Part shown: positions 1 through 64,000 of the stretch, one piece after another
Layout: each line of letters starts with the position of its first letter
Numbering within the stretch: the first letter of the stretch is position 1
From: Gammaproteobacteria bacterium Gsub
GTDB lineage: Bacteria > Pseudomonadota > Gammaproteobacteria > PS1 > Pseudothioglobaceae
DNA: 64,000 bases
Assembly (NCBI GenBank): GCA_002007405.1
Contig: JYIN01000005.1
Location: 1 to 64,000, forward strand
Direction: 5' to 3'
Notes under the pieces: generated by a model
Told to the model about the DNA's origin: nothing
Databases searched by the model: none
Seen by the model: the letters and a program-made list of their open reading frames with translations, nothing else
Made by a program: the position numbers and the translations under genes

Positions 1-152
1 GACTCTGCCAAGTTAAATGTAACGGTTCCCATCTCTGGTAGAGGGTTAGTAATCGCAAGACTAGTAACCGAACTAAAACTTCCAGGACCCGCATTGGCTA
101 GCGACACAAACCCAATCATTGTAAATAATAATGTTTTTATTAAATGTTTCAT
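1..152 (-). CDS. Exported protein, 5' end only (cut by window edge)
   Basis: The reading frame starts at ATG 150-152 and runs off the left edge. An AAGGA ribosome binding site lies about 6 nt upstream. The N-terminus (MKHLIKTLLFTMIG, then FVSLANA) is a classical Sec signal peptide with likely cleavage after ANA. The mature part seen (GPGSFSSVTSLAITNPLPEM and on) is Ser/Thr-rich and lacks Cys, as in many secreted or surface proteins. The gene lies 35 nt downstream of another minus-strand ORF and may share its transcript. The family cannot be named from about 50 residues. Confidence 0.6.
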   Translation of the reverse strand, partial: MKHLIKTLLFTMIGFVSLANAGPGSFSSVTSLAITNPLPEMGTVTFNLAE

Positions 153-187
153 ATCAATTCCTTAGTTAATCTAATATTTTTATTCTG

Positions 188-727
188 TCACCTTATGCTA
201 AACAAAATACCGTCACTCTTATTGTTAGCAAAATCTATTTCTCCAGTTGGTATTTCCCCTGATAGTCTTCCTATAATAGGGTCAAAATTAAAACGACCTC
301 CAATCCCATTTGCCACTCTTACTCTGAAAATAAATTGCAGAACACTGCTATGAAATGGGGAGAATTTACCACCATTTGCAATATATCTCATATAAAACTT
401 TGCAATATATCTCATATGAAACCTATCGCCAGTATTAATCTCACCACCAACCACTTCCCACTTTGCATTTTGAATGGCTATTTCCCTATTATCAGCAGGG
501 TCAATAATACTGGTAACTGAGGTATCAAAATCATTAAAAGTCATACGAATATTATCCATGTTTTCACGAATCACACTAAAAGTGAATGAACCATTGTTAA
601 TGCCTCCTACCACTTCTGCCATCTCTACACTCACACCAATTTCATAAGTTTTACTAAGGCTGTCTTCTTCAACAGGTGTTAACTGAGTAAGGTCAGCAAT
701 TCCACCATTAGTATATATAAAAGCATT
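188..727 (-). CDS. Hypothetical protein, possibly frameshifted at its 5' end
   Basis: The open frame ends at 188-190. In-frame starts are ATG 727, GTG 634 and ATG 622; none has a good ribosome binding site. The frame stays open to a stop at 743-745. Around 711-730 a run of five T (minus strand) precedes a segment (NGGIADLTQLTPVEEDSLSK) that reads as good coding sequence, so a one-base slip may have cut this from a longer protein. Composition is polar, without Cys or a signal peptide. Residues MRYIAKF/MRYIANG come from a 24-bp tandem duplication. I do not recognise the family. Its position beside an exported protein suggests a surface-protein module or remnant. Confidence 0.4.
   Translation of the reverse strand, partial: NAFIYTNGGIADLTQLTPVEEDSLSKTYEIGVSVEMAEVVGGINNGSFTFSVIRENMDNIRMTFNDFDTSVTSIIDPADNREIAIQNAKWEVVGGEINTGDRFHMRYIAKFYMRYIANGGKFSPFHSSVLQFIFRVRVANGIGGRFNFDPIIGRLSGEIPTGEIDFANNKSDGILFSIR
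375..422 (-). repeat. 24-bp tandem duplication inside an ORF
   Basis: Two adjacent 24-bp units (375-398 and 399-422) are identical except for one base (tata versus tatg). The duplication is in frame and adds eight residues to the minus-strand protein. Confidence 0.9.
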
Positions 728-857
728 ACGCGCTGCAAAAATTACAAGGGATTGCGCACATCTAATTATGTATTATACTTTTCTCATATTTTTCTCATTG
801 TACCTGCAACTATCGCCCTAAAACCCACTTAAATCCTCACGGAAAAAGCCGTTCGGG

Positions 858-872
858 TAAGGTCTGACCTTA
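858..872. repeat. 15-bp near-perfect palindrome (TAAGGTC-T-GACCTTA)
   Basis: Two 7-bp arms flank a single central base, in the spacer between ftsQ and the accessory ORFs. A related half-site (AGGTCAGG) lies at about 906-913, at the ftsQ stop. It may be an operator or a REP-like element; nothing in the sequence decides between them. Confidence 0.5.
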
Positions 873-912
873 CAATATTATTTCTAATTTTTATCTGTTG
901 CTCCCAGTTAGG

Positions 913-1674
913 TCAGGGCATCTTTAATGCAAAGCCCTTAGGATAGCGCATATCAAAGGTCGCGTGTTTGATTTTTGAGTTTTTCTTACTTAATTTATTA
1001 TAGGCCTTGATAAATCTTTGTAGCCTTTGCTTTTGTTTTTGATAGCCCAGAACCACTTTAATATTGGGTTTGAATGTGAGTTGGTCAATATTTGTTTTAG
1101 AAAATTTAGTGATTTGTAGCGGGGCGGCGAGTGTTTGATAATGCTGATAATCTTTATAAAGTTTAGCAATTATGGCGCTATCTGCCTTTGAACGCGCTAT
1201 CGGGGCATTAGATTGTAGTATTTTTTGAGGCATAAATAAAACCCCTTGGGTGGAGATATAGCCCGTGCAATGAGGTCTATTTTCATTTTTGCAGTTTGTA
1301 TTTTGCCAGCGCATGGCGACTTTTCGTGCCTTAATCTTGATTTGAATGGCATTTAAAAATAGGCGCTTAATATCGGCTTTTTCTACCCAAGCCTGTTGTT
1401 CTAATGTTTGTTTAATCGCGCGTAAATCAAGCAGGTAGTTATTCTCAATTAAGGGCTGTATTCTGCTCATTAACACAGTTTTTTCAAGCACCGCTGTTGG
1501 CTCAATCTTCCAGTTGATATTCACTGCTGGGAATTTAATAAAATCGGATTTTAAAATAGACCAAATAATGGCGATTAGCCCCATCAAAATAAATAATACT
1601 TTGCCAATGAGCATAAGCCACTGATGCAGAGTTTTTTTACGCTTATTGTGTCGGACGGTGTTCTTACTACGCAT
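913..1674 (-). CDS. ftsQ: Cell division protein FtsQ
   Basis: FtsQ is a bitopic inner-membrane protein that links FtsB/FtsL to the early divisome. A basic cytoplasmic tail (about 1-20) is followed by a membrane segment (about 20-42, WLMLIGKVLFILMGLIAIIW). A POTRA-like stretch (about 48-115, with the typical 'QQAWVEKADIKR' segment) and a beta domain follow. The length of 253 aa is near the usual 250-280. Its start overlaps the ddl stop by 8 nt, so the two are translationally coupled. In most gammaproteobacteria ftsA and ftsZ follow directly; here the cluster ends and surface-protein ORFs come next. Confidence 0.9.
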   Translation of the reverse strand: MRSKNTVRHNKRKKTLHQWLMLIGKVLFILMGLIAIIWSILKSDFIKFPAVNINWKIEPTAVLEKTVLMSRIQPLIENNYLLDLRAIKQTLEQQAWVEKADIKRLFLNAIQIKIKARKVAMRWQNTNCKNENRPHCTGYISTQGVLFMPQKILQSNAPIARSKADSAIIAKLYKDYQHYQTLAAPLQITKFSKTNIDQLTFKPNIKVVLGYQKQKQRLQRFIKAYNKLSKKNSKIKHATFDMRYPKGFALKMP

Positions 1675-2545
1675 TTAAAATAGACAAAACTAGGGCATCA
1701 AAACTCAAACCAGCTGCTTTGGCCGCCATTGGTGCTAATGAATGTTGGGTCATCCCAGGGATGGTGTTAATTTCTAAAAGTTGTGGATTGTTGTCGCTGT
1801 CAATTATAAAATCAATCCGCCCCCAAGTTTTAGCACCCAGCACATTAAATGCTTTGAGTGCGATTTTTTGTAGTCGTTGTTCGCCAGCATCTGTTAGCCC
1901 ACAAGGGCAAAGATAGCGGGTTTTATCGCTGTGGTATTTTGATTCATAATCATAAAAACCTTGATTGGTAACGATTTTTATCGCTGGCAACGCTCCACCA
2001 TTTAGAATGGTAACACTATATTCCTCGCCCTCAATCCACTTTTCGATCAGCACTTGTGAGTCATATTGCCAAGCCAGTGCCAAAGCTTTGTCTAATTCTG
2101 CCAAATGCCTAACTTTGCTGATGCCGATGCTAGAACCTTCTAAAATCGGCTTAATTGCCCAAGGCAGGCTAAACTCAATTTTTGGAATCGAGTGCCCAAT
2201 ATTCGCCAACGCCCAAGGAGGGACCGGTAACCGATGCTGATTCCAGATGGTTTTGGTGGTGTCTTTGTTTATACACCGCTTGGAAGAACTTGAGTTTGAG
2301 CCTGTATAAGCAATATTGCGTTTTTCTAGTTGTTGCTGAATGGTGCCATCTTCGCCACCACGACCATGCAAAATAATAAAAGCACGGTCAAAATCGCGCG
2401 TCCAAAGCTCGGATAGATTATTACCACACCAATCAAATTTAAAGCAATCAACGGCCTGATTTTTTAAAGCACGATAGATGGCGTTGCCACCATCCAAAGA
2501 AACCGCCCTCTCAGCAGAATTACCCCCCATCAATACTGCAATCAT
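1667..2545 (-). CDS. ddl: D-alanine--D-alanine ligase
   Basis: ATP-grasp ligase that joins two D-alanines for the peptidoglycan pentapeptide. The N-terminus 'VLMGGNSAERAVSLDGG' is the family signature with the conserved Ser. 'ILHGRGGEDGTIQ', 'KPILEGSSIG' and the metal-binding 'LLEINTIPGMTQHS' near the C-terminus complete the active site. At 292 aa it is slightly shorter than E. coli DdlB. It overlaps murB by 4 nt and ftsQ by 8 nt. The dat gene at 39797 could help supply its D-Ala. Confidence 0.95.
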   Translation of the reverse strand: MIAVLMGGNSAERAVSLDGGNAIYRALKNQAVDCFKFDWCGNNLSELWTRDFDRAFIILHGRGGEDGTIQQQLEKRNIAYTGSNSSSSKRCINKDTTKTIWNQHRLPVPPWALANIGHSIPKIEFSLPWAIKPILEGSSIGISKVRHLAELDKALALAWQYDSQVLIEKWIEGEEYSVTILNGGALPAIKIVTNQGFYDYESKYHSDKTRYLCPCGLTDAGEQRLQKIALKAFNVLGAKTWGRIDFIIDSDNNPQLLEINTIPGMTQHSLAPMAAKAAGLSFDALVLSILNA

Positions 2546-3375
2546 ACAATCACTACTTCGGTTTCTAAATCAATGCTAAATTTTGCTTTGACGGTTTGCT
2601 GAATATGCAAAATCAATTTTTCAATATCTGTTGCACTGGCATTATTTTGGTTGATGATAAAATTGGCGTGTTTATTACAAACGCAAGCACCACCGATGCA
2701 AAAGCCAGATAAGTTTGCCCCTTCAATCAGTTTAGCAGCAAAATGGGGCTTTGGATTTTTAAACACACTACCACAATTTGCCTGCCCAATAGGTTGTGTT
2801 GCACGGCGTTTTGCCAGCAGAGTTTTGATGTCTTGCTGTTTTTGGGTTTGTCCAAATTTAAATGCGGCGGCGATGAAATATTCTCCCTCATTTTTGCCAT
2901 AAACTTGACGATAACCAACCTCAAAATCTTTCTTGTAGCGCTCAAATACCACACCTAATGCGTTGATTGTTGTAACTGATTTAACAAATTGCCAAATTTC
3001 AGCACCAAAAGCACCCGCATTCATCGCCAAAGCGCCGCCGACACTGCCTGGAATTGTGGATAAAAATTCCGCACCATGTAGCCCCTGCGATTCACAAAAC
3101 CGTGAAATCTTGGCTAAACTTGTACCCGTACCAGTATGGATTATGCCATCAAAAATATTAAGCCAATTAAGATTTTTAAGTGCAATTACCACACCTTTAA
3201 AACCACACTCACGCACCAACAAATTACTGCCCAGACCCAGCATTAAAATAGGTTTTTGATTGTGTTTTAAAAAATCAGCCAAATCATCAACCGTTTCAGG
3301 AACAAAAAAATCTTGCGCCAAGCCGCCTGCGCGTAGTGAGCAATGTTTGCTCATTGCCTCATTATGAGTAAGCAT
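2542..3375 (-). CDS. murB: UDP-N-acetylenolpyruvoylglucosamine reductase
   Basis: FAD- and NADPH-dependent reductase making UDP-MurNAc, the second committed step of peptidoglycan synthesis. The FAD-binding 'LGLGSNLLVRE' segment, 'STIPGSVGGALAMNAGAFG', 'CGSVFKNP' (catalytic Ser in SVFKNP) and the C-terminal 'ETEVVIV' are all present. At 277 aa it matches the shorter type II MurB rather than the ~340-aa E. coli form. It overlaps murC by 14 nt and ddl by 4 nt. Confidence 0.95.
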   Translation of the reverse strand: MLTHNEAMSKHCSLRAGGLAQDFFVPETVDDLADFLKHNQKPILMLGLGSNLLVRECGFKGVVIALKNLNWLNIFDGIIHTGTGTSLAKISRFCESQGLHGAEFLSTIPGSVGGALAMNAGAFGAEIWQFVKSVTTINALGVVFERYKKDFEVGYRQVYGKNEGEYFIAAAFKFGQTQKQQDIKTLLAKRRATQPIGQANCGSVFKNPKPHFAAKLIEGANLSGFCIGGACVCNKHANFIINQNNASATDIEKLILHIQQTVKAKFSIDLETEVVIV

Positions 3376-4768
3376 TTTTTAGTAATTCGGGCAGGCTGTG
3401 AATATCGCCAGCACCTAAAGTCAAAATAATATCATTTTTTTGCACAATGTTGGGCAACACCTTTAAAACTTCGTCGGTATTTTTAACCGCAACTACTTCT
3501 AATGACGAATGTTGGCGGATAGCAGATGCCAATGTAGCGGAGGTAATGTGGGCAATGGGGGGCTCGTTGGCGGGGTAGATATCTAACAAAATCAATCCCC
3601 CGGCTTTTGATAAAACTTGTACAAACTCGGCGAACAAATCCCGTGTGCGAGAGTGGCGATGTGGCTGGAAAATTACCAGCAAACGCCTATCAACATAGGT
3701 ATTTTGCAAACTCTCAAAAACTGCGGCAATTTCATTGGGATGATGTCCATAATCATCAAATAATGATACTTTGGTTTTTTCCACACCCAATATCCCATGA
3801 TAATCAAGACGGCGAGCAACGCCTGGGAAATTTTGCAGTGCAGTTTGAATAACCCCAATATCAACATTAAGCTCACGCGCCACCCCGATAGCCGCTAAGG
3901 TATTTAAGATATTGTGTTTGCCAATGAGATTGAGCATAATGGGAAATGGTTGCTGGTTTTTAATCACCACTTCAAAGTGCATTTGGCGCTCAATTTGGGT
4001 AATGTTACGCGCTTGGATATCAGCCCCATCTCTCAAGCCATAAGTAATCAAAGATCGGTGAATATGGCTTAGTATATCCCTCACCCCTAAATCATCATAA
4101 CATATAACACAAGCGCCGTAAAAAGGCAGGTTGGAAGTAAAATTAACAAATGCCTCGGTTAGTTTTTGGTAATTATTGTCATAGGTTGCCATGTGGTCTT
4201 GGTCAATATTGGTAATGACACCGAGCATTGGCTGTAAGTGCAGAAAAGACATATCAGATTCATCAGCCTCAGCGATTAAATAATCGCCCCCTCCCAGTTT
4301 TGCGTTAATGCCGCTGGAGTTTAGAATGCCACCAATAATATAGGTTGGGTCTAATTTAGCAACCGTGAGAATATGGGCAATCAAACTGGTGGTTGTGGTT
4401 TTGCCATGAGTGCCTGCCACCGCAATGCCAAACCTAAAACGCATAATTTCTGCCAACATTTCTGCTCTGGGAACGATAGGTATGCCTAGTTTTTTTGCTT
4501 CAACAAGCTCTGGATTGCTGGCATCAATAGCACTGGAAACAACCACAGCTTGTGCGCCAATGATATTATCAGGGTGATGTTGATGGCTAATTTTACAACC
4601 CAGATTTTGCAATCTTTGGGTGGTTACAAAGGCATCAATATCTGATCCTGAGACTTGATAATTAAGATTGTGTAATACCTCAGCAATACCACTCATGCCT
4701 GAGCCACCAATGCCAATAAAATGCAGTTTATGAATTTTAGAACGAAAAGCGATGTGTAGATTATTCAT
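3362..4768 (-). CDS. murC: UDP-N-acetylmuramate--L-alanine ligase
   Basis: Cytoplasmic Mur ligase adding L-Ala to UDP-MurNAc. The N-terminal Rossmann motif (FIGIGGSGMSGIAEVL), the ATP-binding P-loop (GTHGKTTTTSLIA), 'EADESD' and the C-terminal 'DDYGHHPNEI' and 'LTLGAGDIH' motifs are visible. The length of 468 aa is normal. murG and ftsW, usual upstream partners, are absent; ispF sits there instead and overlaps by 8 nt, so the ancestral mra/fts cluster has been broken up. Confidence 0.97.
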   Translation of the reverse strand: MNNLHIAFRSKIHKLHFIGIGGSGMSGIAEVLHNLNYQVSGSDIDAFVTTQRLQNLGCKISHQHHPDNIIGAQAVVVSSAIDASNPELVEAKKLGIPIVPRAEMLAEIMRFRFGIAVAGTHGKTTTTSLIAHILTVAKLDPTYIIGGILNSSGINAKLGGGDYLIAEADESDMSFLHLQPMLGVITNIDQDHMATYDNNYQKLTEAFVNFTSNLPFYGACVICYDDLGVRDILSHIHRSLITYGLRDGADIQARNITQIERQMHFEVVIKNQQPFPIMLNLIGKHNILNTLAAIGVARELNVDIGVIQTALQNFPGVARRLDYHGILGVEKTKVSLFDDYGHHPNEIAAVFESLQNTYVDRRLLVIFQPHRHSRTRDLFAEFVQVLSKAGGLILLDIYPANEPPIAHITSATLASAIRQHSSLEVVAVKNTDEVLKVLPNIVQKNDIILTLGAGDIHSLPELLKNAYS

Positions 4769-5240
4769 AACTTGAGACTGTAATTATACTCAAAACTTGA
4801 ACCCCTTCACCTTTGCCAAAAGCGCTCAGCCCCTCACCTGTGGTGGCTGTGATGCCAATATCGGTGACGGTGATATTGAGTAAATTGGCAATTGAGGTTT
4901 TTATTTCTTCAATCTTAGGCGATATTTTTGGCAACAAACACTCAATAGCAATGGCAACATGACTAATCTGCCAGCCGTGCAAATCACCCAGTGCAAGTTG
5001 TAAATATTGGGCACTATCAGTAACCCCGCGTTGGCAAAGTTCATCAGCCTTAGCGCCCAGTATGTTGTTGCCAGTGATGGACGAGATGGCATTTGTAAGT
5101 GCGTGCAAAACGACATCGGCATCACTATTGCCACGCAAACCTTGTGGATGGTCAAATTTCACACCACCTAAAATAAGGGTTTTGTTCCCCTTGCTTGCAA
5201 ATGCGTGCGAGTCTTGTCCTAATCCAGTTTTTATTTTCAT
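4761..5240 (-). CDS. ispF: 2-C-methyl-D-erythritol 2,4-cyclodiphosphate synthase
   Basis: Fifth enzyme of the non-mevalonate isoprenoid pathway; forms the cyclic diphosphate with loss of CMP. The metal-ligand motif 'GLGQDSHAF' at the N-terminus, 'GNSDADVVLHAL', and the C-terminal 'TATTGEGLSAFGKGEGV' are diagnostic. The length of 159 aa is typical. First gene of the minus-strand ispF-murC-murB-ddl-ftsQ run. ispD, its common partner, is not adjacent. Another pathway gene, ispH, lies at 61408. Confidence 0.97.
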   Translation of the reverse strand: MKIKTGLGQDSHAFASKGNKTLILGGVKFDHPQGLRGNSDADVVLHALTNAISSITGNNILGAKADELCQRGVTDSAQYLQLALGDLHGWQISHVAIAIECLLPKISPKIEEIKTSIANLLNITVTDIGITATTGEGLSAFGKGEGVQVLSIITVSSYE

Positions 5241-5314
5241 AGACGCTTGATTTTACCCTTGCTTAGAACTTGGCATAATTCAAACTTGCTATTTTTTCTA
5301 TTGGTTATTTAGTA

Positions 5315-8300
5315 ATGGCTGTATACTGGCAATCTATGAATAGGTTACTTATTTTTTTTGTTAAACAGAAAAAATTAGCGTTGGTTTTTACCTTGTTGGT
5401 TATCGTGGTGGGTTTGTTTTCTTTATCTAATATTCAAAGGGATCAATTTCCCGCAGTGGATTTTGAAGTGCTCACCGTTACTACCGCCTATCCGGGCGCC
5501 TCTCCTGAGGATGTTGAGCAAAATGTTACCAACCCAATAGAAGATGAATTAAAGACGGTCTCAGGGATTGAGGAGTTTAGTTCGATTTCTCGTGAGGCAG
5601 TGTCGAGTATTTTGGTAACACTTTCGCAAGATGTGAGTGATATTGAGGCGTTAAAACAAGAAGTTCGCAATGCCGTTGAGCGGGTCAAAGATTTTCCAAG
5701 AGAAGTGGTTGATCTGCCTCAGGTATTAGACCAAAAAAGCTCGCTTAGGAATATTTTAAAGGTTAATATTAGCAGTGAAACTCTGCCTTTTTCGGTGCTT
5801 AGAGACAGTACTGATGCGATTGCCAGAGAATTGGAATTGATTGAAGGCGTATCCGAGGTGGTTAAGGAGGGTTATTTAGACAGAGAAATTCAAATTAGGG
5901 TTAATGTTGATAAATTGTATCAACATAAATTATCTCTGCCCCAGGTTATTGAGGCGATTGAGGGGCGTAATCAGCGTTATACTGTAGGCAATAATAATGC
6001 TACGCTTGATGAAAAAATCATCGTGGTTCTGGCTAAATTTGATGCTGCACAGGCGGTTGGTGATGTGATTGTTAAATCAACTTTTGATGGTCCTGTGGTG
6101 CGTCTCAAAGATATTGCCCAAATTACCGATGGCAGTGTTGAGGAAAAATCTATTGTTCGCATTAACAGCACCAAGGCTTTTATTTTAAAAATTCGCAAAC
6201 AAGAACGCGCCGATATTATTGCCACAGTGGATTTAATTAAGGAAAAATTACAAGATCTACAGGCCAAAAAATACCAACAACTAAAGATTTTTTACTCTTC
6301 TGATTTGTCTCAATATGTGCGTAATCGCTTAAATATTGTTACCAATAATGGCTTGATTGGGCTAGTGTTGGTGTTGGTTGTATTGGGGATATTTTTGTCA
6401 TTGAAAACCGCATTTTGGGTGGCAATTAGTTTGCCTGTATCCCTACTGGGGGCAGTAGCACTGTTAGGGGTGGTGGGCGAGACAATTAACTTAGTGTCTT
6501 TGGCAGCTATGATTTTAGTGCTGGGGATTGTGGTTGATGACTCAATTATTATGGCAGAGAGCATTCATCATTTTAAACAACTGGGCGAGGACAAATATAG
6601 GGCGGCTGCACATGGTTTTAGGCGGGTTATCATGCCAGTAGTTACCACCATACTAACTACTATTTTGGCATTTTCATCAATGTTTTTAATGACTGGGACA
6701 ATGGGCAAATTTATCTATGTTATTCCCTTAGTGGTGATTTTTGCCTTAGGTCTTTCTTTTTTAGAGGTAACCGTTGCTTTGCCTGCACACCTCGCTGGCT
6801 TGAATGAAAAGCCCACTCCAAGTGGGTGGTTTAGTTATGTTGAGAATTGGTTTGTTGGATTTTTAAGCAAGGTTTTAAAAATGCGTTATTTTGTGGTGGC
6901 AATATTTGTGATTGTTTTGTTTTCTTCGGTGTATTTTGCCATGACTCAAATGCGTTTTACTCTTTTTCCTACAGTGGGCGCTGATGTTATTAACGCTAAG
7001 TTACAAATGCCAGCAGGCAGTTCGGTGCAACATACAGAAAAAATCAGCACTACAGCAGAAAAACTAATTACTGAGGTGGTCGGGCAGGATTTAGATTCAC
7101 TCACCAATAGTATTGGGCAAAATTTTACTTATGTGGCAGATTTTGATATTGATTTAGTGCCCTCTGGAGTGCGAAAACGCCAAGCCAAAACGCTATTGTT
7201 AGAATTAAAAGAGAGTGCCAAACAAATGCCCAAAAATCATAAACTCACCTTTTCAGTCCGTCGCCCAGGTCCACCACAGGGTAAGGATATTGAAATTTAT
7301 TTGATTGGTAGTGATGACGAACAACGCCAGGATGCGGCGAATGCTTTGGAGAAAATTTTATCTAATATAGAGGGCTTAGATGATATTGACCGCGATGATA
7401 AATTAGGAAAATCACGCATTGAGGTAGTGCTTGATTTTGAAAAAATGGCAAGATTAGAAGTTGATTTTTTAACTGTGAGTCGTTATCTAAAATCCGCTTT
7501 TACTGGCATTGATGTTACCAATATTCGCTATGGTGATACCGATGTTGACTTTCGTATTTATCTGGGCAATTTATCACAATCAGAGGATTTTATCACCACC
7601 CTTAAAATCAACAATAGAAGAGGGCAGCCAGTGCCACTTAAGCAATTTTCACATATTCGTCAAATCTCTGGAGAGCCCGATTTTAATCATTTTGATGGAC
7701 AGCGCTCAGTGATTATTAGTGGTAGCGTTGATGACCAAATAACCACCTCTCAAGAGGTTGTTAAAAAAGCCTTAAAACAACTAAACGCACAATCTTTATA
7801 CCCCAATATTCGCATCCTTAGCGAAGGCGGGGCGAAAGAGACACAGGAATCTATGAAAAGTCTTTTACAAGCCTTTATTATGGCAGTTTTTGTGATATTT
7901 TTATTGTTGATTTTGTTGTTTAATTCCTACACCCAGCCACTGCTGATAATCAGTGCCATTCCTTTTGCAATTGTTGGGGTTATTTGGGCATTTTTCCTCC
8001 ATGGCGAGCCGATTAGTTTTTTTGCCATGCTCGGCACTTTGGCGTTAATTGGGGTGATTGTCAATGATTCTTTGGTGATGGTGGCACATTTGAATTACCT
8101 ACAAAAAAAATTAGCCACCACTACTTCTATATTTGTATGGGTTGTGCAAGGTGCAAAAGATCGCCTGCGGGCAGTTATATTAACTTCACTAACGACTTTA
8201 GCAGGTGTTGTCCCTTTAGCATACGGGCTGGGCGGCAGTGATTTTATTCTTAAACCGATGGCATTGTCATTAGGCTACGGCTTGCTATTTGGCACCACAA

Positions 8301-8374
8301 TGACGCTGATATTACTGCCTTGTTTGTATTTGATGAATTATCAGTTTGTTAATTGGTTTAAATCAAAATTTTAG
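5315..8374 (+). CDS. RND-superfamily efflux permease (AcrB-like), orphan
   Basis: Twelve-helix inner-membrane pump of the AcrB type, 1019 aa. Repeated halves each have a helix followed by a large periplasmic loop. The TM4 motif 'GIVVDDSIIMAES' carries the proton-relay Asp pair near residues 407-408. In TM10 the corresponding 'GVIVNDSLVMV' lacks the Lys found in AcrB (K940), so proton coupling must differ. No membrane-fusion protein or TolC-like partner is adjacent. An alternative start is ATG 5336 (MNRLLIFF); neither start has a strong ribosome binding site. Substrate cannot be told from sequence. Confidence 0.9.
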   Translation: MAVYWQSMNRLLIFFVKQKKLALVFTLLVIVVGLFSLSNIQRDQFPAVDFEVLTVTTAYPGASPEDVEQNVTNPIEDELKTVSGIEEFSSISREAVSSILVTLSQDVSDIEALKQEVRNAVERVKDFPREVVDLPQVLDQKSSLRNILKVNISSETLPFSVLRDSTDAIARELELIEGVSEVVKEGYLDREIQIRVNVDKLYQHKLSLPQVIEAIEGRNQRYTVGNNNATLDEKIIVVLAKFDAAQAVGDVIVKSTFDGPVVRLKDIAQITDGSVEEKSIVRINSTKAFILKIRKQERADIIATVDLIKEKLQDLQAKKYQQLKIFYSSDLSQYVRNRLNIVTNNGLIGLVLVLVVLGIFLSLKTAFWVAISLPVSLLGAVALLGVVGETINLVSLAAMILVLGIVVDDSIIMAESIHHFKQLGEDKYRAAAHGFRRVIMPVVTTILTTILAFSSMFLMTGTMGKFIYVIPLVVIFALGLSFLEVTVALPAHLAGLNEKPTPSGWFSYVENWFVGFLSKVLKMRYFVVAIFVIVLFSSVYFAMTQMRFTLFPTVGADVINAKLQMPAGSSVQHTEKISTTAEKLITEVVGQDLDSLTNSIGQNFTYVADFDIDLVPSGVRKRQAKTLLLELKESAKQMPKNHKLTFSVRRPGPPQGKDIEIYLIGSDDEQRQDAANALEKILSNIEGLDDIDRDDKLGKSRIEVVLDFEKMARLEVDFLTVSRYLKSAFTGIDVTNIRYGDTDVDFRIYLGNLSQSEDFITTLKINNRRGQPVPLKQFSHIRQISGEPDFNHFDGQRSVIISGSVDDQITTSQEVVKKALKQLNAQSLYPNIRILSEGGAKETQESMKSLLQAFIMAVFVIFLLLILLFNSYTQPLLIISAIPFAIVGVIWAFFLHGEPISFFAMLGTLALIGVIVNDSLVMVAHLNYLQKKLATTTSIFVWVVQGAKDRLRAVILTSLTTLAGVVPLAYGLGGSDFILKPMALSLGYGLLFGTTMTLILLPCLYLMNYQFVNWFKSKF

Positions 8375-8396
8375 TTTAATAGGGTATATTGGCCGA

Positions 8397-9017
8397 ATGA
8401 TAAACAAAATTTTATTTTTTTCATTATTATTACTAATCGGGCGTTTATTTGCCGAGGATATTGATGGATTTTTTTTCTTAAAACAGCCCATACAACAAGC
8501 GCAAGGCGTGTCTTTTGATTTTGCCCTTGAGCCTGATTTATTGCAACGGGCATATACCAGCATTTTGCGACATAAAACCGCGCTGGGGATTGAAACTGAA
8601 GCGGATTTAGTTTGGAGGAAAATCACCACCGACCGTTTTAAAAATCAGCACATCCATTTTGGTCTGGTTTATCAAGGCCTTGAAATTGAAAATATGCAGA
8701 TTATCGTCCATTTTAAAAAGTCGCAGGCGCGGTCGTTGAGTGGCTTTCAAAAACCCTTATCAGTGGCTTTTAAAAATAAAATTGATATGGCTTTAAATGA
8801 CGGCAAAACTCACTTAAATGCTACCGAAGTGCTGGATTTTATTACTCAAGATCTAAGCGATTTTAAATTGATTGAAAATAAGCCAATCATCATCCAAAAA
8901 GCCCCTTATGTGGTCTGGCGAATTTATCTTGTAGTTGATGGAATCGGTAACATCTGGACTCTTAGCGACAGTAATCCGCCACAAATATTATCTAAAAAAT
9001 TAGATATTAAACATTAG
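8397..9017 (+). CDS. Stand-alone M4-protease propeptide (FTP/PepSY-like), secreted
   Basis: The start at ATG 8397 gives a signal peptide (MINKILFFSLLLLIGRLFA); an upstream in-frame frame overlaps the RND gene and is unlikely. The mature 180-odd residues resemble the thermolysin-family propeptide: a 'HIHFGLVYQGLEIEN' then 'IIVHFKKSQARSLSGF' segment (FTP type), then a PepSY-like stretch ending 'YVVWRIYLVVD' near residue 185. No catalytic motif is present. The stop codon at 9015-9017 directly abuts, in the same frame, the ATG of the catalytic protease gene. So the foldase/inhibitor prodomain is made as a separate exported protein. Family assignment is from pattern, not a search. Confidence 0.7.
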   Translation: MINKILFFSLLLLIGRLFAEDIDGFFFLKQPIQQAQGVSFDFALEPDLLQRAYTSILRHKTALGIETEADLVWRKITTDRFKNQHIHFGLVYQGLEIENMQIIVHFKKSQARSLSGFQKPLSVAFKNKIDMALNDGKTHLNATEVLDFITQDLSDFKLIENKPIIIQKAPYVVWRIYLVVDGIGNIWTLSDSNPPQILSKKLDIKH

Positions 9018-10568
9018 ATGAATAAAATAGTCAGTTTATTGTTATTGACACTATTGTCAGCTTGTGGCGGTGGCGGTGGCGGTGTAACACCAACACCAAC
9101 AACATTTAACGAAATTAATGAAAATATGGCAGCCCCTTATGTTGTTAATAATATCCCTCCAGGTTTAGCAGAGATAGAAATACCCACTGGGTTTTGCCCT
9201 CAGGATGCTTGTTGTCAAGTGTTAGTTAGAGAAGAAGAAGGGACTAGTGTATTAGATACGGGAAATGTGCTAAACATTTTAAATAAAGGCAGTCAAAGTG
9301 TTGTAGAGGAGAATAAATTAGTAAGATTAGTAACCCAAACACAAGGCACTATTAGCTTACTTATAATCCCGACTGATGATGCTAACACCTGTTTTTATAC
9401 CACACCAACCCTAACCATAGTGGCAAATACAAACACCGCCCAAGTTAAAATCAACCCACAAGGTGATGGCAGGCAACATCTAAATTTAGATGCGATTAAA
9501 GTCGGCAAGCATTATTATTTGCGTGATATTAGTCGTCGCGGGGCAAGTTTGACCATGACTGCACAAATACAAACCCTAAAATCTATCGGTGTGGGCGATA
9601 ATAAATTCGTCCGCCACAGTGCTAGCTCGGTGGATAATCTCAACCCAGATGGGGCTGATGCCCACGCCAATTCTATAGCAACCTATGATTATCTTAAAGA
9701 TGTTTTGGGGGTTAACGGTTATGATGACCAGGGCTCTTCTATGTTAGCCGTTACTGATTATTTATATCCTCGCAGTGAGATAACATCATGTGGCTCGCTT
9801 GTTGCTCCAGGTGCGTGGTTCAATGCCTTTTACTCAGGAGGCAGTAATGCGATTTATTATACACCCGCTAAACCAGAACAAGATTTTGATAAAAGCCTAT
9901 CTACTGCACTGAATGTGGCAGCCCATGAATGGGGGCACGGTGTTACTGGCAATATAGGGGCCGATTTTATTTATACGCGTGAGTCGGGAGCGTTGGATGA
10001 GGCTTTTTCAGACTGGCTAGGGATTGCCGTAGCACGATCCACCGGCTCTAATAGCTGGGAAATAGGGCTTGAAGGTCGAAGTTTTCGCTCACTGCAAAAT
10101 CCAGAAATGTTTGTTACACAATACAGCATGGGAGAAAATTATAAAATTATAAAAAACGGCGTTGTTTATCAACCATCAGTAGGCGAGAAAATACCCTATC
10201 CCAACACTTACAAAGGCGAGAATTGGATCTTGGCTGATACCCAAAACTGCTTACCTAGGCGCTGTGAGAATGATTATTGTGGGGTACATACTAATAGCAG
10301 TGTGGCAAATAAAATGTTTTATTTATTATCCGTAGGTGGCGTCCACAATGGTATTAGCGTTAGTAGCATCGGCATTGAAACTGCAATGAAGATTGCCTTA
10401 GATGCCAATAGAAATTATTGGAATAGCAACAGTAATTTTCATCATGCTAAAGCCGGGATGATAGAGGTTGCTCAAGATTATGGCAACACCGAAAACGGGG
10501 ACAACATACAACAACAAGTTAGATTAGCATGGGAGGCAGTCGGGGTAACCGATGCAACACAGCCTTAA
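9018..10568 (+). CDS. Thermolysin-type (M4) metalloprotease, lipoprotein
   Basis: 516 aa. The N-terminus ends in a lipobox (LLSAC, Cys 16) followed by a Gly run, so the enzyme should be lipid-anchored. The zinc and catalytic site is HEWGH (303-307). The third ligand is Glu 328 in 'GALDEAFSDWLG', and the transition-state His is 424 in 'CGVHTNSSVANK'. These match thermolysin H142-E143-H146, E166 and H231. Residues 20-170 do not contain the usual propeptide, which is encoded just upstream instead. Extra Cys residues (about 60-67, 125, 258, 411-421) may form disulfides. The likely role is an extracytoplasmic protease; the target is unknown. Confidence 0.9.
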   Translation: MNKIVSLLLLTLLSACGGGGGGVTPTPTTFNEINENMAAPYVVNNIPPGLAEIEIPTGFCPQDACCQVLVREEEGTSVLDTGNVLNILNKGSQSVVEENKLVRLVTQTQGTISLLIIPTDDANTCFYTTPTLTIVANTNTAQVKINPQGDGRQHLNLDAIKVGKHYYLRDISRRGASLTMTAQIQTLKSIGVGDNKFVRHSASSVDNLNPDGADAHANSIATYDYLKDVLGVNGYDDQGSSMLAVTDYLYPRSEITSCGSLVAPGAWFNAFYSGGSNAIYYTPAKPEQDFDKSLSTALNVAAHEWGHGVTGNIGADFIYTRESGALDEAFSDWLGIAVARSTGSNSWEIGLEGRSFRSLQNPEMFVTQYSMGENYKIIKNGVVYQPSVGEKIPYPNTYKGENWILADTQNCLPRRCENDYCGVHTNSSVANKMFYLLSVGGVHNGISVSSIGIETAMKIALDANRNYWNSNSNFHHAKAGMIEVAQDYGNTENGDNIQQQVRLAWEAVGVTDATQP

Positions 10569-10636
10569 AAAAAGCAAGTTATACACAAAGCGCTCTTAAG
10601 GTATAATCAGCGATTTTTGCCAATTTTTCCGAAGTT

Positions 10637-11014
10637 ATGTTCGTCCTAAAAATTGTTACTGATTTTGCCTCTGCCCATTCACTTAGAAACTACCCAGGTG
10701 ACTGTGCGCGTTTGCATGGTCATAATTGGCAAGTTGAGGTCTCAGTTGAGTCTGGGGCGCTAGATAAGAGCGGCATTGCCATTGATTTTCGTGATATTAA
10801 ACAACAAACCAAAACCATACTCAAGCGATTTGACCATCAATATTTAAATGACATTCCGCCTTTTGATACACTCAACCCTACTGCTGAGAATATTGCTCAA
10901 TATTTTTATCAACAACTGAGCGCCTTAATTAACAATCAAACGGTGCGTGTATGTGAGGTTGTGATTTGGGAAACCCCCAGAGCCTGTGTTACTTATTCGG
11001 AAATAAAGCCATGA
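10637..11014 (+). CDS. queD: 6-carboxytetrahydropterin synthase QueD
   Basis: Converts 7,8-dihydroneopterin triphosphate to 6-carboxy-tetrahydropterin, the first committed step to preQ0 and queuosine. The zinc His residues (SAHSL and LHGHNW) and the catalytic Cys of 'PGDCARLHGHNW' are present, as is the C-terminal 'VWETPRACVTY'. At 125 aa it is of normal size. It overlaps folE2 by 4 nt (ATGA). FolE2 makes its substrate, so the pair forms a pathway unit. A eukaryote-type pyruvoyl-pterin synthase role is unlikely because of the Cys spacing. Confidence 0.93.
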   Translation: MFVLKIVTDFASAHSLRNYPGDCARLHGHNWQVEVSVESGALDKSGIAIDFRDIKQQTKTILKRFDHQYLNDIPPFDTLNPTAENIAQYFYQQLSALINNQTVRVCEVVIWETPRACVTYSEIKP

Positions 11015-11805
11015 CCCGTCACGACCTACCAGATACCCAAAATAGGACAGATACGCGCCAAACTGTGATTGATAAAGTTGGCGTCAAGGATATTATCCAC
11101 CCAATGACTTACATTGATAAAAATGGTAATCTGCTACCAACAATCGGTAACTTTACCATGACTGTGGCTTTACCAAAGCATATTAAAGGCACCCACATGT
11201 CGCGTTTTGTGGAAATATTAAATGCCGATCGTTGTGAATTTAGCAGTGTTAATTTTTCTGAAATTATTGACAAGGTTCGCAAAAAATTAGGCTCTGATAT
11301 GGCGCATATTACCCTGAATTTTCCCTTTTTTAGAAAAAAACAAGCGCCTTCATCGGGTGTGGAATCAGTGATGGATTACCAAGCTACTTTGTATGGTACG
11401 CTTGATAATGGCGGCTATGAGATAACGATGAAGGTGGTGGTGCCAGTAACCAGCCTATGCCCCTGCTCAAAAAGTATCTCTCAATATGGCGCACATAATC
11501 AACGCTCGCATATTACCATTAAAGCCAAAGCCGCCAAAGGTAAGGCTTTATACCTTGAAGATTTGATTGATTTGGCAGAGCGTAAAGCATCGTGTGAGTT
11601 GTACGGTATTTTGAAACGCGATGATGAAAAAATGGTAACTGAGCGCGCTTATGATAACCCTGCTTTTGTTGAGGATTTGGTGCGTGATATTGCCCTAGAA
11701 CTCAATGCCAACACTAATATTAGTTATTATCGTCTAGAGTCGGAAAATTTTGAATCAATTCATAACCATTCGGCTTATGCACTTATAGAAAATAGCAAAT
11801 GTTGA
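11011..11805 (+). CDS. folE2: GTP cyclohydrolase IB (FolE2)
   Basis: Opens GTP to dihydroneopterin triphosphate for folate and queuosine. FolE2 is the alternative, non-homologous form of FolE that can work with metals other than zinc. The start at ATG 11011, overlapping the queD stop, gives 264 aa; a longer frame from 10966 lies inside queD. The signature 'PVTSLCPCSKSIS' with its active-site Cys and 'GAHNQRSHI' are diagnostic. It overlaps the next gene by 7 nt. Confidence 0.93.
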   Translation: MTRHDLPDTQNRTDTRQTVIDKVGVKDIIHPMTYIDKNGNLLPTIGNFTMTVALPKHIKGTHMSRFVEILNADRCEFSSVNFSEIIDKVRKKLGSDMAHITLNFPFFRKKQAPSSGVESVMDYQATLYGTLDNGGYEITMKVVVPVTSLCPCSKSISQYGAHNQRSHITIKAKAAKGKALYLEDLIDLAERKASCELYGILKRDDEKMVTERAYDNPAFVEDLVRDIALELNANTNISYYRLESENFESIHNHSAYALIENSKC

Positions 11806-12875
11806 AAAAAATACTCAACACAATTAGCAATATCCGTATCACCCAAGCCGAATCTATTGCCCCTCCGATTCATTTTATTAACAAATATTCGGTTAAAAAA
11901 ACCCAATCTGACTTTATTATCAAAGCTAGAAAAACCATTGCCAATATAATTTCTGGGCAAGATAGACGCCTATTAGTGATAGTGGGTCCGTGTTCAATTC
12001 ATGACCCTAAAGCTGCTAGAGAATATGCACAAAAATTGACCAAACTCAAAGAGGAAACCAAAGATGATTTATTTATCGTGATGCGGGTTTATTTTGAAAA
12101 ACCACGCACCACAATCGGTTGGAAAGGCTTAATTTATGACCCCGATTTAGACCATAGTTTTAACATGGAAAAAGGATTTAGTTTAGCACGCAGTTTGTTG
12201 TTGGATTTAGCCAAAATGAAAATCCCAACAGCAACTGAATATTTGGATTTAATCACCCCCCAATATATCTCTGATTTAATTTCTTGGGGGGCAATTGGGG
12301 CACGCACAACTGAGAGTCAAACCCATCGCGAATTGGCATCTGGGCTGTCGTGTCCAGTTGGATTTAAAAATGGTACCAATGGTAATATTAAAATTGCCAT
12401 TGACGCTATTATCTGTGCTAGTAGCCCGCATATGTTTTGGTCAATCAATAAAAAAGGCATAGCTAATCGCTACACAACCTCAGGTAATCCAAATTGTCAT
12501 ATTATTTTGCGTGGCGGCACCGAGGGTCCAAATTATGCCAAAACCCAAGTGATGGCGGCTATTGAAGAGTTAAAAAAAGCCAATCTCCCTCCCCATTTAA
12601 TGGTGGATTTTTCTCATGCTAATAGTGAAAAGAAATTTAAAAATCAGCTCAAAGTTGGCAAAGATATTAGCAGACAAATTAAAGACGGCAGTAGTGCCAT
12701 TTTCGGTGTAATGATTGAGTCTAATATTAATGAAGGCAGGCAAACACTGGGCACATTGGAGCCTTTAAAATACGGCGTTAGCATTACCGATGCTTGCCTC
12801 GGCTGGGACGATAGTGAAAAACTCATTAAAGAATTAGCACAATCCGTGCAAAAAAATAACAACACCTCGCTTTGA
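11799..12875 (+). CDS. aroG: 3-deoxy-7-phosphoheptulonate synthase, class I
   Basis: Condenses phosphoenolpyruvate and erythrose-4-phosphate to DAHP, the entry step to aromatic amino acids. The class I (AroF/G/H) pattern is clear: 'VGPCSIHDPKAA', 'YFEKPRTTIGWKG', 'GARTTESQTHRELASG', 'GFKNGT' and 'MVDFSHANS'. At 358 aa it is close to the E. coli isozymes. Which effector (Phe, Tyr or Trp) inhibits it cannot be read safely. It overlaps folE2 by 7 nt and ends the three-gene run. Confidence 0.93.
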   Translation: MLKKILNTISNIRITQAESIAPPIHFINKYSVKKTQSDFIIKARKTIANIISGQDRRLLVIVGPCSIHDPKAAREYAQKLTKLKEETKDDLFIVMRVYFEKPRTTIGWKGLIYDPDLDHSFNMEKGFSLARSLLLDLAKMKIPTATEYLDLITPQYISDLISWGAIGARTTESQTHRELASGLSCPVGFKNGTNGNIKIAIDAIICASSPHMFWSINKKGIANRYTTSGNPNCHIILRGGTEGPNYAKTQVMAAIEELKKANLPPHLMVDFSHANSEKKFKNQLKVGKDISRQIKDGSSAIFGVMIESNINEGRQTLGTLEPLKYGVSITDACLGWDDSEKLIKELAQSVQKNNNTSL

Positions 12876-13189
12876 GCAAATAAACCCTTTCAAAACCTGT
12901 CTTATTCTGGGGGCTTTGTTATTTGGCGGGCTTAACTTAGAATAATCTTGGTGCGTTTTTAGTTAGCAAGCGTTGCCCCAAAAGTTGTTCCCAGACCTGT
13001 TGGTTAGACTCTCAAGTGCTAAAAAGTTGTTTAATTTTATACCATCCCCGATGGTCAAGCTACGATGGGTGTTGTTTTATCTTTGTAAAAAAGTGCTTAG
13101 CTTTTTTGTGAGTTTTGTTCCAATCTTGACGATCAGGGTATTATTTTCGTTGGGTTTTGTTAATGACCAAGTTAAATAACAGATCGGCT
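12876..13189. other. Intergenic region between aroG and rpsI; no gene seen
   Basis: The two flanking genes converge here. A 68-codon plus-strand frame (12973-13179) has no ribosome binding site and no recognisable features, so I do not call it. A short hairpin (CCATC-CCC-GATGG, about 13044-13056) has no T-run. No tRNA or clear terminator was seen. Confidence 0.5.
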
Positions 13190-13585
13190 TTAACGCTTTG
13201 AGTATTGCTCACTCTTACGCGCTTTTTTGTGACCGACCTTTTTACGCTCCACAATTCTGGCATCACGGGTTACAAAGCCAGCTTTGCGTAACTCGGATCT
13301 GAAGTCTTTGTTATAAACCATTAACGCACGCGTAACCCCAAGTCTAATTGCCCCTGCTTGACCTGTGTCGCCACCGCCTTTGACGGTGATATTAAAATCA
13401 AACCTACCTTTCATATCAACAGCGTCAAGAGGTTGGTTAATAATCATTGCAGAAGTTTCACGCCCAAAATAATCACGCATTGGGCGCTTATTAACGGTGA
13501 ATATGCCTTTGCCTTTGGTCATATAAACGCGTGCAACTGAGGTTTTTCTCCTGCCTGTTGCGTAAAAAGTTTGTGTCTTTGCCAT
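13190..13585 (-). CDS. rpsI: 30S ribosomal protein S9
   Basis: Small-subunit protein whose basic C-terminal tail reaches the P-site tRNA. '[15 protein letters not shown]' at the N-terminus and '[19 protein letters not shown]' at the C-terminus, ending in the universal KR, are diagnostic. The length of 131 aa is normal. It follows rplM after 28 nt, the standard rplM-rpsI operon. Confidence 0.98.
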
Positions 13586-13613
13586 AATAGATAAACCCTT
13601 AAATACCCAAAAA

Positions 13614-14042
13614 TTAAATTTCTAACACTTGTGGTTGTTGCGCTGTGTGCATGTGTTTGCTACCTGCGAATACTTTCATTTTTCTAAACATATCTGCACC
13701 TAAGGCACCTTTTGGCAACATGCCTTTTACTGCTTTATTGATGATTTCTTCAGGTCTTTTGGCTTGTAAATCTTTGAATGTAATGGATTTTAAATTGCCC
13801 ACATAGCCAGTGTGGTGGTGGTACATTTTGTCTTCAAACTTATTGCCCGTTACTTTAACTTTTGCGGCGTTGATAATAATAATGTAATCCCCTGTGTCTA
13901 TATGTGGGGTGTATTCTGCCTTGTGTTTGCCACGAAGTTTGGATGCGACTGCTGTGGAAAGGCGACCCAAGGTCATATCGCTAGCATCAACCAGCCACCA
14001 GTTCCTTTTTACCGTATCTGCTTTGGCACTAAATGTTTTCAT
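13614..14042 (-). CDS. rplM: 50S ribosomal protein L13
   Basis: Early-assembly large-subunit protein, 142 aa as in E. coli. Typical segments are '[16 protein letters not shown]', '[16 protein letters not shown]' and '[12 protein letters not shown]'. First gene of the rplM-rpsI operon, preceded by a candidate sigma-70 promoter about 40-70 nt upstream. Confidence 0.98.
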
Positions 14043-14081
14043 GATAATTTTATTGTTTTGTCACATAAAATAAACTGCACT

Positions 14082-14111
14082 ATTATAATCACTTTTATCC
14101 ATATTTGTTAA
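14082..14111 (-). promoter_or_regulatory. Candidate sigma-70 promoter of rplM-rpsI
   Basis: On the minus strand, TTAACA (14106-14111) and TATAAT (14082-14087) are separated by 18 bp. A transcript would start about 35 nt before the rplM ATG. Confidence 0.55.
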
Positions 14112-14503
14112 GTTTAATTATGATTAATTCACCCGCCCCATGGATTTTGGTAATATCCACGAGACTGCTGAAAATACCACTGCTATTGTGCCTAGTATCG
14201 GCAGGCAAAATTAGTAGGTTGTGCAAACGATACGATAATAACACTATTTTATTATTTGGATTGTAAAGTAATCAGTAGTTGTAACATGTAGTGAAATTTT
14301 AATCGCTCAGTGGTTTGGAGTGGTCGGGCTGAGCCTCACTGCAAATGCGTCTCTAGGCAGGGTGCATACCGTTAATTAGTGTCATCTTGTATATACCGAA
14401 TATATTTGGGCTGATGATGGCAGAGTATTTGATTCAAAATCTATTAAAATTATGATTTAGGCAAAACTTTTATGTAAAATTTCTGAGCAAAAAGGAGGAA
14501 AAA
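14112..14503. other. Spacer between divergent rplM and redoxin genes; possible gene remnant
   Basis: No intact gene. A plus-strand stretch at about 14390-14460 reads VYTEYIWADDGRVFDSKSIK before a TAG. It resembles the 'V-Y-DG-VFDSS' core of FKBP-type prolyl isomerases, but stops lie just upstream in the same frame and nothing continues it. I treat this as a possible relic. No tRNA was seen. Confidence 0.3.
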
Positions 14504-15055
14504 ATGGTTAGCACACAAACCCCAATCTGTGATTTTAACGCCCCAGCGATTGACTTTAATCTAATGGGTGTTGATGGAAAAACCCACAACCTGCAAAGTT
14601 GTAAAGGCGAGAATGGGCTATTAGTGATGTTCATTTGTAACCATTGTCCGTATGTTAAAGCCGTTATTGAGCGCATTATTCGTGATGCCAAAGCACTTCA
14701 AGCAATAGGGTTAAATAGCGTGGCAATTATGTCAAATAATCCAGATGAATACGAAGAAGATTCATTTGAGAACATGCAAAAAATCGCTCAAAAAATGGAT
14801 TTTCCATTTCCTTATTTAATTGACAAAACCCAAGAAGTTGCCAAGGCCTATGGTGCTGTTTGCACCCCCGATTTTTTTGGCTACAACGCCCATTTAAAAT
14901 TACAATACCGCGGTCGGCTTGATGCTTCACGCAAAGAAACTGCCCCTGCTGATGTCAAACGCGATTTATTTGATGCGATGCGTCAAGTAGCGACTACTGG
15001 ACAGGGACCAAAACAACAAATCCCATCCATGGGTTGTTCTATTAAATGGCTATGA
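14504..15055 (+). CDS. Thioredoxin-fold redoxin (AhpC/TSA-like) with CNHC motif
   Basis: 183 aa, cytoplasmic, without a signal peptide. A strong ribosome binding site (AAGGAGG) precedes the ATG. The fold follows the AhpC/TSA-redoxin pattern: 'APAIDFNLMGVDGKTHNL', then 'LLVMFICNHCPYVKAV' with a CxxC pair near residues 45-48, then 'AYGAVCTPDFFGYN' with the cis-Pro loop and a further Cys. This matches the 'thioredoxin family protein' group often annotated in proteobacteria, whose substrate is unknown. The gene stands alone, opposite the rplM operon. Confidence 0.8.
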   Translation: MVSTQTPICDFNAPAIDFNLMGVDGKTHNLQSCKGENGLLVMFICNHCPYVKAVIERIIRDAKALQAIGLNSVAIMSNNPDEYEEDSFENMQKIAQKMDFPFPYLIDKTQEVAKAYGAVCTPDFFGYNAHLKLQYRGRLDASRKETAPADVKRDLFDAMRQVATTGQGPKQQIPSMGCSIKWL

Positions 15056-15175
15056 TGTTTAACCTAACACCTAACAATGAGGAAAACATTTGTTATATCT
15101 AACGATTTTTTAGGTAAAAAGCGCTTGTTTAATAGGTTCTAGCTGTGTGTTTTCCTATGCCCAACAGACCTTTTA

Positions 15176-15224
15176 TTGAGACCCTTGTAATAATAATTGT
15201 GAATAACCCCATAACAAAGACTTC
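15176..15224. repeat. Dispersed palindromic repeat, copy A
   Basis: It runs from TTGAGACCCTTG to AACAAAGACTTC, with imperfect inverted ends around an AT-rich core containing AATAATTGTGAATA. It directly abuts the stop codon of the minus-strand hydrolase (15225). Related copies are at 17062, 35767 and 39680. Confidence 0.45.
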
Positions 15225-16139
15225 TTATTGGTTTAACATCGTTTTGTGCAATATTCTCAAAAATGATGCGGGTTTTAAAAAATGCACACCCCAAGTTTTA
15301 TCCAAATCAGCATTGGGTTTTAGGGCAATAATTTCGTCAATATGCTTACCTTCTTCAATGAGTTTTTTCATACGCTTTGTTACCAACTGTAACATGTCTC
15401 GATAATGTATTAAATCTGTTTTATTGGCTAAAGGACCATGTCCTGGAATAATTTTTGTGTTATTGTCAATTTGATCAATTACCTTATTGACAGTGCGAAT
15501 CATACCCCTAACATCGCCACCGCTGGAGGTGTCAATAAAAGGGTACCAACCATTAAAAAAAATATCTCCCATGTGCACCACATTTGCATCTTTAAAAAAG
15601 ATAATACTATCACCGTCAGTATGCGCATTGGCTTGGTGTAACACTTGTATTTCTTGACCATACAAATGAAAGTTGATGCCCTCATTAAAAGTAATCACTG
15701 GCAATGCAGTTTTTGGAGAAGCGGGTATTTTTCGGTTAAATGCTTCAATCACATTATCACGACTCATGCGTTTGCGAACATTATCATGGGCGACAATAGT
15801 TGCCCCTATTTTGCCCATATTTTCGTTCCCACCTGTGTGGTCAAAATGCCAATGGGTGTTAATAACAAACCTAATCGGCTGGTCTGAAATGTCGGCAATT
15901 GCTGCTTGGATTTTTTTACTTAAAGGGGCAAACTGGTCATCAATCATAAACACGCCCTCATCACCAACTAAGACGCCGATATTGCCCCCCTTACCCGTTA
16001 GCATATATATTCCTTTGGATAATAACTGGGTTTTAATACTAACTTCATCAAATTTATTTTCTTCGGCAAATGCAAAAGAACCAAGCAAACAAAAAGATAA
16101 AAGAAGTAGGCTTAGTTTTTCTCTGCTTAAAAATTGCAT
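15225..16139 (-). CDS. Periplasmic metallo-beta-lactamase-fold hydrolase
   Basis: The start at ATG 16139 (MQFLSREKLSLLLLSF) has an AAGGAG site 6 nt upstream and gives a clean signal peptide ending AFAEE; the longer frame from 16217 lacks these. Mature residues contain the binuclear zinc signature 'NTHWHFDHTGGNE' (HxHxDH). Further ligands are His in 'QANAHTDGDSIIFF', the Asp of 'VVHMGDIFFNGWYPFID', and His in 'IIPGHGPLA'. It resembles exported MBL proteins annotated as lactamase-like or QNE-type hydrolases; the natural substrate is unknown. 304 aa, single gene. Confidence 0.85.
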   Translation of the reverse strand: MQFLSREKLSLLLLSFCLLGSFAFAEENKFDEVSIKTQLLSKGIYMLTGKGGNIGVLVGDEGVFMIDDQFAPLSKKIQAAIADISDQPIRFVINTHWHFDHTGGNENMGKIGATIVAHDNVRKRMSRDNVIEAFNRKIPASPKTALPVITFNEGINFHLYGQEIQVLHQANAHTDGDSIIFFKDANVVHMGDIFFNGWYPFIDTSSGGDVRGMIRTVNKVIDQIDNNTKIIPGHGPLANKTDLIHYRDMLQLVTKRMKKLIEEGKHIDEIIALKPNADLDKTWGVHFLKPASFLRILHKTMLNQ

Positions 16140-16368
16140 AGGGTTCTCCTTGGTTAATGACGAGATTAATTGCATTATAGCCCACAATACAAGCCAGTGT
16201 CGTATCTTTGTACCCACCCATAACGCATTACAATTCCTCTATATTCTTTCTCATTCATTTAATATATTCAATCAGCAGTATTTACCCAAGTGAATAATGC
16301 GCTGCTCTTTTAGGTCTTTTTCTGTTGGAGAAAATACAATGTGTTTTTGATTTTGTACCACATACAGA

Positions 16369-17040
16369 TTAGACTTTGGATAATTTCGCACGCATGGCAT
16401 CAATAGTAACTTTATAATCATCAGTGTTGAAAATTGCAGAGCCAGCAACAAAAGTATCAGCGCCAGCGATAGCAATCTCATAAATGTTGTCAATTTTGAC
16501 GCCACCGTCAATTTCTAAGCGAATATCTAAGCCAGCATCATCAATCATCCTACGCACTGTCCGAGTTTTGTTAAGGGTTTCAGGAATAAAAGCCTGTCCG
16601 CCAAAACCAGGATTAACCGACATTAACAACACCATGTCTAATTTGTCTAATACATGATCTAAATAATGTAGGGGTGTTGCTGGATTGAACACCAAGCCCG
16701 CCTTACACCCTCGTTCTTTGATCAAGCCGATAGTGCGGTCGATATGCTCAGAAGCTTCCGGATGAAAGGTAATGTATGATGCGCCAGCACTGGCAAAATC
16801 AGGAATAATCCGATCCACAGGTTTGACCATTAAATGTACATCAATCGGTGCGGTAACGCCATTATTTCTGAGCGCTTCGCAGACCAGCGGTCCAATGGTT
16901 AGGTTGGGTACATAATGATTATCCATCACATCAAAATGGATAATATCAGCACCACCACGCAAAACATCATCAACCTCTTCGCCGAGTTTGGCAAAATTTG
17001 CTGCAAGAATCGAGGGTGCGATAAAGTTAGACTGTTTCAT
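16369..17040 (-). CDS. rpe: Ribulose-phosphate 3-epimerase
   Basis: Interconverts ribulose-5-phosphate and xylulose-5-phosphate in the pentose phosphate and Calvin cycles. The (beta/alpha)8 barrel signatures '[17 protein letters not shown]', '[17 protein letters not shown]', 'HLMVKP', '[17 protein letters not shown]' and '[11 protein letters not shown]' carry the catalytic Asp and His residues. 223 aa. A strong AAGGAGG site lies 5 nt before the ATG. It lies 48 nt after gpmI on the same strand. In an autotroph it would serve CO2 fixation, but no RuBisCO is in the window. Confidence 0.97.
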
Positions 17041-17061
17041 TTTTTCCTCCTTTTTTATTTA

Positions 17062-17104
17062 TTGAGGTCTTTGCATGATTATTTATCATTATGCAAAGGT
17101 CTTA
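17062..17104. repeat. Dispersed palindromic repeat, copy B
   Basis: Outer arms GAGGTCTTTGCAT and ATGCAAAGGTCTT flank a core GATTATTTATCATT. This is the most symmetric copy (8-bp perfect arms TTTGCAT/ATGCAAA extended with mismatches). It overlaps the end of gpmI and supplies that gene's last codons and stop. Confidence 0.6.
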
Positions 17105-18639
17105 TTAAAAGTTAATAAACTTTTACCTGTCATTTCTTCAGGCTGCTCAATATCTAACATTGTCAAAAGTGTGGGGGCAATGTCAGATAACGACCCAATG
17201 CCAGGTTTTGCGATGGTGGCGTCGCGATTACCGATAAATAACAGCGGCACTGGATTATTGGTATGTGCTGTATGTACTTCGCCCGTTTCTATATTAAACA
17301 TTTGCTCGGCATTACCATGGTCAGCAGTAATCAATATTTCCCCACCGATGGCATCTATGGCTTGATAAATAATACCCAAACAAGCATCAACAGCCTCAAC
17401 TGCTTTAATGGCAGCATCTAACTTGCCAGAATGTCCCACCATATCGGTATTGGCAAAGTTGCAAATAATCAGATTGTATTTTTGACTTTCAATATGTTCG
17501 ATTAATTCATCGGTTAGCTCAAAAGCGCTCATCTCTGGTTGTAAATCGTAAGTATCAACATTGGGCGAGGGGACCAATACACGGTCTTCGCCATAAAAAG
17601 GGCGATCAACGCCGCCATTGAGAAAGAAGGTTACATGGGCATATTTTTCGGTTTCTGCAATTCTGAGTTGGGTCATGCCGAGATTAGATAGATATTTGCC
17701 CAGAACATTATTAAGTTTAGTGCTTGGGTAGGCGACTGGCAAATTAAAGTCTTTTTTGTATTCGGTAAGACAGACAAACTGGGTTGGTATAAATGTTCCG
17801 CGTGAAAAACCTTGAAAATTTTCTTCAGTAAAGGCTTGGGTAATTTGCCTTGCTCGGTCGGCACGATAATTCATAAAAATTAAAACATCCCCTTTTTTAA
17901 TCTTGGTTGGGACCTTAATTGAGGTGGCTTGAATAAATTCATCAGTTTCACCACGCGCATAAGCTAAATCAACAGCATTTGTAGCACTCTCAGCAAGGAA
18001 TTTCCCCTTGCCTTTGGCAATCAACTCATACGCACAGCGCACCCGCCCCCAGCGGTTGTCGCGGTCCATAGAAAAATAACGCCCAATCACGCTGGCAATT
18101 TCACCCACACCAAGCGCACCGATTTTATCTTCTAATTTTTGAATATAGCGTTTGGCACTTTTTTGTGCGCAATCTCTACCGTCTGCAAATAAATGCAAAT
18201 AAACTTCTCTGCAGCCGTATTTTTTTGTCATTGCCAACATGGCGTGGATTTGTTCTTCGTGCGAATGCACTCCGCCATCAGAGAGCAAACCCATGATATG
18301 GATGGCTTTTTTGTTGTCATTAGCGTATTCAAGTGAATTTTTTAAAATCAGGTTTTTGAAAAAATCGCCATTTTCAATTTCATTATGAATGCGGGTAAAG
18401 ATCTGTTTAACAACACGACCTGCACCTAGATTTAGGTGCCCAACTTCAGAATTGCCCATTTGCTTGCCCGGCAAACCTACTTCTTTGCCGCTAGTACTAA
18501 TGAGGGAATGTGGAAACTGCTGATTGAATTTATCCCATACTGGGGTATGGGCTTTGGCGATGGCATTATTTTCTTTCGTCTCAGAATGCCCCCAGCCATC
18601 AAGAATAACCAGCAGTTTTGTTAGATTTTTAGTGTTCAT
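17089..18639 (-). CDS. gpmI: 2,3-bisphosphoglycerate-independent phosphoglycerate mutase
   Basis: Mn-dependent glycolytic enzyme of the alkaline phosphatase superfamily interconverting 3- and 2-phosphoglycerate. The N-terminal metal motif 'VILDGWG', the phosphorylated Ser in 'GKQMGNSEVGHLNLGAGR', 'MDRDNRW' and the C-terminal 'ITADHGNAEQM' are all present. 516 aa is typical. It lies 18 nt after ychF. Its last five codons and stop lie inside a dispersed repeat, so its C-terminus may have been changed by that element. Confidence 0.97.
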   Translation of the reverse strand: MNTKNLTKLLVILDGWGHSETKENNAIAKAHTPVWDKFNQQFPHSLISTSGKEVGLPGKQMGNSEVGHLNLGAGRVVKQIFTRIHNEIENGDFFKNLILKNSLEYANDNKKAIHIMGLLSDGGVHSHEEQIHAMLAMTKKYGCREVYLHLFADGRDCAQKSAKRYIQKLEDKIGALGVGEIASVIGRYFSMDRDNRWGRVRCAYELIAKGKGKFLAESATNAVDLAYARGETDEFIQATSIKVPTKIKKGDVLIFMNYRADRARQITQAFTEENFQGFSRGTFIPTQFVCLTEYKKDFNLPVAYPSTKLNNVLGKYLSNLGMTQLRIAETEKYAHVTFFLNGGVDRPFYGEDRVLVPSPNVDTYDLQPEMSAFELTDELIEHIESQKYNLIICNFANTDMVGHSGKLDAAIKAVEAVDACLGIIYQAIDAIGGEILITADHGNAEQMFNIETGEVHTAHTNNPVPLLFIGNRDATIAKPGIGSLSDIAPTLLTMLDIEQPEEMTGKSLLTFNKTFA

Positions 18640-18657
18640 TAACTTGTATCATTAGAG

Positions 18658-19749
18658 TCAAACATTAAATAAGAAGTGTAGCACATCACCATCTTGGACA
18701 ATGTATTCTTTACCTTCTGAACGAAGCTTTCCCGCTTTTTTAGCACCTTTTTCGCCATCATACTTGATAAAGTCGTCAAAAGTGATAGCCTCAACGCGGA
18801 TAAACCCTTTTTCAAAGTCGCCATGGATTTTACCCGCCGCACGCGGCGCGCTGTCGCCGATGTTAATAGTCCATGCACGCACCTCTTGCACCCCAGCGGT
18901 AAAGTAAGTTTGCAAGCCTAAGAGCCGATACCCGGCTTTGATAAGTCTGTCTAAGCCTGATTCTTCTTGCCCTATTGAGGATAAAAATTCCTGCCTCTCA
19001 TCTGCCTCTAATTCGGAAATTTCAGCTTCAATATCAGCACAAATTGCAATTACTGGGGCGTTTTTTGCTTTAGCAAATTTTGCAACAGCCTCTAAGTGGG
19101 GATTATTGTTAAACCCATTTTCATCCACATTTGCCACATACAATACTGGCTTCATAGTCAGTAGCTGAAAGTTTTTGACTAGCTGGGTCTCGTTTTCATC
19201 AAACTCCAAGCTATGCAGCCCTTCGCCCGCTTCAAGCGTAGATAACATTCTTTTTAACAAATGTTGTAGCGGCGCCCCCCCTTTTTTTCCAGATTTGGAG
19301 TTTTTAAGTGTTTTTTGATAGATATTTTCAACACTTGCCAAGTCAGCCAAAGCCAGCTCGGTATTGATAATTTCAATATCATCAAGTGGCGATACCTTTC
19401 CAGCAACATGGACAATATCCACATCTTCAAAACAACGGACAATATGGATAACTGCATTGGTTTCACGGATATTACTCAAAAACTGATTGCCTAGCCCCGC
19501 CCCCTCAGATGCCCCCTCAACCAACCCAGCAATATCCACAAATTCCATTGTGGCAGGTAAAATCTTTTTAGGATTAACAATGGATGCCAACTGCCCCAAG
19601 CGAGAATCATTGACTGCCACAACCCCAATATTTGGCTCAATCGTGCAAAATGGATAATTCTCAGACTCAATCCCCGCCCGCGTCAATGCGTTAAACAGCG
19701 TTGATTTTCCTACATTTGGCAATCCAACAATGCCACATTTAAGTTCCAT
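18658..19749 (-). CDS. ychF: Redox-regulated ATPase YchF (Obg-like)
   Basis: Ribosome-binding P-loop protein of the Obg/TRAFAC class that prefers ATP over GTP. '[15 protein letters not shown]' (G1), '[17 protein letters not shown]' (G3) and the changed G4 region (YVANVDENG rather than NKxD) are visible. A coiled insertion is at about 120-200. A C-terminal TGS-like domain ends '[15 protein letters not shown]'. 363 aa as in E. coli. First gene of ychF-gpmI-rpe. In E. coli ychF follows pth; here pth lies 180 nt upstream on the same strand. Confidence 0.97.
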
Positions 19750-19855
19750 ACCTATCCTTCCTTGGTCACGATATTTTTACTGCCAAAAACCCGTTCGTAA
19801 CACTTTAATATCCATTCTTTAACCATCATTCTAATTTGATAAATTTACTTTTGTT

Positions 19856-19884
19856 TTTATAGTCTAAATCACTTGGATTGTCAG
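19856..19884 (-). promoter_or_regulatory. Candidate sigma-70 promoter for ychF-gpmI-rpe
   Basis: On the minus strand CTGACA (19879-19884) and TATAAA (19856-19861) are 17 bp apart. This implies a leader of about 100 nt before the ychF ATG. Confidence 0.5.
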
Positions 19885-19933
19885 CCAACTATTGCCATTC
19901 AACAATATAGTGTTTTATTTTAAAATTCATGCG

Positions 19934-20506
19934 CTATTTTGTATGTAGTGTCTTCATGGCTTGTGCAGTTTCGCCTTGAGACACTTGTTCAATAACATTT
20001 AATGCGTCAAGTAGTGCGTCTTGAATGTGCCCCTCTTCTGATTTATTTGCTGGGTGGAGCACAAAATCAACAATTTTTGATTTATCATCAGGGCGTCCAA
20101 TGCCAATTCTGAGGCGGTAAAAATCATTGCCACTTAATGCTTTGATTGTATCTTTAATTCCATTATGACCACCATGCCCACCAGAAAGTTTGATTTTGAT
20201 AGTGCCAGGAGGTATGTCTAGATCATCGTGTGCCACCAGAATTTCATCTACATTGATTTGATAAAATTTAGCAACACTCTGAATTGAGCGACCCGAATGA
20301 TTCATGTAGGTATTTGGTTTTAATAAATATGTTTTTGTGCCTGCGATAATAATCTGTGCCAATTCGCCAAAAAATTTAGGCTCTTTTTTAAAAGAACCCG
20401 AATATAGGCGCGCCAAGGCGTCTATAAACCAAAAACCAACATTATGGCGATGCAACTGGTAGTCTTTACCTGGGTTACCAAGGCCAACAATCAATTTTAT
20501 TGCCAC
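19934..20506 (-). CDS. pth: Peptidyl-tRNA hydrolase
   Basis: Releases tRNA from peptidyl-tRNA dropped by ribosomes. 'IVGLGNPGKDYQLHRHNVGFW' carries the catalytic His and Asn. 'LLKPNTYMNHSG', 'LVAHDDLDIPPG' (Asp) and 'GGHGGHNGIKD' complete the active site. 190 aa is typical. It lies 33 nt after rplY, the common rplY-pth pair. Confidence 0.97.
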   Translation of the reverse strand: MAIKLIVGLGNPGKDYQLHRHNVGFWFIDALARLYSGSFKKEPKFFGELAQIIIAGTKTYLLKPNTYMNHSGRSIQSVAKFYQINVDEILVAHDDLDIPPGTIKIKLSGGHGGHNGIKDTIKALSGNDFYRLRIGIGRPDDKSKIVDFVLHPANKSEEGHIQDALLDALNVIEQVSQGETAQAMKTLHTK

Positions 20507-20539
20507 GATAGGCTAGTCAGTTTTGATGCAAAAGATAGA

Positions 20540-21232
20540 TTAAGTATTAGTGCGAGGTTTATCGTCATCAGCCTTTTCAGCGTCTCCTTCTACCCCTTCG
20601 CTATCAGCAAGATCCTCTACTTCAATAGGTGTCTCGTCTTCAATTTCAGCCATTTTTCTCGCCTCTTGAACGGCGACCACACTTTGGTCGTGTGCCTCAA
20701 TATCACCATGGGTGAGTGCGGTAAGACTCACCCCTTTTGGAACCCTAAGGCCAGTCAAACTAATATGTTCGCCAAGGGAGAGGTTACTGATATCAACATC
20801 AATACCATTTGGCAAGTCTGCTGGTAGGCAAGAAATTTCAACGCCAGTAATAAATTTATTAAGGACTGCGCCCAAACGAATGGCCTCATTATCATCTTCG
20901 CCAATGAAGTGTAGCGGAATGTTGGTAACAATGGTTTTTTTGCGGTTAATGCGCAGTAAATCAATATGGGTAATGGTGTTTTTTGTGCGGTGGCGTTGCA
21001 GGTCTTTGATAATGACGGGCTCGGTTTTTTTATCAATTACCAAATCTAAAACCGAAGTAAAGGCCGCCTCGTTTTCTAATAAGTGGGTAATTTCGTGGAC
21101 ATTGAGTGTAATTGTACTCGGCGCTTTGTTACTACCGTAAACAATAGCAGGAATCTTTTTTGCGTGACGCGCTCGGCGGCTCGCACCCTTTCCTTGTTCA
21201 TTACGCACTTGTGCGTTAATTATCATACTCAT
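20540..21232 (-). CDS. rplY: 50S ribosomal protein L25/general stress protein Ctc
   Basis: Binds 5S rRNA. The start at ATG 21232 (MSMIINAQVRNEQGKGASRR) has GGAG 8 nt upstream; ATG 21226 is a close alternative. About 95 N-terminal residues are the L25 domain. Residues 96-190 are the Ctc-type TL5 beta domain (GVEISCLPADLPNGIDVDIS). An acidic tail (about 195-230) ends the protein. The two-domain form is longer than the 94-aa E. coli protein and matches the Ctc family. A terminator-like hairpin lies directly upstream of the ribosome binding site. Confidence 0.95.
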   Translation of the reverse strand: MSMIINAQVRNEQGKGASRRARHAKKIPAIVYGSNKAPSTITLNVHEITHLLENEAAFTSVLDLVIDKKTEPVIIKDLQRHRTKNTITHIDLLRINRKKTIVTNIPLHFIGEDDNEAIRLGAVLNKFITGVEISCLPADLPNGIDVDISNLSLGEHISLTGLRVPKGVSLTALTHGDIEAHDQSVVAVQEARKMAEIEDETPIEVEDLADSEGVEGDAEKADDDKPRTNT

Positions 21233-21244
21233 TTTGCATTCTCC

Positions 21245-21271
21245 AAAAAATAAAACGCCTGCCAATCAGGC
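21245..21271 (-). terminator. Intrinsic terminator-like hairpin in the ubiB-rplY spacer
   Basis: On the minus strand GCCTG-ATTGG-CAGGC is followed by G and then TTTTATTTTTT. It lies after ubiB (120 nt past its stop) and ends just at the GGAG of rplY. It may end the ubi transcript, or act as an attenuator in an rplY leader if a promoter lies further upstream. Confidence 0.55.
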
Positions 21272-21389
21272 ACCAATAATCAATAAACGGTATATTCTGT
21301 GACCCAATATATACCAAGCGACGATTTTACTTTAAAATTACTATAGAGGTAAGGCAAAAAATGTTTTTAGCCCCTCTTTTGCCAACAAT

Positions 21390-22994
21390 TTATTGCGCTT
21401 TGAACCAAAATACTAGGGCCATAGCCCCGCTAATCGTGGTCGCCACCCACAAGGCATTCACTGCAAAAATAGCCGATAGAATAAGGAAAGAGGCGGTAAA
21501 AATAGCCCTAGTTTGTTGCTTAGCATTGTCTTTTAACTGCTGGGTAATGCTTCGCGTTTGTTCTGAATATAGGGTCTTGAGTTCTTTTGTTTGGTCTAAT
21601 TGTTTAAGCGCATGGATTGTTAATGCAGGCAATTCTGGCAATTCTTTTAACAATTTTGGGGCTTGTTGTTTGATTTTTTCAAAGGTGTTTTTCATGCTGT
21701 GTTTTTCTCTCATTAAGTTTTCTAAAAATGGTTTTGCAGTTGCCCACAAGTCTAATTGTGGATAGATTTGCCGCCCTAAGCCTTCAACATTTAATAAGGT
21801 TTTGTCTAATAGTAATAGCTGGGGTTGCACACTAATATCAAAATTTCTAGCCTCATGAACCAAGTCAAGCAAAACCCGCGCAAACGAGATTTCGCCCAAA
21901 GGTTTGGCAAACACAGGTGTGCAAATACGCTCAACCGCGGCTTCAAATGCCACAACATCGGTGCTTGGGGCTATCCAGCCAGAATCAATATAAGCCTGGG
22001 CGAATTTTTTATAATCTTTATTAAAAAACGCCAAAAAAATATCTGCTAAAAAATCTAGATCTTGTTCGCTCAAGACGCCCATGATTCCAAAATCCACACC
22101 GATATATTGACCGTTATCAGCCACAAAAATATTGCCGGGGTGCATATCTGCATGAAAAAAATTGTGCTTAAATACTTGGGTAAAAAAGATAATAACCCCA
22201 GTTTCTGCCAAACGCTTCATATTGATATTTTTATCTTTAAGACTGGCAATATCGCTTATAGGTGTGCCGTAGATGCGCTCAGTGGTTAGAATGTTTTTAC
22301 TGCATAAATCCTGATAGACTTTGGGTACATATAATAAATCTGAGCCTGCAAAATTTTCTCTAAGCCGTTGGCAATGCACAGCCTCAATACACATGTCTAA
22401 TTCTTTCAAAATAATATTTTCAAACTCTGCAACCACCTCAATAGGGCGTACTTTTTTGCTTGCTGGGTGTTTATTAAAAAGCCTTGCTAAAACATACATA
22501 AGTCTAATATCGCGGGCAATAGCCTGCCTGATATTAGGGCGCACCACCTTGACCACTACGCGCTCTCCACCCAGTGTTAGCGCCGCATGTACTTGGGCAA
22601 TTGAGGCACTGGCAAAGGGCTTATGGTCAAACTCTTTAAATAAGTTATCGGTTGTCTTGCCCAAAGACTGTTCAATAATGCGCTTAGATTCTGCTGGGTT
22701 AAATGCAGGGCAGCGGTCTTGTAGCTTTGCTAATTCATCACCAATGTCATCGGGCAGCAAGTCGCGTCTAGTGGATAGGGTTTGTCCAAATTTAATAAAA
22801 ATCGGCCCTAACTCTTCTAACGCCAAACGGATTCGCTCGCCACGGGTGTATTGTTTAATAGGGAAATAATGCCAAGGAATTAAATACACAAGCGGTCTAA
22901 GACCTTTTAACACAGGTGTTGATAGCACTAAAGAGTCAAGTCGATAACGCATCAATATCCGAGAAATACAGGCAAATCTCAGTAAATTACGCAT
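21390..22994 (-). CDS. ubiB: Ubiquinone biosynthesis protein UbiB
   Basis: Atypical protein-kinase-like ATPase of the membrane-associated ubiquinone complex (ABC1/ADCK family). The family KxGQ motif is 'FIKFGQTLSTRRDLLPDD'. The Ala-rich nucleotide loop is 'FASASIAQVHAA', followed by 'VVVKVVRP', 'HADMHPGNIF' and 'GVDFGIMG'. Two membrane segments close the C-terminus (about 490-534). 534 aa matches E. coli. It overlaps ubiJ by 8 nt. A catalytic role in the C5-C6 hydroxylations is supportive rather than direct, from family knowledge. Confidence 0.95.
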   Translation of the reverse strand: MRNLLRFACISRILMRYRLDSLVLSTPVLKGLRPLVYLIPWHYFPIKQYTRGERIRLALEELGPIFIKFGQTLSTRRDLLPDDIGDELAKLQDRCPAFNPAESKRIIEQSLGKTTDNLFKEFDHKPFASASIAQVHAALTLGGERVVVKVVRPNIRQAIARDIRLMYVLARLFNKHPASKKVRPIEVVAEFENIILKELDMCIEAVHCQRLRENFAGSDLLYVPKVYQDLCSKNILTTERIYGTPISDIASLKDKNINMKRLAETGVIIFFTQVFKHNFFHADMHPGNIFVADNGQYIGVDFGIMGVLSEQDLDFLADIFLAFFNKDYKKFAQAYIDSGWIAPSTDVVAFEAAVERICTPVFAKPLGEISFARVLLDLVHEARNFDISVQPQLLLLDKTLLNVEGLGRQIYPQLDLWATAKPFLENLMREKHSMKNTFEKIKQQAPKLLKELPELPALTIHALKQLDQTKELKTLYSEQTRSITQQLKDNAKQQTRAIFTASFLILSAIFAVNALWVATTISGAMALVFWFKAQ

Positions 22995-23481
22995 TATTTT
23001 TATACCGACTAGGCTTGGTTGGATGAATTTGAAAACACATTAAACCGTCTTTAACCACAGCTAACAGCGGGCTGTTTTTAAATCTTCTAGCCCATCCACC
23101 AATCTGATGGGCAATAATGTCGCCACTGTATTTGGAGAGCAATTCTTCTAAATCAATATCAATAAGTTGTAGCAAATCCACTAAAAGTTGTGCGGTTTTA
23201 ACATCACCGTGAATAACGATTTTGTCTTGCTTTAGCAATTCGGTTAAATTTGCACCTTTTAATAGTGAGACAAACACATTCAATTCTAATCTAATATTAA
23301 CGGCCGCATTAGGGTCAGCATTTTTAGCAACAAAAATTCTATCGTTGCCACAAATAAAACACATTGTCAGCGGCAGGTCTGCTAGCGAAAAATTTAGAGT
23401 TTTTCCATTTAAAGCACTGATATCAATGGCTTGATTATTGATGAGATAATTCAGTGTTTGTTCTAAAACAAAAAACCGCAT
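22987..23481 (-). CDS. ubiJ: Ubiquinone biosynthesis accessory factor UbiJ (SCP2 domain)
   Basis: Sterol-carrier-like lipid-binding protein that carries ubiquinone intermediates in the soluble Ubi complex. The start at ATG 23481 (MRFFVLEQTLNYLINN) fits the family and lies 7 nt after the ubiE stop; the longer frame from 23568 runs inside ubiE. An SCP2-like core (about 10-105) is followed by a helical C-terminus, as in UbiJ. 164 aa, somewhat short of the E. coli 201. The position between ubiE and ubiB is the strongest evidence. Confidence 0.85.
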   Translation of the reverse strand: MRFFVLEQTLNYLINNQAIDISALNGKTLNFSLADLPLTMCFICGNDRIFVAKNADPNAAVNIRLELNVFVSLLKGANLTELLKQDKIVIHGDVKTAQLLVDLLQLIDIDLEELLSKYSGDIIAHQIGGWARRFKNSPLLAVVKDGLMCFQIHPTKPSRYKNNA

Positions 23482-23488
23482 CGTCTTG

Positions 23489-24229
23489 TTAAACTTTGAT
23501 TCCTTTGTGCAATGCAACAATACCAGCAGATAGATTATGGTATTCGCAAAAATCAAAGCCTGCATCAAGCACCCTGTTTTTGAGCGCTTCTTGGTCCGGA
23601 TGTTTGCGAATTGACTCGGCTAAATATTGGTAAGAGTCTGCATCATTAGTAACCAACTCGCCGATTTTTGGGATGAGGTTAAATGAATAAAAATCGTAGA
23701 ATTTTCTTAATAATTCAGAGTTGGTTTTAGAAAATTCTAAAATTAACAAAACCCCGCCCGGTTTTAAAACTCGGTGCATTTCTTTTAGCGCCTGGTCCTT
23801 GTCAGTAATGTTTCGCAGCCCAAAAGCGATACTCACACAATCAAAAACCCCGCCCTCAAAAGGTAAATATTCGGCATTTAACTGCACAAAATCAAGTCCA
23901 AAAATGCCGTGGTTGATTAGATTTTTGCGCCCCTCATCCAGCATAGTGGCGTTAATATCGCTGAGAATAACCCGCCCTTCAGTGCCCACTTTTTTGCAAA
24001 ACGCAGTCGCTAAATCGCCAGTACCACCAGCAATATCCAACACCTTATCGCCAATTTTAATATTTGCAGCAGCGACCGCATAGCGCTTCCATAAGCGGTG
24101 CATTCCAAAAGACAGAATGTCGTTCATTAAGTCATACTTGCTTGCTACCGAGTCAAATACACCTTTAACTAAATCTTGCTTGTCTTCGGTGGCAACAGAT
24201 TTAAAGCCAAAATGCGTGGTGTTTTGCAT
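23489..24229 (-). CDS. ubiE: Demethylmenaquinone/ubiquinone C-methyltransferase UbiE
   Basis: SAM-dependent C-methyltransferase of quinone biosynthesis. '[25 protein letters not shown]' is the family signature. '[12 protein letters not shown]' is SAM motif I, and '[27 protein letters not shown]' covers motifs II-III. 246 aa. It starts 2 nt after the citrate synthase stop and is followed by ubiJ and ubiB, the classic ubiEJB order. Confidence 0.97.
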
Positions 24230-24231
24230 AT

Positions 24232-25368
24232 TTATTTTTTGGGGTAATCTCTAAATTCAACACCCGTGTAGATTTGTGTCGGTCTAAAAATGCGGTTATG
24301 ACTGACTTGTTCTCTCCAATGTGCAAGCCAGCCAGCTGAGCGTGCTACGGCAAAAATCGGGGTAAACTGATCAGCAGGTAGTTTTAAAATTTCAGCGTAT
24401 AAAATGCCTGAATAAAAATCAACATTTGGATACACGCCTTTAGCAGAGAGCAATTCTTCGCAAATACGCTCAACCTCTAAGGCAACTTCAAAGCGTTTAG
24501 ACAGAGTAATGTTGTTGTTTTTTATATAATCTTCGATCATTTTTTGTAAAATTGTGGCACGCGGGTCTTTAACCGAGTATTCACGATGCCCCATACCCCA
24601 AATAACTTGTTTGTTTTTGAGGCAGTTTTCTATATAGTCGCGCACATTTTTAACATCGCCAATAGCGTCTAACATATGTAGAACATCTTCGTTTGCCCCT
24701 CCATGTAGCGGCCCCCCAAGTGTGCCAACAGCCGCTGAGATAGCTGCAAAAGGATTGGGTAGGGTGCTTGCAGTCACCATGGCAGAGAAGGTTGAGGCGT
24801 TAATGGTGTGTTCTGCATGTAAAATTAGACAAGCATCAAACAACTTAACAATATTATCGTCAGGCACCTCACCCAATAACATGGTGAGGAAGTTTTTGGC
24901 ATAACCCATAGAAGTATTGGGTGGCACAGGGTCGTAACCTCTGCGAATATGCGCCCACATAGATACTAAAGTTGCCATGGTGGAGACAATATGCGTTAAG
25001 GCGTTTTGGGTAACTGTTGAATCGGGCGAGGCAGCTTTTGCACCGGGGTAGAAGGTAGCCATTGAGGCAATCGCCATTTGCAGAACATTCATTGGATGTC
25101 CAGCACTCGGCAACGACCACATCATAGTGCGAATATTGGATTTTACCCGATAATGTTTTTGTAATAGATTTTTAAAATCACCTAATTCTACCTCGCTTGG
25201 TAGATTCCCATGTAACAGCAAAAGCGCAGTCTCTTCAAACGAAGAATATTTAACCAGTTCAGCAATTGGATAGCCACGGTAAGCCAGTATGCCCCGCTTG
25301 CCATCAATTGAAGAAATAGAGGATTCTGTGGCTGGGACGCCAGCCAAACCAGGAATATAGTCAATCAT
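24232..25368 (-). CDS. gltA: Citrate synthase (short, bacterial/archaeal hexamer-independent type)
   Basis: Condenses oxaloacetate and acetyl-CoA. The conserved segments are '[13 protein letters not shown]', '[14 protein letters not shown]' (first catalytic His), '[14 protein letters not shown]' (second His, substrate Arg) and 'VDFYSGIL' (catalytic Asp). 378 aa is the length of the small citrate/2-methylcitrate synthase group, not of the 427-aa E. coli GltA. A methylcitrate synthase cannot be excluded, but no prpB/prpD genes are near. It heads the minus-strand gltA-ubiE-ubiJ-ubiB run, linking it to respiratory quinone genes. Confidence 0.85.
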
Positions 25369-25959
25369 ATGCTATTCATAGTTATAAAATTAAAAATTTT
25401 ACGCATTTTTTCCCCTTAATGGTAGTTTGTTTTATAAAGAGACATCTGTGCAATTTTGAATAAGTTAGTTTTTACCTTTTTCTCGTTTGCATGGCAAGAT
25501 AGATTTGAGCAAAGGCAATCGCCTATTTTTTGTGTCGTCTTTTGAGTGGTAAGATAATAGGCGTATAGTAAGGTAGACACAAAATAAATCATTTTTTTTG
25601 CACACTTGAGCCAATATTGACCATTCTCCTGACTTCAGTAAAATGGTCCGAAATATGTGCCCCGAGACTTCGCAGGCGGTTTTGGCTTTTATAAAACATT
25701 TTTAAAGTAGCCTCACTTGTTGTAATCTAATAAATGCTATAAATCGTGTGCAGACAACAACTCTATGTCGTCATCGATGGTTTGCGAATAGATACCAAAT
25801 CTGTCTGTAAGGGGCTGAATGACTTTTCTTTTCCTCTTGGGGTTGGATTACTCATAGCACGCAAGATGCTAAGAACACACTCAATATAAAAATAAAAAAT
25901 TACCAATAAACAGGGTCATTTATAATATCCAACGACTACAGATGTGAGATTTAAACACA
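25369..25959. other. 591-bp spacer between divergent gltA and dprA; possible decayed ORF
   Basis: No intact gene. On the minus strand about 25742-25850, short open pieces in two frames (MSNPTPRGKEKSFSPL, and RFGIYSQTIDDDIELLSAHD before TAG) look more like coding sequence than chance. They would join only with a frameshift, so they may be a relic. A TATAAT at 25921-25926, about 35 nt before the dprA ATG, is a candidate -10. No tRNA was seen. Confidence 0.3.
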
Positions 25960-27048
25960 ATGGATTTAATTGACTGGTTAATGTTACTCAAAGCCCCACA
26001 ACTGGGGCTACAAACTTTTTACAAGGCGCTCAAAGTTTTTGAAACTCCTAAACAAATATTCACCGCCTCAGAATCACAACGCAAGGCCTGTGGTTTTTTT
26101 AAATCTATAACTCTGGAATATTTATCTCAACCAGACCATACAGCCGTTCAAGCAGACTTAGATTGGGCATGCGGTGATGATTGCCATATTTTGACCCTAG
26201 TAGATAAGGGCTATCCCCCGCAACTAAAAGCCATTGCCGACCCACCTCCTATTTTATATGTTAGGGGTGATGTTTCACATTTATCAAAACCACAATTAGC
26301 CATTATTGGTAGTAGAAACCCGACTCCAGGCGGTAGACAGAATTCTTACGAGTTTGCTCAGTCGTTGGCAGAGGTTGGTGTTGTTATTACCTCAGGCATG
26401 GCAAGTGGGATTGATGCCAATGCACATATTGGTGCTTTAGAGGCAGGGCAGCCTACCATTGCTGTATGTGGCACAGGATTAGACCGTGTCTACCCTGCCA
26501 AGCATAAATCACTGGCGCATCAAATTTCAATGCAAGGAACATTGGTATCCGAATTTATGATTGGCACCTTACCTATTGCCAATAATTTTCCTCGTCGTAA
26601 TCGGGTTATTAGCGGCCTGAGTTTGGGAACACTAGTGGTTGAGGCAAGCATTAAAAGTGGCACTATGATTACCGCAAGACTTGCCGCTGAACAAGGTAGA
26701 GAAGTGTTTGCCATCCCCTCATCAATTCACAACCCTCTATCGCAAGGTTGCCACCAACTCATTAGACAAGGAGCTAAATTGGTGGGCAGTATTGATGACA
26801 TTATTGACGAGTTGCCACTTGATTTAACCGTATCAGTAAAAGATAATATTTGTCTAAAAGATAAAAAAGAAATGGACAATGCCACCTCTGCGGTATTAAA
26901 ATACTTGAGTTATGATGCCATGAGTGTGGACGAGGTGGTTGAAAAAAGTGGTCTAAGCCCACAGATTATTATGCAAGAGTTGCTACTATTAGAGCTTGCA
27001 AACAAAGTAATCAAGGTCAATGGTACTGGCTATTTATTAACGAGGTGA
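25960..27048 (+). CDS. dprA: DNA processing protein DprA
   Basis: Loads RecA on incoming single-stranded DNA during natural transformation. The Rossmann-like core shows 'GYPPQLKAIADPPPILYVRGD', 'IIGSRNPTPGG', 'ITSGMASGIDANAHIGALE', 'AVCGTGLDRVYPAKH' and 'NFPRRNRVISGLS'. A C-terminal winged-helix-like domain (about 300-360) is kept. 362 aa. First of dprA-smg-topA. Intact DprA hints at DNA uptake ability, but no com genes are in view. Confidence 0.95.
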   Translation: MDLIDWLMLLKAPQLGLQTFYKALKVFETPKQIFTASESQRKACGFFKSITLEYLSQPDHTAVQADLDWACGDDCHILTLVDKGYPPQLKAIADPPPILYVRGDVSHLSKPQLAIIGSRNPTPGGRQNSYEFAQSLAEVGVVITSGMASGIDANAHIGALEAGQPTIAVCGTGLDRVYPAKHKSLAHQISMQGTLVSEFMIGTLPIANNFPRRNRVISGLSLGTLVVEASIKSGTMITARLAAEQGREVFAIPSSIHNPLSQGCHQLIRQGAKLVGSIDDIIDELPLDLTVSVKDNICLKDKKEMDNATSAVLKYLSYDAMSVDEVVEKSGLSPQIIMQELLLLELANKVIKVNGTGYLLTR

Positions 27049-27055
27049 GACTTTT

Positions 27056-27544
27056 ATGACAAATAATATTCTTGATGTTTTAACTTATATGTTTGACTAT
27101 CTTTTTGCAGAGGCGGAGCAAGGTTTGACTAATGAGATTGATGATATTGAACTAAAAGCACACCTCTCAGATGCAGGTTTTGAAATCACTCGCATTGATA
27201 AAGCCTTAAATTGGTTGGAGAATATTGCCACCATGCAAGATGGCAGCATTCAACCTTTTGCCAACACTAGCGACAGTATGCGGATTTACAGCGAGGCAGA
27301 AAAACTCAAGTTGGATGCAAAATCGCGAGGTTTCTTATTGTTTATGGAAAACATGGGACAATTAGATGCCAATCAGCGTGAAATGGTGATTAACCAAATT
27401 ATGTCCCTTGATGACAACACCCTCTCATTAGATGATTTAAAGTGGGTGGTAATGATGGTATTGGGCAATAGTAATAATCAACAACTCCCAGCCGAGTGGT
27501 TAGAATCCATCGTTTTTCTTGACGATAACCACACCATCCAATAA
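27056..27544 (+). CDS. smg: Smg family protein (DUF494)
   Basis: Small acidic helical protein of unknown biochemical role. Smg sits beside dprA in E. coli. The N-terminus 'ILDVLTYMFDYLF' and 'LEWVVMMVLG'-like C-terminal segment (here LKWVVMMVLG) match the family, and 162 aa is close to the E. coli 157. The stop overlaps the topA ATG by one base (TAATG), so the two are coupled. Confidence 0.9.
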   Translation: MTNNILDVLTYMFDYLFAEAEQGLTNEIDDIELKAHLSDAGFEITRIDKALNWLENIATMQDGSIQPFANTSDSMRIYSEAEKLKLDAKSRGFLLFMENMGQLDANQREMVINQIMSLDDNTLSLDDLKWVVMMVLGNSNNQQLPAEWLESIVFLDDNHTIQ

Positions 27545-29886
27545 TGCCTAAAAATCTTGTTATTGTTGAATCCCCCGCGAAAGCAAAAACCATTGAAAAA
27601 TTTTTAGGCAAAGACTACACTGTCAAGTCCAGTATTGGACATATCCGTGATATGCCAAAAAAGAACATGGGGGTTGATATTGAAAATAACTTTGCCCCAA
27701 ATTATGAAATCACTACGGATAAGAAAAAAGTAGTTGCCGAGCTAAGGAAGGCGCTCAAAACCTGTGACAAAATTTATCTCGCTACTGATGAGGACCGTGA
27801 AGGAGAAGCCATTGCTTGGCATTTATCACAAGCATTAAACCTACCCAAAAACACCCCCAGAATTGTCTTCCATGAAATTACCAAAAGTGCAATTAATAAG
27901 GCAATTGCCTCACCTAGAACACTGGATTATCGGCTGGTTGATGCCCAGCAAGCTAGACGCGTGATTGACCGTTTGGTTGGGTTTGAGATCTCACCTGTGT
28001 TGTGGCGTAAAATCTCGGGTGCACGCTCGGCTGGCAGAGTGCAATCCCCAGTGGTGCGCTTGGTGGTTGAGCGAGAAAGAGAAATTGCCCAACACATTGC
28101 CAAGATTAGTTTTAAAGTAAAAGCCGAGTTGGTTGATAAAAATGGCGCCCTACTTGAAGTTAAACTTAATAAAGATTTTGCTGATAAAGAGGCGGTTACT
28201 GATTTTGCTAAGGCGTTATTGGATTCTGAGTTAAGGGTATCAACGGTTGAGAATAAACCCTCTAAACGCGCGCCTAAAGCACCGTTTATTACCTCTACTT
28301 TGCAACAAGAGGCTTCACATAAACTGGGTTTTTCAGTTAAACAAACTATGACATTAGCACAAAATCTCTACCGTGAAGGTGCCATTACTTATATGCGAAC
28401 CGACTCATTCACCCTCTCAGAAACTGCAATTGAGGCTTGTGCAAAAGTGATCAAAAAAAAATACGGCAGTCAATACCACCAACTCAGGCGCTATAAAACC
28501 AAAGATTCTAGTGCCCAAGAGGCGCACGAGGCAATTCGTCCAACAGACCTTGACAAAGCGCAAATTTTTGGTATCGATGCCCAAGCAGCCAAACTCTACA
28601 CCTTGATTTACAAACGCACGATAGCATCACAAATGTGTGATGCACGATTGCAAAAAACTCAAATAAAAGTCGATATTTCTAATCGTGATGAGGTTTTTAT
28701 TGCCAACGGCGAAGTCTTAGTATTCCCAGGCTTTTTAAGTGTTTATGATTATTTATCCGCAGATGATAAATTATTATCAGATTTGCATAAAAATGATAGA
28801 TTAACTTTAGTCAATTTTGTTGCCAAAGAGCATTTTTCTCATGCTAAACCACGCTACACCGAGGCCTCTCTGGTGAAAAAAGTTGAGGAAATAGGTATCG
28901 GCAGACCCTCCACTTTTGCCACTATGGTGTCTACCGTACAAGATAGAAATTATGTTGTCAAAGAAACCCGTGAAGGGTTTGAGCGTGATTATCAATTAAT
29001 TGAGATTAAAGACGGGCAAATTATAAATTCGCAATCCAAAGAAAATACTGGCGCGGAAAAAAATAAACTATTCCCTACCAATGTTGCCTATTTATTAAAT
29101 GATTTTTTGATGAAGTATTTTAGCAATATTGTCGATTACGAATTTACTGCCAAATTAGAAAGTGATTTTGACACCATTGCCACAAAAAATACCCCTTGGC
29201 AGGGTGTGGTTAGGGATTTTTATCAGCCCTTCCATGCACAAATTGAAGCGGCTGCTGATATCTCTAGAGAAGAAACCCACGGCGTGCGTGAGTTAGGAAT
29301 TGACCCCAAAACCCAAAAACCCGTCAGCACGCGCTTTGGTAGATATGGCGCCTTTGTCCAAATCGGGGATAGGGACGATGAAGACAAACCCATATTTGCC
29401 TCACTAAGAAATGGTCAAAATATAGAAACCATCACCCTTGATCAAGCTTTAGAATTATTCAATATGCCGTGCATTGTAGGCGAGGACAAAGAATTTGGGG
29501 TCATTAAAGCCAATTATGGTCGTTTTGGTCCCTACCTCCAATACGGCAAAAAATATGTCGCCCTGAAAGAAGACACGCCTGAAGAAGTCAGCTTAGAAAA
29601 AGCCCTAACCCTAATTGCTGCCAAAGAAAAATTTGATTCCGAGCGTATTATCAAAACTTTCAAAAACTCCAAAATCCAAGTCCTTAATGGTCGCTTTGGT
29701 CCCTACATTTGGAATGGTAAAAAGAAAGGCAAGGGGCAAAAAAACATCACCATTAAAAAAGTCTTCGGTGATAAATCTCCAGCAGATTTAAGCTTAGAAG
29801 AATGCAAAAAAGCCATTGCCGCCAAACCCAAACTTAAAACCAAAACCAAAACCAAAACCAAAACCAAAACCAAAAAGAAACCATAG
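27544..29886 (+). CDS. topA: DNA topoisomerase I
   Basis: Type IA topoisomerase relaxing negative supercoils. The Toprim domain (1-140) has 'VIVESPAKAKTIEKFLG' and 'ATDEDREGEAIAWH'. The active-site Tyr is in 'GAITYMRTDSFTLSE' near residue 282. 780 aa. Instead of the Cys4 zinc ribbons of the 865-aa E. coli enzyme, the C-terminus holds three 'RFG-Y-' repeats (about 595-650, 655-705, 710-765), each of the TopA C-terminal repeat type. It ends in a Lys/Thr tail encoded by a hexanucleotide repeat. No CxxC pairs are present. Confidence 0.97.
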   Translation: MPKNLVIVESPAKAKTIEKFLGKDYTVKSSIGHIRDMPKKNMGVDIENNFAPNYEITTDKKKVVAELRKALKTCDKIYLATDEDREGEAIAWHLSQALNLPKNTPRIVFHEITKSAINKAIASPRTLDYRLVDAQQARRVIDRLVGFEISPVLWRKISGARSAGRVQSPVVRLVVEREREIAQHIAKISFKVKAELVDKNGALLEVKLNKDFADKEAVTDFAKALLDSELRVSTVENKPSKRAPKAPFITSTLQQEASHKLGFSVKQTMTLAQNLYREGAITYMRTDSFTLSETAIEACAKVIKKKYGSQYHQLRRYKTKDSSAQEAHEAIRPTDLDKAQIFGIDAQAAKLYTLIYKRTIASQMCDARLQKTQIKVDISNRDEVFIANGEVLVFPGFLSVYDYLSADDKLLSDLHKNDRLTLVNFVAKEHFSHAKPRYTEASLVKKVEEIGIGRPSTFATMVSTVQDRNYVVKETREGFERDYQLIEIKDGQIINSQSKENTGAEKNKLFPTNVAYLLNDFLMKYFSNIVDYEFTAKLESDFDTIATKNTPWQGVVRDFYQPFHAQIEAAADISREETHGVRELGIDPKTQKPVSTRFGRYGAFVQIGDRDDEDKPIFASLRNGQNIETITLDQALELFNMPCIVGEDKEFGVIKANYGRFGPYLQYGKKYVALKEDTPEEVSLEKALTLIAAKEKFDSERIIKTFKNSKIQVLNGRFGPYIWNGKKKGKGQKNITIKKVFGDKSPADLSLEECKKAIAAKPKLKTKTKTKTKTKTKKKP
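29836..29871 (+). repeat. Hexanucleotide repeat (AAAACC)6 at the 3' end of topA
   Basis: Six perfect AAAACC units encode the alternating Lys-Thr tail of TopA. Copy-number changes would keep the frame and alter only tail length. Confidence 0.95.
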
Positions 29887-29942
29887 TATTTAATCTGCTA
29901 ACCCACTCATTTTACAGAATGGGAATTTACCATCAGAGTTTA

Positions 29943-30743
29943 TTAACGCTGTAAATCTTTGCTTAGATACGGATGAATAGTTTTTAAAATAGCTTTAAAT
30001 ACTTGCCCATTGCCGGCTACCACATTACCAGTGATTAAATATTGGTCTCTGCCAGAAAAATCGCCGACAAAGCCACCCGCTTCTTTGACCAATAAAACAC
30101 CAGCGGCAATGTCCCAAATATTAAGCCCAATTTCCCAAAAACCATCTAACCGTCCAGCGGCTAAGTAGGCTAAATCTAATGCCGCAGAGCCAGCTCTGCG
30201 GATACCCGCAACTTTGGGATGGATTGCCTTAAATGTTGATAAATAGACATCTAAATATTGCGGTGTTTTAAACGGAAAACCAGTACCAATCAAGGTGTTA
30301 CTAAGCCCTTGTGTTTGGGTAACGCGCAGTCTTTGCTCGTTGAGATAGGCACCTTGACCTTTTGAGGCACTAAATAATTCCTCTTTAAATGGGTCATACA
30401 CCACAGCATGTATGGCTTTGTTATTCTCATATAGAGCAATTGACACCGCGTATTGTGGAAAACCATGTAGGTAGTTGGTGGTGCCGTCAAGTGGGTCAAT
30501 AATCCACTGGAAATGCTTGTCAGCCAGTATTTCACCATTTTCCTCAGCCAAAATTGAATGTTCGGGAAAGGCGGTTTTCAACTCGTTTATAATGGCGTCT
30601 TCGGCGGCTTTATCTACTTCTGAGACAAAGTCATTGGAGGCTTTATTTTGGATGGTTAAAACCTCAATTTGATTGTGATACCTTAAAATAATATCACCTG
30701 CTTTGCGTGCGGCTTTGACAGCGACATTAAGCGTAGGATGCAT
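29943..30743 (-). CDS. suhB: Inositol-1-monophosphatase SuhB
   Basis: Mg-dependent phosphatase; the E. coli homologue also joins the rRNA antitermination complex. The start at ATG 30743 (MHPTLNVAVKAARKAGD) mirrors the E. coli N-terminus; the longer frame to 30872 lies inside trmJ. 'AEENGE', 'WIIDPLDGTTNYLHGFP' and 'WDIAAGVLLVKEAGG' form the metal and substrate site. 266 aa. It is divergent from trmJ with only 12 bp between the two start codons. Confidence 0.95.
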   Translation of the reverse strand: MHPTLNVAVKAARKAGDIILRYHNQIEVLTIQNKASNDFVSEVDKAAEDAIINELKTAFPEHSILAEENGEILADKHFQWIIDPLDGTTNYLHGFPQYAVSIALYENNKAIHAVVYDPFKEELFSASKGQGAYLNEQRLRVTQTQGLSNTLIGTGFPFKTPQYLDVYLSTFKAIHPKVAGIRRAGSAALDLAYLAAGRLDGFWEIGLNIWDIAAGVLLVKEAGGFVGDFSGRDQYLITGNVVAGNGQVFKAILKTIHPYLSKDLQR

Positions 30744-30755
30744 AATTAAACTGCG

Positions 30756-31502
30756 ATGAAAAAAGAGACAAATTATACCTTTGATAATATTCGTGTGGTT
30801 ATGGTTAATACCACTGAGGCGGGTAATATTGGCGCAGGTGCGCGGGCGATGAAAAATATGTGCCTGTCGCATCTGTATTTGGTTAATCCAAAAAATTACC
30901 CTTGTGCTATGGCAACTGCGCGTGCCAGTGGGGCGGATGATGTGCTTGCAAATGCTGTTATTTGTAAAACTCTATCGCAAGCATTGCAAGGCGTGAATTG
31001 GATAATCGGTGCGAGTGCGCGTCAGCGCACTATTAAATGGATGCAAATGGATGTGGTTGAAGCCTGTGTGGAAATACAAAAAATCACCACATTTGGGCAA
31101 CAAGTCGCTGTGGTGTTTGGTAGCGAAAAATCAGGGCTTACCAATGAAGAATTGGATTTGTGCCAAGTGCTGATGACCATTCCCGGCAATCCAGATTATT
31201 TTTCTCTTAATGTGGCATCAGCTATTCAAGTATTTGGGTATCAAAATTTTATTCTAAACAGACAAGGATTATTGAAAAATACATTAAACAAACCCTTTAA
31301 AAAAGCAGGTTTTGATGAATTAGAAAGCTTTTATACCCATCTTAGGCAAGTGCTTGAGCATCTTGATTATTTTGAAGAAAAACGCTCTAAGGCTTTGCTG
31401 ATGCGTCGTCTGCGTCGTTTTTTTAACAGAGCAGTGTTGGAGAAAGAAGAGTTGGCTATTTTTAGAGGGATTTTAAGAAATATTAAACCTTTTCAAAAAT
31501 GA
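30756..31502 (+). CDS. trmJ: tRNA (cytidine/uridine-32-2'-O-)-methyltransferase TrmJ
   Basis: SPOUT-class enzyme that 2'-O-methylates position 32 of several tRNAs. 'VVMVNTTEAGNIGAGARAMKNM' replaces the E. coli 'VLVETSHTGNMGSVARAMK'. 'VVFGSEKSGLTNEELDLCQ' and 'MTIPGNPDYFSLNVASAIQVF' form the knot that binds SAM. 248 aa. It lies opposite suhB, as in E. coli, but no iscR follows. No ribosome binding site is evident. Confidence 0.95.
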   Translation: MKKETNYTFDNIRVVMVNTTEAGNIGAGARAMKNMCLSHLYLVNPKNYPCAMATARASGADDVLANAVICKTLSQALQGVNWIIGASARQRTIKWMQMDVVEACVEIQKITTFGQQVAVVFGSEKSGLTNEELDLCQVLMTIPGNPDYFSLNVASAIQVFGYQNFILNRQGLLKNTLNKPFKKAGFDELESFYTHLRQVLEHLDYFEEKRSKALLMRRLRRFFNRAVLEKEELAIFRGILRNIKPFQK

Positions 31503-31535
31503 TGAAAAATTCTAAAATCTTGCTTTTGGATGGAA

Positions 31536-32438
31536 TTAGAGTTTATCAAGCAAATACAACAATAGTGCCTTTTGTACATGCAAACGGTTCTCAGCTGCAT
31601 CCCAAACCAAACTTTGCCCCCCATCAATAATACTGGCTGAAACTTCTTTACCACGATGGGCAGGCAAGCAATGCATAAACACCGCATCGGGTTTAGCCTT
31701 GGCCATCAACTTGTCATTGACTTGAAAATCTTTAAAAGCCAATCCGCGTTTTTTCTGTTCAGTTTCTTGCCCCATACTTGCCCAAACATCGGTTACTATT
31801 AAGTCGGCATTTTTACAGGCATGTGCAGCGTCAGTGAATAAGTTGATATTGTCAGCATATTTATCAATAAAACTTTGTTGTGGCAGGTAGCCTTTGGGGG
31901 TAGCAATATTAAGGGCAAAGCCAAAAACTTTAGTGGCCTGCATATAAGTATGGCACATATTGTTACCATCGCCAACCCAAGCCACGATTTTGCCTTTGAT
32001 GGTTTGATTATATTCTTGATAAGTCATCATATCTGCTAATAATTGACAAGGGTGCGATTCATCTGATAGAGCGTTGATAATCGGCACCGAAGCATACTCG
32101 GCAAAGCTGTTAATGTCTTTATGTGATGAAATGCGTAGCATAATACAATCAACCATTGAACTAATAACAACAGCACTATCGGCAATAGACTCACCACGAC
32201 CAATTTGAATGTCTTTGGCCGATAAAAACAATGCATGACCGCCTAGCTGCACCATACCCGATTCAAACGATACTCGGGTACGAGTAGAGGGCTTGTCAAA
32301 AATCATAGCCAAGGTTTTGTTTTTTAAACTGTTGTTTATTTCACCAGTCTTATATTGTTTTTTTAATGTAATCGCATATTCAATAATTTGTTTCAAATCA
32401 TTAGTAGATAAATCATCAAGGTTAATAAAATGTCTCAT
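31536..32438 (-). CDS. argF: Ornithine carbamoyltransferase
   Basis: Makes citrulline from ornithine and carbamoyl phosphate. The carbamoyl-phosphate loop 'KPSTRTRVSFESGM' is present. The ornithine loop reads 'DVWASMGQE', and the active-site Cys is in 'MHCLPAHRGKEVS'. 300 aa, the common bacterial size. It overlaps argD by 4 nt (ATGA), forming argD-argF. Confidence 0.97.
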   Translation of the reverse strand: MRHFINLDDLSTNDLKQIIEYAITLKKQYKTGEINNSLKNKTLAMIFDKPSTRTRVSFESGMVQLGGHALFLSAKDIQIGRGESIADSAVVISSMVDCIMLRISSHKDINSFAEYASVPIINALSDESHPCQLLADMMTYQEYNQTIKGKIVAWVGDGNNMCHTYMQATKVFGFALNIATPKGYLPQQSFIDKYADNINLFTDAAHACKNADLIVTDVWASMGQETEQKKRGLAFKDFQVNDKLMAKAKPDAVFMHCLPAHRGKEVSASIIDGGQSLVWDAAENRLHVQKALLLYLLDKL

Positions 32439-33592
32439 AAGCCCTCCACCAAGCCCACGATTTTATCAATGAGCACATTGGCTTGTGTTTGATTGATAAT
32501 CAGTGGGGGCAATAAGCGTATTGACCGTCCTGTAATGTTTATCAAAAGATTGTCTTTGAGTGCCATTTGTAACAAATGCGCGCAGTTTTGATTTAACTCA
32601 ATGGCAATCATCAAACCTTTGGCGCGTATTTCCACAACTTTATTAGAATATTGCAATTTTTTATTCAATTCAGAACTTAGATAGTTACCTATTTCTACCA
32701 CATGGGTTAGGATGTTATCTTTTTCAATCACCTCAAGCACCGCCAGTGCAGTTTTGCAAACCAACGGATTGCCACCAAAAGTAGATCCGTGGGTGCCGGG
32801 TTGGAATAAATCTGCCGCCTTGCCTTTGGCTAGACACGCGCCAATCGGCACCCCATTACCTAAAGCTTTGGCAAGAGTTAGTATATCAGGGGTGATATTA
32901 TTATATTCATGGGCAAATAATTTACCAGTACGCCCAATCCCAGTTTGCACCTCGTCAAGAATAAATAACCAATGATTAGTTTGACAAATATTTTGCACTT
33001 TATTGAGATAATCAGTAGCAGGGATAATAATGCCACTTTCGCCTTGAATTGGCTCCAACATTACCGCAACAATATTACGATTGTGCTGATGTTTTTTAAG
33101 CGCATCAATATCATCAAAATCAATATGAATAAACTTATCCACTAATGGGGCAAAGCCGCGTTGTAGTTTGGGGCTTCCTGTGGCTGATAAGGTTGCCATA
33201 GTGCGACCATGAAAACTTTGCTTGGCAGTTAAAATTATCGGATTATCAATGTTGTTTTGATGTCCATATAGGCGAGCAATTTTGATGGCTGCTTCATTCG
33301 CTTCAGCACCAGAGTTACCAAAAAAAACAGCATCCATATTGGCTAATTGACAGAGTTTTTTAGCTAAGGTTTCTTGGTGCTGGATATGATACCAGTTGCT
33401 GGTGTGAAATAATTTTTCTGCCTGTGTTTGTAGAGCAGCCACAATATCTGGATGACAGTGACCCAGACCAACCACACCCACGCCTGATAAGGCATCTAAA
33501 TACTGCTCGCCTTTAGTATCTGTTAGATAGCAACCACTGCCTTTGACAAAACTAACTTCAAGGGGCATGTAATTTGACATTAAATAGGACAT
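32435..33592 (-). CDS. argD: Acetylornithine aminotransferase (ArgD; also DapC-like)
   Basis: PLP-dependent class III aminotransferase of arginine synthesis; family members often serve lysine synthesis too. 'FFGNSGAEANEAAIKIARLYG', 'FILDEVQTGIGRTGKLFAHE' and the PLP Lys in 'LTLAKALGNGVPIGA' are present. The start is taken at ATG 33592 (MSYLMSNYMPLEV); ATG 33580 is possible, and the 33628 frame runs through an upstream terminator. About 385 aa. First gene of argD-argF. Confidence 0.95.
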   Translation of the reverse strand: MSYLMSNYMPLEVSFVKGSGCYLTDTKGEQYLDALSGVGVVGLGHCHPDIVAALQTQAEKLFHTSNWYHIQHQETLAKKLCQLANMDAVFFGNSGAEANEAAIKIARLYGHQNNIDNPIILTAKQSFHGRTMATLSATGSPKLQRGFAPLVDKFIHIDFDDIDALKKHQHNRNIVAVMLEPIQGESGIIIPATDYLNKVQNICQTNHWLFILDEVQTGIGRTGKLFAHEYNNITPDILTLAKALGNGVPIGACLAKGKAADLFQPGTHGSTFGGNPLVCKTALAVLEVIEKDNILTHVVEIGNYLSSELNKKLQYSNKVVEIRAKGLMIAIELNQNCAHLLQMALKDNLLINITGRSIRLLPPLIINQTQANVLIDKIVGLVEGL

Positions 33593-33613
33593 AGTTTTAT
33601 GTTTATGCTTAAA

Positions 33614-33638
33614 GTAAAAAAGCCCCAAAACGGGGCTT
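33614..33638 (-). terminator. Rho-independent terminator after the 67-aa ORF
   Basis: On the minus strand AAGCCCC-GTTTT-GGGGCTT is followed by a T run. It lies 24 nt past the stop of the 67-aa gene and just ahead of argD, so it separates the two transcripts. Confidence 0.85.
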
Positions 33639-33661
33639 ACTGCTGGTCAGTAATCATTGTT

Positions 33662-33865
33662 TTACGACTGATAAACTAAAGGTGGGGCCATTTGGTTGTT
33701 AATTTCGTCTAATTCTTTTTTATAGTTTTCGTAAAAATGACCTGCTGGCGGATTAATCCAATCTTCGTATGAAAAACCATTAGCCTCATTATATTCTTTG
33801 AAAGTTTTTTGCAATGCGATTCTTTTTGCACTTAATTTATTAAATTGTTGGCTAACTGCATCCAT
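33662..33865 (-). CDS. Small conserved-looking protein, 67 aa
   Basis: A GAGG site lies 7 nt before the ATG, a TATAAT (33899-33904) lies upstream and a strong terminator follows, so this is a complete single-gene unit. The protein is polar, with two amphipathic stretches (about 1-25 and 43-58) around an aromatic, Gly/Pro-containing middle (YEDWINPPAGHFYENY). It has no Cys, signal peptide or membrane segment. I do not recognise it. A small regulatory or structural protein is possible; nothing shows which. Confidence 0.75.
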   Translation of the reverse strand: MDAVSQQFNKLSAKRIALQKTFKEYNEANGFSYEDWINPPAGHFYENYKKELDEINNQMAPPLVYQS

Positions 33866-33898
33866 AATCCTGCCTCTAACATAAGTTTAAAAAAGTTA

Positions 33899-33904
33899 AT
33901 TATA
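33899..33904 (-). promoter_or_regulatory. Candidate -10 box (TATAAT) for the 67-aa gene
   Basis: A consensus TATAAT on the minus strand lies 34 nt before the ATG. No convincing -35 is seen at the usual distance. Confidence 0.4.
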
Positions 33905-34054
33905 ACCGTAAAACATAACTTATGGGTTTATTATTTTGCCTAAATTATAATAAATACTTCGCAATTTGATTTGTATTTATGCAACAATATAACCGATAGT
34001 CTTGTAAAAAAGTTTAGTTTAATGTTTTAGTTATTTAACAAAGGAGGGTTTTTT

Positions 34055-34351
34055 ATGCAATTAAATATTTCTGGTCATCATCTCGACATCACTGAGGCAA
34101 TCAAGCAACATTCACTTGAAAAATTATCTAAAATTAAGCACCATTTTGATCATTTGATTAATATCAACATGATTTTAGAAGTGCAAAAAGATGTGCAAAC
34201 AGCCGAAGCCACGATACATGTGAGCGGGGCAGATTTGTTTGCTAAAGCACAAAGCAATGATATGTACATATCCATTGACAAAATGGTTAATAAATTAGAT
34301 GCACAAATTAGAAAGCACAAAGAAAAATTAAACGACCACAGGAAGAACTAA
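34055..34351 (+). CDS. hpf: Ribosome hibernation-promoting factor (short form)
   Basis: 98 aa, the size of short HPF/YfiA proteins. 'ISGHHLDITEAIKQHSLEKLSKI' and 'VSGADLFAKAQSNDMYISIDKMVNKLDAQIRKHKEKL' match the beta-alpha-beta-beta-beta-alpha fold. A strong AAGGAGG site precedes the ATG. HPF binds the decoding centre of idle 70S ribosomes and helps form 100S dimers with RMF. The usual rpoN/ptsN neighbours are missing. Confidence 0.93.
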   Translation: MQLNISGHHLDITEAIKQHSLEKLSKIKHHFDHLININMILEVQKDVQTAEATIHVSGADLFAKAQSNDMYISIDKMVNKLDAQIRKHKEKLNDHRKN

Positions 34352-34404
34352 TAGTTTTCTAATTTAGAGGCAAATTCTAAGTTTTTAAAAAAGGAATTGA
34401 TTTA

Positions 34405-35757
34405 ATGTCAGAAGTTGAAAATGCCTCTTTTAAAGATTATCTCCAAAGGCTGATGAGTGCTTTGGAGGCATCTTTATACGAGGAGGCCGTATCCCAGCTG
34501 GCTGGTCTACATTCAGCCGAGATTGCTCGTCTATTAGAGGCAATATCCCCCAAAAATAGAATCCAACTCTGGCCAAGCATTGATGTTGGTACACAGGGTG
34601 ATATTCTCAAAGATCTAAATGAAGATGTGCGCTCCCAACTACTCAGCGAAATGGGTGTTGAGAACATTGTTAAAGCAGCTGAAGGTATGGATATGGATGA
34701 TTTAGCGGACATTGTGCCGCAGCTGCCTGAGTCGACGCTACACAATTTGTTATTAACCCTAGATTATAAGCACAGGCAGCACCTAAAGCGTGTCCTATCC
34801 TATCCAAAAGATTCAGCAGGGGGGCTGATGAACATTGATATTATTACCGTGCGTGACGATGTAAGTGTACGCACTGTGATTCGTTATTTGCGCCTATTAA
34901 AAGAGATGCCAATTGATACTGACCAAATTTTTGTGGTTGATAGGGCTTATAAATATTTAGGCGCCATTCATATCTCAACTCTATTAACCCATGAAGCTGA
35001 GCAAAATATCACCCCGTTGATTAACAAAACATTAAAGCCAATCCCAGCTGATATGCCAGAGACAGAAGTGGCCAATTTATTTGAGCAGCGGGATTTAATT
35101 TCTGCCCCAGTGGTGGATGAAAATAATCAGCTCATTGGCCGTATTACCATTGATGATGTGGTTGATGTGATTCGCGATGCCGCTGAGCACTCAGTGATGT
35201 CAATGGCGGGTTTGGACGAAGAAGAGGATGTATTTGCCCCAGTCATTGAAAGCACAAAACGCCGCAGTGTTTGGCTTGGGGTTAATTTAATCACGGTATT
35301 TATTGCGGTATTTTTTATCGGTTTGTTTGAGGTAACCTTACAGGAAAAAATCTCGCTTGCTATTTTAATGCCAGTGGTAGCGTCAATGGGCGGTATTGCT
35401 GGCACCCAGACCCTTATTTTGGTTACCCGTGGCATTGCAACTGGCAGAATCAGCCATTCCAACCTTAAAATGCTGATGAATAAAGAAGTGGCAATTGGCT
35501 TTTTAAATGGCGTGGTTTGGGCCGCGGTCATTGGGGCTGCCACCTATATTTGGTTTGAAGATGAGTTATTGAGCATTGTTATTGCCCTTGCCATTATTGC
35601 TAACCTTATTTTTGCTGCCTTCTCAGGTGCATTCCTTCCTTCATTGTTGGTTAAACTTAAAATTGACCCAGCCCTTGCTGGTGGTGTAATTCTCACTACA
35701 ATTACTGATGTGATTGGTTTTGTGGCTTTTCTAGGGTTAGCAGCGTTGGTTATTTAA
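34405..35757 (+). CDS. mgtE: Magnesium transporter MgtE
   Basis: Dimeric Mg2+ channel gated by intracellular Mg2+. 450 aa, with an N-terminal helical domain (1-130), two CBS domains (about 133-255), a linker helix, and five membrane segments (about 285-450). The pore segment 'PALAGGVILTTITDVIGF' is diagnostic. An AAGGA site lies upstream. A dispersed repeat follows 10 nt after the stop. Confidence 0.96.
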   Translation: MSEVENASFKDYLQRLMSALEASLYEEAVSQLAGLHSAEIARLLEAISPKNRIQLWPSIDVGTQGDILKDLNEDVRSQLLSEMGVENIVKAAEGMDMDDLADIVPQLPESTLHNLLLTLDYKHRQHLKRVLSYPKDSAGGLMNIDIITVRDDVSVRTVIRYLRLLKEMPIDTDQIFVVDRAYKYLGAIHISTLLTHEAEQNITPLINKTLKPIPADMPETEVANLFEQRDLISAPVVDENNQLIGRITIDDVVDVIRDAAEHSVMSMAGLDEEEDVFAPVIESTKRRSVWLGVNLITVFIAVFFIGLFEVTLQEKISLAILMPVVASMGGIAGTQTLILVTRGIATGRISHSNLKMLMNKEVAIGFLNGVVWAAVIGAATYIWFEDELLSIVIALAIIANLIFAAFSGAFLPSLLVKLKIDPALAGGVILTTITDVIGFVAFLGLAALVI

Positions 35758-35766
35758 TATTGATAT

Positions 35767-35809
35767 GAGACCTTTTGGATAATTTATAAATAATCATCAA
35801 CAAAGTCTC
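35767..35809. repeat. Dispersed palindromic repeat, copy C
   Basis: The outer arms GAGACCTTTTG and CAACAAAGTCTC flank an AT core with TATAAATAATCATC. It lies just after mgtE. The rest of the 286-bp spacer up to 36043 shows no gene; an imperfect CCC/GGG hairpin near 35882-35917 precedes a T-rich run. Confidence 0.55.
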
Positions 35810-36043
35810 AATATAATAAAAGACACCATACACTACATTTGATTGGATGCCAAGAGTCGTCCCTGTTTGATATTTCCAGAAAAACGGCCATGCCCCACAC
35901 AAGGGCGTTTTTTGGTGGTTTTTGCTTGGCGACCTATTAAGTTAAGTAGGCACGGTGTTTTACAATAATTCTTGCTTGCTGTAAAATGGGGCAGGTTTTG
36001 TGTGTTTTACAATACTTAATCAGTAGAGACTTTATATAAAGTT

Positions 36044-36406
36044 ATGGAGTTTAATCAACAAGAGCCTTGTCAAAATAGCATTGTTTCTTTTGGTGGTACA
36101 TGGGTTAAATTAGCCGATGGTGTGGTAGAAACCCCTTGTTTTATCTCACCTAATTATTATGCAGAAGTTGGAATTAATTGCTTAGAAGAATTAGATAAAC
36201 AGTTTCTTTTTCCGCTCAGTGCAAAAGACAATATTGACTTACTTATTATTGGTACTGGCGATTCAACTCAATTTTTGCACCCCAAACAACAGGTTGCCAT
36301 CAGGCAAATGGGGATTGGGATTGAGAGTATGAATAGCGAATCAGCCTGTCGCAGTTTTAATTTATTGTTGTCTGATGTGCGTTTAGTCGGTTTATTATTA
36401 TTATGA
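36044..36406 (+). CDS. Mth938-like protein (DUF498/DUF598)
   Basis: 120 aa single-domain protein of the Mth938/NDUFAF3 fold. 'GLDSADDIDLLIIGTG'-type core appears here as 'SAKDNIDLLIIGTG', followed by 'MGIGIESMNSESACRSFNLLLSDVR'. The bacterial function is unknown; the eukaryotic relative assists complex I assembly. It overlaps rodA by 4 nt (ATGA), so it is coupled to rodA where one would expect mrdA (PBP2). Confidence 0.88.
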   Translation: MEFNQQEPCQNSIVSFGGTWVKLADGVVETPCFISPNYYAEVGINCLEELDKQFLFPLSAKDNIDLLIIGTGDSTQFLHPKQQVAIRQMGIGIESMNSESACRSFNLLLSDVRLVGLLLL

Positions 36407-37533
36407 ATACTAAAAAAATACACTATTATCGGTATTATTTTAAAATGGATGTGGTACTGTTTTCATTGTTAATGATTGTTAGTATTTTTGGCTTAATGGT
36501 GCTATCCAGTGTCTCAACAGATTCTATAAAATTGCTTTATAAACAAATTGCTCATCTTGCACTTGGCATTGGAGTGATGGCTGTTATTGCCCAAGTACCG
36601 TTTTATTTTTTTCGGCGTTATGCGGCTTATTTAATGCTGTTCGGCATTTTTTTGTTGATTCTAGTATTGCTATTTGGTTCTAGCAGTGGCGGTGCACAGC
36701 GTTGGTTAGATTTAGGATTTTTGCGTTTTCAGCCCTCAGAACTAATGAAAATCATTGTGCCGATTGCTATTGCCGCTATCCTCAGTGAAAAAACTCTGCC
36801 ACCCAAGCCCCTACCCGTGTTAATTTCAATTATCTCAATTATTGTGATTGTATTATTGATTGGCAAACAGCCCGATCTCGGCACTGCTTTATTGATTGCC
36901 GCCAGTGGTTTTTATACATTATTTTTCTCAGGTATTCAGATTCAAATTATCAAACATAATAACTGGTTAAATTTTGGCATTATCTTTTCTTTAATTACCG
37001 CCGCTGGTTATATTATTTGGAATTATTTACTTATAGGCTATCAAAAAAAACGCATCCTAACACTCATTGACCCAACTTTAGACCCGCTCGGATCAAGCTA
37101 TCACATCTTGCAATCTAAAATTGCCATCGGCTCTGGTGGTTTATTGGGTAAAGGTTTTGAGCAGGGTTCTCAATCTCAACTTGACTTCTTACCAGAGCAC
37201 AATACCGATTTTATTTTTGCCGTTATCGCCGAAGAGTTAGGCTTTTTGGGAGTGCTTTTTTTGCTTTGTATTTATACCCTTATTATCTATCGTTGTTTTA
37301 TGATTTCTTTTGAATCCGAGGAGACCTTCACCCAAATATTAGGCGCCAGTCTAACCCTGACTTTTTTTACCTATGTATTTGTTAATATTGGCATGGTATC
37401 GGGTTTGCTGCCTGTGGTTGGGGTGCCACTACCACTGATTAGTTATGGCGGGTCTTCGCTAATTACGCTGATGGCAAGTTTTGGCATTATTATGTCCATT
37501 AACAAATACAAAACACCAAGATTTCTCAAATAA
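36403..37533 (+). CDS. rodA: SEDS glycan polymerase RodA
   Basis: Membrane-embedded peptidoglycan glycosyltransferase of cell elongation. About ten membrane segments in 376 aa. SEDS signatures are 'GGAQRWLDLGFLRFQPSELMKI' (split here as GGAQRWLD and QPSELMK), 'KQPDLGTALLI' with the essential Asp, 'LPEHNTDFIFAVIAEELGF' and 'PVVGVPLPLISYGGSS'. Its cognate PBP2 gene (mrdA) is not adjacent. It runs straight into mltB without a gap. Confidence 0.93.
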   Translation: MNTKKIHYYRYYFKMDVVLFSLLMIVSIFGLMVLSSVSTDSIKLLYKQIAHLALGIGVMAVIAQVPFYFFRRYAAYLMLFGIFLLILVLLFGSSSGGAQRWLDLGFLRFQPSELMKIIVPIAIAAILSEKTLPPKPLPVLISIISIIVIVLLIGKQPDLGTALLIAASGFYTLFFSGIQIQIIKHNNWLNFGIIFSLITAAGYIIWNYLLIGYQKKRILTLIDPTLDPLGSSYHILQSKIAIGSGGLLGKGFEQGSQSQLDFLPEHNTDFIFAVIAEELGFLGVLFLLCIYTLIIYRCFMISFESEETFTQILGASLTLTFFTYVFVNIGMVSGLLPVVGVPLPLISYGGSSLITLMASFGIIMSINKYKTPRFLK

Positions 37534-38529
37534 ATGTTGCGATTATTAGCACTCTTACTGTTGTTATTATCATTGGCAACTTCGGCACAAACACTGCCTG
37601 CCACGCATTTTAAATCGGTACAGGCGTTCATCAATAAAATGGTGGAAGAGCATCATTTTAGTCGGGCACAACTAACGCTTATTTTTTCTGAAATTAAATT
37701 TATAGTTGCTGATAAAAATAACAAGAAAAAACCCAAAAAAAGAAAAACCATAACTTGGGATAAATATAGGGCGTTATCTATTACTAATGAACGCATTGAA
37801 GACGGATTGGAGTTTTGGGAAGACAATTTGACCACTTTGGAGCACGCCGAGGCAGCCTATCATGTTCCGAGTGAGATTATTGTTGCTATCTTAGGCATAG
37901 AAACCAACTATGGTAATAAAAAAGGCAATCACCCTACATTCAAGACATTAACTCAACGCGCTTTTGGCAATTACCGCAGGCGTAATTTTTATAAACAAGA
38001 ATTGGAGAGTTTTCTCCTCATGGCGCGTGAAAATGTTATTCCTCCCTTGTCCATTCAAGGGTCGTATGCGGGGGCTATGGGTTATCCGCAATTTATTGCC
38101 AGCTCATATCGGCACTATGCAGTGGACTTTAACAAAGATAGAAAAATTGACCTATTTTCTGACCCAATTGATGCGATTGGCTCAATTGCTAATTATTTTG
38201 ATCAACATCATTGGCACGATGGTGGCGAAATTACGCGCCCGATTTTACTTGATAAAGAACAACAAAAATATGCTTCAAACACAATCAAAAAGCCTAAAAA
38301 AAGCGCCAGCTATTGGCGCAACAAAGGCTTTAATATTGATGCAGACATTGACCAACAAACCAAACTGGCGTTTATTAGCCTGCCACAAAAAATAATGAAT
38401 GAAACTTGGCTTACTTTTTGGAATTTTTATGTGCTAACCCGTTATAATCATGACAACAGATATGCGATGGCTGTTTATCAATTATCACAAAAATTAAAAC
38501 AAAAATTCAACCTTAAAAATCATCAATAA
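37534..38529 (+). CDS. mltB: Lytic murein transglycosylase B-like
   Basis: Cleaves the MurNAc-GlcNAc bond to anhydro-MurNAc ends. A signal peptide (MLRLLALLLLLLSLATSAQ) lacks a lipobox Cys, so the protein is soluble in the periplasm, unlike E. coli MltB. The catalytic Glu is in 'ILGIETNYGNKKG'. 'QGSYAGAMGYPQFIASSY' and 'VDFNKDRKIDLF' (an EF-hand-like loop) match family 3. 331 aa. Abuts rodA. Confidence 0.93.
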   Translation: MLRLLALLLLLLSLATSAQTLPATHFKSVQAFINKMVEEHHFSRAQLTLIFSEIKFIVADKNNKKKPKKRKTITWDKYRALSITNERIEDGLEFWEDNLTTLEHAEAAYHVPSEIIVAILGIETNYGNKKGNHPTFKTLTQRAFGNYRRRNFYKQELESFLLMARENVIPPLSIQGSYAGAMGYPQFIASSYRHYAVDFNKDRKIDLFSDPIDAIGSIANYFDQHHWHDGGEITRPILLDKEQQKYASNTIKKPKKSASYWRNKGFNIDADIDQQTKLAFISLPQKIMNETWLTFWNFYVLTRYNHDNRYAMAVYQLSQKLKQKFNLKNHQ

Positions 38530-38532
38530 AAC

Positions 38533-39678
38533 ATGCAGATCCAACCATCAATAAAAAAACCATTCAAACTATTAACACTGATCTTAATGACAATTACACT
38601 CAGTGCTCAGGCGGCGATTTTCATCACCCCTAAACCCCCCTTAGTTGATGCTAAAGCTTATGTTGTTTTTGATCACAACTCTGCCACACTCATTGCCAAA
38701 AATAATGCCAATAAGAAGCACGCACCCGCTAGTTTAACCAAATTAATGACCGCTTATGTGGTATTCCAACTCCTAAAAGATGGCAGAGTCAGTTTAGAAG
38801 ATAAGGTTAGAATCAGTGAAAAGGCATGGAAAACCGGTGGATCAAAAAGTTTTATTGAGGTCGGTAAGTCAATCAAACTTGAAACCCTGCTCAAAGGCAT
38901 GATTATTCAATCAGGCAATGATTCTTCCGTAGCTTTGGCTGAACATATTGCTGGCACTGAAGGCACTTTTGCCGCGTATATGAATGAATATGCCGAACAA
39001 TTAGGGATGCGCAATTCGCGCTTTGAAAACGCCTCTGGATTGCCTGATGAAAACCAATATACAACAGCTTATGACATAGCTATTCTAGCAAGTGCAACCA
39101 TTCGAGATTTTCCAAAATTCTATTTGTGGTATGCACAAAAAGAATTTACTCATAACGGCATTAAACAACAAAACCGCAATCGCTTACTGTGGAGTGACAA
39201 CACCATAGATGGGCTTAAAACTGGCCATACTGAAAAAGCAGGCTATAACTTAGTCGCCAGTGCTAATCGTGTTGGAATGCGGCTGATTTCTGTTGTCTTA
39301 GGATCAGGCAGTGTCAATGCGCGCGAACTACAAACCCAAAAGATTCTAGACTATGGCTTTCGTTTTTTTGAAACCATCCAAATCAGCGGTATTCACAAAC
39401 AAGTACCGATTGCTAAGGCAACCAAGGACACACTTAAAATCGGCATGGCTAATACAACTTACCTAACTCTAAATCGAGGTAAATTTAAACTTTCGGAGCA
39501 ATCCATTGTGCTTAATAGTAGGCTCTCAGCCCCCCTAAAAAAAGGTGAAAAAGTGGGCAGCTTAATGATAAATTTTGAGGATGAAACCCTTGCGCAGTTG
39601 CCACTTATTGCTTTAGAAGACGCACAGCAGGCTGGGTTTTTCTCGCGCATGATTGACAATATAAAATCTTTGTTTTAA
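38533..39678 (+). CDS. dacA: D-alanyl-D-alanine carboxypeptidase (PBP5/6 type)
   Basis: Removes the terminal D-Ala of pentapeptides. A signal peptide (about 1-29) is followed by SxxK in 'PASLTKLMTAYV' (about residue 62), SxN in 'QSGNDSSVAL' and KTG in 'GLKTGHTEKAGYN'. A PBP5-type C-terminal beta domain follows, then an amphipathic anchor helix at the very end (GFFSRMIDNIKSLF). 381 aa. rlpA, usually between mltB and dacA, is missing. Confidence 0.95.
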   Translation: MQIQPSIKKPFKLLTLILMTITLSAQAAIFITPKPPLVDAKAYVVFDHNSATLIAKNNANKKHAPASLTKLMTAYVVFQLLKDGRVSLEDKVRISEKAWKTGGSKSFIEVGKSIKLETLLKGMIIQSGNDSSVALAEHIAGTEGTFAAYMNEYAEQLGMRNSRFENASGLPDENQYTTAYDIAILASATIRDFPKFYLWYAQKEFTHNGIKQQNRNRLLWSDNTIDGLKTGHTEKAGYNLVASANRVGMRLISVVLGSGSVNARELQTQKILDYGFRFFETIQISGIHKQVPIAKATKDTLKIGMANTTYLTLNRGKFKLSEQSIVLNSRLSAPLKKGEKVGSLMINFEDETLAQLPLIALEDAQQAGFFSRMIDNIKSLF

Positions 39679-39679
39679 A

Positions 39680-39717
39680 AAAGACCTTTACATCATTATG
39701 AATAATCATCAAAACAC
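39680..39717. repeat. Dispersed palindromic repeat, copy D (degenerate)
   Basis: AAAGACCTTTACATCATTATG and then AATAATCATCAAAACACC resembles copies B and C, with a decayed right arm. It begins one base after the dacA stop. Confidence 0.4.
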
Positions 39718-39796
39718 CATCTTTCACCAACTTGGCGAAATCCCCAATTTTGCCAATCATCCATAATGGCGCAAAGATTTCAAGTTAAAAAATCAA

Positions 39797-40630
39797 GTGG
39801 TTTTTTTAAACACCCAGTTTATTAAAAAAGATCAAGCCTGTATCAGTGTCATGGACCGAGGTTTTTTGTTTGGTGATGGGGTATATGAAGTTATTCCTGT
39901 TTATCAAAGCAAGATTTTTCGCCTCAACGCACATCTAAAGCGCCTACAAAAAAGTCTGGATTCGATCAAAATTATCAACCCTTATACTTTTAACGAATGG
40001 AGTTACATTTTAACTAAATTGGTTAATTTTTCCTCCTTGTCAAACCAGTCTCTATATTTACAAATCACCCGCGGTTGTGATACTCAGCGCCAACACAACT
40101 TTGCAAAACTGACCCCTACAATTTATATTGAATCTAACCCACTAACGCCAAAGTCCAAGTCAATTTTAGAACAAGGCTTTAATGCCATTAGTCGTGAGGA
40201 TATTCGCTGGGGTCGGTGTGATATTAAGGCCACTTCACTACTGGCAAATGTGCTTTATGTTGAGCAAGCCAGACAACAGGGTGTTGAAGAAGTGATTTTA
40301 TTTCGGGGCAAGAAAATCACCGAAGGCGCCAGCTCAAATGTCTTTATGCTTAAAGATGACACGCTATTTACCCACCCTGCTGGTGGCAACATTCTCTCAG
40401 GCATCACTCGTGATTTAGTCATTAGTAGTGCCAAAGCATGCCAACTCAGTGTCCAAGAAGTAGCTTTTTCGCTGGCAGATATTAGGCGCTGCGAAGGTTT
40501 ATGGATTTCCAGCTCAACGCGCGAAATTATGCCTATCACTTTATTAGATGGTGCAACGATTAACCAAGGCAAGATAAACCAACATTGGCATTGTGTATAT
40601 GATTATTATCAACAATTAAAATATGATTGA
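39797..40630 (+). CDS. dat: D-amino acid aminotransferase (class IV PLP)
   Basis: Interconverts D-alanine and D-glutamate with their keto acids. The family pattern 'ISVMDRGFLFGDGVYEVIP' near the N-terminus, the PLP Lys in 'DIKATSLLANVLY', 'EEVILF' and 'EGASSNVFML' are present. The start is unsure: GTG 39797 has no ribosome binding site. The same frame continues upstream through a TAA (39764-39766) to an ATG at 39698, so the N-terminus may be interrupted. 277 aa. It could supply D-Ala or D-Glu to murC/ddl steps. It overlaps amgK-murU by 8 nt. Confidence 0.88.
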   Translation: MVFLNTQFIKKDQACISVMDRGFLFGDGVYEVIPVYQSKIFRLNAHLKRLQKSLDSIKIINPYTFNEWSYILTKLVNFSSLSNQSLYLQITRGCDTQRQHNFAKLTPTIYIESNPLTPKSKSILEQGFNAISREDIRWGRCDIKATSLLANVLYVEQARQQGVEEVILFRGKKITEGASSNVFMLKDDTLFTHPAGGNILSGITRDLVISSAKACQLSVQEVAFSLADIRRCEGLWISSSTREIMPITLLDGATINQGKINQHWHCVYDYYQQLKYD

Positions 40631-42233
40631 TAAACGCCTAAATCTACTTAAAGATTGGTTAAATGTGTGCCTTAACAATAAAAATTTTAGCATTACCAGT
40701 GCTAGTGATGATGCTAGTTTTCGGCGTTATTTTCGTATCAGATACGGCAAAAAAAGTTTTATTGCCATGGATGCCCCACCCGAAAAAGAAGATTGTGCGT
40801 CTTTCATTCGTATTGCCCGTTATTTAATCACTGGCGGCATTCATGCCCCAAAAATTATCAACAGCAATTTGCAACAAGGGTTTTTATTGTTAGAAGATTT
40901 AGGTGTGCAAACTTTTCTAAGCGCACAGCAAAATATATTTGCTATTAAGGATTATAAAAATGCCATTGATACCTTGCTTAAAATTCAAGCACTACCGCCT
41001 CAAGCTGCCAATATCCCTAATTACGATAGCACATTATTAACAGCAGAAATGCAGCTATTGATTGATTGGTATTTACCAACACTCAATAGCAAACAAAATG
41101 CACAACTACAAACAATTTTTAAGCTTTTAAACGATAATGCGCTCAAAGCGGTGCAGGTATTTGCCCATCGTGATTATCACACGCGGAATTTAATGCTACT
41201 TGCCAATAAAGAGATTGGGGTGCTTGATTTTCAGGATGCGGTAGTTGGGGCGAATACTTATGATTTGGTTTCACTACTCAAAGATGCCTACTTTGAACTC
41301 ACCCCCCCTGATTTACAAGTCTTGCTTCATTATTATTATAATCAGGCGGGCATTAAAACAGATTTTGCTACATTTGAAAAACAGTTTGATTTAATGGGTT
41401 TGCAACGCCACCTAAAAGTATTAGGTATTTTTAAGCGTTTGTCGGTTCGCGATGGTAAAAATCAATATCTAAGCAATATTCCATTGGTTATTAAATATGT
41501 CTTGAATGTTGTGGATAAATATCCAGAATTGTCCTCACTAAGGGACATTCTTACTTTAGATGATAGTCCAATCAATGCTATGATTCTATCTGCTGGACGC
41601 GGTAAGCGGATGATGCCACTGACTAAAAATCTGCCCAAACCATTGCTTAAAGTTGCAGGCAAAACCTTGATTGAGCACGCAATCAACACTTTAAAAAAAG
41701 CCAACATTAATAATATTATTGTCAATACCTCATATTTGGCTAAACAGTTGAGGCAACATCTTGGCGATGGCAGCAATTTTGGGGTGCAAATTACATATAG
41801 CAACGAGTCTCAAGACGCGTTAGAAACCGCAGGCGGTATTATTAAAGCACTGCCTTTATTAGGCGATAAGCCTTTTATTGTGATTAACTCTGATGTGCTT
41901 TGTAACTATGACTTATCCCAACTCAAGTTGCCGAGCAATTCTTTGGCACACTTGGTGTTGGTTGATAATCCAGCACACAATCCAGGGGGCGATTTTTCAT
42001 TAGATAATCATCAAATTATCAATGCTGGCAGTAAAAGTTATACTTTTTCAGGGATTGGTATCTATCATCCTGATTTATTTAAATCATATCTTGGCAAGGA
42101 GAAAAAACTCCCACTTTATCCTTTATTTCAAGCTGCTATTAAGCGTGGCAAACTCAGTGGCGAATATTACGGTGGTTATTGGCGAGATGTGGGTACACCC
42201 CAGCGTTTAAAATTATGCAAAAGTTGCATATAA
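40623..42233 (+). CDS. amgK-murU: Fused MurNAc kinase-uridylyltransferase (AmgK-MurU)
   Basis: 536 aa. Residues 1 to about 310 are an aminoglycoside-phosphotransferase-fold sugar kinase of the AmgK type: 'SDDASFRRYFRIRYG', catalytic 'VFAHRDYHTRNLML' and metal-binding 'IGVLDFQDAVVGANTYD'. Residues about 316 to 536 are a MurU-type nucleotidyltransferase: 'AMILSAGRGKRMMPLT', 'PLLKVAGKTLIEH', 'VINSDVL' and the final 'WRDVGTPQRL'. Together they turn MurNAc into UDP-MurNAc, by-passing MurA/MurB (the cell-wall recycling route known from Pseudomonas). There the two are separate adjacent genes; here one polypeptide carries both. Confidence 0.9.
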   Translation: MIDKRLNLLKDWLNVCLNNKNFSITSASDDASFRRYFRIRYGKKSFIAMDAPPEKEDCASFIRIARYLITGGIHAPKIINSNLQQGFLLLEDLGVQTFLSAQQNIFAIKDYKNAIDTLLKIQALPPQAANIPNYDSTLLTAEMQLLIDWYLPTLNSKQNAQLQTIFKLLNDNALKAVQVFAHRDYHTRNLMLLANKEIGVLDFQDAVVGANTYDLVSLLKDAYFELTPPDLQVLLHYYYNQAGIKTDFATFEKQFDLMGLQRHLKVLGIFKRLSVRDGKNQYLSNIPLVIKYVLNVVDKYPELSSLRDILTLDDSPINAMILSAGRGKRMMPLTKNLPKPLLKVAGKTLIEHAINTLKKANINNIIVNTSYLAKQLRQHLGDGSNFGVQITYSNESQDALETAGGIIKALPLLGDKPFIVINSDVLCNYDLSQLKLPSNSLAHLVLVDNPAHNPGGDFSLDNHQIINAGSKSYTFSGIGIYHPDLFKSYLGKEKKLPLYPLFQAAIKRGKLSGEYYGGYWRDVGTPQRLKLCKSCI

Positions 42234-42234
42234 T
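42206..42234 (+). promoter_or_regulatory. Candidate promoter for the SRP RNA
   Basis: TATAAT (42229-42234) with a weak TTTAAA (42206-42211) 17 bp upstream, overlapping the end of amgK-murU. It would start transcription about 20-25 nt before the folded RNA. Confidence 0.45.
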
Positions 42235-42264
42235 TTGTATTCTGATTCAAGTAAAATTACCTCT

Positions 42265-42373
42265 GGTAGTATCAAGGGTGCACTGACAATGAATGGTTAT
42301 GAACCCCGCCAGATTCGGAAGAAAGCAACGGTAATAATTTTTTCATGTGTTGGTTATTATTCTTGGTGCTACC
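42265..42373 (+). ncRNA. ffs: 4.5S signal recognition particle RNA
   Basis: The 5' and 3' ends pair along 12 bp (GGTAGTATCAAG with CTTGGTGCTACC, allowing two G-U pairs). The apical helix contains 'CCAGATTCGGAAGAAAGCA': a TTC-GGAA-GAA tetraloop hairpin above the CAG/AGCA symmetric loop that binds Ffh. This matches the E. coli 'CAGGTCCGGAAGGAAGCA' region. ATTTTTTGAG after the stem is a terminator. At 109 nt it is close to the E. coli 114-nt RNA, and ffs next to dnaX occurs in other bacteria. Confidence 0.9.
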
Positions 42374-42392
42374 ATTTTTTGAGACCCAGACA

Positions 42393-43961
42393 ATGGATAA
42401 ACATTATCAAGTTTTAGCGCGCAAATATCGCCCCCATAGTTTTGCTGAAATGGTCGGTCAAACCCATACTGTTAAAACTCTGATTAATGCCTTAGATGCG
42501 AACAATCTGCATCATGGTTTTTTATTTACTGGGACCCGCGGGGTAGGGAAAACCACGATTGCCAGAATTTTTGCCAAATCTATTAATTGTGAAAAAGGCA
42601 TTAGCTCCAAGCCTTGTGGCAAATGCCTCACCTGTATTGAAATTGACAAAGGGCAATCGATTGATTTAATTGAGATTGATGCTGCTTCATATACGGGCGT
42701 GGAAAACATGCGTAATATTTTAGAAAACGCACAATACATGCCTACCAAAAATCGCTATAAAATTTATCTGATTGATGAAGTGCATATGCTCTCATCAAGC
42801 AGCTTTAACGCCTTACTTAAAACCTTAGAAGAGCCACCTGAACATATCAAATTTTTATTGGCTACAACGGACCCAAAAAAACTGCCTATTACGGTCTTAT
42901 CTCGCTGTCTACAATTCAAACTACAAAAACTCACCCAAGCTGAGATATTCTCCCAGCTTAAATTTGTTATGCACTCTGAAAAGTTGGAATACGAAGAATT
43001 GGCACTGCGACAAATTGCTGATTTTGGTAACGGCTCAATGCGCGATTCTCTCAGCTTGCTTGACCAGTCGATTGCTTATGGAAACGGCACGGTTATGAGT
43101 AAAGACATCAAATCCATGCTGAGTTTGGTGGGTCATGATGACATGCTCACTTTAACAACACATTTATTTAATCAAGATGCTGAGGCGGTCATTAACTTTA
43201 TTAAAAAACTCTCCCACAAAGGGGAAAACTTAAGCCATGCGTTGCAGGATTTGACTGTGCTTTTGCACCAGATATCAGTTGCACAAATCATTGATAACGA
43301 TCAAGTAGAAAATGGGGCTAAAGCCTTAGCAACACAAATCTCCAGCCAAGATTTACAACTGTTCTACCATATAGCAATCAACGGAATCAAAGAAATGTCG
43401 CTCGCTCCAAGTGAGCAAATTGGGTTTGAGATGACCTTGCTTAGAATGCTGGCGTTTCGTAATGATATTGCCAATTTTTCTGAAAAAAAAACAGCCAAAT
43501 TAGTATCTCAGCCAAACCAACCAAAAAAGGTAGAAAAAACTAAAAAAAGAACCTCCCAAGCAAAACTTAATATTGGCTCTCAAACTCAATGGGAAGAGAT
43601 TATCAAATCGCTTGATTTTAGCCCAGCAGCACGCACATTACTTAAAAACACAGTGTTTGGTAGTTATGATAATCAAATCTTAACGCTCATCTTAGACAAA
43701 CAACTTAGCAACTTATTAACCAATGATATCCAAACCTCCATACAAACCACATTAAACAAATATTTTGTTAGTTTAACACTTAAAATTCAGCTTGATAAAC
43801 TTACAAAAAAAAGACTCACTCAAAAGGAAGCACAAGCCAATCAACAAAAAACAGCAGCAATGCAAAGTGCTTTTTTAAAAGATGAGGGGGTACAAAAATT
43901 ACAAAAAACTTTTGACACAAAAGTTAATACTAACAGTATTCGGGAGGTAGAAAATGTTTAA
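42393..43961 (+). CDS. dnaX: DNA polymerase III subunits tau/gamma
   Basis: Clamp-loader ATPase. The start at ATG 42393 (MDKHYQVLARKYRPHSF) is the family N-terminus; the longer frame from 42345 runs through the SRP RNA. The Walker A motif is 'GTRGVGKTTIARIFAKS'. The zinc Cys residues are in 'CEKGISSKPCGKCLTC', and 'LIDEVHMLSSSSFNALLKTLEEPP' is Walker B. Domain III ends about residue 360. A Lys-rich linker and tau-specific C-terminus follow. 522 aa, against 643 in E. coli. An A9 run and an AAAAAAG slip site sit at the linker, so a gamma form is likely. Confidence 0.96.
   Translation: MDKHYQVLARKYRPHSFAEMVGQTHTVKTLINALDANNLHHGFLFTGTRGVGKTTIARIFAKSINCEKGISSKPCGKCLTCIEIDKGQSIDLIEIDAASYTGVENMRNILENAQYMPTKNRYKIYLIDEVHMLSSSSFNALLKTLEEPPEHIKFLLATTDPKKLPITVLSRCLQFKLQKLTQAEIFSQLKFVMHSEKLEYEELALRQIADFGNGSMRDSLSLLDQSIAYGNGTVMSKDIKSMLSLVGHDDMLTLTTHLFNQDAEAVINFIKKLSHKGENLSHALQDLTVLLHQISVAQIIDNDQVENGAKALATQISSQDLQLFYHIAINGIKEMSLAPSEQIGFEMTLLRMLAFRNDIANFSEKKTAKLVSQPNQPKKVEKTKKRTSQAKLNIGSQTQWEEIIKSLDFSPAARTLLKNTVFGSYDNQILTLILDKQLSNLLTNDIQTSIQTTLNKYFVSLTLKIQLDKLTKKRLTQKEAQANQQKTAAMQSAFLKDEGVQKLQKTFDTKVNTNSIREVENV
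43523..43543 (+). promoter_or_regulatory. Probable -1 ribosomal frameshift site making DnaX gamma
   Basis: The heptamer A-AAA-AAG is in the zero frame (codons 377-379). A -1 shift reads four more codons, then TAA at 43541-43543, giving about 383 aa, just past domain III. This is the same heptamer E. coli uses. An A9 run at 43483-43491 could slip into the same frame and stop. Confidence 0.65.
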
Positions 43962-44280
43962 AAACAAGATAGCGGCGATGATGAAAAAAGCCCAAAAAAT
44001 GCGAGAAAATAGGCAACAAGTCTGGGCAGAAATCAAAAAAATAACCGCCAGTAAAGTGGCAAATAGTGCGGTGCAAGTCGCTCTAAATGATGCTTATCAA
44101 GCAACCAATATTAAAATAAACAACAGTGCTGTCAATGATAAAAGCATATTGGAAAATTTGATTTTAGCTGCCTTAAACGATGCCAATATACAAAATGCAC
44201 AGGTATCTACGGCTAAAATAAAATGCAACTGGGGGAATGAAATTACCTGTTGGCACCACACTACCCCTCTAATGAGATGA
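43954..44280 (+). CDS. ybaB: Nucleoid-associated protein YbaB/EbfC
   Basis: 108 aa DNA-binding dimer. The N-terminal helix 'MMKKAQKMRENRQQVWAEIKKI' resembles the family 'LMKQAQQMQEKMQKMQEEI'. The middle is more divergent than usual and the sheet region is short of Gly. The assignment rests partly on position between dnaX and recR. It overlaps dnaX by 8 nt. Confidence 0.8.
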   Translation: MFKNKIAAMMKKAQKMRENRQQVWAEIKKITASKVANSAVQVALNDAYQATNIKINNSAVNDKSILENLILAALNDANIQNAQVSTAKIKCNWGNEITCWHHTTPLMR

Positions 44281-44861
44281 TTAAATCTCTTAACCAAGCT
44301 TTTTGTATATTGCCTGGTGTTGGCAGCAAAACCGCACAACGCTTTATTTATTATTTATTAGAGCACAATCGCGAAGGGGGTCTGGCTTTGGCCAAGGCAT
44401 TGACTGGCGCTATGGAACAGGTCAAGCACTGCGGTATTTGCCGCACTCTGAGTGAGGCGACAGCCTGCGAAATTTGTGATAATGACAAGCGTGATGATTC
44501 GCAATTGTGCATTGTAGAAACGCCAGCCGATATTCATGCGATTGAACAAAGCGGGATTTATAAAGGCAAATATTTTGTTTTAGGAGGGTATTTGTCACCA
44601 ATTGATGGTATTGGTGTGGCTGAGCTTGGTTTGGATGAATTGAATAAAATGCTTAGCAAGCAAAAAATAGCTGAGATAATTCTCGCTACCAACGCTACCG
44701 CAGAAGGTGAAGTTACCGCACATTATATCAGCAATATAGCAAAACAGTTTGATGTACAAATCACCCGCATCGCACACGGAATTCCAATTGGCGGTGAGCT
44801 TGAATATGCCGATATTAACACTATTGCCCACGCCCTATCAGGGCGGAAAAACTATGACTGA
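44277..44861 (+). CDS. recR: Recombination protein RecR
   Basis: RecFOR partner for loading RecA at gaps. A helix-hairpin-helix 'LPGVGSKTAQRFIYYLLE' is followed by zinc-binding 'CGICRTLSEATACEIC' and a Toprim domain 'LCIVETPADIHAIEQSG' then 'VLGGYLSPIDGIG'. The ATG at 44277 overlaps the ybaB stop (ATGA). TTG 44250 in the same frame would add nine residues. About 194 aa. Confidence 0.93.
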   Translation: MIKSLNQAFCILPGVGSKTAQRFIYYLLEHNREGGLALAKALTGAMEQVKHCGICRTLSEATACEICDNDKRDDSQLCIVETPADIHAIEQSGIYKGKYFVLGGYLSPIDGIGVAELGLDELNKMLSKQKIAEIILATNATAEGEVTAHYISNIAKQFDVQITRIAHGIPIGGELEYADINTIAHALSGRKNYD

Positions 44862-45465
44862 TTCAGCAAACCACTGGGAGCAAGTTTATCAACAAAAAAA
44901 ACCCACTCAACTGAGCTGGTATCAGCCTCGTCCAACTCTGTCTTATGATTGGATTTTAGCGTATGTAGACCGTGCTAATGCGATTATTGATGTGGGTTGT
45001 GGGATGTCGGTTTTAGCTGATAATTTACTTGATGAAGGGTATGCAGATATTTCTTTATTAGAGATTTCAAGCACCGCAATGGAGGCAACCAAACAAAGGT
45101 TAGCAAAACATAAAAACAAAGTTAATTTTTATAATACTAATATTTTAGATTTTAACCCAAATAAAACCTTTAAACTTTGGCATGATCGTGCGGTATTTCA
45201 TTTTTTAACACAAACAAAAGCACAAAAAACTTATCTTTTTAAACTCAATCAATTTCTTGATAAAGGTGGGTTTTTCTTGCTTGCCACTTTCGCAAAAAAT
45301 GGTCCTAAAAAGTGTTCTGGGCTTGAGGTTGTCCAATATGACGAGGCTAAAATTGGAAAAATGCTAGGCAAGCATTTTAAACTTATTAAGACCAGCTACG
45401 AAATTCACCCTCATCCTGGCGGCGGGACACAAAGCTTTGGCTATTTTCTGCTGCAAAAAAACTAA
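44854..45465 (+). CDS. Class I SAM-dependent methyltransferase
   Basis: The start at ATG 44854 (MTDSANHWEQVYQQKKPTQL) overlaps recR by 8 nt; the longer 44749 frame lies inside recR. 'AIIDVGCGMSVLADNLLDEG' is SAM motif I. 'LLEISSTAMEATKQRL', 'LWHDRAVFHFLTQ' and 'LDKGGFFLLATFAKNGPKKCSG' follow. This pattern is common in a group of small methyltransferases with the start 'WE..Y..K....SWY'. 203 aa. The substrate is unknown. Confidence 0.85.
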   Translation: MTDSANHWEQVYQQKKPTQLSWYQPRPTLSYDWILAYVDRANAIIDVGCGMSVLADNLLDEGYADISLLEISSTAMEATKQRLAKHKNKVNFYNTNILDFNPNKTFKLWHDRAVFHFLTQTKAQKTYLFKLNQFLDKGGFFLLATFAKNGPKKCSGLEVVQYDEAKIGKMLGKHFKLIKTSYEIHPHPGGGTQSFGYFLLQKN

Positions 45466-45520
45466 CAGAGTGCTTTGCATAAATACAGTATAATCGTAGC
45501 CTTTCAAAGGTTTCAGATCA

Positions 45521-48265
45521 ATGGAAAAAGTCTATAACCCTAAACAAATTGAGACAAAATACCGCACACTTTGGGAACAGGAAAATCGTTTTTCCGCTAC
45601 TGTAAATTCTACCAGCAAATCCACTTATTGCATTATGTTGCCGCCACCAAATGTTACTGGTAGCCTCCACATGGGGCATGCTTTTCAACACACCATCATG
45701 GATATTTTGATCCGTTATCATCGTGCCAAAGGTGCGCAAACGCTTTGGCAGCCGGGTACAGACCATGCCGGAATTGCCACCCAAATGGTGGTTGAGAATC
45801 AATTAGCTGCCAAAAATATTACTCGCCACAATATTGGACGGAAAAAATTTATTGACAAAATTTGGGATTGGAAAACACAATCTGGTGGCACTATTACCGA
45901 ACAAATGCGTCGGCTGGGCGCCTCAGTTGATTGGGAAAAGGAGCGCTTTACTATGGACGAAGGTTTGTCAAATGCAGTGCGCAAAGTTTTTGTCCAACTC
46001 TATAGAGAGGGCTTGATTTATCGTGGAAAACGCTTGGTTAATTGGGATCCAGTGTTGCACAGTGCTGTATCTGATCTTGAGGTCATTAACACCCAAGAGC
46101 GTGGTTTTCTTTGGTATGTACGCTATCCTATTACAGGCACAGATAAATTTATGATTGTTGCAACCACCCGTCCTGAGACCATGCTCGGCGATAGTGCTGT
46201 TGCAGTCCATCCTAATGACAAGCGCTACCAACACTTAATCGGCAAAACCATTGATTTACCACTGAGCAATCGTAGAATTAAAATTATTGCTGATGATTAT
46301 GTGGATATGGAATTTGGTACTGGTTGTGTAAAAATCACCCCCGCCCACGATTTTAACGACTATGAAATGGGGCAACGCCATAATTTAGATATTATCAATG
46401 TTTTAACCGATGATGCGAAAATTAACGATAAAATTAAAAGCGCCTACTCTGGCTTGGATAGGTTTGTTGCACGCACCCAAGTCATCAAAGATTTAGAAGC
46501 GAAAAACCTGTTAGAAAAAACTGAACCACATACTTTGACCGTGCCTCGTGGCGATAGAACAAATGCCATCATTGAGCCCTACCTGACCGACCAGTGGTTT
46601 GTTAAAATCCAACCTTTGGCAAGACCAGCGGTTGAGGCAGTAAAAAATGGTAATATTCGTTTTGTGCCCGAAAATTGGAACAAAACTTATTTTAACTGGA
46701 TGGATAATATTCAAGATTGGTGCATTTCTCGCCAAATTTGGTGGGGGCATAGAATTCCCGCCTGGTATGACGATAAAGACAATATTTATGTTGCCAATTC
46801 CTTAGAAGAGGCACAAAAACAAGCAGGCGAGAGCGTTGAGATTAGGCAAGATGAAGATGTTTTAGATACTTGGTTTTCATCCGCCTTATGGCCTTTTTCA
46901 ACGCTGGGCTGGCCTGAAAAAACCCCAGAATTATCGCGTTTTTATCCAACCAATGTGTTAGTTACTGGTTTTGATATTATCTTTTTTTGGGTTGCACGAA
47001 TGATTATGTTTGGGCTTAAATTTACAGGTGATATTCCGTTTAAAGACATCTATATTACTGGTTTGATACGCGATGGACATGGGCAAAAAATGTCCAAATC
47101 CAAAGGCAATGTGTTGGATCCCATTGATTTAATTGATGGCATCAGTTTAAAAGATTTACTTAAAAAAAGAACCCAAGGCATGATGCAGCCGAAAATAGCA
47201 CAAAAGATTAAAAAACAAACCCAAAAAGAATTTGCACATGGTATTCCCGCTTTTGGTGCTGATGCCCTGCGTTTTACCTTTGCTGCTTTGGCTTCATTTG
47301 GTCATGATATTAAATTTGACCTAAAACGCGTTGAAGGGTATCGTAATTTTTGTAATAAATTGTGGAATGCCTCGCGTTTTGTATTGTTAAAACTTAGGAG
47401 TGAAACCATTATTCATACTAATACTGTGCCTTCTGTTGTAGATGCGTGGATTCTCTCTCGCTTGCAAGAGACTAAAGCCAATGTTGACAAACACTTAAGC
47501 GCTTATCGTCTTGATTTAATGAGCCGTGAATTATATGAGTTTGTTTGGCATGATTATTGTGATTGGTATTTAGAATTGTCTAAGCCGGCGCTATTGAATG
47601 ATACAACCAAAGCCAGTACCCAAGCCACACTCATTAAAGTGCTTAATGAAATTGTGGTGCTTTTGCACCCTATTATTCCTTTTATTACTGAGGAAATTTT
47701 TGCTCAAATTAACCCCAACAGCTCAAGTGTAATGACACAAACCTATCCTCAAATTGAAAAAGATTTAATTTCAACAGCGTCTGAGGTAGAAATTAAATGG
47801 CTACAAACTTTCGTTTTTGGGGTTCGCCAAATTCGCTCACAAATGAACATTGATCCCTCAAAAATGTTATCATGTTGCGTAGAAAACTTTGATAAAACTG
47901 ATGAGGTCTACCTCAGTAAATATGCAAATACCCTCAATACTTTAGCTAAAATACAAAATATTAAAAAATTAGCAAATACCAACCAAGCACCAGAATCAGC
48001 CATAGCGCTACTGGGTGATATGAAAATACTGATTCCTTTAGCAGGTTTGATTGATAAAACACAAGAAATAACACGCCTTAATAAAGAAATTAAAAAATTA
48101 GCCAAGCTTCACTCGCAATTTAGCAATAAACTTAACAATGAAAAATTCTTAAACAATGCACCAAAATCTGTGGTTAGTAAAGAGAGGCAAAAACTTCTCG
48201 CTGCTGAAAACACCCTTGCTGATTTATCATTGCAATTAGAAAAAATAGATAATTTAAAATCTTAG
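45521..48265 (+). CDS. valS: Valyl-tRNA synthetase
   Basis: Class I synthetase, 914 aa. HIGH appears as 'PPPNVTGSLHMGHAFQHT'. The editing CP1 domain carries 'TTRPETMLGDSAVAVHP'. 'FDIIFFWVARMIMFG' and KMSKS in 'GQKMSKSKGNVLDPID' follow. A C-terminal tRNA-binding helix domain and coiled-coil arm (about 845-914, LNKEIKKLAKLHSQF) complete it. Confidence 0.98.
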   Translation: MEKVYNPKQIETKYRTLWEQENRFSATVNSTSKSTYCIMLPPPNVTGSLHMGHAFQHTIMDILIRYHRAKGAQTLWQPGTDHAGIATQMVVENQLAAKNITRHNIGRKKFIDKIWDWKTQSGGTITEQMRRLGASVDWEKERFTMDEGLSNAVRKVFVQLYREGLIYRGKRLVNWDPVLHSAVSDLEVINTQERGFLWYVRYPITGTDKFMIVATTRPETMLGDSAVAVHPNDKRYQHLIGKTIDLPLSNRRIKIIADDYVDMEFGTGCVKITPAHDFNDYEMGQRHNLDIINVLTDDAKINDKIKSAYSGLDRFVARTQVIKDLEAKNLLEKTEPHTLTVPRGDRTNAIIEPYLTDQWFVKIQPLARPAVEAVKNGNIRFVPENWNKTYFNWMDNIQDWCISRQIWWGHRIPAWYDDKDNIYVANSLEEAQKQAGESVEIRQDEDVLDTWFSSALWPFSTLGWPEKTPELSRFYPTNVLVTGFDIIFFWVARMIMFGLKFTGDIPFKDIYITGLIRDGHGQKMSKSKGNVLDPIDLIDGISLKDLLKKRTQGMMQPKIAQKIKKQTQKEFAHGIPAFGADALRFTFAALASFGHDIKFDLKRVEGYRNFCNKLWNASRFVLLKLRSETIIHTNTVPSVVDAWILSRLQETKANVDKHLSAYRLDLMSRELYEFVWHDYCDWYLELSKPALLNDTTKASTQATLIKVLNEIVVLLHPIIPFITEEIFAQINPNSSSVMTQTYPQIEKDLISTASEVEIKWLQTFVFGVRQIRSQMNIDPSKMLSCCVENFDKTDEVYLSKYANTLNTLAKIQNIKKLANTNQAPESAIALLGDMKILIPLAGLIDKTQEITRLNKEIKKLAKLHSQFSNKLNNEKFLNNAPKSVVSKERQKLLAAENTLADLSLQLEKIDNLKS

Positions 48266-48271
48266 AGTTTT

Positions 48272-50391
<2,120 letters not shown>

Positions 50392-50472
50392 ACCCACAAA
50401 ATAAATTCACTACTACAAAGCAAGTTTTTGTGTGTATTTCTTTTTAAAATCTTTGCATGTTTTTATTTAAAA

Positions 50473-51090
50473 TCATAGCCCATCTAAAACGGCTTGAATT
50501 TGTCGGCTGGTATGGGCGGGGGTTTTTGACGAATCAATGAGTTTAATGCGTTGGGGGGATTGTCTTGCTCGGTCAATATATGCTGCCCTAACCCGATTAA
50601 AAAAGTCTATATCCTCTTGTTCAATGCGGTCTTTTTTTTCTCTGGATTCAATGCGCGCCATGCCTAATTTGACATCTACATCTAATAATAGAGTCATATC
50701 TGGGGCAAAGCCCTGCAATGCCCATTTTTCTAGTTCGGCAATACGCTTGATGGGCATGCCCCTGCCCCCACCTTGATAAGCATAAGAGGCATCGGTAAAT
50801 CTATCACTTAGCACCCAATTACCGAGTTTTAAGGCGGGGATAATTTTTGCTTGAACATGCTCATAACGCGCAGCAAATATCAATAACAGTTCCGTCTCTG
50901 GGTGAATCGATTGGGTCTGGGGGCTGAGTAATAGTGTCCTAATTTTTTCACCTAACTTGATGCCACCGGGTTCGCGGGTTAATATCACGCGGATGCCTCT
51001 GTCTTTTAGATATTGGCAGATAAACTTTATCTGTGTGCTTTTCCCCGCGCCTTCAATGCCGTCAATGGTGATAAATTTTCCTGTTTGCAT
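50473..51090 (-). CDS. tmk: Thymidylate kinase
   Basis: Phosphorylates dTMP. The P-loop 'ITIDGIEGAGKSTQIKFI' is followed by the DRY-like 'LTREPGGIKLGEKIR' and 'SDRFTDASYAYQGGGRGM'. The LID region carries Arg residues (ESREKKDRIEQE). 205 aa. It follows pabC-mltG after 6 nt, the usual gammaproteobacterial order; holB is absent. Confidence 0.97.
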   Translation of the reverse strand: MQTGKFITIDGIEGAGKSTQIKFICQYLKDRGIRVILTREPGGIKLGEKIRTLLLSPQTQSIHPETELLLIFAARYEHVQAKIIPALKLGNWVLSDRFTDASYAYQGGGRGMPIKRIAELEKWALQGFAPDMTLLLDVDVKLGMARIESREKKDRIEQEDIDFFNRVRAAYIDRARQSPQRIKLIDSSKTPAHTSRQIQAVLDGL

Positions 51091-51096
51091 GAGGGG

Positions 51097-52893
51097 TTAT
51101 TTTAAATATTTTTTGATGTTAAGTCGGTGTTGTTGATAGGTTTTTGCAAAGGCGTGAGTGCCATCTTTTTTAGCGACAAAATACAGTGCATCGCCGGCTT
51201 CTGGGTGCATGGCAGCATTCAGTGAAGACGCGCTTACAGAGCTAATGGGAGTGGGTGGTAGGCCTTGGTGTCGGTAAGTGTTATAAAGGCTATTAAATTT
51301 TAAATCTTGTTTTTTTAATGTACCATGATAACTTTTGCCCAGAGCGTAAATAACACTGGGGTCAGTTTGCAGGCGCATGCCTTTTTGCAAACGGCGTATA
51401 AATACTCCTGCTATTTTTGATTTTTCCTGATTATGCGCGGTTTCTTTTTCAATCAATGAGGCTAATATTAAGGCTTCATCAGCGTTTTTTAAGGGTAGAT
51501 TTTTTGCTCTATTTTGCCAAGCACTTGCCAGTTTTTGTTGCATTATTTGGTGGGCGAGTTTTAGAACGCTAACCACACTATCGCCATAATTAACTCGATA
51601 AGTATCAGCCCAAAAATACCCTTCATATGGAGGCTTTATTCCTGTTAATTGCATAGTTTGATTAAAATTACCCACTGATTTAAGTGCCTTATTTTGGCTC
51701 AGTTGTTGGTAATAATCAAAAATAGTTTTACCCTCAACTAAGGTAATTTTTCGCTTTGCAACCTGGGCGTTGGCAAAATTATTTAACAAAGTGGCTATCC
51801 CCATATTTGGCATAAGTTGATAATAACCGTGCTTTAATTTCTCGTCTTTATTTAATAATTTTGCCAATACAAACATGTATTTAGCAGAATCAATATAGCC
51901 TAAATTCTCTAAATTACTGGCGACGCTATGAATATTTGCCCCTGCAGGTAGATGATAAATAGTAGATTTTTGTAAATTGATATCTTTAACGCTATAAAGC
52001 CAAATGCCCAGTAATAACAGCAAAATAATCAATAGTCTTGACCATGAAAAATAACGCCTATGTTGAACTGGCTTTGAATGTTTGGGTGAATTTTGCAAAC
52101 TCAAAACCGCATCTTGAATACGCTGGGTTATATTGTCTGAGTTAAACAAATGCCCATTGATTTCATTCACGGGTTTTACCCCAATCACTGCGTTAGTAAT
52201 AAATATTTCATCACAATCAAGTAATTCTGGTAAAGACAATGCTTTGATACGCACCTGCAAATTCAGATCATTGGCCACGGCTAAAACCATCGTCCGGCGC
52301 GTGCCTTCAATGCCACACTTTGATAAATCAGGCGTTAATAAAACTCCAGAACGAATAGCAAAAATATTGCCCTGGGTAACCGAGATGACTTGCTGGTTTT
52401 CATCTAACATGATGCACTCATCAGCACTCATGCCACTTCTGGCTAATATTTGCTCAAGACGATTGCAATGCTTAATAGCCGACAATAATTGATTACTGCT
52501 ATAGCCACTACGACAAGTGGTAAGAGTGTATTTTTGGGGTATTTTCTCAGGCATTTTTGAGACTATAACCACACGCGTTGGGTGGATATTTTTCTCAAAA
52601 CCATAGCCCCGCATTGTCGTCCCACGAGAGAGTATAATTTTCACTACGCCGTGGTTTAATTTGGCAATTGATAGGGCTTTGGCAATATCTTTTAGCCAGA
52701 ATTTTTGGGCAATGGGGTTAATTTTAAGTTGTGTGCGACCTTTTTCTAATCGCGAAAAGTGAGCTGCCCAAAATAATAACCTGCCCTCAGCAAACAAACA
52801 AGTTTCAAATACCCCATCGCCAAATTGAGTGAGGCGATTAAACACACTTAACTTAGATTGCTTTTTTCCATCAATCAATATAATGCTACGCAT
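51097..52893 (-). CDS. pabC-mltG: Fused aminodeoxychorismate lyase-endolytic murein transglycosylase (PabC-MltG)
   Basis: 598 aa. Residues 1 to about 265 are a class IV PLP enzyme of the PabC type: 'FGDGVFETCLF', 'LSRGTTMRGYGFEKN', the PLP Lys in 'LSAIKHCNRLEQILA', and 'EGTRRTMV'. A membrane helix (about 283-302, LLIILLLLLGIWLY) leads to an MltG/YceG domain: a LysM-like 'IYHLPAGANIHSVASNLE', then 'LVEGKTIFDYYQQL'. The catalytic Glu is in 'LASLIEKETAHNQ', followed by 'LQTDPSVIYALG'. In E. coli these are two adjacent genes. The lyase would be cytoplasmic and the murein enzyme periplasmic. Confidence 0.92.
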   Translation of the reverse strand: MRSIILIDGKKQSKLSVFNRLTQFGDGVFETCLFAEGRLLFWAAHFSRLEKGRTQLKINPIAQKFWLKDIAKALSIAKLNHGVVKIILSRGTTMRGYGFEKNIHPTRVVIVSKMPEKIPQKYTLTTCRSGYSSNQLLSAIKHCNRLEQILARSGMSADECIMLDENQQVISVTQGNIFAIRSGVLLTPDLSKCGIEGTRRTMVLAVANDLNLQVRIKALSLPELLDCDEIFITNAVIGVKPVNEINGHLFNSDNITQRIQDAVLSLQNSPKHSKPVQHRRYFSWSRLLIILLLLLGIWLYSVKDINLQKSTIYHLPAGANIHSVASNLENLGYIDSAKYMFVLAKLLNKDEKLKHGYYQLMPNMGIATLLNNFANAQVAKRKITLVEGKTIFDYYQQLSQNKALKSVGNFNQTMQLTGIKPPYEGYFWADTYRVNYGDSVVSVLKLAHQIMQQKLASAWQNRAKNLPLKNADEALILASLIEKETAHNQEKSKIAGVFIRRLQKGMRLQTDPSVIYALGKSYHGTLKKQDLKFNSLYNTYRHQGLPPTPISSVSASSLNAAMHPEAGDALYFVAKKDGTHAFAKTYQQHRLNIKKYLK

Positions 52894-52925
52894 GAGTGCC
52901 TATTATAATTAACCAAAAACATGTG

Positions 52926-53660
52926 ATGAAAAGAATGCTCAAGCAATTTATTAAAAATCTAGTTGATAGTGTTAAAGATTTAACACCTATTATCTTGGTT
53001 ATCGCTTTTTTTCAAATTGTGGTGTTACAGCAAAGTATCCCAAATTTGGGTGATATTATTATCGGTACTGGCTTTGTGTTATTAGGCTTGACTTTATTTA
53101 TATACGGACTTAAATTAGGACTGTTTCCCATTGGTGAGACCTTAGCCTATGCTTTTGTTAAAAAAGGCTCAATTTTTTGGCTACTGTTGTTTGCCTTTGC
53201 CCTAGGTTTTGGCACCACTGTTGCTGAACCGGCACTCATTGCAGTTGCCAATGAAGCTGCAAGCGTAGCACAGATGGGTGGCATCATTGATAACACGCCA
53301 GTGCAACTGCATAATTATGCAAAAAACTTACGCTTTGCCGTGGCCACCTCGGTGGGAATAGCGGTTGTTATCGGGGTATTGCGTATTTTAAAGGGCTGGG
53401 CAATACAGCACTTAATTATTGCCGGCTATGTTTTGGTTATCACCACCACATTTTTTGCACCTGAGTTTATCATTGGCATTGCCTATGATTCTGGCGGTGT
53501 TACCACCAGCACCATTACTGTGCCACTACTCACTGCGCTGGGCGTGGGGTTGTCCAGTTCGATTCGTGGTCGTAATCCTTTGACCGATGGTTTTGGGATG
53601 ATTGCAATTGCAGCATTATTGCCCATCATTGCAGTCATGTTATTTGGAATTTTAATATAA
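52926..53660 (+). CDS. DUF1538 membrane protein, subunit A
   Basis: About 244 aa, with six or seven membrane segments. Characteristic DUF1538 motifs are '[18 protein letters not shown]' (about 95-112) and '[21 protein letters not shown]' (about 188-208), then '[14 protein letters not shown]'. Starts at GTG 52896, ATG 52926 and ATG 52935 are in frame; the middle one is taken. None has a strong binding site. It is divergent from pabC-mltG and followed by a paralogue. The function of DUF1538 is not established; the shape and context suggest a transporter or channel. Confidence 0.85.
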
Positions 53661-53732
53661 AATTAATTGAGACTTTCTAATGGAACCTGTGCAACTTTTA
53701 CATAATTATATAAAGGCCCGTTAATAGCAATT

Positions 53733-54476
53733 ATGAATTTAGGAAATAATTTTATCAACATGTTTTGGGATGTCATGCCAATTGCTTTGGTGCTTTTTGG
53801 TTTTCAGACGATTATTCTCAAACAAAAAATTCCCCATCTGAAAAAAATCATTGTTGGTTTTTTATTTGTATGGATTGGGCTGACTTTGTTTATCGTTGGT
53901 TTAGAGGTGGCATTGTTTCCACTGGGCAAGGTTATGGCAAACCAGCTCATCTCAAATGAATTTATTGGCGTTGGTACTTTGAGTTGGCATGACTATTATT
54001 GGGTTTATATTTTTTCTGCCAGCATTGGTTTCACCACTACTATCGCAGAACCTTCACTGTTGGCAGTCGCGATTAAAGCCAATCAAGTCTCTGGCAGTTC
54101 TATCAAAATATGGCCACTGCGTATTGTGGTGGCATTGGGTGTTGCATTTGGGATTGCACTTGGCAGTTTCCGAATTGTAACAGGTTTCCCACTGCATTAT
54201 TTTATTATTTGTGGTTATATTATCGTTCTGATACAAACCTACTTTGCACCTAAAAATGTGATTGCACTGGCCTATGATTCGGGCGGTGTTACCACCTCAA
54301 CGGTTACCGTGCCTTTGGTGACGGCACTCGGACTGGGGTTGGCAGGTGCCATCGAGGGTAGAAATTCTCTGATTGATGGCTTTGGACTGATTGCTTTTGC
54401 TTCGTTGTTCCCGATTATAAGTGTCATGGCGTATGCACAACTTAACGATTTTTTTAACCGTAAAAATTATAGATAA
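53733..54476 (+). CDS. DUF1538 membrane protein, subunit B
   Basis: 247 aa paralogue of the preceding gene, with the same two motifs: 'GFTTTIAEPSLLAVAI' and '[21 protein letters not shown]', then 'GRNSLIDGFGLIAFASLFPI'. Similar membrane layout. Together they look like a two-subunit or pseudo-symmetric complex. The two genes lie 72 nt apart. The P-II-like gene follows 15 nt later. Confidence 0.85.
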   Translation: MNLGNNFINMFWDVMPIALVLFGFQTIILKQKIPHLKKIIVGFLFVWIGLTLFIVGLEVALFPLGKVMANQLISNEFIGVGTLSWHDYYWVYIFSASIGFTTTIAEPSLLAVAIKANQVSGSSIKIWPLRIVVALGVAFGIALGSFRIVTGFPLHYFIICGYIIVLIQTYFAPKNVIALAYDSGGVTTSTVTVPLVTALGLGLAGAIEGRNSLIDGFGLIAFASLFPIISVMAYAQLNDFFNRKNYR

Positions 54477-54491
54477 CCCTTAGGAGGAATT

Positions 54492-54842
54492 ATGCACTTT
54501 AAACTAATTATTGCCTTTGTTGATAGCGATAAAACCGAGCAGATTCTTGAATCTTCTAGAACTGCCGGTGCTACTGGTTCAACCATTATCTCTCAAGCAC
54601 GCGGTGAAGGTCTTGAGCACAATAAAACATTTCTGGGACTCAATGTAGAAACCCCAAGAGATGTATTATTGTTACTCGTAGAGCAGCACCTTTCTAGGAC
54701 TATCTTAGAAAGTGTTGCCAAAGCAGGAGATTTTGAATTTGATTCCAAAGAAGGCATTGCCTTTCAAATTGATGTTGAAGATGCAATTGGTGTTATGCAC
54801 CAAATAGAAGCTTTAGAAACTACCGTGGAGGAAAAATTATGA
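54492..54842 (+). CDS. P-II-like regulatory protein
   Basis: 116 aa with the P-II fold pattern: 'LIIAFVDSDKTEQILESSRTAG' (first beta-alpha), 'GSTIISQARGEG' (T-loop base) and a C-terminal 'GIAFQIDVEDAIGV' strand. The T-loop is short and lacks the uridylylated Tyr of GlnB, so it is not a normal nitrogen P-II. A strong AGGAGG site precedes the ATG. Its place directly after two membrane genes suggests it gates them, as GlnK does for AmtB. Confidence 0.82.
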   Translation: MHFKLIIAFVDSDKTEQILESSRTAGATGSTIISQARGEGLEHNKTFLGLNVETPRDVLLLLVEQHLSRTILESVAKAGDFEFDSKEGIAFQIDVEDAIGVMHQIEALETTVEEKL

Positions 54843-55231
54843 CAACGCCAATTTTAGTTAAAGATGTAATGTGGAAGCAAGTTGATATTGTAGATAGCAA
54901 ATGCACCGTTGAAAACGCCTTAAATGATATGCAACACAAAAAAACCAAGATGTTATTGGTTGATAGATCCCATCCTCATGATGAGTATGGTGTGGTGCTT
55001 ATCAAGGATATTGCCTCTAAAGTCATTGCCAAAGACCGTGCGTTAGACCGTGTTAATGTTTATGAAATTATGAATAAACCCACCGTCTCAGTGCATTCTG
55101 ATATGGATATTCGTTATTGTGCGAGGCTACTAACACGGTTGAATTTATCCCGTTGTCCAGTATTAGACAATGGCAAAATTGTGGGTGTAGTCAGTCTAAC
55201 CAATATCGTTTTTAATGGGTTAAGAGTATAA
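54839..55231 (+). CDS. CBS-domain pair protein
   Basis: 130 aa, two CBS repeats only: 'VKDVMWKQVDIVDSKCTVENAL' and 'VYEIMNKPTVSVHSDMDIRYCARLL', with 'GVVSLTNIVFNGL' at the end. Such pairs usually bind adenosine nucleotides. It overlaps the P-II-like gene by 4 nt (ATGA), which ties the two regulators together. Confidence 0.88.
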   Translation: MTTPILVKDVMWKQVDIVDSKCTVENALNDMQHKKTKMLLVDRSHPHDEYGVVLIKDIASKVIAKDRALDRVNVYEIMNKPTVSVHSDMDIRYCARLLTRLNLSRCPVLDNGKIVGVVSLTNIVFNGLRV

Positions 55232-55248
55232 AATAATTAGATTATAAT
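55220..55248 (+). promoter_or_regulatory. Candidate sigma-70 promoter of the DUF302 gene
   Basis: TTAAGA (55220-55225) and TATAAT (55243-55248) are 17 bp apart, overlapping the CBS stop. This would make the DUF302 gene a new transcription unit. Confidence 0.5.
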
Positions 55249-55325
55249 ATTAGCATATAGTGATACATAAGCCAAATGTTTTTAACCTGCTAAAATCTAA
55301 AATTGCTTTTTAATAGGAGGAAACA

Positions 55326-55964
55326 ATGGGTGTTGTTATTGGTTTAATCAAATGGATATTGCTCATCATTGGTGCAATCAGTGTTTATTATGGTGCAATG
55401 TTGCAATTTAAATATAACGGTGTAACGGGAAAAATAATCAATGAAATATTCTCGCCAACCCTGCATCCGCAGGCGATGGAAAAAGTCTATATGCCGATGG
55501 CTAACAGATTGCTTGACAGTGGCGACATTACTATGGCAAGTATTCGCCGTATTGCGCTTGGGGATGATGTATCAATTGAAGACGCAGAAGAAGCCATGTC
55601 AAGCATTGCCACCGAGAGAAGCATTCGTGAAGTTGGTGTCCTGCCTTTATCAGAACAAGTTGAGATTCAATTAAAAGAAGCCGGCGACCCAAACTTCAAA
55701 CAACGCTATTTAAAAATATTCCAATATTGCTCGCCTAGAACAGCGATGGAAATGGTAGATTATTCTGATGCTTTTAGTGCGTATTTGCCTTGTCGTGTTG
55801 CTTTGATTGAGGATAAACAAGGTAAGCATTGGTTATATACCTTAGATATGGATCCGATGATCTACGGTGGTAAACCGCTACCACCAGCACTACACAAAAA
55901 AGCCCTGCAAGTACAAAAAACCATCTATGCCATCCAAGATGGTGGTGCGGCGGGTGATTTTTAA
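55326..55964 (+). CDS. Membrane-anchored DUF302 protein
   Basis: 212 aa. An N-terminal membrane helix (about 4-24) and a region of helical segments (45-130) precede a DUF302 domain: 'IFQYCSPRTAMEMVDYSDAF' (about 138-157) and 'YTLDMDPMIYGGKPLPPAL'. A strong AGGAGG site lies before the ATG. DUF302 proteins are common in sulfur- and metal-metabolising bacteria, but their function is not settled. It stands before a second MBL-fold gene. Confidence 0.82.
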   Translation: MGVVIGLIKWILLIIGAISVYYGAMLQFKYNGVTGKIINEIFSPTLHPQAMEKVYMPMANRLLDSGDITMASIRRIALGDDVSIEDAEEAMSSIATERSIREVGVLPLSEQVEIQLKEAGDPNFKQRYLKIFQYCSPRTAMEMVDYSDAFSAYLPCRVALIEDKQGKHWLYTLDMDPMIYGGKPLPPALHKKALQVQKTIYAIQDGGAAGDF

Positions 55965-56029
55965 AAAACCAATTTAACCACTACCAGCCTTGCTTATAAG
56001 TAAGGATTGTAAGCGAAGCAAGGTTAATA

Positions 56030-56983
56030 ATGACAAGCCCTATTTATGACCAATTAGGTTTTGGCATTACTTGCATTGACACACAGCATATGCGTCGTCC
56101 AGGATTTGTGGCAGTGTATTTGCTTGAAGATGCGGGGCGGGCTGCATTTATTGATACTGGCTGCTACCTCTCAGTGCCGACACTGCTATCAGTGCTTGAT
56201 GATAAAAATATAAAGCAAGAAAATGTTGATTTTGTCATCCTTACCCATATCCATTTGGATCATGCAGGGGGTGCAGGCAGACTCATTAAATATCTGCCAA
56301 ATGCAAAAATATATGTGCATGAATATGGGGCGCGTCATTTGGTTGATCCTGCTAAATTACGCGCTGGGGTAATTAGCGTCTATGGGGCGTTATTTTTTAA
56401 GCAATTTTTGGGTGATTTAGTGCCGATAGAAAAATCACGCATTGCCATTATCAAAGATGAGCAAAAAATCACTTTGGGCAAGCGCCGATTAAAATTTATT
56501 AACACCCCAGGTCATGCACGCCACCACGCCTGTATTTGGGATGAAAAATCGGGTGGTATTTTTAGCGGTGATACGCTGGGGGTGAGCTATCGTGAATTTG
56601 ACACCAAACAAGGGGCGTTGATATTTCCACCAACCACACCGATACAATTCGACCCCAACACTTGGAAAAATAGCATTCAAAAATTGATGCAGCTAAAACC
56701 AAAATACGCCTATTTAACCCATTTTAATCGCATTAAATTTGGGCAAAAATCTGCTGATATGTTGATTGAGCATATTGACGGGTTTGTGAGCATTGCTACT
56801 CGGTTAAAAAATGTAAAAAATCGCCATCAATCTATCAAACAAGCTTTACTTGCTTATCTACTAGAAATTGCTACCAGTCATGGTGTAGTACTTGACGAGG
56901 CACAACAAACTTATCTGTTTAAGGGCGATTTAGAAATTTGCGTCCAAGGACTCGAAGTTTGGTTGGACAGCCCTGATTTTTAA
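56030..56983 (+). CDS. Metallo-beta-lactamase-fold hydrolase (cytoplasmic)
   Basis: 317 aa without signal peptide. '[14 protein letters not shown]' is the HxHxDH site near residue 72. '[14 protein letters not shown]' and '[11 protein letters not shown]' give further ligands. '[13 protein letters not shown]' is a C-terminal His region. The family is broad (glyoxalase II-like or other hydrolases). Its 3' end overlaps the convergent pepA stop by 4 nt. Confidence 0.85.
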
Positions 56984-58302
56984 TCTGCTTGATTTAAAAT
57001 ATATTGCACAAGTAATGGCACTGGGCGACCTGTTGCTCCCTTTTTATGACCACTGACCCAAGCAGTGCCAGCAATATCAAGGTGTGCCCAACGATAATCT
57101 TTAGTAAATCTGGCTAAAAAACAAGCCGCAGTGAGAGTCCCTGCCCCTCCGGGCCCACTAATATTTGCCATATCAGCAAAATTGGATTTTAATTGTTCAT
57201 CATATTCTTCTTCAAGCGGCAGTTGCCAGACGCCGTCAAGTGCGGTTTTTGAGGCACTCATAATCTCGTCTGCCAAGCTTTGATTGTTACTCATAAGCCC
57301 GGTATTGTGCTTACCCAGTGCAACCACCACCGAACCTGTGAGAGTGGCAATATCAATGACTACTTTAGGATTAAATTTTTTAACATAAGTAAGTGCATCG
57401 CACAAAATCATCCGCCCCTCAGCATCAGTATTGAGAATTTCAATCGTCTGCCCAGACATGCTTTTAACCACATCAACGGGTTTAGAAGCGTTATGTGCTG
57501 GCATATTTTCAACTGCTGGCACCACGATGGTTAAATTGATCTTTGCCCGTAACTGGGCGATGGTGCGTATCACCCCCAGTGTTGATGCCCCGCCACACAT
57601 ATCAAATTTCATCTCGTCCATAGTATTGCCGGGCTTGAGTGAGATGCCACCAGAATCAAAGGTAACCCCTTTACCTACCAGCACAATCGGTTTGGCATTG
57701 CCAGCATTTTTATATGTTAGGCTAATGAGTTTAGGCGGCTCAATTGATCCTTTAGATATGGATAATAGTGAGTTCATGCCTAATTTTCGCATGTCTTTTT
57801 CTTCCAAAATTTCACATTTAAGTGAAAACTCAGTCGCTAAATCTTGTGCTACTTGTGCCAAATAGGTGGGCGTGCAAACATTGGATGGCAAATCACCCAA
57901 AGTGCGGGTCAGTGCCACGCCATCTGCTACTGCTACAGCGGTGTTGATTTCATTTTGCTCGCCATGTTCAAAGGTTACTAATTGTAGGGCATTGTTATCA
58001 TTTTTATCCAAGCCTACTTTTTGAATTTGATAATCGTTATTGGCAATTGCTTGCACAGTGATATTAACAAAATTATTAACTTCAAGCACAGGAAAAAATA
58101 GTGCTTGAATATTAAATTTGTTGGCAGTTTGTGCCAAGGTAATGGCTAGTTTTTTGACCGTTTTGGCATTAGGATTCTCATTGCCAAGCCCAATTTTTAA
58201 ACTCCCACTGGAGTCAAATCGCACTGCATTTAACTCTAAATCCTGCTCAAATATGACTTGCATTTGTCCATCTGTGGCAAGCTTATTGATTTTAAATTCC
58301 AT
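56980..58302 (-). CDS. pepA: Leucyl aminopeptidase PepA
   Basis: M17 hexameric, two-metal aminopeptidase. '[17 protein letters not shown]' carries a metal Lys and Asp. '[10 protein letters not shown]' and '[16 protein letters not shown]' complete the site. 440 aa, about 60 shorter than E. coli PepA, mainly in the N-terminal domain. E. coli PepA also binds DNA in Xer recombination; that role is not testable here. Confidence 0.95.
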
Positions 58303-58364
58303 ATCCCTGTCATTGTTTATAAAAATGCGTATAATTTTATCATTCTTGTACTTTATAGAAAGAT

Positions 58365-59081
58365 ATGTTTAAAAAAATACTGCTTTTAATTGTTATCATC
58401 AGCACTCAGGCATTCGCCAATAAAGACAATGTCATTAAAAATTTATCACCATTTTTTGGCAATATTGACAAGGAAGATATTAGTGAAACCCCATTTGATG
58501 GAGTTTATGAAGTATTGCTACGCTCACCTATTGGCTCGGTATTAATCTCAAAAGATGGGCGTTATTTAATTCAAGGAGAGGTGATTGATTTAGACAAAAG
58601 ACAAAGAATGCCAAGTAGCAATAAAGTGAATCAACTCAAACAATCACTTATTAACACTATTAATGATGAAGATAAAATTATTTTTAAAGCCAAAAATGAA
58701 AAATACGCTATTCATGTCTTCACCGATGTTGATTGCCCATATTGCCAAAAACTACACGCAGAAATGCCTAAAATAAATAAATTTGACATTACGGTCAAAT
58801 ATCTTGCCTCACCGCTGGCACAATTACACCCTAAAGCACAGAGTGTAATGGAAAAAATCTGGTGTGCAGACGATAGAATAAAAGCAATAGATGAATACAA
58901 AAAGTATAAAACTATCCCTAATTCAAAACCCTGTGATAATCCAGTAGCAAGCCAACTGCAAATTGCCACAAAACTTGGAGTCAATGGCACACCGGCTATT
59001 TTTCTACCAAATGGCGTGCATATCCCTGGTTATGTAACCGCTGAGGTTCTTTTGAAAAGACTTGAAACTTTAAAACCTTAA
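58365..59081 (+). CDS. dsbC: Disulfide isomerase DsbC
   Basis: Periplasmic disulfide isomerase and chaperone. A signal peptide ([18 protein letters not shown]) leads to a dimerisation domain (about 20-75) and thioredoxin domain with the CPYC site in '[15 protein letters not shown]' (about 124-127; E. coli has CGYC). '[13 protein letters not shown]' is the cis-Pro loop. 238 aa. It is divergent from pepA. Confidence 0.93.
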
Positions 59082-59283
59082 ATTTGTTTTTGCCTCAGAT
59101 GCGATTTGCTGGGCTGTTTTAAACAAAAAATCACTTTCCAATTTTTGCCTTTCCAACTGAAAAGACATACTACAGGCACAAACATATTACGCCCACCCTA
59201 TTTGGTTAATAAAAAAATGGATGCTTTTGAGCATGCCCTATCTTCTATCAGCAGAGATTAAGGCTGTCTCTAAAATTTTAGGA

Positions 59284-59312
59284 TTGTGTTAAAATTGCAA
59301 CTTGCTTAGAAT
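59284..59312 (+). promoter_or_regulatory. Candidate sigma-70 promoter of trpA-accD-fkpB-ispH
   Basis: TTGTGT (59284-59289) and TAGAAT (59307-59312) are 17 bp apart, about 47 nt before the trpA ATG. The rest of the 278-bp dsbC-trpA spacer shows no gene I can defend. Confidence 0.6.
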
Positions 59313-59359
59313 TTTTAAAAAGGGCTGATAGCACTATGCTTGACCTATTCTAGAAGAGA

Positions 59360-60163
59360 ATGTCAAAATTAAAAAATATTTTCCAAACCTTAAAACAAAA
59401 CCAGCAAAAGGCATTTATTCCGTTTATCACTGCTGGCGATGGTGGATTGGACAATACTTATGCTTTAATGCAAACTTTGGTTGATAGTGGCGCGGATGTG
59501 ATTGAACTTGGAGTGGCATTTTCGGACCCAATGGCAGATGGGGTAGTGATTGCTAGGTCGCATCAGCGTGCGGTGGAGGCTGGAGTAAGCTTGGATAATG
59601 TTCTAGACTTGGTAAGGAGATTTAGACAACTCAATAACACCACGGCGATTGTGCTGATGGGGTATTTGAACCCAATTGAGATCTTTGGTTACCAGGCGTT
59701 TGCCGATAAAGCGCGTGAGTGTGGAGTAGATGGCGTTTTGGTGGTGGATATGCCCGCTGAAGAGGCGCATGATTTAAAGCGGCGTTTGGATGCTGTTGAT
59801 ATTGATTTTATTTTTTTGGTGGCACCAACCACAACGGATAAACGCTTAAAACTTTTAGCCACTATCGCCTCAGGTTTTGTCTATTTTGTTGCACTCAAGG
59901 GGGTAACAGGAGCACAACATTTGAATATTGAATCGGTTAATGCTAATTTGATGAAGGTTCGCAAATTTATTGATTTGCCTGTGGGGGTTGGTTTTGGAAT
60001 TAAAGATGCGACCACTGCACAAAAAGTCTCAAAATCAGCCGATGCAGTGATTGTAGGCTCTGTATTGGTCGCATTTATTGAAAAATATAGCCGTGATAAG
60101 ACTAAAATGCTAGCCAGTGTTGGCACTTTAGCAAAACAAATTTCCTTAGCACTTAAAAGATAG
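59360..60163 (+). CDS. trpA: Tryptophan synthase alpha chain
   Basis: Releases indole from indole-glycerol phosphate. 'IPFITAGD', '[19 protein letters not shown]' (catalytic Glu and Asp) and '[13 protein letters not shown]' are diagnostic. 267 aa. trpB, its partner, is not upstream; dsbC and a promoter-containing spacer stand there. accD follows after 8 nt, a usual trpA-accD pair. Confidence 0.96.
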
Positions 60164-60171
60164 GTCTATTT

Positions 60172-61011
60172 ATGAGTTGGTTAGAAAAAATCCTGCCCTC
60201 AATTACCAGCGTGGTTAAAAAAAACATTCCAGAGGGTTTATGGCGTAAATGCCCTAAGTGCGCAACTACCGTCTATGCAGAAGAGCTTAAACAACAAAAC
60301 TATGTATGCCCGAGTTGCGACCACCATATGCGCTTAGCAGCCCGAGCAAGGCTTGAGAGTTTTTTAGATGCTGATACTCAAGTCGAAATTGCTCCTGATT
60401 TAGTAACCACTGACCCACTTAAATTCAAAGACCAAAAAAAATATAAGGAACGCTACTCTCAAGCACAAAAAAATACCGGTGAAAAAGATGCGCTGGTGGT
60501 CAAGGCTGGTACATTGAATAAGATGCCTGTTATTGTCGCAGCTTTTGAGTTTAGATTTATGGGTGGGTCAATGGGCTGCGTGGTAGGTGAGAAGTTTGTA
60601 TGTGCAGTGCAGGAGAGTATTCGCACAAACGCCCCGCTAATTTGTTTTTCCGCATCAGGTGGTGCGCGTATGCAAGAAGGGTTGTTTTCCTTAATGCAAA
60701 TGTCAAAAACCGCGTTAGCATTAAAATTATTAGATGAGAAAAAAATTCCTTTTATTTCTATTTTGACTGATCCGACTATGGGGGGTGTCTCCGCTAGTTT
60801 TGCAATGTTGGGTGATATTCATATTGCTGAGCCAAATGCACTGATTGGCTTTGCAGGACCAAGAGTGGTTGAGCAGACGGTGCGCGAGACTTTGCCAAAA
60901 GGGTTTCAACGCAGTGAATTTTTACTGAAAAAAGGTTTGATTGATATGATTTGTCACCGTCATCAGCTACGCCCTAAGGTGCACAAATTATTATTGGCAC
61001 TTCATGGGTAA
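60172..61011 (+). CDS. accD: Acetyl-CoA carboxylase carboxyltransferase subunit beta
   Basis: Carboxyltransferase beta half for malonyl-CoA synthesis. The Cys4 zinc finger is '[20 protein letters not shown]' with 'PSCDHH'. '[17 protein letters not shown]' and '[17 protein letters not shown]' form the crotonase-like active site. 279 aa, a little shorter than E. coli. It overlaps fkpB by 8 nt. The usual folC is absent. Confidence 0.97.
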
Positions 61012-61411
61012 ATACAAAATTAACTACAAACTCTCTCATGCAAACGGGGCATTGGTGGATAAATCTTGGGAGAGTCCGTTGGAATTTGAGATTGGTGATG
61101 GGCAATTAGACCCGTGTTTGGAGGCTTGTGTGATGGCAGCTGAAGTTGGGCAACTACAAACTTTTTTATTAACTGCGGATAAAGCTTTTGGTGCAATTGA
61201 TGATGCAGCTTATCAAATTATGCAACGCGCAGATTTTCCTCAAGAAATGGTGATTGAATTAGATGCTGCTCTTGAGTTTAAAACCCCAACAGGTGAGAGT
61301 TATGTTGGTTGTATTGACAAGATTGAAAATAATAAAATTAGAGTTAATTTTAATCATCCTTTGGCAGGGTGTGATGTTTCGTTCCAAGTGCTAGTCCTTA
61401 GCAAACAATGA
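61004..61411 (+). CDS. fkpB: FKBP-type peptidyl-prolyl isomerase (FkpB/SlpA)
   Basis: 135 aa single FKBP with an insert-in-flap domain. '[23 protein letters not shown]' and '[21 protein letters not shown]' match SlpA/FkpB. Directly before ispH, overlapping by 4 nt, as in E. coli. Cytoplasmic chaperone or isomerase. Confidence 0.93.
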
Positions 61412-62337
61412 GAATTTTATTAGCCAATCCCCGTGGATTTTGCGCAGGCGTTGAACGCGCTATTGATATTGTCCAATGTGCTATTAAAAAACATGGCGCC
61501 CCTGTGTATGTGCATCATGAGGTGGTGCATAATAAATTTGTGGTTGATGGATTAAAAGCCAAGGGCGCTATTTTTGTTGAAAAGATGACTGAGGTCCCAC
61601 TGGGTGAAGTGGTTATTTTTAGTGCGCATGGGGTGTCTCAGGCGGTGCGTCGGTACAGTCAAAAAATCGGCTCAATCATCTATGATGCAACTTGCCCCTT
61701 GGTTACCAAAGTGCACAAAGAAGTTGCCCGCAAACAAAAGCAAAATATCCAAGTGATTTTAATTGGTCACAAAGGACACCCTGAGGTTGAGGGCACGCTT
61801 GGGCAATCTAGCGAGGGACAATCCATACAATTAGTTGAGAGTGTAGCAGATGTTGAGAATTTAGCATTAGATGATATGCCACTGCCACTTTCCTATACCA
61901 CACAAACTACTTTATCAGTTGATGATACTGGACAGATTGTGCAAGCGTTAGTGAAAAAATTTCCTAAAATTCAAGCACCGAGAAAAAATGATATTTGTTA
62001 TGCTACGCAAAATCGCCAAGATGCTGTTAAAAGCCTAATGCAAGAGGCAGATATGCTTTTAGTGCTCGGGTCTAACAATTCATCAAACTCAAATCGTTTG
62101 CGCGAAATTGCCGATAAAATGCACAAAAACGCCTATTTAATTGATACTGCTGACGAGATTAAAACCAGTTGGCTGGCAGCCGTTAATACCATTGGCGTTA
62201 CTGCAGGTGCTTCGGCGCCTGAGGTGTTGGTACGAGCAGTGATTGATTATCTATATGATTATGGTGCAACTGAGGTAGTTGAAGTCAGTGGTGCGTTGGA
62301 AAATGTGCATTTTCCAGTGCCTAAACCATTAAGATAA
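61408..62337 (+). CDS. ispH: 4-hydroxy-3-methylbut-2-enyl diphosphate reductase
   Basis: 4Fe-4S enzyme making IPP and DMAPP, the last step of the non-mevalonate route. Cluster Cys residues are in '[15 protein letters not shown]', '[11 protein letters not shown]' and '[10 protein letters not shown]'. The catalytic Glu region is '[12 protein letters not shown]'. 309 aa. The pathway's ispF is at 4761. Confidence 0.97.
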
Positions 62338-62382
62338 TATTATTTATTCTTGAAAATACTACTTTAAACAGGAAAAAATAAC

Positions 62383-63327
62383 ATGACAAAAACAGCATTG
62401 ATTTGCGGCTCCTATGCATTTGATAGCATTATGGTGTTTCACGACCAATTTAAAAATCATATTTTGCCCGATAAAGTCCACATGCTCAATATTTCATTTT
62501 TAGTGCCTACCTTGCGCAAAGAGTTTGGTGGCTGTGGCGGGAACATTGCTTATAACTTGCATTTGCTGGGGGCAAGTGCAATACCGATGGCTACTGTGGG
62601 TGAAGATTTTGCACCGTATTTAGCTTGGATGCAAAAGCAAAATATAAACACCACACACATGCGGGTAATTGAGGGTGCCTACACTGGACAGGCTTTTATT
62701 ACCACTGATATAGATGACAATCAAATTACTGCCTTTCACCCTGGGGCAATGAATGATTCACACCAAAATAGAGTATCTGATGCCAATGCAGTAGACATTG
62801 GTATTATTTCTCCAGATGGTCGCGAAGGTATGATTGAACATGCCCAGCAATTCTTTGCAGCAAAAATTCCTTTTATGTTTGACCCTGGGCAAGGGATGCC
62901 AATGTTTTCAGGAACGGAGTTAGTAACTTTTATTGAACAAGCAACTTATGTGGTTGTGAATGATTACGAATCACAAATGTTAGCAGATAAAACTGGGCTG
63001 GATTTGACCACCATTGCAACAAAGGTTGAGGCTTTGATTATTACCAAGGGCGGGCAGGGTTCTGAGGTGCATACAGGTGGTGAGGTAATAAGCATTGCCT
63101 CCATCAAAGCACATTCAATCCAAGACCCAACTGGCTGTGGTGATGCGTATCGTGCGGGCTTGTTATATGGATTGATGAATGACATGGATTGGCAAACTTG
63201 CGCCCAATTAGCCAATTTATTGGGATCCATTAAAATTGCACACTTAGGTACCCAAAACCACCAATTTGATATTGCTAAAATAGAAAAACTCTACCAACAA
63301 AACTATGGACAACCTTTGTTTTGCTAA
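62383..63327 (+). CDS. PfkB-family kinase, adenosine-kinase-like
   Basis: 314 aa. 'FGGCGGNIAYNLHLLGA' near the N-terminus and 'DPTGCGDAYRAGLLYGL' near residue 246 (anion hole, catalytic Asp) are the PfkB signatures. The middle region 'AYTGQAFITTDIDDNQI' suits nucleoside-type members. Adenosine kinase is the most likely role; ribokinase or other sugars remain possible. Single gene after ispH with its own 45-nt spacer. Confidence 0.85.
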   Translation: MTKTALICGSYAFDSIMVFHDQFKNHILPDKVHMLNISFLVPTLRKEFGGCGGNIAYNLHLLGASAIPMATVGEDFAPYLAWMQKQNINTTHMRVIEGAYTGQAFITTDIDDNQITAFHPGAMNDSHQNRVSDANAVDIGIISPDGREGMIEHAQQFFAAKIPFMFDPGQGMPMFSGTELVTFIEQATYVVVNDYESQMLADKTGLDLTTIATKVEALIITKGGQGSEVHTGGEVISIASIKAHSIQDPTGCGDAYRAGLLYGLMNDMDWQTCAQLANLLGSIKIAHLGTQNHQFDIAKIEKLYQQNYGQPLFC

Positions 63328-63330
63328 CTA

Positions 63331-63351
63331 AAAAAAGGGAATTATCCCTTT
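63331..63351 (-). terminator. Terminator between kinase and restriction locus
   Basis: AAAGGGA-ATTA-TCCCTTT is a perfect 7-bp stem. On the minus strand it runs into a T-tract, so it ends the minus-strand 48-aa gene. It lies 4 nt after the plus-strand kinase stop. Confidence 0.7.
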
Positions 63352-63377
63352 AACTTGACAAAATAAATCAAACCTCT

Positions 63378-63524
63378 TTAATTGTCGGATTGCCTTTTTT
63401 TATCTAAACGCATCACAAATTTTTTATTTAATTCTGCCTTAGTTGGTTCTTTAGGGCGTTTGTGTTCTGCTGCATTTGATTTTAGTAGGGCGTTTGCCAC
63501 TTTGTTTAGTGTTTTTTGTTTCAT
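63378..63524 (-). CDS. Small basic protein, 48 aa
   Basis: ATG 63524 to TAA 63378-63380. The protein is Lys-rich and helical looking (LNKVANALLKSNAAEHKRP, then KAELNKKFVMRLDKKRQ). It starts 3 nt after the restriction-gene stop and is followed by a terminator, so it is probably the last gene of that transcript. I do not recognise it; a small DNA-binding or regulatory role is a guess. Confidence 0.55.
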   Translation of the reverse strand: MKQKTLNKVANALLKSNAAEHKRPKEPTKAELNKKFVMRLDKKRQSDN

Positions 63525-63527
63525 AAT

Positions 63528-64000
63528 TTATAAGTTAGCACTATAAGGCAAGGATTTAATATAATCTTCCATAAATTTCCAGTCTGGGTTGCCTTGATTG
63601 TCTACAGGAAGTTTAATTTTAGTTTTTAATAGCCTTTCTCCAGTCCAACTCCTACCGAATGAATATTTTGGTCTTTCTTGGTCAAGAATTGCCACAAGGA
63701 ATAGGGCGTTATATTTATTAAGGTTTTCATTATATCCACAAGATGTTTTACCGCTCATACCTATAAAATCATTTTCTTGATATGTTGTATAACCTGCACT
63801 GCCAGCCCCTATGTGGATAAATACAATACAATTTCCTTTAGAGATGTATTGGCTATTCTCTTCCTTTGCACACATTGCATTTAGCCCATTATTAGATTTT
63901 TTTGCAGCAATATAAGGTACTTCGTCTCCTTTTGTTAGTTCGTTTGTTGTTGCTCCCCTGGTGTCTTCTATATTTGTAAAAATTTCATCAAGTGCAAAAT
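63528..64000 (-). CDS. Restriction-modification protein, specificity-domain 3' end (partial)
   Basis: The frame is open from the right edge to the stop at 63528-63530 (about 157 residues). The segment 'GDEVPYIAAKKSNNGLNAM', then 'GNCIVFIHIGAGSAGYTTY' and 'FIGMSGKTSC' follows the pattern of a type I/IIG target-recognition domain (Methylase_S-like: GxxPYI, NNG, and a Gly-rich strand). It ends 'LPVDNQGNPDWKFMEDYIKS', which is common at the C-termini of type IIG enzymes and HsdS. The main body, including any methylase or nuclease motifs, is outside the window. Confidence 0.6.
   Translation of the reverse strand, partial: FALDEIFTNIEDTRGATTNELTKGDEVPYIAAKKSNNGLNAMCAKEENSQYISKGNCIVFIHIGAGSAGYTTYQENDFIGMSGKTSCGYNENLNKYNALFLVAILDQERPKYSFGRSWTGERLLKTKIKLPVDNQGNPDWKFMEDYIKSLPYSANL

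What the first reader, a model, noticed from the sequence alone, without database searches (positions are those of the whole stretch)
8397..10568. Thermolysin-type protease split into separate propeptide and catalytic genes
The first gene looks like an FTP/PepSY propeptide with its own signal peptide. The second is an M4 enzyme with complete zinc and catalytic residues and its own lipobox. They are in the same frame and separated only by a stop codon and a new ATG. A propeptide acting in trans on a lipid-anchored protease would be an unusual maturation scheme.
Basis: partly seen in the sequence, partly recalled or inferred. Interest (0 to 1): 0.7.

Follow-up and report, generated by a model that had tools for sequence, protein, structure and literature searches.

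The report
Protease with separately encoded folding partner
A thermolysin-type enzyme that is normally made with its folding and inhibiting "propeptide" attached is here made as two proteins from neighbouring genes, an exported propeptide and a lipid-anchored protease. The split is kept in related bacteria and goes with the machine that places such lipoproteins on the cell surface, which suggests a natural propeptide that works from outside the enzyme.

Summary
Window 8397-9017 encodes a 206-aa exported FTP protein (Pfam FTP 4.8e-7). Window 9018-10568 encodes a 516-aa M4 lipoprotein with all catalytic residues and no propeptide. The split is not a broken gene. Five intact pairs in four genomes and three genera of the family all consist of an exported FTP ORF of about 200 aa followed at once by an M4 lipoprotein ORF. 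In the relatives the two overlap as TAATG in different frames, so no read-through fusion is possible. Profile comparison puts the cut exactly between the FTP+PepSY propeptide and the catalytic domain of canonical fused M4 proteases. About 22 fused FTP-M4 proteins surveyed show no lipobox; all six M4 proteins of this group have one.

New here: in three relatives the pair lies beside type II secretion (T2SS) genes gspL-M-N. All four genomes with an intact protease have a T2SS, present in only 12 of 83 family genomes. The window's genome has gspN, and the protease carries the C-GGG signal reported for GspN-dependent surface lipoproteins.

Best reading: a trans-acting propeptide folds and restrains an M4 protease that T2SS/GspN moves to the cell surface. 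Splitting lets the enzyme keep its N-terminal lipid anchor. Binding, folding and surface location are inferred. Both structure models failed.

The parts
8397..9017 (+). Stand-alone FTP/PepSY propeptide-like protein, 206 aa, exported
   Evidence: Pfam FTP 4.8e-7; hhalign to the propeptide region of fused M4 proteins E 2.9e-9; intact orthologues of about 200 aa in three other genomes
8397..8453 (+). Predicted Sec signal peptide of the FTP protein (MINKILFFSLLLLIGRLFA)
   Evidence: read from sequence; the hydrophobic N terminus is kept in relatives; no signal-peptide predictor was run
8604..8735 (+). FTP motif (residues 70-113)
   Evidence: Pfam PF07504 match; only FTP match in the genome
9015..9020 (+). 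Gene junction TAG|ATG, likely translational coupling
   Evidence: sequence; the relatives have an overlapping TAATG junction instead
9018..10568 (+). M4 (thermolysin-type) metalloprotease lipoprotein, 516 aa, no propeptide in the chain
   Evidence: Pfam Peptidase_M4 and Peptidase_M4_C; PDB matches to bacillolysin, thermolysin, aureolysin and elastase
9054..9065 (+). Lipobox LSA|C
   Evidence: sequence; LLSAC conserved in all six family M4 proteins
9066..9083 (+). GGGGGG after the acylated Cys; matches the C-GGG sorting signal of GspN/T2SS surface lipoproteins
   Evidence: motif definition from PMC12802150
9165..9452 (+). Cysteine-containing domain of unknown family (FCPQDACCQV...CFY) between the anchor and the catalytic domain, approximate borders
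   Evidence: conserved Cys positions 60, 65, 66 and 125 in all six M4 proteins; no Pfam match
9822..9833 (+). NAFY substrate-binding motif (thermolysin NAFW)
9924..9938 (+). HEWGH zinc-binding motif
9987..10013 (+). GALDEAFSD, third zinc ligand Glu 328
10281..10298 (+). GVHTNS, catalytic His 424

Best explanation
A conserved two-gene module. The FTP/PepSY propeptide of an M4 protease is made as a separate soluble exported protein, and the catalytic part is made as a lipoprotein. Proposed steps: both cross the inner membrane by Sec; the FTP protein binds the catalytic domain in the periplasm, assists its folding and keeps it inactive; the folded lipoprotein is moved by the type II secretion system with GspN to the cell surface, where the partner is lost or degraded and the protease acts while still lipid-anchored. 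The reason for the split would be topological: cutting off an N-terminal propeptide would release an N-terminally anchored enzyme, so the propeptide was moved to its own chain. Shown: the split, its conservation, both signal sequences, an intact active site, the co-occurrence with T2SS, and the sorting motif. Inferred: binding, folding help or inhibition, surface location.
For: FTP match and M4 match on separate ORFs. Five intact adjacent pairs in four genomes of three genera, with different frames in the relatives. Colinear cut: FTP family = columns 74-239 and M4 = columns 327-587 of the fused M4 profile. Purifying selection on both genes: FTP dN/dS about 0.10-0.17, M4 catalytic domain about 0.14-0.30 between relatives. 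In G088 two FTP copies are identical in protein while their M4 catalytic domains differ by 32%; in G090 a second intact M4 keeps only about 107 bp of a lost FTP gene, so one FTP may serve two enzymes. Both genes decay together in sister genomes. T2SS: the pair lies between gspN and gspC in G015 and next to gspL-M-N in G088 and G090; GspL is in 12 of 83 genomes including all four with an intact M4, Fisher p 2.7e-4; the window's genome has gspN; C-GGG or G/D/N-rich motif after the lipobox in all six M4 proteins as defined in PMC12802150. None of about 22 fused FTP-M4 proteins has a lipobox.
Against: No structure of the pair: AlphaFold models had mean pLDDT 48.6 and 34.5 and were not used. The orphan M4 in G090 could equally mean that this enzyme folds without FTP. 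The T2SS co-occurrence covers few genomes that are not independent. In the window itself the pair is not next to the T2SS genes, which lie on another contig. Glycine-rich linkers after a lipobox are not rare in general. No expression or protein data.
Confidence: 0.62

Rival explanations
1. The FTP protein is only an inhibitor of a self-folding M4 protease, protecting the cell envelope before secretion, like stand-alone subtilisin propeptides (family I9) or the RhpC-type partner of RhpP.
For: Stand-alone propeptide proteins studied so far are inhibitors (PMC6993865). RhpP is an M4 enzyme with no propeptide that is active without one and is inhibited by a separate small partner (PMC6490944). G090 has an intact M4 whose own FTP gene is lost.
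Against: The FTP protein spans the whole FTP+PepSY propeptide that folds canonical M4 enzymes, and it precedes the protease with a coupled junction, which suits a folding partner made first. G090 still has one intact FTP gene that could serve both enzymes.
Confidence: 0.25
2. One fused gene broken by a nonsense mutation or a sequencing error.
For: Same frame, only a stop codon between the two parts.
Against: The second part starts with a complete lipoprotein signal that would make no sense inside a fused protein. Relatives keep two ORFs in different frames. dN/dS is low.
Confidence: 0.02
3. Read-through or recoding of TAG makes some fused product in this genome.
For: In frame with no gap between stop and start.
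Against: Impossible in the relatives because the frames differ; the fusion would bury a lipobox and signal sequence.
Confidence: 0.03
4. The pair is in decay in this genome, as in its sister genomes, and has little function now.
For: Broken copies in G002, G015, G019, G081, G082, G083 and G084.
Against: Both window ORFs are full length with all active-site residues, and the T2SS cluster of the genome looks complete.
Confidence: 0.08

Closest known systems
Canonical M4 proteases with cis FTP+PepSY propeptide (thermolysin, bacillolysin, pseudolysin/LasB, vibriolysin)
   Same: same catalytic domain and motifs, same propeptide family, same order
   Different: propeptide and enzyme are one polypeptide there; here two genes, two export signals, and the enzyme is a lipoprotein
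RhpP-RhpC of Pseudomonas savastanoi (M4 enzyme without propeptide plus a separate chaperone/inhibitor; PMC6490944)
   Same: M4 enzyme lacking a propeptide, partner encoded in the same operon
   Different: [quoted passage not shown] here the partner is exported, encoded upstream and is itself an FTP propeptide homologue
Stand-alone subtilisin propeptide-like proteins (MEROPS I9: POIA1, yeast protease B inhibitor, SUB1-ProM; PMC6993865)
   Same: a propeptide fold encoded as its own secreted protein; SUB1-ProM also lies beside protease genes
   Different: serine protease family; those target proteases keep their own cis propeptide, here the enzyme has none
T2SS/GspN surface lipoproteins (InvL, PulA; PMC12802150) and the lipoprotein metalloprotease SslE
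   Same: lipobox followed by a G- or N/D-rich signal, T2SS with GspN in the genome, genes beside gspN in relatives
   Different: none of these is described as an M4 protease with a separately encoded propeptide; surface location not tested here
Stand-alone FTP lipoproteins upstream of full-length M4 genes in two other gammaproteobacterial families (G138, G274, G226)
   Same: separate FTP gene directly upstream of an M4 gene
   Different: there the M4 keeps its own cis propeptide and has no lipobox; the FTP protein is the lipoprotein

Membership tests
Peptidase family M4 | HEXXH plus downstream Glu zinc ligand and catalytic His | tested here: met
   HEWGH 303, Glu 328, His 424; Pfam M4 and M4_C above cut-off
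Peptidase family M4 | N-terminal FTP/PepSY propeptide in the same polypeptide (usual, not universal) | tested here: not met
   no FTP/PepSY match in any family M4 protein tested; the propeptide is a separate ORF
FTP/PepSY M4 propeptides | FTP motif above Pfam cut-off | tested here: met
   30 bits against 21
FTP/PepSY M4 propeptides | homology over the whole propeptide including the PepSY part | tested here: met
   hhalign columns 23-189 against propeptide columns 74-239, E 2.9e-9; no separate Pfam PepSY hit
FTP/PepSY M4 propeptides | folds and inhibits the cognate enzyme | not testable with these tools
   needs biochemistry
T2SS/GspN-dependent surface lipoproteins | lipobox with G/S- or N/D-rich P2'-P4' motif | tested here: met
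   C-GGGGGG in the window; C-GGDNG, C-GDKAIDN, C-GGGSGGG, C-GDNDDN in relatives (motif)
T2SS/GspN-dependent surface lipoproteins | T2SS with gspN in the genome | tested here: met
   gsp cluster on G000:C5 with GspL, GspC and GspN matches
T2SS/GspN-dependent surface lipoproteins | surface exposure dependent on GspD and GspN | not testable with these tools
   needs mutants and surface labelling
RhpC/emfourin-type M4 partner | partner belongs to the RhpC/emfourin family and is encoded downstream | tested here: not met
   the only significant Pfam family of the partner is FTP, and it lies upstream

The most novel reading that the evidence does not exclude
A naturally evolved trans-acting propeptide for a thermolysin-family enzyme, separated so that the mature protease can keep an N-terminal lipid anchor and be placed on the cell surface by the T2SS/GspN route, with one propeptide able to serve more than one protease.
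Probability: 0.5. Interest if true: 0.75.

Novelty: new variant of a known kind. Interest (0 to 1): 0.62.

Why it matters
Work on M4 enzymes has long asked whether the propeptide must be covalently attached. This would be a natural system in which it is not, with a clear structural reason. It would also link two recent themes, stand-alone propeptides and GspN-dependent surface lipoproteins, and give a small testable system for how T2SS handles a lipoprotein enzyme that must be folded, inhibited and then activated outside.

Tried and rejected
Broken gene, sequencing error and read-through: rejected because relatives hold the two ORFs in different frames. Co-folding: the window pair was folded as one chain by reading TAG as Q, a computational device only. 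Models had mean pLDDT 48.6 and, for the FTP protein alone, 34.5; no fold search was run on them. PDB sequence search with the FTP protein alone gave nothing; with the family profile the best hit was the thermolysin precursor, E 0.12, not significant. Genome-collection and viral scans found only distant canonical M4 genes and no FTP relative. Promoter and terminator scans were uninformative. Plasmid search found only distant M4 enzymes. Literature searches found no natural split M4 propeptide, but only an open-access subset is held.

Full report
The two genes are as described. ORF 8397-9017 encodes 206 aa and ends in TAG; ORF 9018-10568 begins at the next base and encodes 516 aa. The first matches Pfam FTP (residues 70-113, 30 bits, cut-off 21, E 4.8e-7) and starts with a hydrophobic signal sequence. 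The second matches Peptidase_M4 (5e-16) and Peptidase_M4_C (3.9e-32) and nothing else. Its closest solved relatives are bacillolysin, thermolysin, aureolysin and pseudomonas elastase. Active-site motifs are complete, and the N terminus is a lipoprotein signal with LSA|C followed by six glycines. Both are single copy in the genome.

The split is old and selected. A search of 83 genomes of the same family found the FTP protein adjacent to an M4 gene in G090, G095 and twice in G088, besides the window. Each has an exported FTP ORF of about 200 aa followed by an M4 lipoprotein ORF. In these relatives the junction is TAATG, so the two frames differ and a fused product is impossible. FTP proteins are 41-43% identical to the window's and M4 proteins 44-51%. 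The relatives carry long repetitive insertions between anchor and enzyme which the window lacks. Between relatives dN/dS is about 0.10-0.17 for FTP and 0.14-0.30 for the catalytic domain.

The cut falls at the propeptide border. Against a profile of ten canonical fused M4 proteins, the FTP family aligns to columns 74-239, the whole FTP+PepSY propeptide (E 2.9e-9), and the M4 family aligns to columns 327-587 (E 2.1e-35). No FTP or PepSY match occurs in the M4 proteins tested. In surveys of 369 genomes of the class and 398 of the phylum nearly all FTP matches lie in ORFs of 500 aa or more, that is, fused.

Other lone FTP genes exist but differ. In G138, G274 and G226 a lone FTP protein with a lipoprotein-like N terminus lies directly upstream of an M4 gene that still has its own cis propeptide. 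Two of these M4 proteins, in G274 and G226, appear by eye to end in a glycine-rich stretch, a hydrophobic segment and basic residues, like a C-terminal anchor; this was not tested. About 22 fused FTP-M4 proteins showed no N-terminal lipobox in a pattern scan, while all six M4 proteins of the family under study have one. The simplest reason, offered as inference, is topological: an N-terminal lipid anchor would be lost if an N-terminal propeptide were cut off.

One FTP may serve two enzymes. In G088 the two FTP proteins are identical (dN 0, dS 0.067), while the two catalytic domains are 68% identical (dS 0.93). In G090 a second, intact M4 gene has upstream only about 107 bp of a lost FTP gene, while one intact FTP gene remains elsewhere in that genome. 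This fits trans service, but would also fit an enzyme that does not need FTP.

Type II secretion. In G015 a decayed pair lies between gspL-M-N and gspC-D; in G088 and G090 a pair lies beside gspL-M-N. GspL occurs in 12 of 83 family genomes, including all four with an intact M4 (Fisher p 2.7e-4 without correction for kinship). In G082 both the pair and GspL are broken. The window's genome has a T2SS cluster with GspL, GspC and GspN. A 2025 paper reports that T2SS surface lipoproteins need GspN and carry a G/S- or N/D-rich motif right after the acylated cysteine, GGG or ND(N/D) at P2'-P4' (PMC12802150). All six M4 proteins here have a G- or G/D/N-rich stretch there, GGG in the window. There is no background rate for this motif in these genomes, so it is supporting rather than decisive evidence.

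Decay. In several sister genomes (G002, G019, G081, G082, G083, G084) fragments of the pair remain with frameshifts and stops, in G081 next to the same RND transporter gene that precedes the pair in the window. The module thus appears dispensable in part of the family.

Known parallels. RhpP is an M4 enzyme without propeptide that is inhibited and targeted by a separate partner, RhpC, which is not a propeptide homologue (PMC6490944). Stand-alone subtilisin propeptide proteins are known inhibitors (PMC6993865). From memory, not checked here: propeptides of thermolysin and of pseudomonas elastase have been reported to work when supplied in trans in the laboratory. I found no report of a naturally split M4 propeptide in the papers held.

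Structure prediction gave no usable model (mean pLDDT 48.6 for the pair read as one chain, 34.5 for the FTP protein alone), so the interface remains untested. Verdict: a real, conserved two-gene variant of the M4 protease system, most likely a trans-acting propeptide with a T2SS-exported surface lipoprotein protease.

Noticed in passing
window 51097-52893 (-): One 598-aa ORF holds both an aminotransferase class IV domain (PabC-like) and a YceG/MltG domain; these are usually two neighbouring genes.
   Followed up: partly
L043 1-679 (G090:C518): Intact second M4 lipoprotein gene preceded only by a remnant of an FTP gene, a natural loss of the neighbouring propeptide gene.
   Followed up: yes
L059 5465-6064, L061 4999-5580, L094 5779-6396: Lone FTP proteins with a lipoprotein-like N terminus directly upstream of full-length M4 genes that keep their own propeptide.
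   Followed up: partly
L042, L044, L045, L046, L047, L048: Fragmented remains of the FTP-M4 pair in six sister genomes, a possible series of stages of gene loss.
   Followed up: partly
L124 6541-7278: In the window's genome a prepilin peptidase gene sits between gspN and gspC, the place where G015 carries the FTP-M4 pair.
   Followed up: partly
window 63528-63998 (-): Edge of a type I restriction specificity gene.
   Followed up: no
L039 6836-9001, L040 8178-10001: The duplicated pairs of G088 are flanked by large repeat proteins (a lipoprotein-like ORF without Pfam match, and FG-GAP-like repeats read by eye).
   Followed up: no

Follow-up and report, generated by a model that had tools for sequence, protein, structure and literature searches.

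Known DUF1538 and P-II systems

P-II-controlled transporters are already known as a kind, AmtB-GlnK and SbtA-SbtB being examples, and P-II proteins are known to act directly on transporters and enzymes, chiefly those of nitrogen and carbon metabolism. According to a review, P-II control of transporters is apparently limited to those able to function as trimers (PMC10710835). A P-II gene clustered with an H+/cation antiporter has been described for PII-NG/CzcABC, and the relevant passages of that source mention no CBS partner (PMC7726332). For the membrane protein pair UmpAB of Halomonas zhaodongensis, belonging to the DUF1538 family (PF07556; NF041627/NF041628), exchange of Na+, Li+ and K+ for H+ was reported in 2017; in E. 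coli KNabc, the gene pair was functional alone and conferred Na+ and Li+ tolerance, and A and B co-precipitated (PMC5484666). The fragment cloned in that study comprised four ORFs, with umpB being the last (PMC5484666). In the main text of the paper, the terms P-II, PII, CBS, topology and antiparallel are not mentioned (PMC5484666).

Gene order at the locus

The locus analysed here lies within a 64-kb stretch of DNA from a Thioglobaceae (SUP05-clade) bacterium, the whole of which is referred to as the window. An umpA-like, an umpB-like, a P-II-like and a CBS-pair gene form one operon (52926-55231, + strand), and the same four-gene order is found in 25/25 loci retrieved with the UmpB of the window, among them locus L025, in which A and B are fused. 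The following features can be assigned:

52926..53660, + strand: umpA-like gene, DUF1538 subunit A, 244 aa (PF07556, E 1.6e-66, 224 bits)
53223..53231, + strand: AEP motif of UmpA (Glu101), from the sequence; helix break in the L025 fusion model
53484..53510, + strand: YDSGGVTTS motif of UmpA (Asp188), from the sequence; second membrane helix broken in the model
53733..54476, + strand: umpB-like gene, DUF1538 subunit B, 247 aa (PF07556, E 2.3e-67, 226.8 bits)
54045..54053, + strand: AEP motif of UmpB (Glu106); A105, E106 and P107 invariant in alignment A4
54273..54299, + strand: YDSGGVTTS motif of UmpB (Asp182); D182, G184, G185 and T188 invariant in alignment A4
54492..54842, + strand: P-II-like regulator, 116 aa, shortened T-loop region, without Tyr51 (PF00543, 38.7 bits)
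54567..54611, + strand: GATGSTIISQARGEG, conserved stretch in the region of the P-II nucleotide pocket (G27, T29, G35, G37)
54839..55231, + strand: CBS-pair protein, 130 aa (PF00571, E 1.8e-17, single matched stretch)

In agreement with a preliminary description of this DNA, the four genes lie at these positions, both DUF1538 proteins carry exact AEP and YDSGGVTTS motifs, and the CBS gene overlaps the P-II gene, its start codon sharing 4 bases with the P-II stop. The matches to DUF1538, PF00543 and PF00571 also fit the view taken there of a transporter pair accompanied by two putative ligand-sensing regulators. As the gene order recurs in all 25 loci and P-II follows DUF1538 in most of the units surveyed (see below), the operon is far beyond chance, and accidental adjacency of the four genes was rejected.

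Other arrangements were likewise discarded. A fusion of A and B in the window, hinted at by an open-frame value of 526, is contradicted by the TAA at 53658-53660 separating the umpA-like and umpB-like genes, and a duplication in the 72-base spacer between them by an alignment score of 30 versus a shuffled maximum of 36. Promoter-like sites numbered 21 versus a shuffled mean of 14.1 and terminator-like ones 5 versus 4.0; both counts were kept out of the argument. Neither an sbtA-family gene nor a CzcABC-type antiporter was found among the ten proteins scanned around the operon (48272 to 59081), and downstream of each of the two other P-II genes in the host genome lies an ammonium transporter gene.

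The DUF1538 membrane pair

The pair resembles UmpAB in being encoded by adjacent, homologous DUF1538 genes of comparable length, A then B, the best NCBIfam models of which are UmpA and UmpB, respectively. Both subunits exceed the Pfam cut-off for DUF1538 (22.6 bits), but score below the curated NCBIfam equivalog cut-offs (352.7 versus 490 bits for UmpA, 315.1 versus 500 bits for UmpB) and are therefore filed as DUF1538 relatives of UmpAB and not as UmpAB equivalogs. A further difference is the presence of P-II and CBS genes, which are not named in the UmpAB paper. In Billgrantia campisalis, a close relative of the H. zhaodongensis branch (UmpB 498.2 versus 500 bits, UmpA 436.5 versus 490 bits), the gene order is P-II, umpA, umpB, P-II, CBS.

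With respect to function, the preliminary description is outdated in regarding the system as uncharacterised and its substrate as unknown, H. zhaodongensis UmpAB being described as a Na+(Li+,K+)/H+ antiporter, and the proposal of a channel is to be dropped on the same ground (PMC5484666). Of the cation- or anion-linked path also suggested, the cationic variant is favoured by analogy with this relative and may well apply here, and the anionic one is not; reading the DUF1538 pair as an anion channel was rejected.

The motif Glu and Asp residues are invariant across alignment A4 (62 rows: 49 UmpB and 13 UmpA), and E101, P102 and D188 of UmpA are at least 90% conserved among 26 fusions. A structure model was built from alignment A3, comprising 26 of the 27 fusions (the short L090 being left out), whereas a mixed alignment, A1, was dropped because, by its identity values, single UmpB rows seemed to be matched with the N-terminal half of fused proteins. 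The resulting L025 model shows helix breaks between residues 99 and 102 (AEP) and between 192 and 198 (YDSGGVTTS), and the earlier suggestion that acidic motif residues may be located within the membrane is supported. Searching solved structures with the UmpB sequence gave nothing useful. With the UmpA-UmpB model, Foldseek returned 0 PDB matches at E 0.001 or better and VIA-align a best Z of 6.1 over 101 residues; however, as the model has 530 residues and its halves were folded only together, this is no proof of a new fold.

Membrane topology

In the host proteins, the successive loops contain 4,0,3,2,1,0,2 lysine and arginine (K+R) residues in UmpA and 0,3,1,2,0,1,1 in UmpB. Over all sequences, the K+R bias corresponds to an inside N-terminus in 68/69 UmpA, to the opposite orientation in 63/68 UmpB and to the respective pattern per half in 26/26 fusions, with the loops taken from a single model and a loop in the second half of the fusions contradicting the pattern. 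Two UmpB pieces of L029 and the fusion L090 were excluded from these counts because of their length, and a value of zero was assigned to the N-terminal segment in the second half of the fusions. The model helices and the alternating loop charge fit seven helices per subunit, as read off the relative L025.

From its sequence, UmpA is thus predicted to have the N-terminus in the cytoplasm, and UmpB to have the N-terminus outside and a basic C-terminal tail in the cytoplasm. The loop charges indicate an antiparallel arrangement of both subunits, the order of which is preserved in the natural fusions. Antiparallel membrane proteins, encoded by gene pairs of opposite charge bias or naturally fused into two-domain proteins, are also described for UPF0016 and DUF606, albeit these families are different and have three and five helices per unit (PMC4067407).

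Linkage of P-II with DUF1538

The 62 units surveyed in the host phylum came from 57 of 126 DUF1538-positive genomes; in 57 of these units, DUF1538 is followed by a P-II gene in the same orientation, at a distance of up to 231 bases. The same holds for 8/8 positive genomes sampled around the Flavobacteriales locus L028 and for 9/9 plasmid records retrieved with UmpB, Bacillota included. In four units (L056, L058, L060 and L073), an adjacent P-II is absent within the stretch examined; the genome of L058 possesses two DUF1538 systems with P-II beside just one of them (L126). Among 398 genomes, 119 contain both DUF1538 and P-II, 7 only DUF1538, 8 only P-II and 264 neither. Moreover, P-II is closest to that of its own DUF1538 class elsewhere in all five two-system genomes tested and in 92 of 99 P-II sequences overall. 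In a literature search limited to open-licence papers, the connection between P-II and DUF1538 was not found.

This P-II subtype is not confined to DUF1538 loci, but is also found in the vicinity of argB-like, glutamate-cysteine ligase and dus genes. Inspection of five of the eight P-II-only genomes showed P-II genes of that kind or with other neighbours.

CBS is present in 30 of the 62 units, and P-II is also present in 30/30 of these. The preliminary description named, as an outcome speaking against it, DUF1538 genes that lie in most genomes without P-II/CBS neighbours; P-II withstood this check, whereas CBS is no fixed partner but an accessory of the DUF1538 system. In three genomes of one family (f60), P-II is located apart from umpAB and CBS still adjoins P-II. 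Such separation, together with the argB-like, glutamate-cysteine ligase and dus neighbourhoods seen in some genomes, would suit the alternative that P-II and CBS are simply co-transcribed with the pair and act on other targets, for example, in nitrogen or glutathione metabolism. We consider this unlikely, as P-II is found behind DUF1538 in three phyla, on plasmids even as a minimal unit, and as P-II and DUF1538 classes match in the five genomes tested, a linkage and class matching that are hard to explain without a functional link.

The P-II-like and CBS-pair proteins

The P-II-like protein scores above the PF00543 cut-off (25 bits), and its model (pLDDT 84) has PII proteins as top Foldseek matches in the PDB, for example, 3lf0 with E 7.3e-08. 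The earlier observation that the uridylylation Tyr is missing proved correct, with a Thr occupying the Tyr51 column and no Tyr anywhere in the loop of the host protein; among 46 DUF1538-linked P-II relatives, five have a Tyr somewhere in the loop. In classic P-II proteins, ATP and 2-oxoglutarate are bound by R38, Q39, K58, K90, R101 and R103, and the corresponding columns of the host protein show L, E, a gap, I, G and M. Devoid of the residues that hold the ATP phosphates in classic P-II, the protein might therefore bind no nucleotide. In the pocket region, G27, T29, G35 and G37 are retained in 43, 42, 46 and 43 of the 46 DUF1538-linked sequences, respectively (46 of the 100 P-II reading frames found entered this residue table). 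The locus shares with AmtB-GlnK a transporter gene beside a P-II gene and the P-II fold, but belongs to another transporter family, has an operon P-II without Tyr51 and the ATP and 2-oxoglutarate residues, and resides in a host with two separate P-II and ammonium transporter pairs; a classic GlnK system was rejected.

Residues 7-126 of the CBS protein can be aligned to the CBS pair in its best solved relative, cyanobacterial CBS-CP12 (5nmu, E 3.2e-18), and the protein ends at residue 130 right after the CBS pair, so that it differs from CBS-CP12 by the absence of the C-terminal CP12 part. In its GxxSxxD motifs, the first Asp is kept and the second is an Asn, the latter being a point against the mechanism favoured below.

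The host clade is chemoautotrophic, as judged by named relatives. This and the relationship to CBS-CP12 could speak for an SbtA-like transporter of bicarbonate or another anion serving carbon fixation, in which P-II would take the role of SbtB and CBS that of CBS-CP12. However, the Paraclostridium, Vescimonas, Peptoclostridium and one Flavobacteriales genome in which DUF1538 also occurs with P-II are not known as such carbon fixers. In SbtA-SbtB, a transporter indeed has its own non-classic P-II-like regulator, SbtB controlling SbtA (PMC10710835), but the transporter is a different one, and the sole tested DUF1538 pair exchanges cations (PMC5484666). A single-sequence search with P-II against solved structures gave nothing useful, and a P-II profile of 48 rows was nearer to classic PII chains (1e-20) than to SbtB (only 0.002), a comparison tilted by two of the rows being the classic P-II of the host genome. 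An anion transporter thus appears quite improbable. From PII-NG/CzcABC, the locus differs in that CzcABC is a metal pump and not a DUF1538 pair (PMC7726332).

Proposed mechanism

We favour, with a probability of roughly 0.6, a cation/proton antiporter of antiparallel subunits that is gated by a P-II of its own, CBS being a second sensor that acts together with P-II. The present data show the gene order, its conservation, the class-wise pairing of P-II, the opposite charge bias and the loss of residues, and antiport has been demonstrated by others for the relative UmpAB (PMC5484666); the binding of P-II and CBS, the ligand, the direction of control and the physiological trigger we infer. The operon would encode an UmpAB-type exchanger plus its own regulators, with UmpA (N-terminus inside) and the reversed UmpB forming an antiparallel heterodimer. 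Two broken helices per subunit would carry AEP (Glu) and YDSGGVTTS (Asp) and place acidic residues within the membrane, where these may bind Na+, Li+ or K+ and H+ alternately. The P-II-like protein, presumably a trimer as in its family, would dock on the cytoplasmic face of the exchanger and, as decided by a bound small ligand, lock it in one state. Judging from GlnK-AmtB and SbtB-SbtA, inhibition would be its most likely effect, and the most probable ligand is an adenine nucleotide bound without a triphosphate clamp of the classic type. As a second adenylate sensor, the CBS protein could cooperate with P-II, and when energy is short, the cell could cease spending proton motive force on cation export.

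That P-II and CBS are instead stable subunits needed for full antiporter activity, as the near-constant P-II linkage and the tight gene overlaps might suggest, is very improbable, since some DUF1538 units are without P-II and Halomonas umpAB alone complemented E. coli KNabc (PMC5484666), for which reason both proteins look like regulators and not like required subunits.

Implications

The antiporter type has already been described, as have P-II-controlled transporters; DUF1538 with its own P-II is a widespread new variant. A still broader view is evenly balanced in our judgement, namely that DUF1538 represents a new transporter fold, assembled from two antiparallel units (7+7) as a pair or natural fusion, with its own P-II trimer as a rule and CBS as co-sensor in one large clade, and that P-II control extends beyond nitrogen and carbon uptake to the homeostasis of Na+, K+ and pH in three phyla or more. 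The antiparallel subunits and their natural fusions would add another example of the possible origin of inverted-repeat transporters. The finding also has an ecological bearing, as UmpAB has been cited as a possible salt adaptation of cable bacteria (PMC10030654, PMC12093952), DUF1538 is listed in a table of genes for growth pH prediction (PMC13255231), and the pair is present in all 12 genomes of g217, a group within the host family, which are 1.0 to 1.6 Mb in size. That P-II travels with the exchanger across very different bacteria suggests that this protein, known above all from nitrogen control, also controls ion and pH balance. If true, the dedication of a P-II to a Na+(K+)/H+ antiporter in three phyla would broaden the range of P-II targets and tie the energy state of the cell to ion and pH homeostasis.

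Operon structure and relationship to a characterized antiporter

In the 1.37-Mb genome carrying the window (14 contigs, the window lying in contig C7), two genes for DUF1538 (PF07556) membrane proteins form an operon with genes for a P-II-like protein (PF00543) and a CBS-pair protein, all four running in one direction.

Genes of the DUF1538 operon in the window
52926-53660, UmpA-like protein, DUF1538
53733-54476, UmpB-like protein, DUF1538
54492-54842, P-II-like protein
54839-55231, CBS-pair protein

Gene overlap or near-contact is usual in the 25 relatives, the umpA-umpB gap in the window being 72 bases. The closest named UmpB relatives are from Candidatus Ruthturnera, Thioglobus, Ruthia and Vesicomyosocius, with the best ones at 77-81% identity. 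For the window pair, the NCBIfam UmpA and UmpB models are the best ones, at scores under the equivalog cut-offs (352.7/490 and 315.1/500, respectively). The preliminary description had taken the substrate of the system to be unknown, a view superseded by the characterized relative UmpAB of Halomonas zhaodongensis. This UmpAB was cloned through rescue of E. coli KNabc and performs H+ antiport against Na+, Li+ and K+, best at pH 9; UmpA and UmpB co-precipitate, and full function needs both subunits (PMC5484666). The words P-II, PII, CBS, topology and antiparallel are absent from the main text of that paper. In the related Billgrantia campisalis, with NCBIfam scores of 498.2 bits versus 500 for UmpB and 436.5 versus 490 for UmpA, umpAB is flanked by P-II on either side (locus L027, 3882-6555; gene order P-II, umpA, umpB, P-II, CBS), and hence the partners also occur in the characterized branch, at least in that relative.

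Downstream of the operon, at 55326-56983, the window encodes DUF302 and metallo-beta-lactamase-fold proteins. Among 12 Thioglobaceae-type loci (L006-L016, L030), the DUF302 gene follows in 11 and the metallo-beta-lactamase-fold gene in 8, and neither was found downstream in the more remote loci L017-L029 (13 in all). On the minus strand at 51097-52893, a single gene encodes aminodeoxychorismate lyase (PabC) fused to endolytic transglycosylase MltG; the PabC-MltG match in L007, L009-L012, L015 and L030 is broken up over reading frames or limited to one part, which may reflect decay or separate genes. DUF1538 is present in 50 of the 83 genomes of the window's family, including 8/29 in group g216 and 12/12 in group g217. 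In two genomes of this family (G648:C1 and G665:C119) the DUF1538 match runs through in-frame stops, which may reflect a disrupted gene or an assembly error.

P-II as genomic partner of DUF1538

Among 398 genomes across the phylum of the window, 126 encode DUF1538, and 57 of these, picked for family spread before their neighborhoods were seen, gave 60 loci with 62 DUF1538 units (one pair or fusion each). In 57 of the 62 units, P-II is found downstream on the same strand within at most 231 bases. The units without an adjacent downstream P-II are the L035 pair, L056, L058, L060 and L073. At L035, P-II lies just upstream and the downstream side is outside the stretch examined. The L056 and L060 genomes as well as G156, all of family f60, encode P-II and CBS together, apart from umpAB, and the L058 genome has a second, fused DUF1538 with P-II beside it (L126) and another P-II elsewhere (L110). 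In the L073 genome, the P-II matches seen score 79 and 75 bits, the range of apparently classic copies in other genomes. P-II is also present at L120 of G136, a unit met later. In the phylum set around the Flavobacteriales locus L028, DUF1538 occurs in 8 of 198 genomes, with one or two P-II genes directly after it in all eight. Likewise, all nine plasmid records matched with UmpB continue with P-II (seven by annotation, two by scan), the hosts being Paraclostridium, Methylocystis, Subdoligranulum, Vescimonas, Acetoanaerobium, Peptoclostridium and Chelativorans. The annotation of the Chelativorans plasmid shows the first DUF1538 gene as a short fragment. Among these plasmid loci (L127-L135), which lack CBS, the plasmid is typed as mobilizable in Methylocystis and as conjugative in Chelativorans, and five of six Bacillota records show one reading frame with two P-II domains.

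Searching the 398 genomes with the window P-II gave matches in 127. Both proteins occur in 119 genomes, DUF1538 only in 7, P-II only in 8 and neither in 264; the Fisher value of 8e-82 takes no account of relatedness and should not be read as a true probability. Two of the seven DUF1538-only genomes were examined: G060 has P-II by profile (L079) and G245 is the genome of L073. In the stretches examined of five P-II-only genomes (G022, G117, G129, G181, G311), DUF1538 was not found.

The CBS protein is an accessory of the DUF1538 system. It follows 30 of the 62 units, corresponding to 30/46 pairs or short fusions and 0/16 long fusions. Outside these units, it was found in a single one of the eight L028-set genomes and was absent from all nine plasmid records. 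Hence, of the P-II and CBS neighbors proposed earlier as belonging to DUF1538, P-II holds as the usual partner in these sets, and CBS is not a fixed one. In these sets, CBS is never found without P-II, and in the three f60 genomes with P-II away from umpAB it still adjoins P-II, a pattern suggestive of joint action of the two.

Specificity of the pairing was tested in five genomes that have two DUF1538 systems with adjoining P-II (G006, G021, G040, G065, G138). In all five, the P-II of either system resembles P-II from the same DUF1538 class elsewhere far more than it resembles its counterpart within the genome, as with 79% versus 28% identity in G006. In G138, the P-II between the systems was assigned by script to the fusion, and its best matches are pair-type P-II. 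Overall, the best match is of the own class for 92 of 99 P-II, a set that contains nearly identical sequences from symbionts and counts one genome two times (L028, L097).

A divergent P-II protein

The model of the window P-II-like protein (pLDDT 84) shows the PII fold plus a C-terminal helix, with PII proteins ranking first among its PDB matches. Compared to classic copies, five alignment columns are missing after the T-loop base. In E. coli GlnB numbering, 46 DUF1538-linked P-II keep G27 (43), T29 (42), G35 (46), G37 (43) and G89 (45), whereas R38, Q39, K58, Y51, K90, R101 and R103 are gone from most or all; the loss of Y51 bears out the earlier statement that the uridylylation tyrosine is lacking. 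This residue pattern suggests a ligand of adenosine type and the absence of the classic site for triphosphate and 2-oxoglutarate.

In the genome carrying the window, each of the other two P-II genes directly precedes a gene for an ammonium transporter, and the third, divergent one at umpAB thus repeats a transporter-plus-P-II plan. The same P-II subtype also occurs away from DUF1538, no more than about 3 kb from an AA_kinase gene reading as argB (L110, L117, L124), from GCS2, glutamate-cysteine ligase (L111-L113), or from a dus gene (L122, L124, L125); these copies may be tied to the synthesis of arginine or glutathione. At L108 (about 144-3182), a malic enzyme-phosphotransacetylase gene precedes a P-II and CBS pair apart from umpAB, and by eye L109, at a contig end, possibly has the same context.

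Predicted orientation of the subunits

K and R were counted in loops drawn from the model helices of the natural A-B fusion L025 (pLDDT 85.9, pTM 0.87). Of 69 UmpA sequences, 68 carry more K+R on the N-terminal side and one is tied; of 68 UmpB sequences, 63 carry more on the opposite side, two are tied and three run contrary. Both halves of the 26 fusions, L025 included, show the same opposite pattern (26/26 each). Mean net loop charges alternate with opposite signs in UmpA (+1.10, -0.10, +0.30, -0.74, +0.77, -0.83, +0.61) and UmpB (-0.88, +2.40, -2.09, +1.40, -0.34, +1.07, -0.53; C-tail +1.91), with loop L5 of the second half of the fusions having a sign contrary to this pattern. By the positive-inside rule, this bias places the N-terminus of UmpA inside and that of UmpB outside, so that an antiparallel pair is supported; the same charge reasoning has been applied to the UPF0016 family (PMC4067407). 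In the L025 model, which no solved structure clearly matched, two helices per half are broken, at AEP and after YDSGG, and the motif Glu and Asp show little or no variation across the 26 fusions.

Proposed mechanism and physiological role

By analogy with the Halomonas system, the antiparallel UmpA-UmpB heterodimer would carry out the antiport, and P-II may regulate it by binding to loops on the cytoplasmic side and to the tail of UmpB. Judging from its family, CBS would serve as second adenylate sensor. Since the Halomonas umpAB pair was functional by itself in E. coli (PMC5484666), P-II and CBS look like regulators rather than required parts. Antiport by DUF1538 pairs and transporter control by P-II (GlnK, SbtB) are already known, and PII-NG is described in the text of another report as adjoining a metal antiporter (PMC7726332); in the literature searched, no link between DUF1538 and P-II or CBS was found. 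Of the three antiporter families sought in the genome carrying the window, the PF00999 exchanger is present in one copy and NhaA (PF06965) and MnhB (PF04039) were not found; as far as these families are concerned, a large share of Na+/H+ exchange in this bacterium may thus fall to UmpAB.
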